Below, piece by piece: positions 1-44,228 of a stretch of 44,228 nucleotides of DNA (positions within the stretch are counted from its first letter, which is position 1; each line of letters starts with the position of its first letter). A program made the position numbers and the translations under genes. Under the pieces are notes generated by a model. That model was given only the letters and a program-made list of their open reading frames with translations, was not told the DNA's origin and did not search any database. The stretch is from Chthoniobacterales bacterium (lineage in GTDB: Bacteria > Verrucomicrobiota > Verrucomicrobiia > Chthoniobacterales > UBA10450). The stretch covers positions 1-44,228 of the forward strand of contig JAICUQ010000010.1 in assembly GCA_025935755.1 (NCBI GenBank). Direction: 5' to 3'.

Positions 1-204
1 CGGCTACGTCGACGCCTACTAGCACGCCGACGACAACGGCTACAGCGACGTTCACGCCTACAGCGACTTTGCCACCCAGCCCGTCACCGACTGCTACAAC
101 TACGGCTACGTCGACGCCTACTAGCACGCCGACGACAACGGCTACAGCGACGTTCACGCCTACAGCGACTTTGCCACCCAGCCCATCACCGACTGCTACA
201 GCTA
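1..204 (+). repeat. Thr/Pro-coding minisatellite, 102-bp period
   Basis: Two almost identical 102-bp units begin at bases 1 and 103. The period is 34 codons, so copy-number change keeps the frame. A second, looser duplication lies between about 235 and 410, each copy ending in VESPTP or VESLTP. The units encode [20 protein letters not shown]-like text. Confidence 0.85.
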
Positions 205-521
205 CAGCTAGCTTTACGCCAACCGCGACGGCCACGACTACGGCGACAGCAACAGCAACAGTGGAAAGTCCAACACCGGCGCCTAGCCCGACCGACACCC
301 CCACAGCAATACCGACCGCGACTGCCACGTTTACGCCAACTGCGACAGCAACGGCTACGGCAACAGCAACAGTGGAAAGTCTAACACCGACGCCTAGCCC
401 GACTGAAACCCCAACGGCAACAGCGACGCCGACCGAGAGCCCGTCGGCAACTGAGACTCCGGTACCGACAGTAACACCAGTTCCAACTGTAACGCCGCTT
501 GCTACGGCAACACCGCCATGA
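1..521 (+). CDS. C-terminal part of a Thr/Pro-repeat surface protein (5' end outside window)
   Basis: The reading frame is open from base 3 to the TGA at 519-521, so the gene starts left of the window. All visible residues are low-complexity Thr, Ala, Pro and Ser with a TPTAT-like pattern and occasional Phe or Leu. No folded domain is visible, and unlike the gene at 5857 no FN3 domain follows the repeat. Such stretches usually act as extended linkers or stalks of secreted proteins and may be O-glycosylated; that is inference. The body of the protein could resemble the beta-helix proteins downstream, but it cannot be seen. The stop overlaps the start of the HAF-repeat gene (ATGA at 518-521), so the two are probably translationally coupled. 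Confidence 0.75.
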
Positions 522-1618
522 GAGATCGGCTTAACTTCAAACCGCCGCTGCACACGGTGTCCGCGAGAGCTGGTTTAGTTCGGGCGATCATCATTGGTTT
601 GTGCATTGGAGCTGGTGTGATCCTCTCACAAAACGCACCGGCAGAAGGCTCGTCTTACGCGATTGTCGAGATTCAAGGCGCCGTCATCCCGCGGAGGTTG
701 AACAATTTTGGCGATGTCGCAGGAAAGGCATTTGATCCCGCAAGCGGAGAAGGGCAAGCTACTACTTGGAGCCACGGTCGACGCAGGCTGTTAGGCAAAT
801 TTGTGGGCGGCGACTATAGTGCGGCCTCGGCGATCAATGACACCGGGCAAGTGGTTGGCGACGGGAATACATCAAATTCGGTCGTTCCATTTCTTTGGAT
901 GTCCGCGCGTGGTTTGCGACGGATCGCGTTACTGCCTGGCGACAACTGCGGACAGGCTATTGCAATTAACAGGTACGGCCATGTGGTTGGATACTCGTCA
1001 GGACCGGATGGCAAAAAGGCGTTCCTGTGGAGGCGAGGCAACGATATCCGCGGCCTTGGTATATTGTCGGGCGGTAATTACAGCACTGCTTCTGATGTAA
1101 ACGATTCTGATGATGCCGTTGGCACGTCGGGGAGCGTAAACGGTGATCGGGCAGTACTATGGACCAGCACCGGCGACATGATCGACTTGGGTACGCTGCC
1201 TGGTGATATTGAGAGCGAGGCTAGCGCGATAAGTAACAACGGAACCGTGATTGGGTATTCCAAGGGTCCTCAGGCTACCCGGGCGTTTGTGTGGACGGAG
1301 GCCAGCGGGATGCAAGAGTTAGGAACACTCCCGGGTCAAATTTCGAGCCGCGCGTTGGCTATCAACAATGCCGATACGGTAGTTGGGAGTTCAACAACGT
1401 CTTCCGGAGATCGCGCGTTCATCTGGACCAGGCAATCAGGCATTCGTGATCTTAACAGTCAAGCTTCACCAGGTTCCGGTGTGGTGCTTGTTGAAGCCCA
1501 TGCGATTAATAACAGAGGCCAGATCCTTGCCCTCGGGATAAATACGCACGACATGGCGAACGAGCCTTCAATCTGCGCCTCAGCGCCGCCATCGAGTTTT
1601 CTCCTGACTCCGCAGTGA
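518..1618 (+). CDS. Secreted HAF-repeat protein
   Basis: This 366-residue protein has an N-terminal hydrophobic segment (about residues 20-36, [15 protein letters not shown]) ending near a plausible AEG signal cleavage site. The rest carries a repeated motif of roughly 44 residues of the type SxASAINxxGxVVGxS...AFLWxxxxGxxxLGTLPG, with copies starting near residues 102, 145, 189, 233, 277 and 327. This matches the HAF family of extracellular repeats, predicted propeller-like surface proteins of unknown function. The ATG overlaps the previous stop by ATGA, suggesting co-translation with the Thr/Pro protein. No sorting tag is visible at the C-terminus. The family call is firm; the function is unknown. 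Confidence 0.85.
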
Positions 1619-1722
1619 TGTAACTAATGATTCGAACGTGCTCTCGACGGAAACATGGGAAGACGGATTGAGGATAACGATTGCTAAGCGCCACGCCAGT
1701 GCGATCCGCCGATCGATTCAAC

Positions 1723-2031
1723 ATGTATAACTCAGAAATCATCCTGGCTGCAATCTATCGAGCGATCGATTGGATGAACGAGGAATTGCCTCCGGAGCGA
1801 AAGCTGATCAAGTCGCCACAGACGAGACTGCTTGGTCCGGAGTCGTTGTTGGACTCGATGCGGTTTGTGACTCTGATCGTTACAATTGAGCGCGAGATAC
1901 AAGAGGCGCTTGGAGCGACGTTAACACTAGCCGACGAACGGGCGCTTTCGATGAAGCACAGTCCCTTTCGCTCCGTCGAGTCACTCGCTGCCTATGTTGC
2001 CACCCTGCTAAGAGAAACGACGAATGCGTAA
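1723..2031 (+). CDS. Stand-alone acyl carrier protein (first)
   Basis: The predicted product is 102 residues. An upstream in-frame TTG at 1681 is possible, but the ATG at 1723 gives normal ACP length. The core LLGPESLLDSMRFVTLIVTI contains the D-S-(M/L) signature around Ser45, the expected 4'-phosphopantetheine site, followed by the acidic helix typical of carrier proteins. It overlaps the next gene by 8 bases (ATGCGTAA), so it is the first gene of a tightly packed operon with an SDR reductase and an AMP-forming ligase. It probably holds an acyl group as a thioester while those enzymes load or reduce it. The sequence is divergent from FabD/FabF-pathway ACPs, so a specialised role is more likely than bulk fatty-acid synthesis. 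Confidence 0.75.
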   Translation: MYNSEIILAAIYRAIDWMNEELPPERKLIKSPQTRLLGPESLLDSMRFVTLIVTIEREIQEALGATLTLADERALSMKHSPFRSVESLAAYVATLLRETTNA

Positions 2032-2725
2032 GAACAAGGTGATTTTGATCACTGGAACTCGTAAGGGTATTGGCCGCGCACTGGCACATCACTACGCTGG
2101 CAGCGGTTATCACGTGATCGGATGCAGCCGGTCTGAGTTTGAAGGAGAACTGGAAAATTACAGACATTGCTGCCTCGATGTTGCTGACGAACGCGCAGTG
2201 AAGATGCTGTTCTCAGACATCGCGAAACTGGAAGGACGATTGGATGTACTAGTCAATAACGCGGGGGTCGCATCGATGAATCATTCGCTTCTGACGCCGA
2301 TTGGTGTGGTGAATAAAATCATTGAAACGAACTTCATCGGCACCTTTCTGTTCTGTCGTGAAGCTGCGCGTTTGATGCAGCGTCGCCGCTACGGACGCAT
2401 CGTTAATTTCACCACGGTCGCAGTCCCGTTGAAACTCGAGGGTGAAGCGATTTACGCGGCCTCGAAGGCTGCGGTGATCTCACTCACGCAGGTCCTTGCT
2501 CGTGAGCTTGCGTCGTTAGGCATTACCGTTAATGCAATCGGCCCGACGCCTATAAAGACCGATCTTATTCGAGGCGTGTCGCAGGAAAAACTGGATGCGC
2601 TCATTCAGCGACAGGCGATCAGGCGTTACGGAGAGCCACGCGACGTGATCAATGTGATTGATTTTTTTGTTCAACCTGCAAGCGACTTCGTGACGGGCCA
2701 GGTGATGTTTTTGGGGGGAGTTTAG
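2024..2725 (+). CDS. SDR-family 3-oxoacyl-ACP reductase-like protein
   Basis: This 233-residue protein is a classical short-chain dehydrogenase/reductase, cytoplasmic and NAD(P)H-dependent. The nucleotide-binding motif TGTRKGIG is at residues 10-17, NNAG at 78-81 and the active-site YAASK at 144-148 (Tyr144, Lys148). The position 13 residues before Tyr, usually the catalytic Ser, is Thr131 within NFTTVAV. The fold resembles FabG, and its place between an ACP gene and an acyl ligase suggests it reduces an ACP-bound keto or similar group; the substrate is not readable. It overlaps the ACP gene by 8 bases and the ligase ATG follows its stop immediately. Confidence 0.85.
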   Translation: MRKNKVILITGTRKGIGRALAHHYAGSGYHVIGCSRSEFEGELENYRHCCLDVADERAVKMLFSDIAKLEGRLDVLVNNAGVASMNHSLLTPIGVVNKIIETNFIGTFLFCREAARLMQRRRYGRIVNFTTVAVPLKLEGEAIYAASKAAVISLTQVLARELASLGITVNAIGPTPIKTDLIRGVSQEKLDALIQRQAIRRYGEPRDVINVIDFFVQPASDFVTGQVMFLGGV

Positions 2726-4081
2726 ATGTTCCTTGATTTTTTATTCGATGTCTTTCGGTTGAATGCGCAATCCGAGGCAGTCATATGGAAAGATCGAACT
2801 TTCCATTACCAGGATCTGCTGGAACGCATCAATCACTGGCGTGATTACTTGCGGGATCACCGGATTGAGCGCGGTACTGTGACCGCTGTCGAAGCGGATT
2901 TTTCGCCGAACGCGATCGCATTGATGCTGGCGCTGATTGAAACGGGTTGCATTGCAGTCCCGCTAACATCTTCTGTCGGTCCGAAGAAGCCCGAGTTCAT
3001 GGCTACCGCCGGAGTGGAGGCACTGCTGGAGATCGATGAGCGCGATGAACCGCGATTGACGCATTTCGCCCGCCCGAAAACGCACGAACTTATTCAAACT
3101 CTGCGCGAGCGCGGCCATCCCGGCCTGATTTTGTTCTCGTCGGGTTCTACGGGACAAAGTAAGGGGGCGGTGCACGATGTCCTGACCATGCTGGGCAAGT
3201 TCAAGGTCCGGCGGCACGCGCGACGCGCTATTACATTCCTGCTTTACGATCACATTGGAGGCTTCAACACCATGTTATACCAGCTTTCGAATGCTGGATG
3301 TATCGTGACGGTGCAGAAGCGCGACCCTGACTCCGTGTTACGCGCGATTGAACAGCACAAGGTAGAGCTGTTACCGACTTCCCCAACCTTCATTAATCTC
3401 ATCGTCCTTAGTGATGCTCACCGTCGTTACGATTTGTCGTCTTTGAAAATCGTTACGTACGGGACGGAGCCAATGCCCGAGAGCACGCTGCGTCGATTCC
3501 ATGAGCTGCTGCCGCACGTTCAGCTTCAGCAGACCTACGGACTCTCTGAGATTGGTATTTTGCGATCGAAGTCACGGGCATCCGATTCGCTTTGGGTCAA
3601 GCTTGGGGGCGAAGGCTTCGAGACACGCGTGGTGGAAGGGCTACTCCAAGTCAAAGCCGAATCTGCGATGCTTGGTTACCTGAATGCGCCGAGCCCTTTC
3701 ACCGACGATGGGTGGTTTGAAACCGGCGACAAAATCGAGGTCGACGGGGAGTATTTTCGAATTTTAGGTCGTCAATCTGACGTCATCAATGTCGGCGGTC
3801 AGAAGGTTTATCCCGCCGAAGTTGAAAGCGTCGTCCAGGAAATGCCGGAAGTGGCAGAAGTATCAGTCTACGGTGAGAAGAACGCAATCATGGGCCAGAT
3901 TGCCTGTGCCGCGATTCGGCTTCGGCAACCGCGGGACGCCGGGCAATTTCACCGCGACCTCAGGCATTTTTGCCGGCGCCGGCTGGAAGAATTCCAGATT
4001 CCAGTGCGCGTGACGCTCGTAGAGGGTGTGATGCACGGTCAACGTTTCAAAAAAAACCGGCAGGAGTACAGGAACCTGTGA
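2726..4081 (+). CDS. AMP-forming acyl-CoA/acyl-ACP ligase
   Basis: This 451-residue member of the ANL adenylating superfamily shows the ATP-binding loop SSGSTGQSKG (138-147), QTYGLSE (269-275), FETGD (331-335) and the hinge GRQSDVINVGGQKVYP (348-363). The C-terminal FKKN around residue 441 supplies the likely catalytic Lys. Such enzymes activate a carboxylic acid with ATP and transfer it to CoA or a carrier protein. It is somewhat short for the family because the N-terminal domain is compact. XrtA-type EPS loci often carry an AMP-forming ligase, and ACPs on both sides suggest the acceptor here is an ACP. The start abuts the SDR stop and the stop overlaps the next start (GTGA). Confidence 0.9.
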   Translation: MFLDFLFDVFRLNAQSEAVIWKDRTFHYQDLLERINHWRDYLRDHRIERGTVTAVEADFSPNAIALMLALIETGCIAVPLTSSVGPKKPEFMATAGVEALLEIDERDEPRLTHFARPKTHELIQTLRERGHPGLILFSSGSTGQSKGAVHDVLTMLGKFKVRRHARRAITFLLYDHIGGFNTMLYQLSNAGCIVTVQKRDPDSVLRAIEQHKVELLPTSPTFINLIVLSDAHRRYDLSSLKIVTYGTEPMPESTLRRFHELLPHVQLQQTYGLSEIGILRSKSRASDSLWVKLGGEGFETRVVEGLLQVKAESAMLGYLNAPSPFTDDGWFETGDKIEVDGEYFRILGRQSDVINVGGQKVYPAEVESVVQEMPEVAEVSVYGEKNAIMGQIACAAIRLRQPRDAGQFHRDLRHFCRRRLEEFQIPVRVTLVEGVMHGQRFKKNRQEYRNL

Positions 4082-4857
4082 AGCCGAATTCAGAGAGCCT
4101 TGGGACACTACACGAGCGGATGGCGCGCGTGAAGGCTGGATCGGCCGGCGACTTCCACACCAATTATTTTCGCCAGGAACTAACGGGCCAGCAGATTCTA
4201 AGCGTTGCCACTGAACGAACTGTATTGGTGTTCAACAACGAACACGATTTCTTCAGGTTGTATTTCTTCACAACCGATCCGTCCGATTTGGAGGAAGTCT
4301 TACGTTCGACCAAGTTTCCAGGTGACACAGTTACCGGTTACCTCACCAGGTCAGCCGACCAGAAGATAACCGCGGCATTCCTCGAGTCGGGTTTCGGTTT
4401 AATCGCTACTTACCGCCGCATGATCAGCTATCAGCTACCTGCCTACCGGCCAGATGGGACATTGCAATACGCCAGCGTTGCTGATGTGGACCAATTACAT
4501 GATCGGCTGTTGGAGAATTTCAATAAATACACTGACCATCTGCCCACAAAAGACCGCTTGCACCGCTTCATTGAAAATCAGTGGGTGATTGTCAGTCGGG
4601 ATGGCGACCGGATCCCGGGCGCAGTCTGTTTCCAACTCGAAGGCCCACGGGTGAACTATAATTACGTGTACAGCCTTACTGGAAACGCTGTCGATTTCCT
4701 TCGTTTGCAGAACAAGTTCTACGGCCTCATGCAGCAGCGCGGGATTCATGCCGGCTTCCTATGGCTCAACGAGAATGAGCGGCCGCTGGCCAGGTTACAT
4801 CAGTCGATGGGATGGCAATTTGATGGTCTAAAGGACTATTTCTATCTACGGGAATAA
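4078..4857 (+). CDS. GNAT-like N-acyltransferase
   Basis: I chose the GTG at 4078, which overlaps the ligase stop as GTGA and gives 259 residues; an ATG at 3970 would bury 100 bases inside the ligase. The C-terminal half has the GNAT arrangement: a beta strand with GAVCFQLEG, then YNYVYSLTGN, a helix with LQNKFYGLMQQRGI, and the terminal RLHQSMGWQFDGLKDYFYL, like the closing strand of acetyltransferases and FemAB/GNAT proteins of exosortase loci. It probably moves an acyl group, perhaps from the neighbouring ACPs, to an amino group of a sugar or peptide. The substrate is unknown, and the N-terminal 100 residues are not recognised. Confidence 0.65.
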   Translation: MKPNSESLGTLHERMARVKAGSAGDFHTNYFRQELTGQQILSVATERTVLVFNNEHDFFRLYFFTTDPSDLEEVLRSTKFPGDTVTGYLTRSADQKITAAFLESGFGLIATYRRMISYQLPAYRPDGTLQYASVADVDQLHDRLLENFNKYTDHLPTKDRLHRFIENQWVIVSRDGDRIPGAVCFQLEGPRVNYNYVYSLTGNAVDFLRLQNKFYGLMQQRGIHAGFLWLNENERPLARLHQSMGWQFDGLKDYFYLRE

Positions 4858-4869
4858 ACGGTATAACAA

Positions 4870-5172
4870 ATGACGCAGTCAGAGTCTTACAAGAAGGAGA
4901 TAACTCCAGAGAGTGTTCGGGAGTTCCTGGTAGTGAGATATTCCCAGCCGATAACAGCCATGCGGCTCGATGTCACGGAACTCCCCGATGATTTCGATTT
5001 TTTATTAGCAGGTATAATCGACTCGTTTGGGATCCTCGAGATGATCAGTGCGATCGAGACTGAGTTTCAGGTACAAGTCGATCTGGCCTTATTGGATGCG
5101 GAAGATATCACCAGGCTCGGGCCACTGGCCCGCTACGTCGCAGCCAGCACACGTGCCCACCATGGTACCTGA
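4870..5172 (+). CDS. Stand-alone acyl carrier protein (second)
   Basis: This 100-residue protein has the carrier signature AGIIDSFGILEMISAIETEF, with Ser52 as the expected phosphopantetheine attachment site, followed by the acidic helix II and a C-terminal helix LGPLARYVAAS. It lies 12 bases after the GNAT-like gene, and its TGA is followed directly by the ATG of the hexapeptide acyltransferase. It is clearly different from the first ACP at 1723, so the cassette has two non-identical carriers, possibly for different acyl groups or different partner enzymes. It probably presents an acyl group to the acyltransferase encoded next. Confidence 0.85.
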   Translation: MTQSESYKKEITPESVREFLVVRYSQPITAMRLDVTELPDDFDFLLAGIIDSFGILEMISAIETEFQVQVDLALLDAEDITRLGPLARYVAASTRAHHGT

Positions 5173-5718
5173 ATGTTTTGCACTGCGAAGGCACACAGGG
5201 ATAACCTAGTCATGGCAGAAGGATCTCTCCGAGGTCTGAAGAACCGCCTCCTTCAGGTGCTCGCCCGCCTTTCACCAGGGGCTACGACATTGCGCGTCCG
5301 CCTTAATCGCTGGCGCGGCGTTCACATCGGAAAGGATGTTTGGATCGGTTACGATGCAATCATCGAAACTTCCTATCCCGATTTGGTTACGATTTGTGAC
5401 CGGTCAGCTATTGGGATCCGTGCGACGATCATCGCGCATAACCGGGAACAGAAAGGCGTCATGATCGAGGAGGACGTGACGCTTGGCCCGGGAGTCATCG
5501 TGTTGCCCGCTGTGACCATCGGCCGTGGAGCAATGGTTACCGCCGGTAGCGTAGTAACAAAATCTGTCCCCCCCATGACCATGGTGCAAGGGAATCCGGC
5601 ACAAGCTATTGCAACTGTCCAAGTTCCATTCGGGATGAACGTTACGGTTAAGCAGTTTGCCAAGGGTCTGCGATGGTTCCCTTCCTCCCAACCGGAAGGG
5701 CGGACGCCCGCCTCTTAG
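5173..5718 (+). CDS. Hexapeptide-repeat (left-handed beta-helix) acyltransferase
   Basis: The product is up to 181 residues; a second ATG at 5212 (MAEGSLRG) is an alternative start. From about residue 45 it shows hexapeptide repeats (VHIGKDVWIGYDAII, VTICDRSAIGIRATIIAH, VTLGPGVIVLPAVTIGRGAMVTAGSVV) ending in the usual VPPMTMVQGNPAQ. The His in IIAHN is the expected catalytic base of LbetaH O-acetyltransferases. These soluble trimers acetylate sugars or lipid-linked saccharides from acetyl-CoA. The direct coupling to an ACP gene suggests an acyl-ACP donor is possible here, which is inference. It is the last gene of the first acyl cassette. Confidence 0.88.
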   Translation: MFCTAKAHRDNLVMAEGSLRGLKNRLLQVLARLSPGATTLRVRLNRWRGVHIGKDVWIGYDAIIETSYPDLVTICDRSAIGIRATIIAHNREQKGVMIEEDVTLGPGVIVLPAVTIGRGAMVTAGSVVTKSVPPMTMVQGNPAQAIATVQVPFGMNVTVKQFAKGLRWFPSSQPEGRTPAS

Positions 5719-5763
5719 GTAGGCTTCCTGAGACCCCCTTAGAGCGATTGCTGATGGCCCATC

Positions 5764-5856
5764 GGGAAAAAATATTAAGAAAAGTGTTGACTCACATTAT
5801 GCGTCCTAATAACAACGACGGCGGCAAATCGAGACCACTTCCGATAAGCCGCAGTT
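5764..5856 (+). promoter_or_regulatory. Promoter-like upstream region of the first beta-helix gene
   Basis: An A-rich stretch precedes TTGACT at 5787-5792, and a TAATAAC block follows at 5807-5813. The same order of elements and a shared ACGGCGGCAA block recur before the paralogue at 8414. The gap between TTGAC and TAATAA is 14 bases, short for sigma-70, so the exact -10 is uncertain. Confidence 0.45.
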
Positions 5857-8235
5857 GTGCAAAGGACCGCTCCACTTTATCTAGCCTTTTTGGGCATTTG
5901 CATGTGTTTTGTCTCGTATTCAGAGGCCAGAGTTTATGATTCGGACGGATCGGCAGCGAATGTTCAGGCCCTGCACAATGGCGCTTTAAGCGGGGACACG
6001 ATCACTTTGCCAGTGGGTACTTTCACGTGGACAACCGGCGTAAGCTTTACCAAGTCAATCACCCTGCAAGGCGCGGGAGTTGGCCGTACGATAATCAGGG
6101 ATAACGTGCAAAACGCGCGATTGATAGCATGGAATTACTCGACTCTGACCAATGCGCGCCCGCGATTAACTGGAATCGAGTTTCATGATGGCGGTCGGAC
6201 CAGCGGTGGTGCGGCGCCAGGTGGCATTCTTCAATTTGTCGGCTCAAGCGAAAACGGGTCGCGATTTCGCATGGACCACTGTAAATGGGCAGACCTCAAC
6301 GGAGTTCTCGTCACCTTTGACGTTCTTGGCGTCATTGATCATTCGGAATTCGATAATGGGATCAGGACCGGAAACATCTTTACCGTTTATAACGAGCACT
6401 TTGCAGGCGGAACTTATTCCAACGGATCGTGGGCAGCCCCTTCTTATTTCGGGACCGACAAGTTTCTGTTTTTCGAGGACGATTATTTTTACAACCCAAA
6501 TAACAACGTCTCCAGTATCGCTGACGGATACAAGGGGTGCCGGTATGTGGTTCGGTATTCCACCCTTTATCACAAACAGATCCAGACTCACGGATCTGAC
6601 ACGGGAAGCTATCCCAGTCGCGGCGCACGGGCGCTAGAGGTTTATAACAGCACGATTACGGGGATTCCCGGCAGCAACGACGCAGTATTCATGCGCAGCG
6701 GTGTGTGCGTGATCCACGATAACAGCGTAACAGGATTTGGCAGTCCGCACTTTACCCTTAGGTGCTACCGGTTGTGGACCGATTTTGCCGGACAAACATT
6801 TGCCGGTGCGGATGGTATGAACGCTTTTGATGTGAATGCTCCTGGCGGGCCTTTCTACACGGGGACAGCTGCCGCCAACTCCACCGCCCTTACCGTAACT
6901 GTTGCCCACGCGGCCTTTCGAACGGACCAGTGGCGAGGGTATCAAATCGTGCGAACCAGCAACATCGGGAACCTGTCCGGGCCGTATTTCTCAGAAGTTC
7001 TCCACAACGGTTTAGACACGATCACGTACAATGCCGGATATTCGTCGAACCTTGGTTTTACGGCAGGTGACACTTTCGAAATCTACAAAGTAACTCATGC
7101 GCTCGATCAGCCTGGCCGCAGTGGAGGGACGTTTGTCACAGGCAATCCTCCGAGCGCATCCGGTGCGAACAACCAGATGACCGAGCCATGTTACTCTTGG
7201 AACAACGGCTCGGCAGTGTTTAGCGCACCTGACCCTGTTATCCGGGCCAATGAGCATTACTTCAACAACGTCTCGCTACCAGGGTATATGCCCTACACTT
7301 ACCCTCACCCTTTAACGATCGGGCTACCTAGCCCGACACCCACGGCTACTGCGACTGCACGTCCGAGCCCCACTCCCACAGCCACAGCAACAGCAACAGC
7401 GACTGCAACTGCAACTGCAACAGCGACCGTCAGTGCCAAACCCACACCTACTGCGACGTTTACTCCGCCGCCTACGCCCACGGCGACAGCCACGGCTACT
7501 GCGACGGCAACGTTCACTCCAACGGCGACTTCTACGCCGACCGCAACAGCGACGGCGACTTTCACGCCGACAGCAACGGCTACGTCTACCCCGACGCCCA
7601 CTGCCACCGCGACTTCCACCCCGACCGCAACAGCAACAGCTACGTTTACGCCGACACCAACGGCAACCGCTACGTTTACACCGACGTCAACCGCGACTTC
7701 TACGCCGACCGCAACAGCAACAGCTACGTTTACGCCTCCGCCAACAGCAACCGCTACGTTTACACCGACATCAACTGCGACTTCTACACCGACTGCAACA
7801 GCAACCGCTACGTTTACAGAGACGCCAACATCTACACCTACTGCGACTGCTACCTACACGCCAACTCCTACACCCACCGCAACTGAGACCTCCACACCAA
7901 CGCCCACCGCGACTCCTTCCTCCAGTCCGACGCCCACATCAACTCCGGCCTCGATTCCTGCAGCCCCAACAAATCTTACGGCTACCGCTGTGTCCTCGAC
8001 TCAGATCAACCTGACGTGGGCAGACAATTCGAACAATGAGACCGGCTTCAAGGTGGAAGCTTCAAGGAACAACACACACAACTTCAGTGAAATTGGCCAA
8101 GTTGGCGAAAATGTAACGACCTACTCGGCCACGAACTTGTCGCGTAGAAACACATATTATTTTCGCATTCGAGCGTATAATGCGGCTGGTGATTCTGCGT
8201 ATTCCAACACAGCCAACGCAACGACGAATCCCTAA
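5857..8235 (+). CDS. Secreted parallel beta-helix protein with Thr/Pro linker and FN3 domain
   Basis: The product is 792 residues with a GTG start, chosen because it gives a signal peptide (about 1-24) matching the paralogue at 8414. Residues 25 to about 485 look like a right-handed parallel beta-helix of the pectin-lyase-like type: [29 protein letters not shown], repeated short beta and Asn-rich turns ([13 protein letters not shown]). Residues 489-700 are a Thr/Ala/Pro linker. Residues 702-792 form a fibronectin type III domain ([20 protein letters not shown] ... [18 protein letters not shown]). Such proteins usually bind or cleave polysaccharides or act as adhesins, but no catalytic residues can be assigned. 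The downstream neighbour is a duplicate lacking the linker and FN3 parts. Confidence 0.85.
7321..7950 (+). repeat. Thr/Pro-coding minisatellite with an 84-bp period inside it
   Basis: The linker is built from TATATFTPT-type codons. Within it, units beginning at 7621, 7705 and 7789 (each starting CCGACCGCAA or CCGACTGCAA) repeat every 84 bp, or 28 codons, which preserves the frame. The composition matches the truncated gene at the left edge, although the periods differ (84 versus 102 bp). Confidence 0.8.
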
Positions 8236-8318
8236 GTTAGGGATGTGTTACCGCGCGGGACGCGCTTTGAAATGCATTACTTCCCACTCTTTTCCGATGC
8301 ATCAGAAAAAATCTGATG

Positions 8319-8413
8319 AAAAAAAACGAAAAATTCTGAAAAAAATGTTGACCGAGTAATGCATTCTGATAACACATACGGCGGCAACTCGCGAGGGGCG
8401 ATGAGCCGGGATT
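8319..8413 (+). promoter_or_regulatory. Promoter-like upstream region of the second beta-helix gene
   Basis: A-tracts at 8319-8345 are followed by TTGACC at 8348-8353 and GATAAC at 8368-8373, then ACGGCGGCAA. The layout parallels the region before 5857, so the upstream sequence was duplicated with the gene or is under shared constraint. The A-tracts could serve as an UP-like element. Confidence 0.45.
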
Positions 8414-9883
8414 GTGAAACGGACAGGGAACCTGCTGCTGGGCCTATTTTTGTACAGCTTGGTGTCTTTACCATGCGAGGCGGCGATCTATCCTTCCGAT
8501 GGGACCGCGGCAAATGTGCAGTATTTGCATGACCATTCCGCGAATTTCGGAGACACGATCACAATTCCAGCCGGAACGTTTACCTGGACCTCTCGCGTCA
8601 TCCTGACCAAGAGTATAAAACTCCAGGGCGCCGGGATTGGACAAACTATCATCAGAGATGCAGTGCAAGGTGATCGACTAATCAAGTGGGATTATTCGGC
8701 TACCAGCAACGCGCGGCCGCGGCTGACTGGAATTGAATTTCGCGATGGCGGTCGAACTCGCGGCGGCGAAGGTCCAGGCGGCGTCATTCATATTCGGGGC
8801 TCCAGCGAGAATGGCTCTCGGTTTCGCATGGATAACTGCAAGTCTGTGGACCTGAACGGCGTTATTGTCACTGCCGATGTGCTGGGCGTCGTCGATCACT
8901 CGCGATTCGAGAACGGTATCAGAGCTGGAAACATTTTTAGCGTTTACCACGAGCATTTTGCGAACGGCACTTATTCCAATGGATCGTGGTCAGCCCCATC
9001 ATATTTCGGGACTGACAAGTTCCTGTTCTTCGAGAATGATTATTTTTACAATCCGAACAACAATGTTTCCAGCATCGCCGACGGATACAAAGGCGCTCGC
9101 ATCGTGGTGCGCAATTGCACGCTTTATCACAAGCAGGTGCAGATGCATGGCACCGATCAGGGAAGTTACCCCTCCCGCGGAGCGCGATGCGCTGAAATAT
9201 ATAACAATACGATTACAGGTATCCGCAGCAAAAACGATGCAGCCTTGATACGCAGTGGAGTGTGGATCATACACAACAACAGCATCACCGGATTTGATGA
9301 GCCGTCATTCACGTTGCGCTGCTACCGCCTCTGGTCGGATTTAAGGCAGCAGACCTTCGGCGGGGCCGATGGCACAAGTGCGTTTGATGTTAATGAGACT
9401 GCCGCGCCGGCTTACTCTGGTGTTGCTGCCGGCCCTAACGGCTCGTGTTCAGTGACTGTTCGAGGAGCTAATTTCACGAGAGATCAGTGGCGCGGTTATC
9501 AGATTAAGCGAACGAGCAACATAGCCAATAATTCAGGGCCGCGTTTTTCTGAGATACTGCACAACACATCAAACACGATCACCTACGCTGCCGGTTATGG
9601 TGCGAACCTCAAATTCAGTGCAGGCGATACGTTGGCGCTGCGTCGTGTTCTTCACGCGCTTGATCAACCCGGTCGCAGCGGCGGGAATTTTGTCAACGGG
9701 AATCCCCCTGCCGCGTCTCAGACCAATAATCAGCTAACCGAGCCATGCTACTGCTGGAACAACGGTGGAACCGTCTTCTATGCACCTGATCCTGTTATCC
9801 GCGCAGGTGTGCACTACCGAAACAACACGATGCTGCCGGGATACGTGCCTTACGTTTACCCGCACCCCCTTGTGACAAATTAG
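8414..9883 (+). CDS. Secreted parallel beta-helix protein, tandem paralogue
   Basis: This 489-residue protein aligns along its whole length with residues 1 to about 487 of the product at 5857. It shares a GTG start, a signal peptide (MKRTGNLLLGLFLYSLVSLP, cleavage near CEA), the GDTITIPAGTFTW opening, the [15 protein letters not shown] block and the closing PDPVIRAGVHYRNN...YPHPL. It ends where the paralogue begins its Thr/Pro linker, so it lacks the linker and FN3 domain. It is probably an exported polysaccharide-binding or lyase-like protein; no active site can be pointed to. The paralogue's tail was either gained or this copy lost it. Confidence 0.85.
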   Translation: MKRTGNLLLGLFLYSLVSLPCEAAIYPSDGTAANVQYLHDHSANFGDTITIPAGTFTWTSRVILTKSIKLQGAGIGQTIIRDAVQGDRLIKWDYSATSNARPRLTGIEFRDGGRTRGGEGPGGVIHIRGSSENGSRFRMDNCKSVDLNGVIVTADVLGVVDHSRFENGIRAGNIFSVYHEHFANGTYSNGSWSAPSYFGTDKFLFFENDYFYNPNNNVSSIADGYKGARIVVRNCTLYHKQVQMHGTDQGSYPSRGARCAEIYNNTITGIRSKNDAALIRSGVWIIHNNSITGFDEPSFTLRCYRLWSDLRQQTFGGADGTSAFDVNETAAPAYSGVAAGPNGSCSVTVRGANFTRDQWRGYQIKRTSNIANNSGPRFSEILHNTSNTITYAAGYGANLKFSAGDTLALRRVLHALDQPGRSGGNFVNGNPPAASQTNNQLTEPCYCWNNGGTVFYAPDPVIRAGVHYRNNTMLPGYVPYVYPHPLVTN

Positions 9884-10247
9884 CTTCGACCCCTTGCTGC
9901 GAAGGGAAGATTGCTGTTGCACATAATATCAGATTCCGTAGTCGGCGGTGAAAACCCGTTCATCGTGGGGTTTAACCAGTTCTCACTCTAACCAGTTACG
10001 ATACTGAAAGGGAAATCGCGCAGAGCCAGGTGTTGCTAGCACCGGTCTATCGCGGCCCCGGCTCACCTGCGTTGAGGAAAACGATTCGTCGATCAACGTG
10101 AAGATGGCCGATTTGCCCCGGTTCTCTGCCATCCTGGATAATGGCTGTTGTTGTTACGGACGACCCTAGGGACCCTCTGCACTAGTGTTGGGACTGCCAT
10201 CGCTCGAGCCAATAGAGCGAAGCGCTGCCAGTTGAACGAACGAACCG
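9884..10247 (+). other. Intergenic region before the glycan operon
   Basis: These 364 bases hold no convincing gene. A small inverted repeat AAACCC...GGGTTT lies around 9953-9973 without a T-run. A weak sigma-54-like match TGGGACTGCCATCGCT (10189-10204) has GG-N10-GC spacing but poor flanking agreement. The promoter of the glycan operon probably lies here. Confidence 0.4.
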
Positions 10248-12020
10248 ATGAGCCTAGAAGTTCTCAGCGATCAGCGTGAGAAGACGTATCAATCGGCGCG
10301 ACCAGGCGATACTGGTGGAAAACAGTCTCAGCCCTTTGTAAGAACGCACGCACTATCCGGTTTCCTGGCGATGCTTGCGATTGCGGGAGTCGCTCTGATT
10401 CGCACTATAAACCTGGGAGCAGACGCCCCCAAAGGACTCCCGACGGAGGCAGACTACGGAATCTATGTGGACGAGGGATACAAGACTCTTTGGGCTCGAA
10501 ACATGGTTACATTTGGCACGGGCCGCTGGCATACAGGGGATGATTATTCTGGATGGCTAACTGCCAGCCCTGTCACCCAGGGTGCCTTCTATGTGGGTTT
10601 CCGTGTATTCGGTCAGAGCCTGGAAGCAGCCCGGATCATTTCAGTCATGTGGTTCGCGCTCTTTCTGATAGCATTTGGCGTTGCTTATTATGATCACCGG
10701 TCTTCACCCGTTTTTTGGGTGGGACTTTTCATGCTCGGATTCCAGTATGTCCTGTGGGTACTCTCTCGCACGGCCATTTTCGAAATCGCAGCGCTGTCTG
10801 TCTTTTACGCCGGGCTGGTTTTACTCCGGAGATTCTCAAACAATGCTATAACAAGCGCGATCGTCGTATTCGCCGTAGGCGTGGTAGTAACCTTCGGTAT
10901 CAAACAAAATGCTCCCGCTATAATAGCGCCCGCACTGCTCGGAATCCTTGCGCCGTGGGTTGTTCAAAAAAAGCGCGTCAAAGAATTCCTGGTTGTTCTT
11001 CTTGTCGCTGCCGTGGGGCTGTTTGTTGTGAGCTACCTGCAAAAAATCGGCTTTGCTGTACCATTCGGCAGCCTGCTAAGGAAGACTAGTCTGTTTTCGC
11101 CCGGGATGGAGGTTAGAAGATTCCTTCTGAATCCGATTTTGGAAGCGGATCCCTTTCTCGTCATTCTCGCTCATGCATGCGCGATCAGTGTATTGCTATA
11201 TCGGCCGAAGTTTTTCGATCACAATTCGTACCGTGCGGCGTTGATGAGTATCGTGTTCCTGGGCACGGCAGCTCTTGCGACCACACAGAATCTTCGTCTG
11301 AGATACTGTGCCCTGCTTCTGCCGGCCTTTATATTGGTGGTCGTTGAGTGGTGCATTGCAGAGAAACAGAATTCCTGGGCTTTGCCCGGACGGCGAGCGC
11401 AACAGATTTCGACATATGCCGCGATGCTCGTGGTATGTGTGCTGGCGTACGATCTGACGTTTCTTGTTGGCTGGTCTCTTACCGTGTTTCCAGCAGTGGG
11501 AGGACACACTCCTTTATTGAGATTACCCCTTGCTGGAGTGGTCGCATTTCTGTGTTGGAAAAAGCGCAATGTTTTTCTTTCTGCTCCAGTTTTGCGCACG
11601 TTCATATTTGCTACCATCGTCGCTTTCGCATTGTTCAATAGTTACAAAGTCGGCAATTCTCTGCTTCGCCCGACCTGGCAAGTGCGCGCCGTTTCGAACC
11701 AGTTAGACAGAATCCTTCCAAAAGGGGCGACTGTTGCCGGAGACTGGATTCCGCTGTTCGCAATCGGGACAAATCTTCATGTGCTTTATACAAATCCTGT
11801 GTTTAACCAGGCTAAACGGTTCGAGGATCTGCGCCCATCTCACTTTCTCTATTGCGACACCGACGGTGGTGAGATCGTCAAGCGAACGATCGAACAGTCT
11901 AAGGGGGTGCAACTAGGTGCCCCGCTGTTGCAATCAGACTACATTGGCGTGCAGCTGACACTCTACCCTTTGCATTACAAGGACTCACAGGTCAGTGCAG
12001 AAGCAGAAACCCGAGATTGA
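10248..12020 (+). CDS. GT-C type membrane glycosyltransferase (ArnT/GT39-like)
   Basis: This 590-residue integral membrane protein has a first TM helix around residues 36-52 and about ten further hydrophobic segments. The first extracytoplasmic loop holds the acidic pattern EADYGIYVDEGYK, the position where GT-C enzymes of the PMT/ArnT/GT39 group keep their catalytic Asp/Glu. Such enzymes transfer a sugar from a polyprenyl-phosphate donor to a lipid, glycan or protein on the outer face of the inner membrane. The next gene encodes a polyprenyl-phosphate glycosyltransferase that would make exactly such a donor, 6 bases downstream, so the pair probably works together. The acceptor is unknown. 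Confidence 0.78.
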   Translation: MSLEVLSDQREKTYQSARPGDTGGKQSQPFVRTHALSGFLAMLAIAGVALIRTINLGADAPKGLPTEADYGIYVDEGYKTLWARNMVTFGTGRWHTGDDYSGWLTASPVTQGAFYVGFRVFGQSLEAARIISVMWFALFLIAFGVAYYDHRSSPVFWVGLFMLGFQYVLWVLSRTAIFEIAALSVFYAGLVLLRRFSNNAITSAIVVFAVGVVVTFGIKQNAPAIIAPALLGILAPWVVQKKRVKEFLVVLLVAAVGLFVVSYLQKIGFAVPFGSLLRKTSLFSPGMEVRRFLLNPILEADPFLVILAHACAISVLLYRPKFFDHNSYRAALMSIVFLGTAALATTQNLRLRYCALLLPAFILVVVEWCIAEKQNSWALPGRRAQQISTYAAMLVVCVLAYDLTFLVGWSLTVFPAVGGHTPLLRLPLAGVVAFLCWKKRNVFLSAPVLRTFIFATIVAFALFNSYKVGNSLLRPTWQVRAVSNQLDRILPKGATVAGDWIPLFAIGTNLHVLYTNPVFNQAKRFEDLRPSHFLYCDTDGGEIVKRTIEQSKGVQLGAPLLQSDYIGVQLTLYPLHYKDSQVSAEAETRD

Positions 12021-12026
12021 CCTGAC

Positions 12027-13085
12027 GTGAACGTACGAGCTCCCATCCGCGATCCCAGGAAGACCGTTCCGGTTAACGTTATAAGTGAGTATCCAGGTAA
12101 GTGTGATGTCACAGTCGTTGTTCCGATGCGCAATGAAGAGGCTAACGTCGCGCCGGTATGTGCGGAGTTGCAACAGGTCATGGATAAGGAACTGCTTCGT
12201 TATGAGGTCATCATCGTTAATGACGGCAGCACTGATAGGACAGCGGACGAACTAGACAGGGCGATTCGAAATGATCCTCGATTCACCGTCATCGAGCTCT
12301 ACAGATCCTTTGGTCAGTCAGCCGCCTTGTCGGCGGGGTTCGATCTGGCACGTGGCGAGATTATTGTGCCGATGGATGGCGATCTGCAAAACGATCCTCA
12401 CGATATCCCGAAGCTGATCGCGCAACTCGAGACACCCCCGGGATACGACATCGTGAGCGGCTGGCGGAAGAAGCGGCAGGATAAGCGATTAACCCGGCGT
12501 TTTCCTTCGCTTGTGGCGAATGTTCTCGTCAGGCGGTTGACCTGGTGCAACGAAATTCATGATTTCGGATGTATGATAAAGGCTTACCGGCGCGAAGTGC
12601 TAAACGACGTGCATCTCTACGGGGAGATGCATCGGTTTCTGCCGGCATTGTGCCGTTGGCGTGGTGCCAGGATCTGTGAGCTGGTGGTAAACCATCGACC
12701 GCGCGTAGCGGGGAAGACCAAGTACGGCCTTAAGCGTACCATCAAAGTCTTATTCGATTTGCTGACTGTGAAGTTTCTGGGCGATTACCTTACCAAGCCC
12801 ATCTATTTCTTCGGCAAGCTCGCCATACTGACGCTCACAATGGTGTTTCTATCCCTGGGCGTAGCTGTCGCCCAAAAGTTCGGGTATCTGACCGAGCACG
12901 GCGTGCCAGTAAATCTGAACAACAACATCTTTATTTTGTTCGCGATGATGATGTTTATCACGACTGGCATGTTGATGATGGCCGGGGTTGTCGCCGAACT
13001 GTTGATTCGCATCTACCATGAGAGCCAGGGCCGGACGCCCTACAAAATGCGTAAGCTCATCAGGTACGGAAATGTTCAGGTTTGA
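12027..13085 (+). CDS. Polyprenyl-phosphate glycosyltransferase (GT2, DPM/GtrB-like)
   Basis: This 352-residue protein has an N-terminal GT-A domain with VTVVVPMRNEEANV, VNDGSTDRT and the metal-binding DGD at residues 117-119 (MDGDLQNDP). These are followed by the family pattern DFGCMIKAYRREV and KTKYGLKRTIKVLFDLLTVKF. Two C-terminal TM segments (about 258-280 and 295-320) anchor it. Members transfer a sugar from a nucleotide donor to polyprenyl phosphate on the cytoplasmic side (ArnC, GtrB, DPM synthase). It sits directly after the GT-C gene, which would use the lipid-linked sugar. The sugar itself cannot be deduced. Confidence 0.9.
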   Translation: MNVRAPIRDPRKTVPVNVISEYPGKCDVTVVVPMRNEEANVAPVCAELQQVMDKELLRYEVIIVNDGSTDRTADELDRAIRNDPRFTVIELYRSFGQSAALSAGFDLARGEIIVPMDGDLQNDPHDIPKLIAQLETPPGYDIVSGWRKKRQDKRLTRRFPSLVANVLVRRLTWCNEIHDFGCMIKAYRREVLNDVHLYGEMHRFLPALCRWRGARICELVVNHRPRVAGKTKYGLKRTIKVLFDLLTVKFLGDYLTKPIYFFGKLAILTLTMVFLSLGVAVAQKFGYLTEHGVPVNLNNNIFILFAMMMFITTGMLMMAGVVAELLIRIYHESQGRTPYKMRKLIRYGNVQV

Positions 13086-13153
13086 CAGCTGAATAGTGCC
13101 CACGGGCGAACTGCGGTCCGCGTAATTACTTCACGGCTCATTATGCCGATGTT

Positions 13154-13639
13154 ATGAGAATGGGTTTCCGCTCGAGGAGGTCTGGTATCGCGTGTGTATC
13201 GGTTCTAATCGGCTTCATCTGGGCTGGTCAGTTCGTGGTCAGTATCCCTCTCTCAGCGATAACGCGCGGCGTGAGGCGAAGCTGGCCTATCGTGGACTAT
13301 CCCATGTATCACGCCGCGCACTCTTCAGAAGAGGAGATCCCGCGCCTGGCTGTGGTCGGGATTCGAGACAACTCAGAGGAGATTGATGTAATTCCTGAAG
13401 ATATCGGCGGCGGCTACTGGTATTACCAAGTATTCGCGAACGCAGTGATCCGCGGACAGAAGCAGGTCATTCAGGATATCGTTCGAATGTACGAGGCCCG
13501 CCATAAGTTCCACCTGGTAGCACTCCGCGTGGAAGACCGTCCACTGTTATGGAAGAATGGCAGCGCAGAAAGGGTGCAAACGAAGGTTCTACGGGGGTAT
13601 CCTCTGGATTCTGTACCGCCCAACGAAACCGTTCCATGA
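13154..13639 (+). CDS. Small membrane-anchored protein, partner of the HTTM gene
   Basis: This 161-residue protein is not recognised as a named family. One hydrophobic segment near residues 12-33 acts as a signal anchor. The rest is soluble, with conserved-looking aromatic text (WPIVDYPMYHAAH, GGGYWYYQVFANAVIRG) and a terminal LVALRVEDRPLLW. Its stop overlaps the ATG of the HTTM-like gene (ATGA at 13636-13639), so the two are almost certainly made together and may form a complex. Confidence 0.7.
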   Translation: MRMGFRSRRSGIACVSVLIGFIWAGQFVVSIPLSAITRGVRRSWPIVDYPMYHAAHSSEEEIPRLAVVGIRDNSEEIDVIPEDIGGGYWYYQVFANAVIRGQKQVIQDIVRMYEARHKFHLVALRVEDRPLLWKNGSAERVQTKVLRGYPLDSVPPNETVP

Positions 13640-14874
13640 CACGGCGTTACGTCCAAGTTATACTGCTGCTCTGTGCAGTCGCCTGGATAGTATTTAATTT
13701 TCTCGCTGCGCCCGGGATTGTCGAGAGTGCATACGATGGCAGGAGTTACGACATCCTGAATCGGATGATCAGCGGCCGGTCCGTGTACCCGGTCGAGTTT
13801 TATGTGAGGAAATGGACGATCGCAAGCTGGATAGTGCTAGTTATCGCCATGGCTGTCCTGATGCCGTTAGTCTCATTCACGCCGCGCCAACTCTCAAAGG
13901 CCTGGACGAGGTATTGGTTTAGGTTCAGCTCTCTCGTTTATCTGGCTCTGCTTAGGATCGTTGCTGTTGGGGCTCAACTGGTCATGTTATTGTTTGAGCC
14001 TGGGTACAGCCTTCGACAACTCGCCAGCGTGGCGTCGCTTCCCGATTCGATGTACCACCCACTACCCGCGTTGCAGCTGTTCCTTTTACCCTTCGGATCA
14101 GATGCACGCCCCTCCCTGGGATGCCTAACCGTCGTTTACTGGATAACGGCAGTAGCCGGCATTGGAGGGCTGGTGGGATGGAGGTCGCGTTTCAGTTTGT
14201 TCATTTTCGCTGCCGGGAACACATTCCTGCAAGCTTTTGCCTATTCATTCGGCGATCTCCACCACCGGGAAGCGTTGATGATCATTACGCTGTGGCTGTT
14301 GGCTCTCAGTCCCTCCGGTAATGCGTTGTCACTGGACAGTCACTTGGCTCACCGAAATTCTGCGCGCCCGAAAACGGTGCAGAAACGGAGCATGTTTGCT
14401 GCGTGGCCGCTGCTACTCGTTCAAAACTTGTTTGGTCTTGTGTACTTGGATGCAGCTCTCCGCAAACTATACGCCGGCGGAGTCGAGTGGATGAATGGTT
14501 ACACACTTCAGTATTACCTGTACAGTGATGCTTCACGAAGGGATAGCGCGTTTGGGTTGTGGCTTGCCAGACAGCATACAGCAGCGTGCGTTCTTTCTTG
14601 GGTAACCATCCTTTGGGAAGGCACGTTCTTCCTAGTGCTTATCTTCCCTCGTCTTATCTGGATATACCTGCCACTTGGAATCGGCTTGCATGCCGGCATG
14701 GCTTTGGCAGGCATAGCTTCGTTCCCCCAGTTCATCGCACTCTATGCTGTGTTTATTCCGCTTCTATGGAAATATGGCGGCCGCTCGCTAGCAATAAAAT
14801 GCGGGGTCTTGCGTCGCATGTTGGCGGCCGAAACACCAATGACAAACCCTCCGGTTCAACAACCCGTAACATAA
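13636..14874 (+). CDS. HTTM-domain (vitamin K-dependent carboxylase-like) membrane protein
   Basis: I chose the ATG at 13636 (412 residues) because it overlaps the upstream stop by ATGA. There are about nine TM segments. The region FSLFIFAAGNTFLQAFAYSFGDLHHREALMIITLWLLALSP resembles the HTTM fold shared with vitamin K-dependent gamma-glutamyl carboxylase, including the G-D-x-H-H pattern. Later AALRKLYAGGVEWMNG and a further helix bundle follow. Bacterial HTTM proteins have mostly unknown chemistry. Here it lies inside a glycan operon between a lipid-sugar transferase and a flippase-like gene, suggesting a membrane-linked modification or transport step, which is inference. Confidence 0.65.
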   Translation: MTRRYVQVILLLCAVAWIVFNFLAAPGIVESAYDGRSYDILNRMISGRSVYPVEFYVRKWTIASWIVLVIAMAVLMPLVSFTPRQLSKAWTRYWFRFSSLVYLALLRIVAVGAQLVMLLFEPGYSLRQLASVASLPDSMYHPLPALQLFLLPFGSDARPSLGCLTVVYWITAVAGIGGLVGWRSRFSLFIFAAGNTFLQAFAYSFGDLHHREALMIITLWLLALSPSGNALSLDSHLAHRNSARPKTVQKRSMFAAWPLLLVQNLFGLVYLDAALRKLYAGGVEWMNGYTLQYYLYSDASRRDSAFGLWLARQHTAACVLSWVTILWEGTFFLVLIFPRLIWIYLPLGIGLHAGMALAGIASFPQFIALYAVFIPLLWKYGGRSLAIKCGVLRRMLAAETPMTNPPVQQPVT

Positions 14875-14989
14875 GAGCATTAGCCCCGGTCTGCGTCTTG
14901 GTTGGATGCAGTTGGTATTATGTCGCTGGTATATGTCATATGCGCACCTGACGATGGTCGGTCGCGAATCGGCGAAACCTGGGATTCGC

Positions 14990-16033
14990 ATGTCGATGAA
15001 CGTTCCTGGTAAAAAGCGAATATCAAGTGGACTGCTTGTGAGGTTGGCGATCAGCCTCGCGATAGTCGCCGGTATCGTTTGGTGGCTTGGCGGCCCGGGA
15101 AAAATTGTTACGATCGTCAAACGCATCGATGTCGGTTTAGCCGCGCTCGTCATACTCGTGTTCATGCTCGATCGAGCCTTGATGACGTTCAAATGGCTAC
15201 TACTGCTAAGAGCCAGAGGCATTCATTCTCAATTTTTCGCAGCGATGAAAATTTACTGCGCCTCAATGGTTTGGGGGATGTTCCTGCCTTCAACAATTGG
15301 GTCCGACACTATTCGCGCACTGAGCATCGCAAGGAGGGGGATCAACACGAATGAAGTTGTGGCTTCGATCGTTATTGAGCGAGTTTTCGGATTTTTTGCA
15401 ACGTTGTTCGTGGGCTTGTGTAGTCTGTTGTTACTCTCCTTGACCGGAGAATTGGAGAAGCGATTCATTCTGATCTGGTGGGCGGCACTCATCATGATCA
15501 CGTGCAGCATCCTCGCGCTGGCGACGTCGCTCAATGAAAAGGTCTTCCGACTGGTGCATAACCAATTCCTCGCCCGGTTTCGTCACAACCGAATTGCTCG
15601 AAAACTCAAGGAATTCCACGAGACGTATCTGCAATATCGCAAACATCCCAAAGCTCTCGTTATCTTCTCCTTGCTAAGCATCGCGGAGCAATTGCTAGCC
15701 GCGGTTGTGTTATGGTTAATTGCATTGTCGCTAGGAATTCACCTTGGGGTTGTTCCATTTTTGGTAGCAGTACCTTTGTCCTTCCTTATTTCGCGGCTCC
15801 CGGTAGGAATTTACGGTTTGGGGACATTCGAGGCATCCTTTATCTTCCTGTTATCTGGAGCTGGCTTGTCGGGCGCCGATGCCGTCGCGATTAGTTTTAC
15901 CGGTCGTATATTGGAAATAATGTCCTGGCTCCCATGGTGGCTAGGGCATCTGATGTCGAAGGGAACCGAGCGGGCTGTGAGTGAAAACCGTTATCTCAAA
16001 GAGGCGGCCGCGGAGCTTGGAAGCAACCTATGA
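14990..16033 (+). CDS. Flippase-like membrane protein (UPF0104 / LPG-synthase TM region)
   Basis: The ATG at 14990 (or 14996) is preferred over 14906 because the family normally begins just before the first TM helix (LLVRLAISLAIVAGIVWWLG). It encodes about 347 residues. Eight or so TM segments and the text WGMFLPSTIGSDTIRALSIAR, ERVFGFFATLF and RLPVGIYGLGTFEASFIFLL match the lysylphosphatidylglycerol-synthase TM region family (DUF/UPF0104). These proteins occur in many polysaccharide loci and are thought to move lipid-linked molecules across the membrane. No Wzx-type flippase is visible in the window, so this may fill that role. Confidence 0.85.
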   Translation: MSMNVPGKKRISSGLLVRLAISLAIVAGIVWWLGGPGKIVTIVKRIDVGLAALVILVFMLDRALMTFKWLLLLRARGIHSQFFAAMKIYCASMVWGMFLPSTIGSDTIRALSIARRGINTNEVVASIVIERVFGFFATLFVGLCSLLLLSLTGELEKRFILIWWAALIMITCSILALATSLNEKVFRLVHNQFLARFRHNRIARKLKEFHETYLQYRKHPKALVIFSLLSIAEQLLAAVVLWLIALSLGIHLGVVPFLVAVPLSFLISRLPVGIYGLGTFEASFIFLLSGAGLSGADAVAISFTGRILEIMSWLPWWLGHLMSKGTERAVSENRYLKEAAAELGSNL

Positions 16034-16204
16034 ACATCCCGGTCCCGATGTGTGCAATCGATCCCGACACAGTATGCGACGTAAAGCGTTGTGACAGCTT
16101 CGATGTCGGTGCGTAGCAACTTAAAGGCATTCCGGCCTTGGTTGTAGGTATTTCTTTTAGGAACTTCTCTCCGCCATTTCCGTAACATTCCATGAAGTCC
16201 CCGA

Positions 16205-17443
16205 ATGAAAATTGCAGTGATGATGCGCGCGATGGATCACCCAGGCAGCCTGGGTTTGTTCACGGAGGGCCTGGTGCGAAGCCTCTTGCGGTTGAACACG
16301 GATCATTCGTACGTCCTTGTTTACAAGGAGCGAAAACATTTTGGGCGGTTTTCTCAGTTCAAAAATGTGAAGGAAGTTCTCATTCGCTCCAGTTACAAGG
16401 TCATCTGGGACCAGATCCTTGTACCGCTGACAGCATGGCGGGAGCGCGCTGACATGATCTTGAACCCCAAATTCAGTGTTCCACTGGTAACGCACTGTCC
16501 GGTTGCCATGGGATTACAGGAGCCCGCGTGGTGGGCGATCCCGGAATACCATACGAAAATGAATGTGCTGTACATGCGGGCGATGTTGCCTCTCTACTGC
16601 CGCAAGGCGTCTCATGTCTTTCCATGGTCAAAATTTGTTCTGGAGGAGAATCGCAAGTACTTACGCCTGCCACTCGATAACGCCACTCTCACCCCTTTCG
16701 CCCCTGCGAGCGGATTTACACAATTGCGGGACGCGCGAAGCTTGTCGGAGTTTCGGCGACGAAAGGGATTGCCAGAGAAGTTCATCCTTACCGTAACTCG
16801 CGTCCTGAACATGGGTAACAAGTCCGGAGCTTTCACCGGAACAAAAAATCTCGAAACAACCGTTCGTGCATTCTGCCGAATTCGCGAGCAAATCCCCCAT
16901 CAGCTTGTGGTTGTAGGGCGCCGTGCCAAGGAATACCTGGAGCATGTCGGTTGGAAGGATTTTGATGGCATTCAGTTCGCAGTGTTTTCATACGCAGAAA
17001 TGCCGGAGGTTTACCAATCGTCCGACCTCTGTGTACTTCCATCCTTTTATGAGGGTTGTCCGACAACGCTTATCGAGGCAATGGCAAGCGGATGCATTAC
17101 CGTAGCGTCGAATATAAACGCATTCGCCGAAGTGAGCGCCGGGGCGGCACTGTTGGCGGATCCTCACGACCCGACAGATTTCGCCGGAAAGATGTTACAA
17201 GGCATCACCGATGCACGGTTGAGGAACGAGCTTCGCAAAAAAAGTCTCCGCCGTGCCGAGGTTTTCAATTGGGAGCGCACGGCGCGACTCACAATCCAGG
17301 CACTCGAGAACGTAGTTAAAGGAAAAGAAAACAAGGCAGCAAAGACCAGCAGACACCAGGGAACTCACGGGTGTGGACGATCCCTGGCCGTAGATGGCAA
17401 TGGCCCTCGAGCGCAGTTGCAGGGTTCCCCGGAAGGATTGTAG
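16205..17443 (+). CDS. GT4-family glycosyltransferase
   Basis: This 412-residue GT-B enzyme opens with MKIAVMMRAM and a Gly-Leu-rich loop (GSLGLFTEGLVRSLL). The C-terminal Rossmann domain contains FILTVTRVLNMGNKS, HQLVVVGR, SDLCVLPSFYEGCPTTLIEA and the EX7E motif at Glu283-Glu291, which binds the sugar nucleotide. It is cytoplasmic and probably adds a sugar to the lipid-linked repeat unit. The last 35 residues are Lys/Gly/Ser-rich and look unstructured. It is separated from the flippase-like gene by 171 bases with no visible feature. Confidence 0.9.
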   Translation: MKIAVMMRAMDHPGSLGLFTEGLVRSLLRLNTDHSYVLVYKERKHFGRFSQFKNVKEVLIRSSYKVIWDQILVPLTAWRERADMILNPKFSVPLVTHCPVAMGLQEPAWWAIPEYHTKMNVLYMRAMLPLYCRKASHVFPWSKFVLEENRKYLRLPLDNATLTPFAPASGFTQLRDARSLSEFRRRKGLPEKFILTVTRVLNMGNKSGAFTGTKNLETTVRAFCRIREQIPHQLVVVGRRAKEYLEHVGWKDFDGIQFAVFSYAEMPEVYQSSDLCVLPSFYEGCPTTLIEAMASGCITVASNINAFAEVSAGAALLADPHDPTDFAGKMLQGITDARLRNELRKKSLRRAEVFNWERTARLTIQALENVVKGKENKAAKTSRHQGTHGCGRSLAVDGNGPRAQLQGSPEGL

Positions 17444-17530
17444 ATTCGCTTTGATAGCGCTTTCCATTCAGCTGGGCTTCCCGTTTTCGCTCGCGGCATA
17501 CAACTGAACGCGGGATAAACATCTCCTCCC

Positions 17531-19333
17531 ATGCAGACTACTCTGATCACCGGGGGAACCGGTTTTATTGGGTCTCGTCTTGCGCTGGCCTGCGCGGAGC
17601 GTGGCGAAATTGTGCGTGTTCTTGCACAAACCAATACACCTGCAGAACGGCAAAATTGCAGGGAACTGCAACAAAGCGGGGTTACGATCATAGAAGGGTC
17701 TGTCACCGATCCAGATGCTGTGAGGCGGGCCTGTGACAGCGTCGACGTGATTTACCATCTCGCCGCGGCACAGCACGAAGCGAATGTACCGGACAAGCAT
17801 TACTATGACGTGAATGTCGAAGGTACACGTAACATACTGGAAGCGGCTGCTGCCAGCGGTGTCATGCGCTTTGTTCACGGGAGCACCATAGGAGTGTATG
17901 GGATTAGTAACAACGGACCGGTCCATGACGATTCACCGTTACAACCGGATAACATTTACGGAATCACAAAGTGTGAAGGTGAAAAGGTTGTGCGGCAGTT
18001 CCTGGACAAGATTCCCATTGCCATTGTGCGCATCTCGGAAACGTATGGTCCGGGGGACCGGCGGTTGCTAAAGCTGTTCGACGGAATCCAGAAAAGAAGA
18101 TTCTTGAACATCGGTGATGGTCGGAACCTGCATCATCTCGTTTACATCGACGATTTGATCGAAGGCTTGCGACTGGTGGCGACCGAAGAGGCAGCGGTGG
18201 GCAACACGTTTGTCCTGGCCGGGCCGGAGGCTGTCAGCACAGAAGAAATGATTCAGTGCATCTGCGATGCAACGAAGGTGAACATGCCGCGACTACGCAT
18301 TCCGCTACGGCCTTTAATGACTACGGCCTCGATGATGGAGCGACTAATGCGGCCGCTGGGAATCCAACCGCCTTTACACAGGCGACGTATGAACTTTTTC
18401 GTCAAAAGCTTTCAATTCAGATGCGACAATGCGCGCCACTTGCTGGGTTATGAACCGAGGATTGGTGTTGAAGAGGGGATCCGCAGGACCCGCGAATGGT
18501 ATCAACAAATGAACTTGCTGCGATCGGCTACCAATGGCTCTTCTGCACGCCCCTTGCATAAAGGATCCCAGGCGCGCCTATCGCGACAGGGAGAACTTCC
18601 GAATCGTCCGGATGCGACCACCCTGTCGGCCAGAATGGAGCGATTCGACTCGTTTTGGGAAGGCCCTGAAGACATCGAAAAAGGTTATCGCACCATGGTG
18701 CAATTCTATCGGGTGAACTATCTCAAGTATATCCCTGCTAAGAAAGATTCCCGGATGCTGGTGATTAGCTGTGGTCCAGGATATTTCGTGCACCTTCTAA
18801 AATACGAAGGTTACACCAACGTATTGGGCATTGATTCCGATGCAGAAAAGGTCGCTCACGCAGTCCGCCACGCTTTGAATTGCAAAGTGGATACGGCATT
18901 CGAGCACCTTCAAAATACCACCGATGTGTACGATGTCGTAATCTGCGAACAGGAGTTAAATCACCTAACGAAAGATGAAATGGTGGCATTCCTCGAGCTG
19001 GTATGGAGCAAGCTGAGCAAGGGTGGCACGCTCATTTGCCACGGATTAAACGGCGCAAATCCGATTGTCGGTGCAGAGACGCTCGCCCAAAACTTCGATC
19101 ATTTTAACACGTTTACCGCCTACTCGCTTATCCAGGTGCTTGAGTATGCCGGATTCAAAAGCGCGCGTGTCTTTGGGCTTCACTTGTACGTGTTCTACAA
19201 GAATCCAATGAACTATGTGGCATGGGCCGTGTCGGCCACCTTGAGTGTAATCTTCCGCGCATTGTTTGTTATTTACGGCAAATCAAACCGTATTTTCACC
19301 AAGAAAATCGCAGCTGTTGCGATCAAGGGTTAA
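17531..19333 (+). CDS. NAD-dependent epimerase fused to a SAM methyltransferase
   Basis: This 600-residue protein has two domains in one frame. Residues 1 to about 330 are an extended-SDR nucleotide-sugar epimerase/dehydratase: TGGTGFIG at 8-15, HLAAAQHE, VHGSTIGVYG, the YGITK active site (Tyr143, Lys147) and FVLAGPEAVS. Residues from about 368 form a class I methyltransferase with LVISCGPGYFVHLL near 409, NVLGIDSDAEKV, then DVVICEQELNHL and LSKGGTLICHG. A hydrophobic segment close to the C-terminus (about 563-590, YVAWAVSATLSVIFRALFV) may anchor it. The fusion suggests sequential sugar modification and methylation in one enzyme, with the sugar unknown. Confidence 0.85.
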   Translation: MQTTLITGGTGFIGSRLALACAERGEIVRVLAQTNTPAERQNCRELQQSGVTIIEGSVTDPDAVRRACDSVDVIYHLAAAQHEANVPDKHYYDVNVEGTRNILEAAAASGVMRFVHGSTIGVYGISNNGPVHDDSPLQPDNIYGITKCEGEKVVRQFLDKIPIAIVRISETYGPGDRRLLKLFDGIQKRRFLNIGDGRNLHHLVYIDDLIEGLRLVATEEAAVGNTFVLAGPEAVSTEEMIQCICDATKVNMPRLRIPLRPLMTTASMMERLMRPLGIQPPLHRRRMNFFVKSFQFRCDNARHLLGYEPRIGVEEGIRRTREWYQQMNLLRSATNGSSARPLHKGSQARLSRQGELPNRPDATTLSARMERFDSFWEGPEDIEKGYRTMVQFYRVNYLKYIPAKKDSRMLVISCGPGYFVHLLKYEGYTNVLGIDSDAEKVAHAVRHALNCKVDTAFEHLQNTTDVYDVVICEQELNHLTKDEMVAFLELVWSKLSKGGTLICHGLNGANPIVGAETLAQNFDHFNTFTAYSLIQVLEYAGFKSARVFGLHLYVFYKNPMNYVAWAVSATLSVIFRALFVIYGKSNRIFTKKIAAVAIKG

Positions 19334-19335
19334 GT

Positions 19336-21291
19336 ATGTGTGGCATCGCAGGCGTGGTTAGTTTCGATCGACGCGAACCGATCGAGCGAGAGGCGCTCGC
19401 ACGCATGACGCACTCAATCGCGCATCGGGGACCGGATGACGAAGGCTTCTACATCGCAGGACCTGTTGGCCTGGGATTTCGACGATTGTCGATCATCGAT
19501 CTATGCGGCGGTCACCAGCCGATGTGCAACGAAGATGAGACCCTTTGGATCGTGCTGAACGGGGAGATTTATAATTTCGAGAAATTGCGTTGCGAACTCA
19601 TCGGGCGCGGCCATCAGTTCAAAACCGGGTCCGACACCGAAACGATCCTGCACTTGTACGAAGAGCATGGGGTGGACTGTGTGAAGCATTTGCGCGGCAT
19701 GTTCGCCTTCGCCATATGGGATGGGCGAAGGCAGCGACTTTTCGCTGCTCGTGATCGGCTCGGACAAAAACCGTTTTACTATGTCCACCGGAACCGGGAG
19801 CTACTTTTTGGCTCGGAGATCAAGGCACTTCTTTCTGTTGACGGCGGGCTTCGACAGCCTGATTTGGCTGCGCTCGACGAATACTTGACGTTGCGACTTA
19901 TCTCTCCTCCTCGCAGCATGTTCAAGGAGGTGCGGAAGCTGCCGCCGGCGCATTACCTAACGATCGATTCTGACAAAGGTTTGCGCATCCAGCGTTACTG
20001 GGATTTGATGTATGAGCCGAAGTGGACGGGAAGCGAGCAGGACCTAATCGACGAGCTAGAGGAGCGACTAATAAATTGCATTCGCCTGCACCTGATTAGC
20101 GACGTGCCCGTGGGTGCGTTTATGAGCGGCGGCCTCGACTCAACGCTCATCGTCGCTTTGCTCATGAAGCATGGGCTCGCGTCTGATTTCCAGACGTTCT
20201 CTGTGGGACTGCCGTACGGGCAATTTGATGAAGCTCCTGCGGCTCGATTGATCGCAGAACGTTATGGAACGCGGCATCATGAAGAACGGATCAATCCATC
20301 GCTGTTGGATGCTTTGCCGCGTCTGGTGCAACAGTTGGATGAACCCTCCGATCCTCTCTCGGTCTGCGTCGATCTGATCGCGCAAATCGCGCGCCGGCAC
20401 GTGAAAGTGGTGTTAGGCGGTGATGGCGGGGACGAACTGTTTGGCGGTTACGACCGGTACTATGGCAACCGTTACGCAGATCTTTTTGCGCGGGTTCCAA
20501 GTCCTGCGCGCCGGTTCCTGATTGGACCCGCGTTGAATGCCGTTCCCGATGGCCAGTGGTATAAGAGTGTCGGCCATCAATTGAAGTGGCTGCATCGTCT
20601 GACTTTTTTCCAGGGAGGTCAGCGTTACATCGAAAGCCTGGCCTATTCCTACATAAACCGGTCGTTCAAAGAATCTCTTTACGGTCAGGAGATGAAGCGA
20701 TTGCAGAGAGAGTTCGATCCAGGCGCATTGATGCGGGAGGCCTTTGATCACGCTGCAGCCTCTGACGTAGTCGACCGTATGCTTCACGCTGATATTCAGT
20801 CGCGCCTTCCGGACCATCCAGTGATGATTCAGGACCGCATGACAATGGCGCATGGATTGGAAGCACGCAGTCCGTTTATGGACCATGAATTGGCCGAGTT
20901 CGCAGCCCGTTTGCCTGTTCGATTGAAAGTGCGGGGAAGATCGCTCCGGTACATACAAGTTCAGCTTGCCAAACGTTATCTGCCCTTGGAAGTGCTAGCC
21001 CGTAAGAAGCAGGGTTTCTCGTCAGCGTTGCCGTACCTGCTCAAGCACGAACTAAACACATTGTATGGGTTGTTTCTTCGACAGATGGAACTAACAAAAG
21101 ATGGAATCGTTAGGCAGTCAGCTGTTAATCAGATGCTAGACGAACATCGCCAGGGCAAAGCTGATCATGGAAACCGGTTGTGGTTACTGGTGAACAGCGA
21201 GCTGTGGTATCGGATGTGTATTCAAGGTCAAACCCGGGATTTCATCGAAGATCAGATTCATGAGACTGCATCCACGCTCGCGGCAGCGTGA
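19336..21291 (+). CDS. asnB: Asparagine-synthetase-type amidotransferase, exosortase-locus class
   Basis: The true start is the ATG at 19336, because the mature enzyme must begin Met-Cys; the upstream AAGGG seven bases away fits a ribosome site. The 651-residue protein has the class II glutaminase N-terminus MCGIAGVVSF (Cys2 nucleophile), SIAHRGPDDEGF and LNGEIYNF, then the synthetase domain with SGGLDST at 264-270 and GGDGGDELFGGYDRYY. XrtA/exosortase EPS loci typically carry such an amidotransferase, which probably amidates a sugar acid of the polysaccharide rather than making free asparagine. It lies directly after the epimerase fusion. Confidence 0.92.
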   Translation: MCGIAGVVSFDRREPIEREALARMTHSIAHRGPDDEGFYIAGPVGLGFRRLSIIDLCGGHQPMCNEDETLWIVLNGEIYNFEKLRCELIGRGHQFKTGSDTETILHLYEEHGVDCVKHLRGMFAFAIWDGRRQRLFAARDRLGQKPFYYVHRNRELLFGSEIKALLSVDGGLRQPDLAALDEYLTLRLISPPRSMFKEVRKLPPAHYLTIDSDKGLRIQRYWDLMYEPKWTGSEQDLIDELEERLINCIRLHLISDVPVGAFMSGGLDSTLIVALLMKHGLASDFQTFSVGLPYGQFDEAPAARLIAERYGTRHHEERINPSLLDALPRLVQQLDEPSDPLSVCVDLIAQIARRHVKVVLGGDGGDELFGGYDRYYGNRYADLFARVPSPARRFLIGPALNAVPDGQWYKSVGHQLKWLHRLTFFQGGQRYIESLAYSYINRSFKESLYGQEMKRLQREFDPGALMREAFDHAAASDVVDRMLHADIQSRLPDHPVMIQDRMTMAHGLEARSPFMDHELAEFAARLPVRLKVRGRSLRYIQVQLAKRYLPLEVLARKKQGFSSALPYLLKHELNTLYGLFLRQMELTKDGIVRQSAVNQMLDEHRQGKADHGNRLWLLVNSELWYRMCIQGQTRDFIEDQIHETASTLAAA

Positions 21292-21315
21292 GACAGGCAG
21301 GCAAAGGAGCAAAGC

Positions 21316-23031
21316 ATGAAGCGTGATTTGTCGCGTCTGGCAAGTTCCGAGTTCGATCTCGTCGTCATCGGCGGCGGAATCTTCGGCGCTTGTGCCGCTT
21401 GGGATGCGGCACAACGCGGACTCTCGGTCGCACTGATCGATCGCGGCGACTTTTGCAGCGTTACCAGCGCTCATCATTTGAAGATGGTTCACGGCGGTAT
21501 TCGCTACCTGCAACACGGAGACATTTATCGCTTGCGCCAATCGAGCGGGGAACGGCGTGCCTTTTTGAGGATCGCTCCTCACCTGGTGAAGCCTTTGCCG
21601 ATCGTCATTCCGACTTACGGAATTGGGATGAAAGGCAAGGGGGTCCTGCGACTCGGGATGGGACTGTATGATGTATTAACCGCTGACCGTAATCGCGGCA
21701 TTGCCGACCCAGCCAGGCATGTACCGTCGGGAAAGATGATCGGAGCCGACGACGTTTTGCGGATGTTTCCGGGTGTACCAAAAAACGGACTAACAGGAGC
21801 AGGGGTTTTCTGTGATGGCCAGATTCAAAACCCGCCGCGGTTTGTGTTAGCTATTCTCATTAGTGCAGTTCAGTCCGGCGCACAAATTGCGAACTATGTA
21901 GAGGCCACGGGTTTCGTGCGCCGTGGTGCGCACGTGGTCGCCTTAAAAGTGCGCGATGCTTTGAGCGGCTCCGATTTTGAGATCCGCGCGCGTGTCGTTC
22001 TCAATGCAACAGGACCTTTCGCAGAAAGATTACTGAATCGAGCGCTGGACACGCGTTTAACGCCGAAGGGTGTTTACTCGCGCGACGCCAGCTTTGTTGT
22101 GCGACGCAAGCTGCTGCACCACGCTCATGCACTCGCTATCCAGGGAAAAACGCGTGACCCGGATGCGAAATTCAGCCGGGGTGCTCGACACTTGTTTGTC
22201 GCGCCCTGGCGAGACTACACGCTGGTAGGAGTCTGGCATGTGGTTTGGGACAAAGATCCCGACAGTGTCAACGTCAGCGATGAGGAACTTGAAACTTTTA
22301 TCACAGAAGTAAACGAGGCCTGTCCCTCGTTAGGTATTCGTCTCGACGACGTCTCCCTTTGGAACGCCGGGTTAGTCCCGTTCGGGCAAAATGTGCCGGG
22401 TTCCAGAGATTTGCGATACGGCCACCGGTCGCGATTAATTGATCATGCCATTGCGGACGGGATTGAAAATCTGGTCACGTTGATTGGCGTCCGGTTCACC
22501 ACCGGCCGGTTCGAGGCCGAGCGCGCTATCGATTTGGTTTTGCGCAAACTCAACCGTGAACCTCGAGCTTGTCGCACGGCCGTAACACCCGTGTTCGGCG
22601 GAGATACAAAGCAATTCGATCCTTACGTTCGGCATGCCGTCGCCGAAGTCCGAGGCGATTTGCCGGAACCGGTAATTGAGAACCTCGTTGCGACCTATGG
22701 CACGGGATACCGGCAGGTAATTCGTCACATCAGCGAAGACCAATCGTTAGGCCAGCGCATTGGCCTATCATCCGCTATCAAAGCGCAGATAATCCATGCG
22801 GTGCACAAGGAGATGGCGCACAATCTTTCCGATGTGGTCTTTCGGCGTACGGATCTTGCGACCGGGGATTACCCGGGTCGGGGAGCTTTACGACAATGTG
22901 CCGAGCTACTTGCAGCAGAACTTGGCTGGGCCGAACCGCGAATACACCACGAGATCCAGAGCGTGATCAAAGGATTCCGGTCTGCGCGCGTTAAAGAAGT
23001 AGATGGAATAGATACGGCGGTTGCCGCCTAA
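21316..23031 (+). CDS. GlpD-like FAD-dependent dehydrogenase
   Basis: This 571-residue protein starts at an ATG with AAGGAG seven bases upstream. It has the FAD-binding Rossmann motif VVIGGGIFGACAAWDAA, VALIDRGDFCSVTSA and HGGIRYLQHG, like aerobic glycerol-3-phosphate dehydrogenase. The usual GGKxTTYR signature is GVRFTTGR here, and the GTSSRSTKLIHGG region reads VTSAHHLKMVHGG, so substrate-binding residues differ. It may oxidise glycerol phosphate or a related hydroxy compound and could feed a glyceryl decoration. Its position between the amidotransferase and a GT4 gene suggests a glycan role. Ordinary respiratory GlpD remains possible. Confidence 0.8.
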   Translation: MKRDLSRLASSEFDLVVIGGGIFGACAAWDAAQRGLSVALIDRGDFCSVTSAHHLKMVHGGIRYLQHGDIYRLRQSSGERRAFLRIAPHLVKPLPIVIPTYGIGMKGKGVLRLGMGLYDVLTADRNRGIADPARHVPSGKMIGADDVLRMFPGVPKNGLTGAGVFCDGQIQNPPRFVLAILISAVQSGAQIANYVEATGFVRRGAHVVALKVRDALSGSDFEIRARVVLNATGPFAERLLNRALDTRLTPKGVYSRDASFVVRRKLLHHAHALAIQGKTRDPDAKFSRGARHLFVAPWRDYTLVGVWHVVWDKDPDSVNVSDEELETFITEVNEACPSLGIRLDDVSLWNAGLVPFGQNVPGSRDLRYGHRSRLIDHAIADGIENLVTLIGVRFTTGRFEAERAIDLVLRKLNREPRACRTAVTPVFGGDTKQFDPYVRHAVAEVRGDLPEPVIENLVATYGTGYRQVIRHISEDQSLGQRIGLSSAIKAQIIHAVHKEMAHNLSDVVFRRTDLATGDYPGRGALRQCAELLAAELGWAEPRIHHEIQSVIKGFRSARVKEVDGIDTAVAA

Positions 23032-23083
23032 GTCCGAACGCCTGTCCTGTCGTTCGGATCCGGCATCCTCATCGTGGCTTACG

Positions 23084-24340
23084 ATGAAGATTCTGATGTT
23101 AAACTACGAATATCCGCCGTTAGGTGGCGGAGGCGGTGTGGCGCACCAGCACATTGCTGAAGAGCTGGCCTCTCGCCACGAGGTGACCGTGCTTACCTCT
23201 CGAGCCGGAGCACTGCCTGCATTCGAAGTCGCAGGCGGCGTGAAGGTGCACCGGGTAGGTGTGCTCGGAAGAGATTCTCAGGCCACGGCAAGTCTGGCTT
23301 CGATGCTCAGCTACTTTCCAGCCAGTCTGCGTGTGGGACAGAGGCTTGTCAGCGAAATGAAGCCGGACCTGATAAACAGCCATTTTGCCATTCCCACCGG
23401 GCCGTCAGCAGCGCTGCTAGCGCGTCGAAATCGAATCCCGCACGTTTTGTCGATTCACGGCGGCGATATCTACGATCCTTCGAAGCTTCTGTCGCCCCAT
23501 CATACACCTGGATTGCATCAAACCGTGGGTTGGGTGCTGCGTTGTGCCGATCGCGTTGCAGCGCAATCGCAAAATACGGCCGAGAACGCCAGGAACATTT
23601 ACGGTTATCGAACCGAGATCACGATCATCCCGCTCGGATTGAAAGAACCGGTTCTGCCTTCCTTCTCACGAAAAGAACTCGGTCTTTCAGATGATCAAAT
23701 TGTGCTGGTAACGGTCGGACGGCTGATTGCACGCAAAGCGAATCATCATCTCATCGAGATCTTGTCGCGGATTGACGATTCAAAGCTTGTGTTGGTGCTC
23801 CTTGGGGACGGGCCAGCAAGAGCCCCGCTGCTGCAACTAGCCAAACAGTTGCGCGTTGAGAACCGCGTCATTATGCCTGGATTCGTGAGTGATGATCGAA
23901 AGTATCAGTACCTGCAGGCCGCCGATGTGTTCGTCTCCACTACCAGTCACGAAGGTTTCGGATTGATGTACGTAGAAGGAATGTTTTGTGGGCTGCCAAT
24001 CATCAGCTATGACCATGGTGGCCAAAGGGACTTCCTCGAGGACGGCAAAACCGGGTTCGTTATCCCTCTCAACAACCAGGAGATATTCCAAGACCGGTTA
24101 GAGTCGTTAACTGGAAACGCACAGCTTCGCGAGAGCATGGGAAAGCACAATCTGAGGCTGTCGAAACGATTTACCATTGAGCAATGCGCATCACGGTACG
24201 AACAACTTTTTGAAAATGTGATTTCTGGAAAGATTTCGAGCTACGACTCACTGGGCCGGAATGGCAACAGTGGGTTCAATGATTCCAGGCGTCGTAAGAA
24301 ATCGAAGCCAGGTTTGGCTGGCGCGATCACAGGCAAATGA
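23084..24340 (+). CDS. GT4-family glycosyltransferase (second)
   Basis: The start at 23084 begins MKILMLNYEYPPLGGGGGVA, the standard opening of this family; an upstream in-frame ATG at 23021 would overlap glpD. The 418-residue enzyme has ADRVAAQSQNTAENA, VLVTVGRLIARKANHHLI and the EX7E motif at Glu290-Glu298 (HEGFGLMYVEGMFCGLP). It is a cytoplasmic GT-B retaining transferase that probably adds a sugar to the repeat unit. It is coupled to the next gene by the ATGA overlap at 24337-24340. Confidence 0.9.
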   Translation: MKILMLNYEYPPLGGGGGVAHQHIAEELASRHEVTVLTSRAGALPAFEVAGGVKVHRVGVLGRDSQATASLASMLSYFPASLRVGQRLVSEMKPDLINSHFAIPTGPSAALLARRNRIPHVLSIHGGDIYDPSKLLSPHHTPGLHQTVGWVLRCADRVAAQSQNTAENARNIYGYRTEITIIPLGLKEPVLPSFSRKELGLSDDQIVLVTVGRLIARKANHHLIEILSRIDDSKLVLVLLGDGPARAPLLQLAKQLRVENRVIMPGFVSDDRKYQYLQAADVFVSTTSHEGFGLMYVEGMFCGLPIISYDHGGQRDFLEDGKTGFVIPLNNQEIFQDRLESLTGNAQLRESMGKHNLRLSKRFTIEQCASRYEQLFENVISGKISSYDSLGRNGNSGFNDSRRRKKSKPGLAGAITGK

Positions 24341-25539
24341 TGGCTGCTAAAATTAAGCCCAGCACTTCAGAGCCTGTCAGGCTGCAGGATCGACACTACA
24401 TCCGGCAGAAACTGTACAGCGGCAAAAAAAGTACGTTGCAACGCTACGCCGAACTCGTGGTCGGCCGGATGAGTATCTGGCGGCTTTTGAAATACGAGCT
24501 ATTGACGTGCTTGCTTGGTCCGGTGCCTGGCGCACTCGGATTAGTTCTCAGGAAACTTTTTTATCCTCGGCTGTTCCGAACGATTGGACGCGGCGTGATC
24601 TTTGGAAGGAACGTTATCATTAGAAACCCTGATCGCATTGTTCTCGGCAATCGGGTTGTGATTGATGATTATGTCGTTCTGGACGGCCGCGGCGGTGATG
24701 GGGATGAAGGTGTGCGCATAGGAGACGAGGTCATCATTAACCGAGGCGCGGTGATACAGGCAAAAGTCGGCTCCATTTGCATCGGATCTCATTGCGACGT
24801 TGGCGCGGATGCGACCGTCATCTCCCAGGGAGCGAATGTCATTGAAGATATGGTTTCGATTGCCGGTGGCTGCAAAATTGGCGGTGGTCTGATTCAGATT
24901 CAAAATGAGAACCCACAGCACAATGGTGTTGATCCGAATGATTTTGCCGCGCGTGGACAAGTGCGCATTTCCAAGGGCACCGTTCGAATCGGAACGAAAA
25001 CCGTTTTGGGCGAAAATGTGACAGTCCTGGACGGAGCAGTGATTGGATCGGAGTGCGTTGTTGGCGCGGGGGCAGTGATACGTGGAAACATTCCTGATTC
25101 TTGTGTTGTCGCAGTCCAGGAGAAATTGATCGTGGTGCCGCGAGGAAGCTTCAGCGAGCAAACAACTAATGCTCCTCAATCACCATCGCCGGCGAGAAGC
25201 GAGCGCGGCGCCGCGCAAACCATTACCGCAAACGGAGAAGATCGAATCGCACAACCGCGAATCGTCGCTCTCGTGCTGAGGGCGGTTGTTTCTGTAAATG
25301 AAATGTTACCCGAAGGCAGTCGGATGCTGGAACACGTTTCCTCGTCGTTGGCGCAACCCAATGGACCTCTTGATTCTCTAGGCGTGATGAATCTTCTCGT
25401 CGCAGTTGAAGACGAAGCAGAGCGCGAGTTCGGACGCCGACCAAACCTCACAGAAATAGGAAACGCGCCAGAAGACTCATTAGCGGTTTCGAGCATAGGA
25501 TCGCTGGCCAACTTTGTTGCCGAGCGTCTGAAGAAATAA
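24337..25539 (+). CDS. Hexapeptide acyltransferase fused to an acyl carrier domain
   Basis: This 400-residue protein combines two domains. An N-terminal helix region is followed by an LbetaH acyltransferase (about 85-270: VIFGRNVIIRNPDRIVLG, GDEVIINRGAVIQAKVG, GSHCDVGADATVIS, ending IPDSCVVAVQ). After a Ser/Pro-rich linker, a C-terminal carrier domain has GPLDSLGVMNLLVAVEDEAE with Ser347 as the likely pantetheine site. The fusion brings an acyl donor and the transferase into one chain. FkbH follows 3 bases later, so the carrier may receive a glyceryl group. The acceptor is presumably a glycan. ACP identity is inferred from the D-S-L motif and helices. Confidence 0.8.
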   Translation: MMAAKIKPSTSEPVRLQDRHYIRQKLYSGKKSTLQRYAELVVGRMSIWRLLKYELLTCLLGPVPGALGLVLRKLFYPRLFRTIGRGVIFGRNVIIRNPDRIVLGNRVVIDDYVVLDGRGGDGDEGVRIGDEVIINRGAVIQAKVGSICIGSHCDVGADATVISQGANVIEDMVSIAGGCKIGGGLIQIQNENPQHNGVDPNDFAARGQVRISKGTVRIGTKTVLGENVTVLDGAVIGSECVVGAGAVIRGNIPDSCVVAVQEKLIVVPRGSFSEQTTNAPQSPSPARSERGAAQTITANGEDRIAQPRIVALVLRAVVSVNEMLPEGSRMLEHVSSSLAQPNGPLDSLGVMNLLVAVEDEAEREFGRRPNLTEIGNAPEDSLAVSSIGSLANFVAERLKK

Positions 25540-25542
25540 TCG

Positions 25543-27255
25543 ATGAGTACACCGTCGTTGAGCTGCTTGCTCCTTTCGGACTTCAACACGTCCAACTTTG
25601 CGTCATTGTTGCGGAACGATCCTACTGAACCTCTCATCGAGTTGTTGGACTCGCCATATGGGGCTGTGATGCAAGTGCTGGCAGAGCCGCATCGTTTTGT
25701 TACCCACGAGAGAGCTGACGTGGCGATTGTTTGGACAAGGCTGGAGTCAGTCTCTCCTGGGTTCGAACGTCTCCTCGAAGGGGAAAACGTCAGCGCCGAC
25801 GCAGTACTCGAGGAAGTAGATCAGTTCGCTGCAATGATTCTAAAGCTCCGCGGAAGGACGAGATTTGTGCTTGTTCCAAGTTGGACGTTGTGTCCCGACA
25901 GAAGAAATTTTTCTTTATTCGGCTTCAATGATCCAGCTGGTTGGGATCGGGTGCTTCTGCAGGCGAACCTCAGGCTTGCAGCAGCGTTGGAGCCACATTC
26001 CGGGTTTTGCGTTCTCAATGCGCAGAACTGGATGGCCAGAGTGGGGAAGGGAGCCTGCAGTTCAAAACTTTGGTACTTATCGAAAACTCCATTCAGTAAC
26101 GCGTTGCTTAAAGAAGCGGTGAGTGAAACGAAGAGCGCGCTAACTGGTCTTGTCGGTCGCACCAGGAAAATTCTCGTTCTCGATTTGGACGACACTCTGT
26201 GGGGAGGAATCGTTGGCGACGACGGCTGGCAGAATATCTCACTGGGCGGACACGACCCGATAGGCGAAGCGTTCGTGGATTTTCAACGGGAGCTCAAGGC
26301 ATTGTCGCGCCGCGGGGTGCTCCTGGCGATTGTGAGCAAGAATGATGAAGCCATAGCCTTGGAGGCGATTGACAGACACCCGGAAATGGTTCTGCGCAGA
26401 GAAGACTTTGCGAGGTGGAGGATCAACTGGGACGACAAGGCTGGTAACCTGCAAAAGCTTATGGCGAGCCTGAGTCTGGGACTCGATTCCGCGGTTTTTA
26501 TCGACGACAATCCGTCTGAACGCGCGCGCATCCGCGAAACATTCCCGGACGTATTCGTTCCTGATTGGCCGGACGACAAGACTCTGTACGCGACAAGTCT
26601 CCGCGCACTGAATTGCTTCAATGCCGTAAACCTTAGCGAGGAAGATCGTTCGCGAACGAGCAGTTACGTTGCCGAGCGCGAACGGCAGGCCAATCTTGCT
26701 GCAGTGAGTTCTCTGGATGACTGGCTGGAGACACTCGGTCTGACACTTGATGTCGAAGAGCTATCCAACTTTAACTTGCGAAGGGCTGTGCAACTCTTGA
26801 ACAAAACCAATCAGATGAATCTTCAAACTCGACGCATGCCTGAAGAGGAATTTGCAGTTTGGTCGCAGCAGTCAGCTTGCAAAGCATGGGTCTTTCGCGT
26901 GCGCGATCGTTTTGGCGACTACGGACTGACAGGACTCGGAAGCCTGAGGTTCAGTGGGGATCATGCTTCCATCGAAGACTTTCTACTGAGCTGCCGGGTT
27001 TTTGGAAAGAAAGTGGAGGATGCTATTTTCGCAGTCTTGATCCGGGAGGCGCGAGCGAACGGAGCGGCTTCCGTGACGGCGATCTACCACCCAACGGCGA
27101 AAAACAAACCTTGCCTGGAATTCCTGGAACGCAGCGGATTCCGCCGCGGCAACGATCGGGTGACGTTCTCTTGGAATACCGCTGATGAGTTCAGAGAGCC
27201 GCGTCACGTACGCGTCGTGCCGGCCGTTTCGGCGGAGACTTTGATTGCGGTGTGA
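25543..27255 (+). CDS. FkbH-like HAD-superfamily glyceryl-ACP synthase
   Basis: This 570-residue protein has an N-terminal SGNH-like region (about 1-200). A HAD domain follows with VLDLDDTLWGGIVG (Asp214, Asp216), LLAIVSKNDEAIA, and FIDDNPSERARIRE, and a C-terminal GNAT-like segment completes the FkbH architecture. FkbH-type enzymes dephosphorylate 1,3-bisphosphoglycerate and load the glyceryl group onto an ACP. The adjacent LbetaH-ACP fusion provides the carrier. Together they would deliver a glyceryl or similar group to the polysaccharide. It is the last gene of the glycan operon; 148 bases separate it from the export genes. Confidence 0.85.
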   Translation: MSTPSLSCLLLSDFNTSNFASLLRNDPTEPLIELLDSPYGAVMQVLAEPHRFVTHERADVAIVWTRLESVSPGFERLLEGENVSADAVLEEVDQFAAMILKLRGRTRFVLVPSWTLCPDRRNFSLFGFNDPAGWDRVLLQANLRLAAALEPHSGFCVLNAQNWMARVGKGACSSKLWYLSKTPFSNALLKEAVSETKSALTGLVGRTRKILVLDLDDTLWGGIVGDDGWQNISLGGHDPIGEAFVDFQRELKALSRRGVLLAIVSKNDEAIALEAIDRHPEMVLRREDFARWRINWDDKAGNLQKLMASLSLGLDSAVFIDDNPSERARIRETFPDVFVPDWPDDKTLYATSLRALNCFNAVNLSEEDRSRTSSYVAERERQANLAAVSSLDDWLETLGLTLDVEELSNFNLRRAVQLLNKTNQMNLQTRRMPEEEFAVWSQQSACKAWVFRVRDRFGDYGLTGLGSLRFSGDHASIEDFLLSCRVFGKKVEDAIFAVLIREARANGAASVTAIYHPTAKNKPCLEFLERSGFRRGNDRVTFSWNTADEFREPRHVRVVPAVSAETLIAV

Positions 27256-27403
27256 GATTAGAAGAAAAAAGGATTCTTGAGCGGGGCCCGGTGGATCCGA
27301 TCGTGCCCGATCTGGAGCACCAGAGTTACCCACGTTAACCGCCAATTGCGCGGTATTTTAGCTTGCCTAATAGCGCTCCTTTACGGTAAACAAGGTCCCC
27401 ATT

Positions 27404-28069
27404 ATGCAAAATAGGATGCAAATGCCAAACGATCGACAAAAGCCGGGCATGGACGTGCCGCAGCAGAAATGCGCGTTGCGCTCCTTTTCCAGTCTTTTTG
27501 GTTGGCTGTTTTTGGCCGCAATCGCCTGCAGCGGATGCCAGACTGAGTTGCCGCCATTGCCGTATCAGGTTGGGCCGTACACGACTGTGAGACTTTCCCC
27601 AGGAGACACGATAAAGGTCGCCTTTGCCGAGAACAGCGATCTCGATCAGACGGAGAAGATTCGCCGAGACGGCAAGATCACGCTGCCGATGATTGGAGAG
27701 GTGCAGGCTGCCGGCAGGACGGTGATGCAGCTTCAAAACATCCTGATCAGCCGCTACAGCGATTCTCTCGACAATTCGGAAGTGTTAGTCACACTGGAGA
27801 ACGGCAATGCTACAGCGATCGTGGCCGGCTTTGCGAACAATCCAGGCAAAGTGGAGTTCGACCGACCCACAACGGTGTATCAGGCGGTGATGCAGGCCGG
27901 GGGGGTAAGCGATTATGGAAGTACCAGCAACATTCATCTAACTCGGATCATCAATGGGCAACAGCTCTCCCAGACCGTGAACCTGCGGCCGACCATCCAT
28001 GGTGAACCGACCAGACCAACTTATGTCCAAGACGGAGACGTGATTTACGTGGGGCGCAGCTGGTTTTGA
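27404..28069 (+). CDS. Polysaccharide export lipoprotein (Wza-like)
   Basis: This 221-residue protein has a hydrophobic leader (LFGWLFLAAIACSGC) ending in a Cys that is the likely lipid site, although the lipobox is non-canonical. The mature part has the export domain: YTTVRLSPGDTIKVAFAENSDL, RRDGKITLPMIGEVQAAG, and the SLBB-type segment ATAIVAGFANNPGKVEF...AVMQAGGVSDYG, closing with VQDGDVIYVGRSWF. It would form the outer-membrane channel for EPS. It is shorter than Wza and resembles the exosortase-locus version. The stop overlaps an in-frame TTG of the next gene. Confidence 0.9.
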   Translation: MQNRMQMPNDRQKPGMDVPQQKCALRSFSSLFGWLFLAAIACSGCQTELPPLPYQVGPYTTVRLSPGDTIKVAFAENSDLDQTEKIRRDGKITLPMIGEVQAAGRTVMQLQNILISRYSDSLDNSEVLVTLENGNATAIVAGFANNPGKVEFDRPTTVYQAVMQAGGVSDYGSTSNIHLTRIINGQQLSQTVNLRPTIHGEPTRPTYVQDGDVIYVGRSWF

Positions 28070-28101
28070 ACTGCACTGCCGGTCCGCGCGATTTACCGGC
28101 C

Positions 28102-29358
28102 ATGAGTCTGCCATGTCGAACTCGCCAATTTCGAAACCGTATCCGCTCTCTCTGCGTCGTTTTGCTGTGTCTCCTTTGGTTGGGAGCTGCTCTTGATCGA
28201 GCATTAGCGGCCGGTCAATACAGCTCGGGTGCGCAACCGGGCGCCACGCCGCAATCGGCCACGACAGCGAAAGCGCAACGTATTCCGCTTGAAATCACAG
28301 CCGGCGTAGACCTCGGTTACGATGACAACGTCATCGGAACCAATTCCGTTAACTCGAACGGTGGAGGTTCGTTTTTTACCCGGGAAAGTTTAGTCCTCTC
28401 GTACGATCGACCGATGGAGCAGACCGATATTCGTGCAATTGGGGTCGCTCATTTCAGCCAGTTTTTGGATGTGGGCACGGATGATAAGGCCGGAAACCTG
28501 ACGCTGGCGATGACGCATAACTTTTCGCAGCGCCTTACGGTGAGCGATGACTTATTCGCCAGCTATCAGACCGAGCCGGACTTCGCCGCCGATGTTGGTC
28601 CGGAGAACGTTCGTTCGCCTCACTACTTCATCACTAACGTCGCCGCGATCACTTATCATTGGCTGCCCCGGCTCGCGTTCGTAACCAGCTACAACTTCCA
28701 AAGAGTGAAGTACGTCGAGAACTCGGCCCAGACCGATTTCCAAAACCGCTTCGATAACCTGCTTTCCGAGGAAGCTGTTTTCAATCTCACCCGCAGAACG
28801 ATACTACTTGGAGAGTATCGGTTCGAAGACACGGAGTATGACACTGCGCCTCTGAATTCGACAACACATTATGCCATAGCCGGTGTCGATCATCATTTAA
28901 CCGAGCACTTCGATGCTCGCCTGCTTGGGGGAGCAACATTTCGTGTTTTTGAAAACGGTGGGGAGAGGACCGACCCGTACGCCGAAGCGGACTTTCTATA
29001 CCAGGGCGGCAACCATACGTTGGGTTGGAGAACGAGCTATCGAGTTGAACAGCCCAGTGTGCAACCGGCAGTCGCGCGACAGACAATTCGCACCGGTTTA
29101 ACGCTCACGTACAATCTAACTTCCCGTCTCAGCTCAACGAGCGCGTTCTTTTTCCACCATGACGAAAACGAAGGAGCTTCCCAGAACACGACGACCAGTA
29201 CTCAAGACTCTTTGGAGCTTGTTCTCGGTTTCAGATACACCATCAACAAGCATTTCGCGGCCCGCTTGAATTACGAATACTCGACAGTGACTTCCGCGGG
29301 AGATCAGACTGGTTATTCCCGAAATCGAGTGTTCGGCGGCGTGACATACACCTACTAA
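28102..29358 (+). CDS. Outer-membrane beta-barrel protein of the exosortase/EPS locus
   Basis: The ATG at 28102 gives 418 residues with a clear signal peptide (RSLCVVLLCLLWLGAALDRALA). A TTG at 28066 overlapping the upstream stop is an alternative. The mature protein is made of alternating aromatic beta strands (FFTRESLVLSYDR, LGEYRFEDTEYD, GWRTSYRVEQPS) and ends with the classical C-terminal barrel strand VFGGVTYTY. This resembles the EpsL / PEP-CTERM-associated outer-membrane proteins of 400-460 residues. It probably supports secretion of the polysaccharide next to the Wza-like lipoprotein. Confidence 0.82.
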   Translation: MSLPCRTRQFRNRIRSLCVVLLCLLWLGAALDRALAAGQYSSGAQPGATPQSATTAKAQRIPLEITAGVDLGYDDNVIGTNSVNSNGGGSFFTRESLVLSYDRPMEQTDIRAIGVAHFSQFLDVGTDDKAGNLTLAMTHNFSQRLTVSDDLFASYQTEPDFAADVGPENVRSPHYFITNVAAITYHWLPRLAFVTSYNFQRVKYVENSAQTDFQNRFDNLLSEEAVFNLTRRTILLGEYRFEDTEYDTAPLNSTTHYAIAGVDHHLTEHFDARLLGGATFRVFENGGERTDPYAEADFLYQGGNHTLGWRTSYRVEQPSVQPAVARQTIRTGLTLTYNLTSRLSSTSAFFFHHDENEGASQNTTTSTQDSLELVLGFRYTINKHFAARLNYEYSTVTSAGDQTGYSRNRVFGGVTYTY

Positions 29359-29423
29359 TTTTCGAACGTTCGCCCTTCGCGGCAAATCCGGCTTGCGTCC
29401 GGATTGTCGGAACCAACACAACA

Positions 29424-30392
29424 ATGCGCGACTCAACACCCGGCCTTGGTGCTGATGAGATGACCGTTCGCACACAAGCGCGATCGGTTTCGAGATCATC
29501 CCGCGTTGCCGGAACCGAAACGTGGCGACGGTGGGGCGGCATCGCATTCGCGCTGCTTCTTCTGGCCGTGTTCACCCGGCCGCTGTTGTCCATGTTCCGC
29601 TCTTCGGCGACGAGCGAGCTCAATTCATACACCTTGCTGATCCCATTTGTCTCCGCGTATCTGCTGTATATCCGGCGCGACCAACTTCCAAAGCGTTATG
29701 CCACCGACGTTCCATTTGGAGTGCTGTTTCTGGCGGCGGGGCTGGGAATACTCGCATTTACCTGGTTGTTAGACATCAGAGGGCCAGTCTTGGCGCACAA
29801 CGAGCGGATGTCTTTATCGGCCCTCTCTTTTCTCTTCTGTCTTGTTTCAGGAGGATTTTTCTTTCTCGGTCGGGCCTGGATGCGAGCAGCCGCTTTTCCT
29901 TTAGCCTACCTGATTTTCATGCTGCCACTCCCCGAGCCGGTAGCCGATGCGCTCGAGCAGGCGTCGGCAACTGCCTCTGCCGACATGGCGAATCTTTTGT
30001 TTCACCTCAGCGGTACACCTTTTCTGCGGGAGGGACAAATATTTCAGCTGCCAAATATTACCCTGGAAGTCGCGCAAGAATGCAGCGGCATTCGTTCGAG
30101 CCTGGTCCTGTTCATCACCAGTGTTCTGGCAGCTAATCTCTTTTTGAAGACGACATGGCGGCGCCTGGCGCTGGTCGCCATAGTCATCCCGCTCGGGATC
30201 CTGCGAAACGGTTTTCGCATTCTTGTGATCGGTCTTCTCTGTGTGCACGTGGGCCCGCAGATGATTCACAGTTTGATTCATCGCCGGGGTGGTCCGCTGT
30301 TCTTCGTGCTTTCCCTGGTCCCGCTTCTGCTGGTTCTGTGGTGGTTGCGCCGGGGTGACGGGCAGGCTCGACACCTGAAAGCCGAGACCTAA
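29424..30392 (+). CDS. Exosortase (probable VPDSG/VPDGG-specific, XrtC-like)
   Basis: This 322-residue integral membrane protein has about eight TM helices and the three exosortase catalytic elements: Cys220 in QECSGIRSS, Arg261/Arg265 in LRNGFRI, and His282/His286 in HSLIHRRGG. Exosortases cleave C-terminal sorting tags at the inner membrane, releasing or transferring the protein. Three tagged substrates are encoded at 37740-40111, all with VPDGG, so this enzyme is their natural processor. Assignment to the VPDSG-specific class (XrtC) rests on that context and the likely phylum, not on a profile search. ATG at 29460 is an alternative start. An AATCCGG/CCGGATT hairpin (29385-29405) lies just upstream. 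Confidence 0.88.
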   Translation: MRDSTPGLGADEMTVRTQARSVSRSSRVAGTETWRRWGGIAFALLLLAVFTRPLLSMFRSSATSELNSYTLLIPFVSAYLLYIRRDQLPKRYATDVPFGVLFLAAGLGILAFTWLLDIRGPVLAHNERMSLSALSFLFCLVSGGFFFLGRAWMRAAAFPLAYLIFMLPLPEPVADALEQASATASADMANLLFHLSGTPFLREGQIFQLPNITLEVAQECSGIRSSLVLFITSVLAANLFLKTTWRRLALVAIVIPLGILRNGFRILVIGLLCVHVGPQMIHSLIHRRGGPLFFVLSLVPLLLVLWWLRRGDGQARHLKAET

Positions 30393-30645
30393 ACCCGCTC
30401 CTTCTGATTGCGAGCGTGTTTGTTACGCCGGTTTTTGGAACTTGGCGCAGCCGTTGCCGTAGAAAGCCGTGAGGGATCGGTCGTTGGCTGAGTGCCAGCC
30501 AGCGTTCGTCGTGCGCGTCGTTCCGGTACGCGCGAGGAGAGCGGTCTCTTGTGAATCGAACAATGATACTGCGATTTAGTTATCGGCTGATGCCTCAGGC
30601 GTTCGTTGCGCCCGCAGTCGGAATCATTCTGTTCAGGACGAAATC

Positions 30646-32742
30646 GTGAGCCCAACCACGATTTTAGCTTTGGCCGCGGCTGGATTCAGTTTGGGTCTAG
30701 CCTCGCTCGGCGCATTTCGAAAAAACCGCTCAATGGCAACATGGTGCTTCGCCATCGGAATGCTGATTTTCGCGCTGGAGAATCTGTTCGGTGCGAAGTG
30801 GCGCGAAGCTGACGTTGCGGAAACGGCAGCATTTTGGGGAAGCCTGACGCTGGTGATGAAAGCGTTGTTTCCCGGTATTTGGATTTGTTTCAGCCTCACT
30901 TACTCCCGGGGAAGTCCGCGCGCGCTGCCGCTGCGGTCGCGTTTGCTCATACTGGCGGCTTTCATTATACCAGTCGGCATATCACTGATCTTCAAAAATC
31001 AGCTACTGCCGGTGTCGCCCTATAGCGACTTTGACGCAAACTGGTGGGTTCGCTCGCACGCGGCGGCCAGGACATTGAATGGGTTTCAGCTCATCTCGGC
31101 GGTTGTGGTCCTGATGAACCTTGAAAGGACGTTCCGATCTGCTGTCGGCACCATGCAATGGAGAATCAAATTCATTGTGATCGGGTTGGGAATCATTTTT
31201 GGAGCGCGGGTTTATACCACAAGCCAGGCACTTCTGTTTTCAGAGGGAATTCTGGTGCTAAGCGGTGTAGACAGCGCGGCACTGCTAATCGGGTGTGCTT
31301 TGATGGTTGTAGCTTTTCTGCGAAGCGGCTTCGGCGAAATCGACGTGTATCCCTCGCATGCTGTGTTACGCACCTCGGTAACGTTTGTCCTGGCGGGAGG
31401 CTATCTGGTCGTGGTAGGTGTGCTTGCCCAGGTAGTCGCGAGCACGGGAAAGGCTGAAGCCTTCGAGCTGCAAACATTGATTGTGTTATTAGCGTTCGCG
31501 GGATTAGCTATCGTGTTACTCTCGAATCGATTCAGACAGAAGATTCGTTCTCTCGTTAGCCGTCATTTCAAAAGACCACAATACGATTTTCGCCAGATCT
31601 GGACACGAGTTACACGCTCCATGTCGAGCGCGTTTGGGCAACCGGCCATGTGTGCCGCGGCGGCCAAATTGATTTCTGAAACCTTCAACGTTTTGTCCGT
31701 ATCGATCTGGTTGCTGGACGAAGACCGTCTGGCATTTGGAGCCTCCACGTCGAGATCGGCCAGTGAGGCCAGTGCAGTCCTTCAAGACCCGCAGCAAACT
31801 TTTGCAAGGATCCGGATGCTTAGGAAGCCTTTCGAGCTGGAAAAAGCGAAAGGCGATCATATTGAAGCGCTCAAACAAATCAGTCTGAACCAATTTCGTA
31901 CCGGCGGGAACCGAATCTGTGTTCCGTTGTGTGCTGGGAATAACTGCATGGGTATAGCCATTCTCGCAGACCGTGTGGGCGGTACACCTTACAGCATTGA
32001 AGAATTCGATCTGCTCAAGTGCATTGGCGATCAGGTTGCGGTAGGTCTGCTAAATCTTCGACTCACTGACGAAATTACGTCCGGCAAAGAGTTGGAAGCA
32101 TTTCAGGCCATGTCTGCATTCTTCGTGCACGACCTGAAAAACGCCGCTTCAACCCTGAGTTTGACGCTCAAAAACCTCCCTCTGCACTTCGACGATCCTG
32201 CGTTTCGACAGGATGTGTTGCGGGGAATTGGAGAAACCACTGAGCGTATCAATCAACTGATAAGCCGCCTCACCGCGTTGAGGCGCCTCGAACTTAATCT
32301 CGCCGAGGTGGACCTGAATTCGGTCGTCGATGATGCCGTGAACGGAATGAATGGCACCCTCAATGTCAGGGTGATGAGAGACTTTCGTTTGCAGCCAAAG
32401 GTCAGGCTGGATCGCGATCAGTTCGGCAGTGTCATCAACAACCTGCTGCTGAACGCGCGCGATGCCGTCGGCTCGGAAGGAGAAGTGAAAATTCAAACGG
32501 CCGCAGAGAATGAATGGGCAATCGTTTCAGTTGCCGATAACGGTTGCGGTATGACTCCCGAGTTTGTCAGGTCATCCTTGTTTCGCCCCTTTCAAACAAC
32601 AAAGAAGAAGGGACTCGGCATCGGAATGTTTCAGTCAAAGATGATCGTCGAAGCCCATCAGGGACGAATTCTGGTAAAGAGCGAACCCGCAGTCGGAACG
32701 ACATTTCGCATAATGCTGCCTTTGAGTACTCAGACTGCATGA
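30646..32742 (+). CDS. prsK: Exosortase-system histidine kinase PrsK
   Basis: The product is 698 residues with a GTG start. Eight or so TM helices occupy the first 290 residues, followed by a GAF-like domain (about 320-480), the phosphoacceptor region FFVHDLKN with His495, and an HATPase domain (INNLLLNARDAVG, DNGCGM, GLGIGMFQSKMIVEAHQG). This order, and the unusual HDLKN H-box, is that of PrsK in PEP-CTERM systems. It would sense a membrane signal and phosphorylate PrsR. The stop overlaps the prsR ATG (ATGA). Confidence 0.92.
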   Translation: MSPTTILALAAAGFSLGLASLGAFRKNRSMATWCFAIGMLIFALENLFGAKWREADVAETAAFWGSLTLVMKALFPGIWICFSLTYSRGSPRALPLRSRLLILAAFIIPVGISLIFKNQLLPVSPYSDFDANWWVRSHAAARTLNGFQLISAVVVLMNLERTFRSAVGTMQWRIKFIVIGLGIIFGARVYTTSQALLFSEGILVLSGVDSAALLIGCALMVVAFLRSGFGEIDVYPSHAVLRTSVTFVLAGGYLVVVGVLAQVVASTGKAEAFELQTLIVLLAFAGLAIVLLSNRFRQKIRSLVSRHFKRPQYDFRQIWTRVTRSMSSAFGQPAMCAAAAKLISETFNVLSVSIWLLDEDRLAFGASTSRSASEASAVLQDPQQTFARIRMLRKPFELEKAKGDHIEALKQISLNQFRTGGNRICVPLCAGNNCMGIAILADRVGGTPYSIEEFDLLKCIGDQVAVGLLNLRLTDEITSGKELEAFQAMSAFFVHDLKNAASTLSLTLKNLPLHFDDPAFRQDVLRGIGETTERINQLISRLTALRRLELNLAEVDLNSVVDDAVNGMNGTLNVRVMRDFRLQPKVRLDRDQFGSVINNLLLNARDAVGSEGEVKIQTAAENEWAIVSVADNGCGMTPEFVRSSLFRPFQTTKKKGLGIGMFQSKMIVEAHQGRILVKSEPAVGTTFRIMLPLSTQTA

Positions 32743-34118
32743 AACCTACGGTCCTCATCGTCGATGATGACGACGCGATCCGCACCCAAACCAAATGGGC
32801 GCTCACCGCGGAGTACGAGGTCTACCTCGCTGAAGATCGCAAACGCGCAGTCGAGGTCTTCACTAGTACTCGGCCTGCGGTCACCTTGCTTGACCTCGGT
32901 TTACCGCCTCGCCCTAACGACCCTGACGAAGGTCTGACCGCTCTGTCCGACATGTTGGCTGTCGATAACACCGCCAAAATCATCGTGATATCTGGACAAA
33001 GTGAAAAGCGAAACGCCATAGAAGCAGTGGGCGCAGGCGCTTACGACTTTCTTTGCAAGCCTGTTGAAATGGATGAGTTAAAACTGCTTCTCCGCCGATG
33101 TCTCAACGTGCTAGACCTTGAGAGGGAATACCTCCAGTTACAGCAAAGCCGGCAACCGGAAATATTCGAGCAGATGCTGGGCACCAGTCCGCAAACGCAG
33201 TCAGTCTTTGCTTTTATTCGCAAGGTCGCGGCAACGGATGTGCCGGCTCTGCTTTTGGGAGAAAGCGGTACAGGGAAGGAAATGGCTGCAGCGGCTATTC
33301 ACAGGTGTAGCCGGCGCAAGGACGGCCCCTTTGTTGCAATTAACTGCAACGCTATTCCTGAGAACCTGTTGGAAAGCGAACTCTTTGGTCACGAAAAAGG
33401 GGCGTTTACTGGGGCACACGTCCAGCGCAAGGGACTGCTGGAGACCGCCAGCGGTGGTACTCTCTTTCTAGACGAGATAGGCGAACTCCCAGCTCCCATT
33501 CAGGTGAAGCTATTGCGATTTCTTCAGGAGCAGCGCTTTCAGCGCGTCGGGGGACGGCAGGAAATTCAAGTGGACACGCGATTGGTCGCAGCAACCAACG
33601 CGGATCTGAAGCAGATGATCGAAAATGGAAAGTTCCGCGAGGATCTGTACTTTCGCCTTGCGGTTGTAACCATCCGATTGCTGCCTCTTCGCGAGCGTGG
33701 TGAAGACGTCCTGCTTTTGGCCCGTGAGTTTCTGCATCGTTACGCTGCGCAAGAGGGCCGCAAAAATCTCGTGTTCGCGCCTGATGCACTGCGTGCCATC
33801 GAGCGTCATTCATGGCCTGGAAATGTCCGGGAACTGCAAAATCGTGTGAGACGGGCGGTGATCATGGCGAGTGGAACGCGGATCGGGGCAAAGGATCTCG
33901 AGCTGGATTCGGTGAGATCCACAACAGTTGCTGGCGGAACAACCCTTCGCCAGGCGCGGGAACAAATCGAAAAGGAGATGATCCAGCAGGCTCTTAAGCG
34001 ACATGCCGGAAAGATCACTTCTGCAGCGGCTGAGCTTGGGATTAGCCGCCCAACTCTTTACGAATTGATGGACAAACTCGGCGTCGGCAAAGACCGCGCC
34101 ATGATAACTGAAAACTGA
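32739..34118 (+). CDS. prsR: Sigma-54-dependent response regulator PrsR
   Basis: The ATG at 32739 is coupled to prsK by ATGA, giving 459 residues. The receiver domain has VLIVDDDDAIR and phospho-Asp52 (LLDLGLPPR). The AAA+ domain has Walker A GESGTGK (174-180), the sigma-54 contact loop GAFTGA (221-226) and Walker B GGTLFLDEIGEL. A Fis-type HTH ends the protein (AGKITSAAAELGISRPTLYE). It activates sigma-54 RNA polymerase from upstream sites. Three sigma-54 promoters in front of the VPDGG genes in this window are its obvious targets. Confidence 0.95.
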   Translation: MKPTVLIVDDDDAIRTQTKWALTAEYEVYLAEDRKRAVEVFTSTRPAVTLLDLGLPPRPNDPDEGLTALSDMLAVDNTAKIIVISGQSEKRNAIEAVGAGAYDFLCKPVEMDELKLLLRRCLNVLDLEREYLQLQQSRQPEIFEQMLGTSPQTQSVFAFIRKVAATDVPALLLGESGTGKEMAAAAIHRCSRRKDGPFVAINCNAIPENLLESELFGHEKGAFTGAHVQRKGLLETASGGTLFLDEIGELPAPIQVKLLRFLQEQRFQRVGGRQEIQVDTRLVAATNADLKQMIENGKFREDLYFRLAVVTIRLLPLRERGEDVLLLAREFLHRYAAQEGRKNLVFAPDALRAIERHSWPGNVRELQNRVRRAVIMASGTRIGAKDLELDSVRSTTVAGGTTLRQAREQIEKEMIQQALKRHAGKITSAAAELGISRPTLYELMDKLGVGKDRAMITEN

Positions 34119-34130
34119 CAAAATAAACTC

Positions 34131-37100
34131 ATGCAAAGACCGATGCTGCTCAGAATCGTAACCGTCGCTTTCGCCGTTATTCTTGTTACTGCCTGTTCCA
34201 AGGAAGCGAAAAAAACACGTCTCGTTAGGGACGCGGATACTTATTTCAAGGCGGGTAACTATGACAAAGCGAAGGTGAGCTACCTCAATTTGCTTCGCCT
34301 CGATCCGCAAAATGCGCTCGCCTTCGAACGAATCGGCGCAATGTGGCAGGATGACGGTGTCCCGCTTCGTGCAGCTCCATTCTTAAAAAAAGCGAGCGAG
34401 CTCGACCCGAAGAACATTGAGAACCGTATACGTTTAGCACGTTGTTGCATCGCGGTGGGTGCTTTCAACGAAGCGAAAAAGGAAGCAATTGAAGCGCTTC
34501 AGCAAGAGCCCGCAAACGGCGACGCGATAATGATCCTGGCCGAAGCGGCTCATACCAAAGAGGACCTCGAGGACGCGGCCCAACGGATCGAAAAATTCCC
34601 TAACAGGAACGGCGTCGCTTTTCACCTAGCATCGGCTAGCGCTTTCCTGCGCAAGGGGAACGCTATGGCAGCTACGATCTCTGTTCGACAGGCGCTTCAA
34701 ATCGATCCTAAATCGTCCGCCGCACATATGGCCATGGGCGACCTGCACCTGTTCCAAAAGGACACAAAAAAAGCTGCCGAAGAATACAAGGAAGCGGCGG
34801 ACCTTGCTCCGATACGATCAACTGAAAGACTGAAGTACGCAGCTTTCAAATCCGCGATCGGGGATGCACAGGAAACACGCAGGGTGGCCGGCGAGATGAC
34901 GAAGCAGGTTCCAGATTACCTTCCTGGGTGGGTCTTGTTAGCGGAGCTCGCGTTGAAGGACAAGAAGTATGACGAAGCGCTTTCGCATCTTGAAAATGTG
35001 TTTGGGCGCGACCCGGAATACGTAGATGGCCGCAAATTGCAAAGCGAAATTCTTATGGCAAAAGGCCAGACCAAGAAGGCAGTGGAAGTTCTCGAGCGTC
35101 TCGATCGAGCTCACCCCGCGATTCCCATCATCAAATTTCAGTTAGCGCGTGCGTATTTCAAAAATAACAACGTGAACCAAGCGAAGCTTACCTTGGAACA
35201 AACAGTGTCGAGTAATCCGAATTATGTGGACGCGGTGTTGATGCTTGCTGAGATCAACATTCGCACCGGCCACAGCGATTTGGCGATCGAACCGCTGCAG
35301 CGGATATTACATACGTATCCGGCACAAACGCGCCCGGCAATGCTCCTGGCTACCGCGTACGGCATTTTAGATCGCCCCGATGATGCCGCCGCTGTACTTC
35401 AAGAGCAGGCGCAGCTGAGCCCTAACGATCCTAACCCATACGCAGCACTGGGTCTAACCTACCGTCGCGCGAAGAGGTACGATGAAGCACGCCAGCAATT
35501 TGAAAGGGCGAAGCAACTAGACCCGAATAATGTCGCGGTGTTCACGCAACTCGTGGAACTCGATCTGCAACAGAAACACTTTGACGCGGCGCGACAGAGA
35601 ATACGAAGCCAGTTTCAAGGAAAGACTGATTCGGCTGATGCTCACTTTTGGGAAGCAAGAGTGCTGGCATCAGAAGGTAAATGGGATGGCGTCGAGAATG
35701 AACTTCGGCAAACGATCAAGAGCAATCCCAATGTTCCGGGCACGTATGAGCTGCTCGTACAAGCCTATATCGCGACCAACAAACTTCCGCAGGCAGTGAA
35801 GGAACTTGAAGAATTGTTAGCGAAAGAACCAAACAATTCGCAAGCACTGATGACACTCGGACTGATCTATGAGCGGACGAAGGATTATCCAAAGGAGCGA
35901 GATGTGTACGAGAAGCTTCTCGCGATTGACCCTAACTTTGTTCCTGCCTTAAACAACCTCGCTTACCTGTATGCCGAGCGTTTCAACGACCTGGACAAGG
36001 CATACGATCTGGCGCGTAAAGCTCACGACCTTCAACCGCAAGAGACTTCTGCGGGCGATACCTTCGGGTGGGTTCTTTATAAACGCGGCGAGTATCAACA
36101 GGCCCTTCCCATTCTACAGGAGAGCGCTCAAACGAGTGATAACCCAGAGATTCAATTCCACCTCGGTATGACCGCATACATGATGGGCCAGACGGAACTC
36201 GCTAAAACTGCTCTGCGAAAAGCTGTGGATTCAGCGAAGGATTTCGAGGGGAGGGAAGAAGCGAAAGGCCGTCTTATTTCGCTTGAAACAGGCAAGTCTG
36301 AATCCCCGCGGCTATCCATAGCTCAACTCGAAGCAACGACCAAACAACAACCTAACGACCCGGTGTTGCAGATCCGGCTCGGCGAAGCTTACGAAAAACA
36401 AGGCGCATTCGATAAGGCAGCTGTGGCTTTTGAGGAGGCATTGAAACTGAATCCGAAGCTTCCAGTCCCGCCCACCAAGCTCGCCGAGCTCTATGCCGGG
36501 CCGCTTCAAAATAGCGAACGGGCATTGGTGTACGCGAAGAAGGCGCGGGAGCTTGTACCGAACGATCCGCGGATCACAACTCTGCTTGGTAAGGTCGCGT
36601 ATCAAGTTAGTAACTTCGCGTGGTCGTATAGCCTCCTGCAGGAAGCAGCGCGCCAGCGCGGAGATGATCCGGCAGTTCTAGATAGTCTGGCGTGGTCCGC
36701 TTACGCCATGGGAAAAGTGAACGAAGCTCGTGACCTGATGCAGAAGGTTGCCGCAGCAGGCGGAAATGCCTCAGAGGCTGCCGACGCGAAAAAGTTTCTG
36801 ATGTTTACCGAGGATCCCAAACAGCCTGGTGGCGAAGGTGAGGTGCAAAAGGAACTCACGTCCAACCCGGGTTACGTGCCTGCCTTGATGGTTCAGGCCG
36901 CGCTTTATGCACAACAGGGTCGAACTCAGCAGGCGATTGAGACCGATACCAAGGTGCTGCAGCGTTTTCCCGACTTTGCGCCGGCTCAAAAACACCTCGC
37001 GATTTTGTATGCTCAGGACCCGTCAAAAGTCACCGCAGCATATGAGAATGCGATCAAAGCCCGCAAGACGCTACCTGATGATCCCGAGCTAGCCGAGCTT

Positions 37101-37337
37101 CTCGGTCGTCTGAGTTATGAGAAGAAGGAGTACCCGCGTGCGGTGCAGTTGTTACGGGAAGCAGGGCGGACAAAAACGCTGGACGCGAATTCTTTGTTTT
37201 ATTTGGGGATGTCGGAACTCCGCGCGAGGCAGAGCACCGAGGCGCGGGTAGTTCTCGATAAGGCATTAACGAGCGGTCTTCAGGAACCTTTTGCTACCGA
37301 GGCAAAGCAAGCTCTTGAAAACTTGAGCAGGGAGTAG
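34131..37337 (+). CDS. prsT: TPR-repeat lipoprotein PrsT
   Basis: This 1068-residue protein has a leader with a good lipobox (VILVTACSKE), so it is probably a lipoprotein. The rest is a long array of more than 20 tetratricopeptide repeats (ADTYFKAGNYDKAKVSYLNL, ALGLTYRRAKRYDEARQQFE and similar, with the A-x-x-x-Y/F, L-x-P pattern). PrsT accompanies prsK/prsR in exosortase loci and is thought to scaffold envelope proteins. It begins 12 bases after prsR and ends the operon; a 402-base gap with regulatory sites follows. Confidence 0.9.
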   Translation: MQRPMLLRIVTVAFAVILVTACSKEAKKTRLVRDADTYFKAGNYDKAKVSYLNLLRLDPQNALAFERIGAMWQDDGVPLRAAPFLKKASELDPKNIENRIRLARCCIAVGAFNEAKKEAIEALQQEPANGDAIMILAEAAHTKEDLEDAAQRIEKFPNRNGVAFHLASASAFLRKGNAMAATISVRQALQIDPKSSAAHMAMGDLHLFQKDTKKAAEEYKEAADLAPIRSTERLKYAAFKSAIGDAQETRRVAGEMTKQVPDYLPGWVLLAELALKDKKYDEALSHLENVFGRDPEYVDGRKLQSEILMAKGQTKKAVEVLERLDRAHPAIPIIKFQLARAYFKNNNVNQAKLTLEQTVSSNPNYVDAVLMLAEINIRTGHSDLAIEPLQRILHTYPAQTRPAMLLATAYGILDRPDDAAAVLQEQAQLSPNDPNPYAALGLTYRRAKRYDEARQQFERAKQLDPNNVAVFTQLVELDLQQKHFDAARQRIRSQFQGKTDSADAHFWEARVLASEGKWDGVENELRQTIKSNPNVPGTYELLVQAYIATNKLPQAVKELEELLAKEPNNSQALMTLGLIYERTKDYPKERDVYEKLLAIDPNFVPALNNLAYLYAERFNDLDKAYDLARKAHDLQPQETSAGDTFGWVLYKRGEYQQALPILQESAQTSDNPEIQFHLGMTAYMMGQTELAKTALRKAVDSAKDFEGREEAKGRLISLETGKSESPRLSIAQLEATTKQQPNDPVLQIRLGEAYEKQGAFDKAAVAFEEALKLNPKLPVPPTKLAELYAGPLQNSERALVYAKKARELVPNDPRITTLLGKVAYQVSNFAWSYSLLQEAARQRGDDPAVLDSLAWSAYAMGKVNEARDLMQKVAAAGGNASEAADAKKFLMFTEDPKQPGGEGEVQKELTSNPGYVPALMVQAALYAQQGRTQQAIETDTKVLQRFPDFAPAQKHLAILYAQDPSKVTAAYENAIKARKTLPDDPELAELLGRLSYEKKEYPRAVQLLREAGRTKTLDANSLFYLGMSELRARQSTEARVVLDKALTSGLQEPFATEAKQALENLSRE

Positions 37338-37466
37338 ACACCTCTCAGGTCCGCTGCTGATCCGTTCCATACATGGTGTACGTCGGTGAAGATGTTCGGG
37401 CAATTCACCGCTTCAATTGTGTTGCTTTTCCAACTCCGCTTCGGGTATCGTATTCGGGGTGTAAGC

Positions 37467-37482
37467 GTCAGGATTCCTGACG
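37467..37482 (+). promoter_or_regulatory. Candidate PrsR enhancer (palindrome)
   Basis: GTCAGGATTCCTGACG is part of a perfect palindrome CGTCAGG-ATT-CCTGACG (37466-37482). It matches 12 of 16 positions of the element GTCGGATTTCCTTACG found before the second VPDGG gene. It lies about 200 bases upstream of the sigma-54 promoter, within the usual enhancer range. Confidence 0.5.
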
Positions 37483-37680
37483 TATTCCTTAGGCAGGCAT
37501 AACAGGTTGGGATCGTGGAGCCTACCGATCGTATCTCTTGGGGCGTTGGAAAGGTTTACGCCTCAGTCGCGCCTGTTCGGCTGACGTGCGCCATTTAACT
37601 TATGATTCTTGATCTTTTGGCATGTGTAACGCCCTACACATCAGACGCTTTCATTTTGGTGAATGGAATGCAGAAACGAT

Positions 37681-37696
37681 TGGCAAGGAGATTGCT
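37681..37696 (+). promoter_or_regulatory. Sigma-54 promoter of the first VPDGG gene
   Basis: TGGCAAGGAGATTGCT matches the -24/-12 consensus TGGCACG-N4-TTGCW, with GG-N10-GC spacing exact. It ends 43 bases before the ATG at 37740. The other two VPDGG genes have the same element at a similar distance. Confidence 0.85.
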
Positions 37697-37739
37697 CTCT
37701 AGGTTACCGAAATCGGACCGAACCAACCATTCAATATAC

Positions 37740-38297
37740 ATGAACAAATTAAAATACCTGACAATCCTGTTAGTTGCGGTCGCCGGGCTCGGTCTCCAAC
37801 AAGCTCAGGCGCACCTGTTAGACCCCGTGCAATTCTTCACCGCCAACCCGATTGGGAGCGGGACCTCGGAGAATACTTTTCTCCAAGGTCAAGGCTTCTT
37901 ACCTGGAACCTCCCAGTATCTCGGGAAACGTGAAGACAGCGGAGTTTTTGAAAGTGGAGCCATCAACATCTCACAATTCGTTACCGTGACAGTCCTCAAT
38001 TCGAGCACCTGGCAAATCTCCTGGAACCTGACTGGAAGCGGGTTCACTTTAGACGGTGTCTTGATTAAGGACGGTGCTGTTAATCAACAGCAACTGTATC
38101 GATTCTATGGTGTCTCAGCCGACGAAGCGCTGGTCGGGTCGGGCACAGTTACGTTCGACGACCCGGTAAGAGGCATTTCGCACCTGTCCTTTTTTGGGTC
38201 TCCAGGCCAGGGCGTCCCTGATGGCGGCGCAACGGTAATGATGTTAGGCGCAGGTCTTGCCGCCTTAGGCATGGTTCGGCGTTATTTGAAGAGTTAG
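37740..38297 (+). CDS. Exosortase substrate, VPDGG-CTERM protein (first)
   Basis: The ATG at 37740 (185 residues) is chosen because it gives a clean signal peptide (MNKLKYLTILLVAVAGLGLQ, cleavage near AQA) and lies downstream of the sigma-54 promoter. The C-terminus is a full sorting tag: GVPDGGATVMMLGAG, a TM helix, then basic RRYLKS. The middle is a beta-rich secreted domain of unknown function. It would be exported by Sec, held at the inner membrane and processed by the exosortase. It is the first of three such genes; its 3' region is nearly identical to that of the second. Confidence 0.9.
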   Translation: MNKLKYLTILLVAVAGLGLQQAQAHLLDPVQFFTANPIGSGTSENTFLQGQGFLPGTSQYLGKREDSGVFESGAINISQFVTVTVLNSSTWQISWNLTGSGFTLDGVLIKDGAVNQQQLYRFYGVSADEALVGSGTVTFDDPVRGISHLSFFGSPGQGVPDGGATVMMLGAGLAALGMVRRYLKS

Positions 38298-38374
38298 CCA
38301 GCAAAGCGTCCCGGTCCTCGCGAAGCTGGAAAGCAAGGTGGCTGTTCCTCTGGGACAGCCACTTTGTGCTTTTA
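38298..38374 (+). repeat. 77-bp 3'-UTR repeat, copy 1
   Basis: This block starts one base after the stop and matches 39157-39233 at 74 of 77 positions. It contains a CCAGC/GCTGG stem and the terminator hairpin. One difference turns an A-U pair into a G-U pair, so the fold is kept. Confidence 0.9.
38335..38373 (+). terminator. Rho-independent terminator after the first VPDGG gene
   Basis: AAGGTGGCTGT pairs with ACAGCCACTTT across a 9-base loop, followed by GTGCTTTT. The T-run is short and interrupted, so moderate strength is expected. Confidence 0.8.
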
Positions 38375-38448
38375 GAAGAGGGCTGTAAGCCCGCATGAAG
38401 GGATCAGAAGTGCGGCCAGCCGCCCAAGTCAGGCTCGCCCGCCAATTC

Positions 38449-38484
38449 GTCGGAACATCTTACGCTTAGTCGGATTTCCTTACG
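38449..38484 (+). promoter_or_regulatory. Candidate PrsR enhancer, tandem pair
   Basis: Two direct units, GTCGGAACATCTTACG (38449-38464) and GTCGGATTTCCTTACG (38469-38484), start 20 bases apart, about two helical turns. The same pair precedes the third VPDGG gene. The distance to the sigma-54 promoter is about 112 bases. Confidence 0.65.
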
Positions 38485-38595
38485 CAAATCGTTGAGGTCA
38501 CATGGAGGCGTCCCTCCAGTCGGTTTACCTGCAAGCTGTTACTCGGTCGACGTTTGTGGCTCATTCTGACTTGAACAACGACAGGCGACGAGAGT

Positions 38596-38611
38596 TGGCA
38601 GGCTCCCTGCT
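38596..38611 (+). promoter_or_regulatory. Sigma-54 promoter of the second VPDGG gene
   Basis: TGGCAGGCTCCCTGCT has exact GG-N10-GC spacing and a near-consensus -24 box; the -12 box has CTGC in place of TTGC. It ends 31 bases before the ATG at 38643. Confidence 0.82.
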
Positions 38612-38642
38612 CTTATTAGTTACAAAGACAGAAAGCATAAAT

Positions 38643-39140
38643 ATGAAATCATTGAAATACCTCGTAGCCATCGGCGCAGTAATGGCTGCCTTGACGATGT
38701 CAGCTAAGGCCGATCTCAACTTCCTCGGAGCAGTCGACTTCAACAATGGGCCTAACAGTCCGGAAGCCAATCTTGCTGCATTAGCCGCCTTTGGCGTTGA
38801 TACTACAGGCTTAACCCTTGTAACTAACCTTGAAAATCTCAGCGGAAACCAAACGATTTCCGTAACACCAGGTGAATACCTTGTTGTCCACTACGGCGTG
38901 GGGCCGGGAGGCAAAGGTCACGGTGGCAGCCTGGAGTTCTTCCAAGTTATCAATGGAGAAACAGAAGTAACTGTCCCTGGAATGGGCAATGTTGCAGGTC
39001 CTGATCCATTCGGTCATGGCGGCATTTCCTCCATAAGGGGATTCGCTGCCCAAGGCGTTCCGGATGGAGGTGCCACTGTCATGCTGCTCGGCGCAGGCCT
39101 GAGTATGCTCGGCTTGGTCAGGCGGTATCTGAAGAGTTAG
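38643..39140 (+). CDS. Exosortase substrate, VPDGG-CTERM protein (second)
   Basis: The 165-residue product starts at the ATG at 38643, behind the sigma-54 promoter. It has a signal peptide (MKSLKYLVAIGAVMAALTMS, cleavage near AKA), a Gly/Asn-rich secreted middle (GVGPGGKGHGGSLEFFQ), and the tag GVPDGGATVMLLGAGLSMLG followed by RRYLKS. The tag is almost the same as in the first protein, but the bodies differ, which fits modular exchange of a sorting cassette. The secreted part is not recognised as a known domain. It may be a matrix component displayed with the polysaccharide. Confidence 0.9.
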   Translation: MKSLKYLVAIGAVMAALTMSAKADLNFLGAVDFNNGPNSPEANLAALAAFGVDTTGLTLVTNLENLSGNQTISVTPGEYLVVHYGVGPGGKGHGGSLEFFQVINGETEVTVPGMGNVAGPDPFGHGGISSIRGFAAQGVPDGGATVMLLGAGLSMLGLVRRYLKS

Positions 39141-39156
39141 TTATTTCGTAAATTAA

Positions 39157-39233
39157 CCAGCAAAGCGTCCCGGTCCTCGCGAAGCTGGAATGCAAAGTGG
39201 CTGTTGCTCTGGGACAGCCACTTTGTGCTTTTA
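39157..39233 (+). repeat. 77-bp 3'-UTR repeat, copy 2
   Basis: This is the second copy of the 38298-38374 block, with 3 differences in 77 bases, starting 17 bases after the stop. The terminator stem is fully paired in this copy. Confidence 0.9.
39194..39232 (+). terminator. Rho-independent terminator after the second VPDGG gene
   Basis: AAAGTGGCTGT pairs with ACAGCCACTTT over a 9-base loop, followed by GTGCTTTT. Confidence 0.82.
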
Positions 39234-39328
39234 CAAGCTAACCTTCATCATACAGATCTCGACCGAGCGACCTTAACGTCGTGAGGTCTTTCAGCGGCTA
39301 CACGCTTAAGGATGGCACCACAGGATTC

Positions 39329-39363
39329 GTCGGAATGTCTAACGATAGTCGGATTTTCTTACG
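39329..39363 (+). promoter_or_regulatory. Candidate PrsR enhancer, tandem pair
   Basis: GTCGGAATGTCTAACG (39329-39344) and GTCGGATTTTCTTACG (39348-39363) lie 19 bases apart start to start. They match the pair at 38449-38484. They end about 100 bases before the sigma-54 promoter. Confidence 0.65.
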
Positions 39364-39462
39364 AAATATCCGGCCGGCGCGGGGAGCGTGAAGAGTCAAT
39401 ATTCGACGGTAACTAACTGACTGTCATCGGCTTGTATCAATTTTCTTCAACGCGCGACGGGT

Positions 39463-39478
39463 TGGCATCCCTATTGCT
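39463..39478 (+). promoter_or_regulatory. Sigma-54 promoter of the third VPDGG gene
   Basis: TGGCATCCCTATTGCT is an excellent match to the -24/-12 consensus with exact GG-N10-GC spacing. It ends 30 bases before the ATG at 39509. Confidence 0.88.
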
Positions 39479-39508
39479 AATTCCTTAAGGAAAGAAAACA
39501 CCCATCCT

Positions 39509-40111
39509 ATGAAACATCTAACAAAAACTATATTAGCAGTTCTCGTTGCCGGCGTTGTCAGCAGTGCTTTCTCCCCGCAGCAAGCTGAAGCGGCACGCAT
39601 CAACGGTACCATCGACTTTGCTGGCGCAGTACAATTTGACACAGGAGGTGGTGGCCTCGCGACCGCCAGTAGCGTTGTGCAATGGCGCGATGTGTTTGGC
39701 AACGCCGGTTTCTCGAATGTGGCAGATGTCACCGGCGATTTTTCCGGCATCGCGTTGGGAACGCAGGCGCTTATGGCTACTCCTTGGACATTTAATCCTT
39801 CCACATTTACACCTGGCCTTTGGAGCGTCGGCGGGTTCACATTCGACCTGCTCAGCTCGGTCGTAATAACGCAAACCCCCAATTTTCTCAACATCTCGGG
39901 TACGGGCACCATTAGCGGAAACGGGTTTGACCCTACCACTGCGAACTGGGCTTTTACGGTTCAGGATGCTGGAGGTATTCATCCGTTTTTCAGTTTTTCC
40001 GCCAATGCGGCAACGCAAGGTGTGCCTGATGGAGGCTCGGCAGTCGCCATGTTGGGGATCGGTCTGGGCTTGGTTGAATTGATACGACGTAAGTTCTGCT
40101 TCCGCGGCTAG
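39509..40111 (+). CDS. Exosortase substrate, VPDGG-CTERM protein (third)
   Basis: This 200-residue protein starts at the ATG at 39509. It has a signal peptide (KTILAVLVAGVVSSAFSP, cleavage near AEA) and a beta-rich body (INGTIDFAGAVQFDTGGG). The tag is GVPDGGSAVAMLGIGLGLVE followed by basic LIRRKFCFRG. It is the most divergent of the three tags and lacks the shared 77-bp 3' block, having its own strong terminator. The body resembles many secreted VPDSG/PEP-CTERM proteins of unknown function. It is probably co-regulated with the other two by PrsR. Confidence 0.9.
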   Translation: MKHLTKTILAVLVAGVVSSAFSPQQAEAARINGTIDFAGAVQFDTGGGGLATASSVVQWRDVFGNAGFSNVADVTGDFSGIALGTQALMATPWTFNPSTFTPGLWSVGGFTFDLLSSVVITQTPNFLNISGTGTISGNGFDPTTANWAFTVQDAGGIHPFFSFSANAATQGVPDGGSAVAMLGIGLGLVELIRRKFCFRG

Positions 40112-40133
40112 GGCATCATTTGAGGAGTTTTCG

Positions 40134-40167
40134 CCGGGCAGGATGCAAATCCTGCCCGGTTTTTTTT
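40134..40167 (+). terminator. Strong Rho-independent terminator
   Basis: CCGGGCAGGAT pairs perfectly with ATCCTGCCCGG over a GCAA tetraloop, followed by eight T residues. It ends the third VPDGG transcript and separates it from the convergent NusG-like gene. Confidence 0.95.
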
Positions 40168-40289
40168 GCCTTGGCAGCTGCAGGACTTTGATCTGTGCGC
40201 CTAATGTAAAAGTGCTGACAAGCTGGTTGAGCTGGGTAATGCAATCGCCGAAGATTCTGCGGCGAATACGTGATCTGCGCCGAACGAAA

Positions 40290-40823
40290 TCAGGCCGGAA
40301 GCACTCTTGCTGTCGATACGTCGATTTCGATCGATCGCCCAAGAAAATCGAGCAGCACTCGAATGCGTTCTTTGGCAGGCAACACTTGAGTGATCACGAC
40401 CTCCAAGCCACGGAACGGCCCGTCGATGATATGAACTGGTTGGCCAACCTTGAGCGAGGAATCGATGGTAACGACTTCTTCTCTTCCAGCATATGATTGA
40501 AGCGCAATCACGGTGTCCTCTGGTAATGTTGCCAGACGATCTCCAAAACGGACGATTCCTCTGATTCCGTGAGAGCTTTCAACAGCCCGACGCTGTGTGG
40601 GATAACTAAATTTTGCAAACAAGTACCCGGGAAACATTGCCTCAACAAACCAAACCGGTCCTCGTTGCGTCAGCTTACGGAATCGCAGTCTTGGCGACAG
40701 AGACTCGATTCCAAACAGCCGACGCAATGATATAGCGGCCAAATGTTCTCGTTTCGGCTCGGCCCTAAGACAAAACCACACCGGATCGTCCACCAGCGCG
40801 AGCGCAGCAGCAGACTGCGTCAC
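40290..40823 (-). CDS. NusG/RfaH-like transcription antiterminator
   Basis: This 177-residue protein on the minus strand is a specialised NusG paralogue. The NGN domain has WFCLRAEPKREHLAA, RGPVWFVEAMFPGYLFAKF and GIRGIVRFGD. The KOW part has VGQPVHIIDGPFRGLEVVI and LLDFLGRSIEIDV. RfaH and UpxY-type proteins let RNA polymerase read through long polysaccharide operons. It is the only convincing minus-strand gene of the window and is placed next to an EPS locus, so it may control the 10248-27255 operon. It is read divergently from yajC, with a 100-base gap. Confidence 0.85.
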   Translation of the reverse strand: MTQSAAALALVDDPVWFCLRAEPKREHLAAISLRRLFGIESLSPRLRFRKLTQRGPVWFVEAMFPGYLFAKFSYPTQRRAVESSHGIRGIVRFGDRLATLPEDTVIALQSYAGREEVVTIDSSLKVGQPVHIIDGPFRGLEVVITQVLPAKERIRVLLDFLGRSIEIDVSTARVLPA

Positions 40824-40959
40824 ATATTCTGACTACGGCTTGAATCATCCAAAGTTCCAAAAAAAGCGGGAACAAACGTGACTCAAGAGGACAGAATCGT
40901 GCGAAAGAACGATTGCGGCGGGCGCGTTCGTGCTTAAGGTGCGGCTCTCCAATTTCGAT

Positions 40960-41280
40960 ATGCTGTGTTTGATTTTTGCTCAGGCCCAAACGGGATCGCC
41001 GGGACCTACGCCCGGCGGTGGCATTGGTTCTTTTTTCATCCCGCTTATTTTTATTTTCATCATCATGTATTTCGTAATGATCCGGCCGCAGAAGAAGCGG
41101 CAGCAACAGCAGCAGACGTTAATTGCGGGTTTGAAAACGGGTGACCGCGTGGTGACCAATGCTGGCATTCACGGTCTCATTTCGAACGTAAAAGAAACCA
41201 CCGTGCTCGTGAAAGTTGCCGACAACGTAAAAATCGAAATCGACAAATCGGCGATTACCAATGTGCTGAAAGAGGCGTAA
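40960..41280 (+). CDS. yajC: Preprotein translocase subunit YajC
   Basis: The ATG at 40960 gives 106 residues; a GTG at 40930 is an alternative. One TM helix (FFIPLIFIFIIMYFVMI) is followed by RPQKKRQQQQQ and the YajC domain LKTGDRVVTNAGIHGLISNV...VLVKVADNVKIEIDKSAI. YajC joins SecDF as an accessory of the Sec translocon. It lies 79 bases before secDF, the common order. Confidence 0.93.
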   Translation: MLCLIFAQAQTGSPGPTPGGGIGSFFIPLIFIFIIMYFVMIRPQKKRQQQQQTLIAGLKTGDRVVTNAGIHGLISNVKETTVLVKVADNVKIEIDKSAITNVLKEA

Positions 41281-41359
41281 GATAACGTTGCGTTTTCAAG
41301 ACTAAAGAAGCAACGCTGATAGCCCGACCGAACATATCGAAACGAGGATCTAAAGTTCC

Positions 41360-43759
41360 ATGACGCCAGTGCTCACTTTTTTTATCGGCCTCGCCATACT
41401 GGTGTTGTTTGGCTGGTACTTTGCGAGCGAAAGCGAGCGGTTACGCCGGATTTTAGGCACGGTTCTGACAATCGTGGTCACGGCGTTTTGCCTCTGGTCG
41501 GTTTATCCTCCCTTCGACCAAAAGGGACCGGATGGGGTAATAATTCGGCGCGGGAAGATCCATCTTGGACTCGATCTTCAAGGTGGCACTTCGTTTCTGA
41601 TTCGGCTGGAGCCGCCCGCAAGCGCTGACGGGGGGAAACGGCCAATCACAAAAGCGATGGTGGATCAGGCTATCGAAGCGATTCGCAAGCGTGTAGATCG
41701 ATTTGGCGTGAGCGAACCGATCATCACGCCGCAAGGCAGCGATCGTATCCTGGTCCAGATCCCCGGTCTCGATGCTGCCAACATCCAAGAGGCGCGCGAA
41801 CAACTTTCGCGCGTAGCCAAGCTCGAATTCCGGCTTGTCTATCCGGACAACGGTCAACGCTTGAAAGCGATCGATGAAGGAAAGGAAGTGATTCCGCCTG
41901 AATACCGGATCGAAAATTATAAACAGGAAGTTCAAGGTGAAAAGCCGATCGAGGAGCGTCTACTCGTCAAAAAGAAAGCAGATCTCGGGGGCAACCATGT
42001 TTCGCAAGCGTCTGCAGGATACGGTCAGGAAGGCTGGGAAGTCACACTGAGATTCGACACCGAAGGCGCGAAAAAATTTGGAGAGATCACTGAGGCACAT
42101 GTGAACCATCGCTTTGCGATCGTTCTTGATGGAGTAATTCAATCCGCGCCTGTGATCAGGACAGCCATTTACGGTGGTAATGCTGTAATCAGTGGCGGGC
42201 GAATGGACGAAGTGGAGGCGCGCAATCTTGCCAGCGTGTTGGAGAATCCGTTGCAAACTCCCGTGAAGATCGAAGAGGAGCGCCAAGTCTCAGCCAGCCT
42301 GGGCAGTGACTCCATCAAGAGCGGCATCTATTCAGGAATCGCGGGCTTTATCCTGGTGGTCGTGTTCATGATCATTTATTACCGTTTCGTCGGTCTGATC
42401 GCAGACGTCGCTTTGTTGATCAACTGCATCATGGTGGTTGGCGTGCTGGGCATGTTCAACAGCGTCCTGACACTTCCGGGTATTGCAGGTCTTATTCTCA
42501 GCTTGGGTATCGCCGTCGATGCGAATGTCCTCATCTACGAACGGCTTCGCGACGAGATTAAACAGGGCAAAACGCTTCGTGTGGCAATCGATACTTCGTA
42601 CCGGAAAGCCTTCAGTGCCATCTTCGACGCCCACGTTACACAGTTTCTCACGGCGGCGATTCTTTTCTGGCTGGCGAGCGGACCGGTCAAAGGCTTCGCA
42701 CTCACGCTGACCATTGGCATCGTGGCGTCGATGTTTTCCTCGCTGCTGGTCACCTACACCTGCTTTTCATGGGCATTCGCGCTCGGCTGGCTCAAGCGCG
42801 TGTCCATGCTTCACCTCATTCGTTCGAAGGGCTTCGACTTCCTTGGAAACGCGCCCAAGTTCATCACCGTGTCGGCCATAGCCGTGGCGCTTTGCATCGC
42901 TGTTTTGGCGATGAAAGGTCAACGCAACCTTGGTGCCGATTTCCGAGGGGGCGATTTACTTGTCATCTCCGCCGCGCAGAAGCTGACACCCGATGAAGTA
43001 CGCGGCGCGCTCGCCCACACCGGTTATCAAAACAGCAGTATCCAATCGGAGAAGGTGGCGAATCGCGATCTCATCAGCATTCGAGCTGACTCAGGCGCTG
43101 CCGATAAAATCAAAGCGCAGTTGACCGAGGCGTTGCCGAACGCCGGGTTGAAGTTTGAACAGACCGACCATGTTGGTGCGCTGGTCGGAACGGAACTGGC
43201 CACAAAAAGCGCGCTGGCTCTCGCGCTCGGATTGCTGGGGATTTTCGTTTACGTCAGTTTCCGGTTTGCGACCTCATTTGCGATTGGATCACTGGTGGCA
43301 TTGGCCCACGACCTGATTATAACGATTGGTATCTTCGCACTAAGCGGGCGTGAGCTTTCTTTGATTATGGTGGCGGCGGTTTTAACGATCGCTGGTTACT
43401 CCATTAACGACAAGATTGTCGTGTTCGATCGCATTCGTAGCGGATTGCGTGACCGATTGTCTGGATCGGTAGCAGAAGTGATGAATACGTCGATCAACGA
43501 AACGCTTTCGCGAACGATCCTCACCGGAGGAACCGTTTTGCTGACGGTCCTCGCTCTCTATTTCTTTGGCGGTCCTGTTCTAAATGACTTCGCGTTCTCG
43601 TTCCTCATCGGCATCATCGTCGGAACCTATTCATCTATCTTCATCGCGTCGCCCATTGTCCTATGGTGGACGCGTGCGAGAGGCCGCGATACAAGTGCGC
43701 TTCGTCGCGAAATGATTCAACAAACGAGCACTGCCAGCCGACTGGCGCCCCGATCATAA
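41360..43759 (+). CDS. secDF: Fused protein translocase subunit SecDF
   Basis: This 799-residue protein joins SecD and SecF. The SecD half begins with two TM segments, then LGLDLQGGTSFLIRL, the P1 domain and six-TM block (GIAGLILSLGIAVDANVLIYERLRDE). The SecF half starts near residue 490 with KGFDFLGNAP, DFRGGDLLVIS, and ends with AGYSINDKIVVFDRIR and DFAFSFLIGIIVGTYSSIFI. It uses the proton gradient to help pull proteins through SecYEG. The window's many Sec-exported proteins would depend on it. GAGGATC upstream of the ATG is a fair ribosome site. Confidence 0.95.
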   Translation: MTPVLTFFIGLAILVLFGWYFASESERLRRILGTVLTIVVTAFCLWSVYPPFDQKGPDGVIIRRGKIHLGLDLQGGTSFLIRLEPPASADGGKRPITKAMVDQAIEAIRKRVDRFGVSEPIITPQGSDRILVQIPGLDAANIQEAREQLSRVAKLEFRLVYPDNGQRLKAIDEGKEVIPPEYRIENYKQEVQGEKPIEERLLVKKKADLGGNHVSQASAGYGQEGWEVTLRFDTEGAKKFGEITEAHVNHRFAIVLDGVIQSAPVIRTAIYGGNAVISGGRMDEVEARNLASVLENPLQTPVKIEEERQVSASLGSDSIKSGIYSGIAGFILVVVFMIIYYRFVGLIADVALLINCIMVVGVLGMFNSVLTLPGIAGLILSLGIAVDANVLIYERLRDEIKQGKTLRVAIDTSYRKAFSAIFDAHVTQFLTAAILFWLASGPVKGFALTLTIGIVASMFSSLLVTYTCFSWAFALGWLKRVSMLHLIRSKGFDFLGNAPKFITVSAIAVALCIAVLAMKGQRNLGADFRGGDLLVISAAQKLTPDEVRGALAHTGYQNSSIQSEKVANRDLISIRADSGAADKIKAQLTEALPNAGLKFEQTDHVGALVGTELATKSALALALGLLGIFVYVSFRFATSFAIGSLVALAHDLIITIGIFALSGRELSLIMVAAVLTIAGYSINDKIVVFDRIRSGLRDRLSGSVAEVMNTSINETLSRTILTGGTVLLTVLALYFFGGPVLNDFAFSFLIGIIVGTYSSIFIASPIVLWWTRARGRDTSALRREMIQQTSTASRLAPRS

Positions 43760-44105
43760 TTTACGAGGTAAGCGTCCCGCCTGATCGCGAGAAATTCCGA
43801 TCCGCTTAATGCAGGCTTAAAGGTGTTTTACAAACGCTGACCCGACGCGGACGTGTGCGCTACACATCGTCAAAGGCACGCGAAAAGTATCGCCGTGCGT
43901 CCACTCGTCAGGTTGCAGCACCCACGAATCGAATCGTTTGAACGGTTTTACGGGAGAGAGCCCTCTTGACGCACGCTTGGCAAAACCGATCTCCGTGGCG
44001 TCGCGTGTAACCACGGGCCGCATCTATGGTTTCGGTGGGAATTGGCGCCGCTTTGATCGAGGGTCGGCGCGTAGAAAAGGTGACGGTATAAACGCTAAAA
44101 GAAGC

Positions 44106-44169
44106 AGGTGGGACTCCCTAGCCCGGTCCTAACCGGTCCACCGCAATAGAGGCGCTGGGGAGCCCACCT
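44106..44169. repeat. Two-level inverted repeat, possible structured RNA
   Basis: AGGTGGG (44106-44112) pairs with CCCACCT (44163-44169), and CCCTAGC (44116-44122) pairs with GCTGGGG (44154-44160). Inside lies a small CCGG/CCGG hairpin (44123-44136). No T-run follows, so a simple terminator is unlikely. I do not recognise a known RNA family. Confidence 0.5.
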
Positions 44170-44189
44170 CTCTTCCGGAATTGTCACGA

Positions 44190-44207
44190 ACGTAAGTGGT
44201 CTTACGT
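44190..44207. repeat. Perfect inverted repeat, possible operator
   Basis: ACGTAAG-TGGT-CTTACGT is a 7-bp perfect palindrome with a 4-base centre. Its CTTACG half is also the right half of the candidate PrsR units upstream of the second and third VPDGG genes. Confidence 0.45.
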
Positions 44208-44228
44208 AAGGTCGTCAAGCAGATTCGC

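Follow-up and report, generated by a model that had tools for sequence, protein, structure and literature searches.

The stretch of DNA analysed here (the window; 44,228 nt from a Chthoniobacterales bacterium, assembly GCA_025935755.1, contig JAICUQ010000010.1, positions 1-44,228, forward strand) carries three genes for proteins with a VPDGG C-terminal tag downstream of genes for an exosortase, PrsK and PrsR, and raises the question of whether a circuit described for PEP-CTERM genes in Proteobacteria controls a different class of tagged protein in the Verrucomicrobiota. The PrsK/PrsR/RpoN regulon of PEP-CTERM genes already known from Proteobacteria (Haft 2006, PMC1569441) consists mostly of single-gene operons with long upstream DNA, in which motif 1, a 17-nt sequence that ends in TTTACA and is sometimes repeated, is followed after 62.8 ± 10.6 nt (range 32-92) by a sigma-54 motif 2. 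The motifs are described in that paper as common to Proteobacteria only, and its table gives no PrsK, PrsR or PrsT for Verrucomicrobium spinosum.

Regulator, exosortase and substrate genes

The kinase, activator and TPR protein encoded in the window belong to the same families as those of the proteobacterial regulon (i.e., PrsK, PrsR and PrsT), and the order PrsK-PrsR-PrsT was found in 9/9 other PrsR loci of the host order. Window PrsR fell within the PrsR clade of a tree, and an RPTLY word or a one-letter variant of it, read by eye in the helix-turn-helix region, was present in 24/24 rows of this clade as opposed to 1/15 other rows. An earlier note on this DNA had placed PrsR and PrsK a few kilobases upstream of the substrate genes and the whole circuit within about 11 kb; both proteins scored above their family cut-offs (591 and 397 bits, respectively), and the distance from the start of the exosortase gene to the end of the third substrate gene was 10.7 kb. 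RpoN, on which that reading depended, was encoded in the host genome (TIGR02395, 426 bits, cut-off 277.35).

In the exosortase, the Cys of QECSGIRSS, the Arg of RNGFRI and the His of HRRGG, residues with a catalytic role in this family, were kept in 5/5 aligned homologues. Its best NCBIfam model among the 13 matched was TIGR04151 (XrtC); because the score (257 bits) was below the cut-off of 300, the enzyme is called XrtC-like and not XrtC. The locus shares with the VPDSG-CTERM/XrtC class (PF18205, TIGR03778, TIGR04151) both the tag family and the best-scoring exosortase model, while differing from it in the sub-cut-off exosortase score and in that of gene 2, which matched TIGR03778 with 19.7 bits against a cut-off of 22. 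Hairpins downstream of each of the three substrate genes, of which only the last was called by terminator prediction, are listed with the other features in Table 1.

Table 1. Features of the window, with the evidence for each
Feature	Position	Strand	Evidence
Exosortase, XrtC-like	29424..30392	+	PF09721 167 bits (cut-off 25.7); TIGR04151 257 bits (cut-off 300)
PrsK, histidine kinase	30646..32742	+	TIGR02916 397 bits (cut-off 300)
PrsR, activator with receiver, sigma-54 AAA+ and Fis-type HTH domains	32544..34118 (open frame; homology starts at about 32751)	+	TIGR02915 591 bits (cut-off 502.6)
PrsT, TPR protein	34131..37337	+	TIGR02917 364 bits (cut-off 312.2)
Possible distal word, gene 1 (GTCAGGATTCCTGACG, palindromic)	37467..37482	+	13.5 bits, other-genome matrix; 198 nt before promoter
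Probable proximal word, gene 1 (GTTGGAAAGGTTTACG)	37545..37560	+	15.0 bits, other-genome matrix; 120 nt before promoter
Sigma-54-type promoter, gene 1 (TGGCAAGGAGATTGCT)	37681-37696	+	GG-N10-GC, exact; 43 nt before ATG 37740
Gene 1, signal peptide-like N-terminus and VPDGG C-terminal tag	37740..38297	+	PF18205 31.1 bits (cut-off 25)
Hairpin 3' of gene 1, likely unit end	38334..38366	+	Not called by terminator prediction
Word 1, gene 2 (GTCGGAACATCTTACG)	38449..38464	+	Sequence comparison and matrix; 131 nt before promoter
Word 2, gene 2 (GTCGGATTTCCTTACG)	38469..38484	+	Sequence comparison and matrix; 111 nt before promoter
Sigma-54-type promoter, gene 2 (TGGCAGGCTCCCTGCT)	38596-38611	+	GG-N10-GC, exact; 31 nt before ATG 38643
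Gene 2, VPDGG C-terminal tag	38643..39140	+	PF18205 25.1 bits (cut-off 25)
Hairpin 3' of gene 2, likely unit end	39193..39225	+	Not called by terminator prediction
Word 1, gene 3 (GTCGGAATGTCTAACG)	39329..39344	+	Sequence comparison and matrix; 118 nt before promoter
Word 2, gene 3 (GTCGGATTTTCTTACG)	39348..39363	+	Sequence comparison and matrix; 99 nt before promoter
Sigma-54-type promoter, gene 3 (TGGCATCCCTATTGCT)	39463-39478	+	GG-N10-GC, exact; 30 nt before ATG 39509
Gene 3, VPDGG C-terminal tag	39509..40111	+	PF18205 33.4 bits (cut-off 25)
Terminator-like hairpin with T run, 3' of gene 3	40133..40160	+	Terminator prediction

Sigma-54-type promoters

The three promoters of the sigma-54 type were present as the earlier note had stated, both in their GG-N10-GC spacing and exact positions and in lying 30-43 bases before the ATGs. 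The bare -24/-12 pattern by itself proves nothing, because it was enriched neither in the window (TGGCAYRN4TTGCW with up to 2 mismatches, 23 found and 22.2 expected) nor in the 3.67 Mb host genome searched on both strands (TGGCAN7TGCW, 44 matches as opposed to 64 for the reversed control). By hand calculation the latter count, 44 matches over 2 x 3.67 Mb, corresponds to a rate of about 6e-6 per position and strand, or about 1 in 4,000 per 60-nt stretch. Placement was another matter. A strict site preceded five of the six candidate VPDSG genes of the host genome, i.e., the three window genes and two on other contigs (C53 and C134), and was missing upstream of the sixth (C206), a candidate of 20.8 bits that falls under the family cut-off of 25. 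Among the PrsR-positive genomes of the host order, strict sites were noted before 23 of 50 above-cut-off VPDSG genes with sufficient upstream DNA, whereas the reversed pattern was noted before 0/50; five further genes whose upstream DNA was cut off gave no strict site and two reversed matches. Other ORFs, taken from the window and from nine PrsR neighbourhoods and 150 codons or longer, had such a site in 4/126 cases, the stretches compared being about 800 nt on average for VPDSG genes and 410 nt for other ORFs, which were taken from both strands and include some that are not real genes. Three of these four ORFs were themselves tagged genes overlooked by the ORF filter. The sites were thus not, as they would have been on an opposing view, equally frequent before random genes. 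That the sites are chance matches, with transcription starting elsewhere, might be argued from the finding that the pattern is no commoner in the genome than its reversal, but is extremely improbable given this placement, the coupling of the sites to an upstream word described below, and a search for sigma-70-like sites that found none before the three genes, the only two weak matches being inside gene 1 and on the opposite strand.

Conserved word upstream of the promoters

A word of the approximate form GTCGGA-N4-YTTACR, often in pairs, was found upstream of the five VPDSG promoters of the host genome, with the nearest copy ending 88 (C134), 96, 99, 111 or 120 nt before the promoter; word-promoter gaps in relatives were 75-126 nt. 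The copy upstream of the C134 gene was GTCGGAGCTTTTTACA. Copies upstream of gene 1 were diverged only. The 241-nt stretch there was shuffled letter by letter 2000 times, and the score of the proximal copy was reached in 0/2000 shuffles. When scored with a matrix derived from 16 sites, all from other genomes, the five VPDSG promoters ranked 1-5 among 42 sigma-54-like sites of the host genome, with scores of 15.0-20.4 bits as opposed to 8.9 bits for the next site. When a matrix from 12 proteobacterial sites, picked by hand and lacking two that the full count included, was used, window sites did not rank first and the best was at rank 4.

The word was also evident from a de novo count of 6-mers, for which regions with many common 12-mers were removed (56 of 60 kept, 50 of them from PrsR-positive genomes). 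CGTCGG occurred before 25 of the 50 VPDSG genes of PrsR-positive genomes (4.9 expected; the maximum for a 6-mer over 60 shuffles was 22), and the ten most enriched 6-mers included CGTCGG, GTCGGA, TGGCAT, TGGCAC and CTTACG. Recent duplication of genes together with their upstream DNA, rather than selection on a circuit, could in principle account for such likeness, since genes 1 and 2 have a 98-nt tail in common at 90% identity and some genes of G082, G135 and G443 are mutual close copies. This explanation is nevertheless highly improbable: regions with many common 12-mers were removed before counting; close copies aside, the DNA separating word from promoter shows no resemblance by eye; the same layout precedes the C53 gene, which does not resemble those of the window; and word and promoter occur together again in five genera belonging to a single family, as well as in three genomes from other orders. 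A further element, TCGTAA, was noted in the spacer between word and promoter in 7/31 cases (0.85 expected).

The window words have a layout like that of motif 1, with a tendency to GTCGG and a consensus shifted to CTTACG as opposed to TTTACA. The proteobacterial motif was unseen inside PrsR neighbourhoods and was recovered by a genome-wide search for TTTACA. In proteobacterial genomes, GTC was found at one fixed place before TTTACA in 14/23 sites upstream of sigma-54 sites, and in no site at any of eight alternative offsets. The layout recovered, TGTC-N7-TTTACA with mostly R and then G/A after GTC, is like that of the host word. Motif 2 is common to both systems, being present in 3/3 window genes and 5/6 candidates. 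In contrast, the gap between word and promoter exceeds the proteobacterial range in four of the five host genes, only that of C134 (88 nt) being inside it.

Distribution of the word and promoter

Composites of the upstream word and a sigma-54-type site, searched with fixed patterns and gap ranges of 31 nt, were found in 9/10 PrsR-positive but only 3/137 PrsR-negative genomes of the host order (Fisher p 3e-11). By hand count, 17 of the 24 composites in the former lay before an ORF carrying a VPDxG-like tag (in one case truncated by the contig end at ...GVPD), three lay before a tagged gene whose frame is interrupted, three reached a contig end first and one, on C13 of G099, had no tagged gene downstream. 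At least two genes of the proposed regulon in the host genome lie beyond the window, ending in VPDAG on C53 and VPDGG on C134. A composite also led to one tagged gene missing from the tag-profile list (L174). A strict composite was lacking before 31 of the 50 above-cut-off VPDSG genes of PrsR-positive genomes; thus, either the regulon takes in only some of these genes or the search patterns are too narrow. G092, a PrsR-positive genome from another family of the order, had the word and no composite match.

Outside the host order, composites were found in 3/10 further PrsR-positive genomes of the phylum, before VPDGG genes in G333 and G296 and, in G443, before frames ending in VPDAG or VPDSG (three composites and one more from the PrsR-neighbourhood search). 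In the PrsR neighbourhoods of these ten genomes, the word, the promoter or both were noted at 9/9 tagged ORFs found, and the stretches fetched from five of the ten (G448, G324, G379, G514 and G526) contained neither a tagged gene nor a composite. A phylum-wide search with gaps of 62-92 nt gave matches in 2/11 PrsR-positive genomes and single sites in 8/376 PrsR-negative genomes; its negatives are weak, because sites with gaps of 97-123 nt were then found in the PrsR neighbourhoods fetched. Open frames behind composites reached 260 codons in PrsR-positive genomes and exceeded 260 codons for 9 of 11 PrsR-negative matches, so that frame length marks chance in those nine only. The sole match in a scan of 80 loci named PrsR-like, in a planctomycete (L219), was unlike the motif and was discarded.

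The upstream word, which the earlier note had overlooked, is the strongest evidence for PrsR as the partner of these promoters. Sigma-54 sites alone name no activator and the host genome contained 22 loose first-look PrsR-like candidates, so that another enhancer-binding protein might act at them. Such an activator is unlikely, since word and promoter track PrsR across genomes and resemble the layout in proteobacterial PrsR genomes, and since PrsR is encoded beside the tagged genes. Action by PrsR is also consistent with a report that five predicted targets of DVUA0057, a predicted PEP-CTERM regulator of Desulfovibrio vulgaris, were enriched in a binding assay, although that example concerns another phylum and tag and is reported without a validated binding motif (PMC3333781). 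The start of Aquincola tertiaricarbonis pepA was mapped behind TGGCAC and CTGCTT boxes, its transcription needs rpoN1, an enhancer-like sequence lies upstream and PrsK/PrsR are in the genome; that system is from a proteobacterium with PEP-CTERM cargo, and the dependence shown for it is on rpoN1 and not on PrsR (PMC9850573).

Cargo of the proposed regulon

Cargo tag and enzyme differ between the two systems, the window having VPDGG and an XrtC-like exosortase where the proteobacterial tag is PEP. In the same Verrucomicrobiota genomes, either element was found before 0/20 PEP-CTERM genes (including L318, which was read in the wrong frame), whereas 26/50 VPDSG genes had the word; the single PEP-CTERM match of the host genome had neither word nor promoter. 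The exclusion of PEP-CTERM genes from the regulon is suggestive, because 17 of the 20 come from two genomes, in which the contrast was only 0/17 as opposed to 4/19 for VPDSG genes. On balance we lean slightly toward the view that PrsR and its enhancer code are common to Pseudomonadota and Verrucomicrobiota, with the cargo exchanged between PEP-CTERM and VPDSG (XrtC-like enzyme) proteins and the PEP-CTERM genes of Verrucomicrobiota outside the regulon.

Proposed circuit

Taken with the presence of RpoN, the site frequencies and the upstream words, which support the earlier note's proposal that PrsK/PrsR/RpoN logic drives the VPDGG genes, the comparisons indicate that the locus very probably encodes a complete enhancer-dependent regulon, from PrsK, PrsR and sigma-54 through VPDGG-tagged genes to an XrtC-like exosortase. 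PrsK would sense a signal and phosphorylate PrsR, which would bind the copies of GTCGGA-N4-YTTACR, often paired and tied to PrsR by genome comparison, and loop to sigma-54 RNA polymerase on a TGGCA-N7-TGCT promoter. Each promoter would drive a single gene for an exported protein with a VPDGG end and, judging from the protein families, the XrtC-like exosortase encoded beside PrsK/PrsR and near polysaccharide genes would cut and sort the tagged proteins.

Use of PrsR logic for VPDSG cargo in Verrucomicrobiota, with a longer enhancer gap, appears to be new, and no description of the regulation of the VPDSG-CTERM/XrtC class was found in the literature searched. The circuit is a likely means of control for this tag class, and with it a regulon of surface proteins would reach into a phylum most of whose members are uncultured. 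The DNA signature may be searched for exosortase cargo with no reliance on a short protein tag, as for L174. Since two phyla would have the circuit in common with different cargo, the signal of PrsK becomes a sharper, testable question.

Tagged genes and their promoters

Each of the three window genes studied here (genes 1, 2 and 3) is preceded by a sigma-54-type -24/-12 site with GG-N10-GC spacing, and these sites lie where the earlier note had placed them. The VPDGG tags that it had read on the three proteins were also recovered with PF18205, the model for the VPDSG tag class (31.1, 25.1 and 33.4 bits, cut-off 25), and by eye each product has an N-terminus that resembles a signal peptide and a C-terminus in which a hydrophobic stretch and basic residues follow VPDGG. 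As the note had also stated, the sigma-54 activator PrsR and the histidine kinase PrsK are encoded upstream, and both of these, like the TPR protein PrsT, score over their family cut-offs. An exosortase encoded upstream gave 167 bits with PF09721 and 257 with the best named model, XrtC (cut-off 300), and the genes upstream also include those for polysaccharide export, glycosyltransferases and epimerases. RpoN (sigma-54), which the note's reading presupposed, is encoded in the same genome outside the window.

Two 98-nt stretches 3' of genes 1 and 2, 90% identical and with one hairpin each, probably stem from a tandem duplication. An RfaH/NusG-like gene adjoins the cluster (PF02357 over cut-off, named NCBIfam models under theirs); polysaccharide operons are often served by specialised members of the NusG family.

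Positions of genes, promoters, upstream words and other features
Feature	Sequence	Position	Strand	Remark
Word copies, gene 1	window	37467, 37545		diverged
Promoter, gene 1	window	37681		43 nt before ATG
Gene 1	window	37740-38297	+	ATG at 37740
98-nt stretch	window	38281-38378		3' of gene 1
Word pair, gene 2	window	38449, 38469		starts
Promoter, gene 2	window	38596		31 nt before ATG
Gene 2	window	38643-39140	+	ATG at 38643
98-nt stretch	window	39140-39237		3' of gene 2
Word pair, gene 3	window	39329, 39348		starts
Promoter, gene 3	window	39463		30 nt before ATG
Gene 3	window	39509-40111	+	ATG at 39509
RfaH/NusG-like gene	window	40290-40823	-	
C53 gene (L008)	G000 (window's genome) C53	62868-64450		
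Composite L167	G099 C13	1946-2066		
VPDSG gene, interrupted frame	G135 C152	5675		with composite
VPDSG gene, interrupted frame	G135 C249	54160		with composite
VPDSG gene, interrupted frame	G145 C125	5675		with composite

An upstream word accompanies the promoter

By itself the promoter pattern is no more than chance, its loose form having 23 matches in the window for 22 expected and its strict form (TGGCAN7TGCW) 44 matches genome-wide for 64 of the reversed pattern. A strict site precedes five of the six VPDSG candidates of the genome, namely the window's three, one on contig C53 and one on C134 (VPDGG); the sixth, on C206, is without a strict site, scores under the cut-off and by eye lies close behind another open frame. 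The C53 gene, a fourth regulon member, is a surface-protein-like ORF of more than 500 codons that appears repeat-rich by eye and ends VPDAG.

An enhancer-like word, approximately GTCGGA-N4-YTTACR, was noted before the same genes. Paired copies start 19-20 nt apart before genes 2 and 3, with one of the four deviating by one letter, and 18 nt apart before the C53 gene, with each copy one letter off; the C134 gene is preceded by GTCGGAGCTTTTTACA and gene 1 by two diverged copies. Three checks guarded against circular reasoning: 6-mers were counted de novo, a matrix was built from other genomes, and the composite (word plus promoter) was searched for over the order. CGTCGG occurred in 25 of 50 upstream regions of VPDSG genes, de-duplicated and all from PrsR-positive genomes (4.9 expected; highest for any 6-mer in 60 shuffles, 22), and the ten top 6-mers also included GTCGGA (21), TGGCAT (15), TGGCAC (13) and CTTACG (13). 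A word matrix trained on 16 sites, all from other genomes, placed the five VPDSG promoters at ranks 1-5 of 42 sigma-54-like sites of the window's genome, with 15.0-20.4 bits compared with 8.9 for the next; the 42 exclude a site on C263 and another that lies too close to the end of its contig.

The composite tracks PrsR and mostly precedes tagged cargo

Among 147 genomes of the order, the composite was present in nine of ten with PrsR (24 sites) as opposed to three of 137 without it (one site each), and its reversed control matched twice over the same genomes. Counted by hand, 17 of the 24 sites precede a VPDxG-like tagged ORF (VPDGG, VPDNG, TPDSG, IPDGG, VPEGG, VADGG, VPDAG, or an ORF ending at a contig edge as ...GVPD), three a tagged gene with an interrupted frame, and three meet a contig end first; the remaining site, L167, has no tagged gene but only, some 1 kb farther along, a frame resembling a sugar transferase. 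The interrupted frames, in G135 and G145, may represent assembly error, phase variation or decay.

The promoter was commoner before VPDSG genes than before other ORFs, as the earlier note's reading called for: among VPDSG genes of PrsR-positive genomes that scored over cut-off and had enough upstream DNA it preceded 23/50 (word 26/50, both 19/50), versus 4/126 other ORFs with a minimum length of 150 codons from the window and nine PrsR neighbourhoods (word 8/126, both 3/126), the scanned stretches differing in length (mean about 800 nt for the former, 410 nt for the latter). The three other ORFs with both elements were tagged genes missed by the filter (tags VPEGG and TPDSG, and a third truncated at VPD). 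Reversed promoter and reversed word each preceded 0/50 VPDSG genes. Neither element was found before five further VPDSG genes with incomplete upstream DNA, and each preceded 2/12 genes under the cut-off. In PrsR-negative genomes the word preceded none of nine VPDSG matches and a promoter-like site one (G143), two of the nine having incomplete upstream DNA.

The spacers between word and promoter (L163-L186, L326-L330) hold a weak common word, TCGTAA / AATCGTAA, in 7/31 (0.85 expected), in several of them some 40-50 nt upstream of the -24 box, and near an AT-rich stretch; it is perhaps a site for a bending protein or a second regulator.

A PEP-CTERM search of the ten PrsR-positive genomes gave 73 matches in six. 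Of 30 examined, 20 had enough upstream DNA, and none of these was preceded by promoter or word; for the word, 26/50 VPDSG versus 0/20 PEP-CTERM genes gives p = 1.6e-5, a contrast that is weak within genomes because G119 and G092 supply 17 of the 20 PEP-CTERM genes and only 4/19 VPDSG matches there have the word. In G119, few of the 17 VPDSG and 22 PEP-CTERM matches have a composite, and much of its cargo must therefore be controlled otherwise.

Occurrence beyond the order

PrsR was found in 11 of 387 genomes of the phylum, ten of them outside the window's order. A composite with a gap of 62-92 was present in two of the 11 (the window's genome, and G443, where there are three) versus 8 of 376 others (one each), with three reversed-control matches phylum-wide; the frames behind the G443 sites end VPDAG, VPDSG and VPDSG, the last two being close copies. 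When the gap was widened and the patterns relaxed slightly for a scan of 4-20 kb around PrsR in the ten outside genomes, nine tagged ORFs (VPDGG, VPDSG, VPDGA) were noted in G296, G333, G443, G491 and G496, all nine with word or promoter, and nothing was found in the stretches scanned from the other five. The word occurred 15 times in these 373 kb of strand versus 5 reversed. Composites with gaps of 97-123 precede one tagged gene each in G296, G333 and G443; thus three of the ten outside genomes have the arrangement, and long gaps also occur beyond the window's genus. A second G296 composite (L346, contig C3) precedes an ORF of 1365 codons within the stretch, with no VPDxG tag visible.

PrsR of an uncultured Pedosphaera joined those from ten genomes of the order in one clade (support 100/99), adjacent to one of Pseudomonadota and Malonomonas (94/82), and both belong to a 24-row PrsR group (100/100); all nine scored members from outside the order passed the PrsR cut-off. 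The clade with Pedosphaera, together with the tag and exosortase families, is the basis for placing the window's genome in Verrucomicrobiota; its order may be Chthoniobacterales, a guess prompted by a sister family with 0.9-Mb genomes reminiscent of Xiphinematobacter. By eye, 24/24 group rows versus 1/15 others (L205) carry the HTH word RPTLY, exact or with one letter changed. L190, a PrsR on a Chloroflexi-labelled contig, groups among Gammaproteobacteria, possibly through misbinning or transfer.

In 15 named genomes, 13 of which hold a PrsR-group member (L200 and L201 fall outside the group), TTTACA followed by a sigma-54 site occurred 23 times versus 4 reversed. GTC begins 10 nt before TTTACA in 14 of the 23 and at none of eight other offsets tested; the gaps of these 14 are 50-74 nt (range searched 48-78), and PEP or PAP lies near the end of the ORF behind 6/14 versus 1/9 without GTC. 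On this GTC-N7-TTTACA pattern, the layout appears to be common to proteobacterial and window sites, with drift, in that the proteobacterial matrix does not rank the window sites first.

Proposed circuit and its novelty

Haft 2006 (PMC1569441) found PrsK/R/T together with two motifs, motif 1 and motif 2, in Proteobacteria and states that, of the species discussed there, Proteobacteria alone have these motifs in common. Two further papers report a start site and RpoN1 dependence for one PEP-CTERM gene (PMC9850573) and binding of DVUA0057 to its predicted PEP-CTERM targets (PMC3333781); a survey of sigma-54 regulons (PMC12316311) does not use the term exosortase. The open-licence papers searched include none that describes a circuit of sigma-54 or PrsR acting on VPDSG genes, or any such circuit in Verrucomicrobiota.

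Promoter and word positions, their coupling, the link to PrsR presence, the class of cargo and the common HTH word are observed features; in the circuit proposed to connect them, PrsK would phosphorylate PrsR, which would bind, with looping, and the tagged genes would be transcribed and their products exported and sorted. The earlier note's reading is supported, and the evidence for it goes beyond what the note had put forward. The regulatory logic is already known; the phylum, the cargo and the enhancer spacing are, as far as searched, new.
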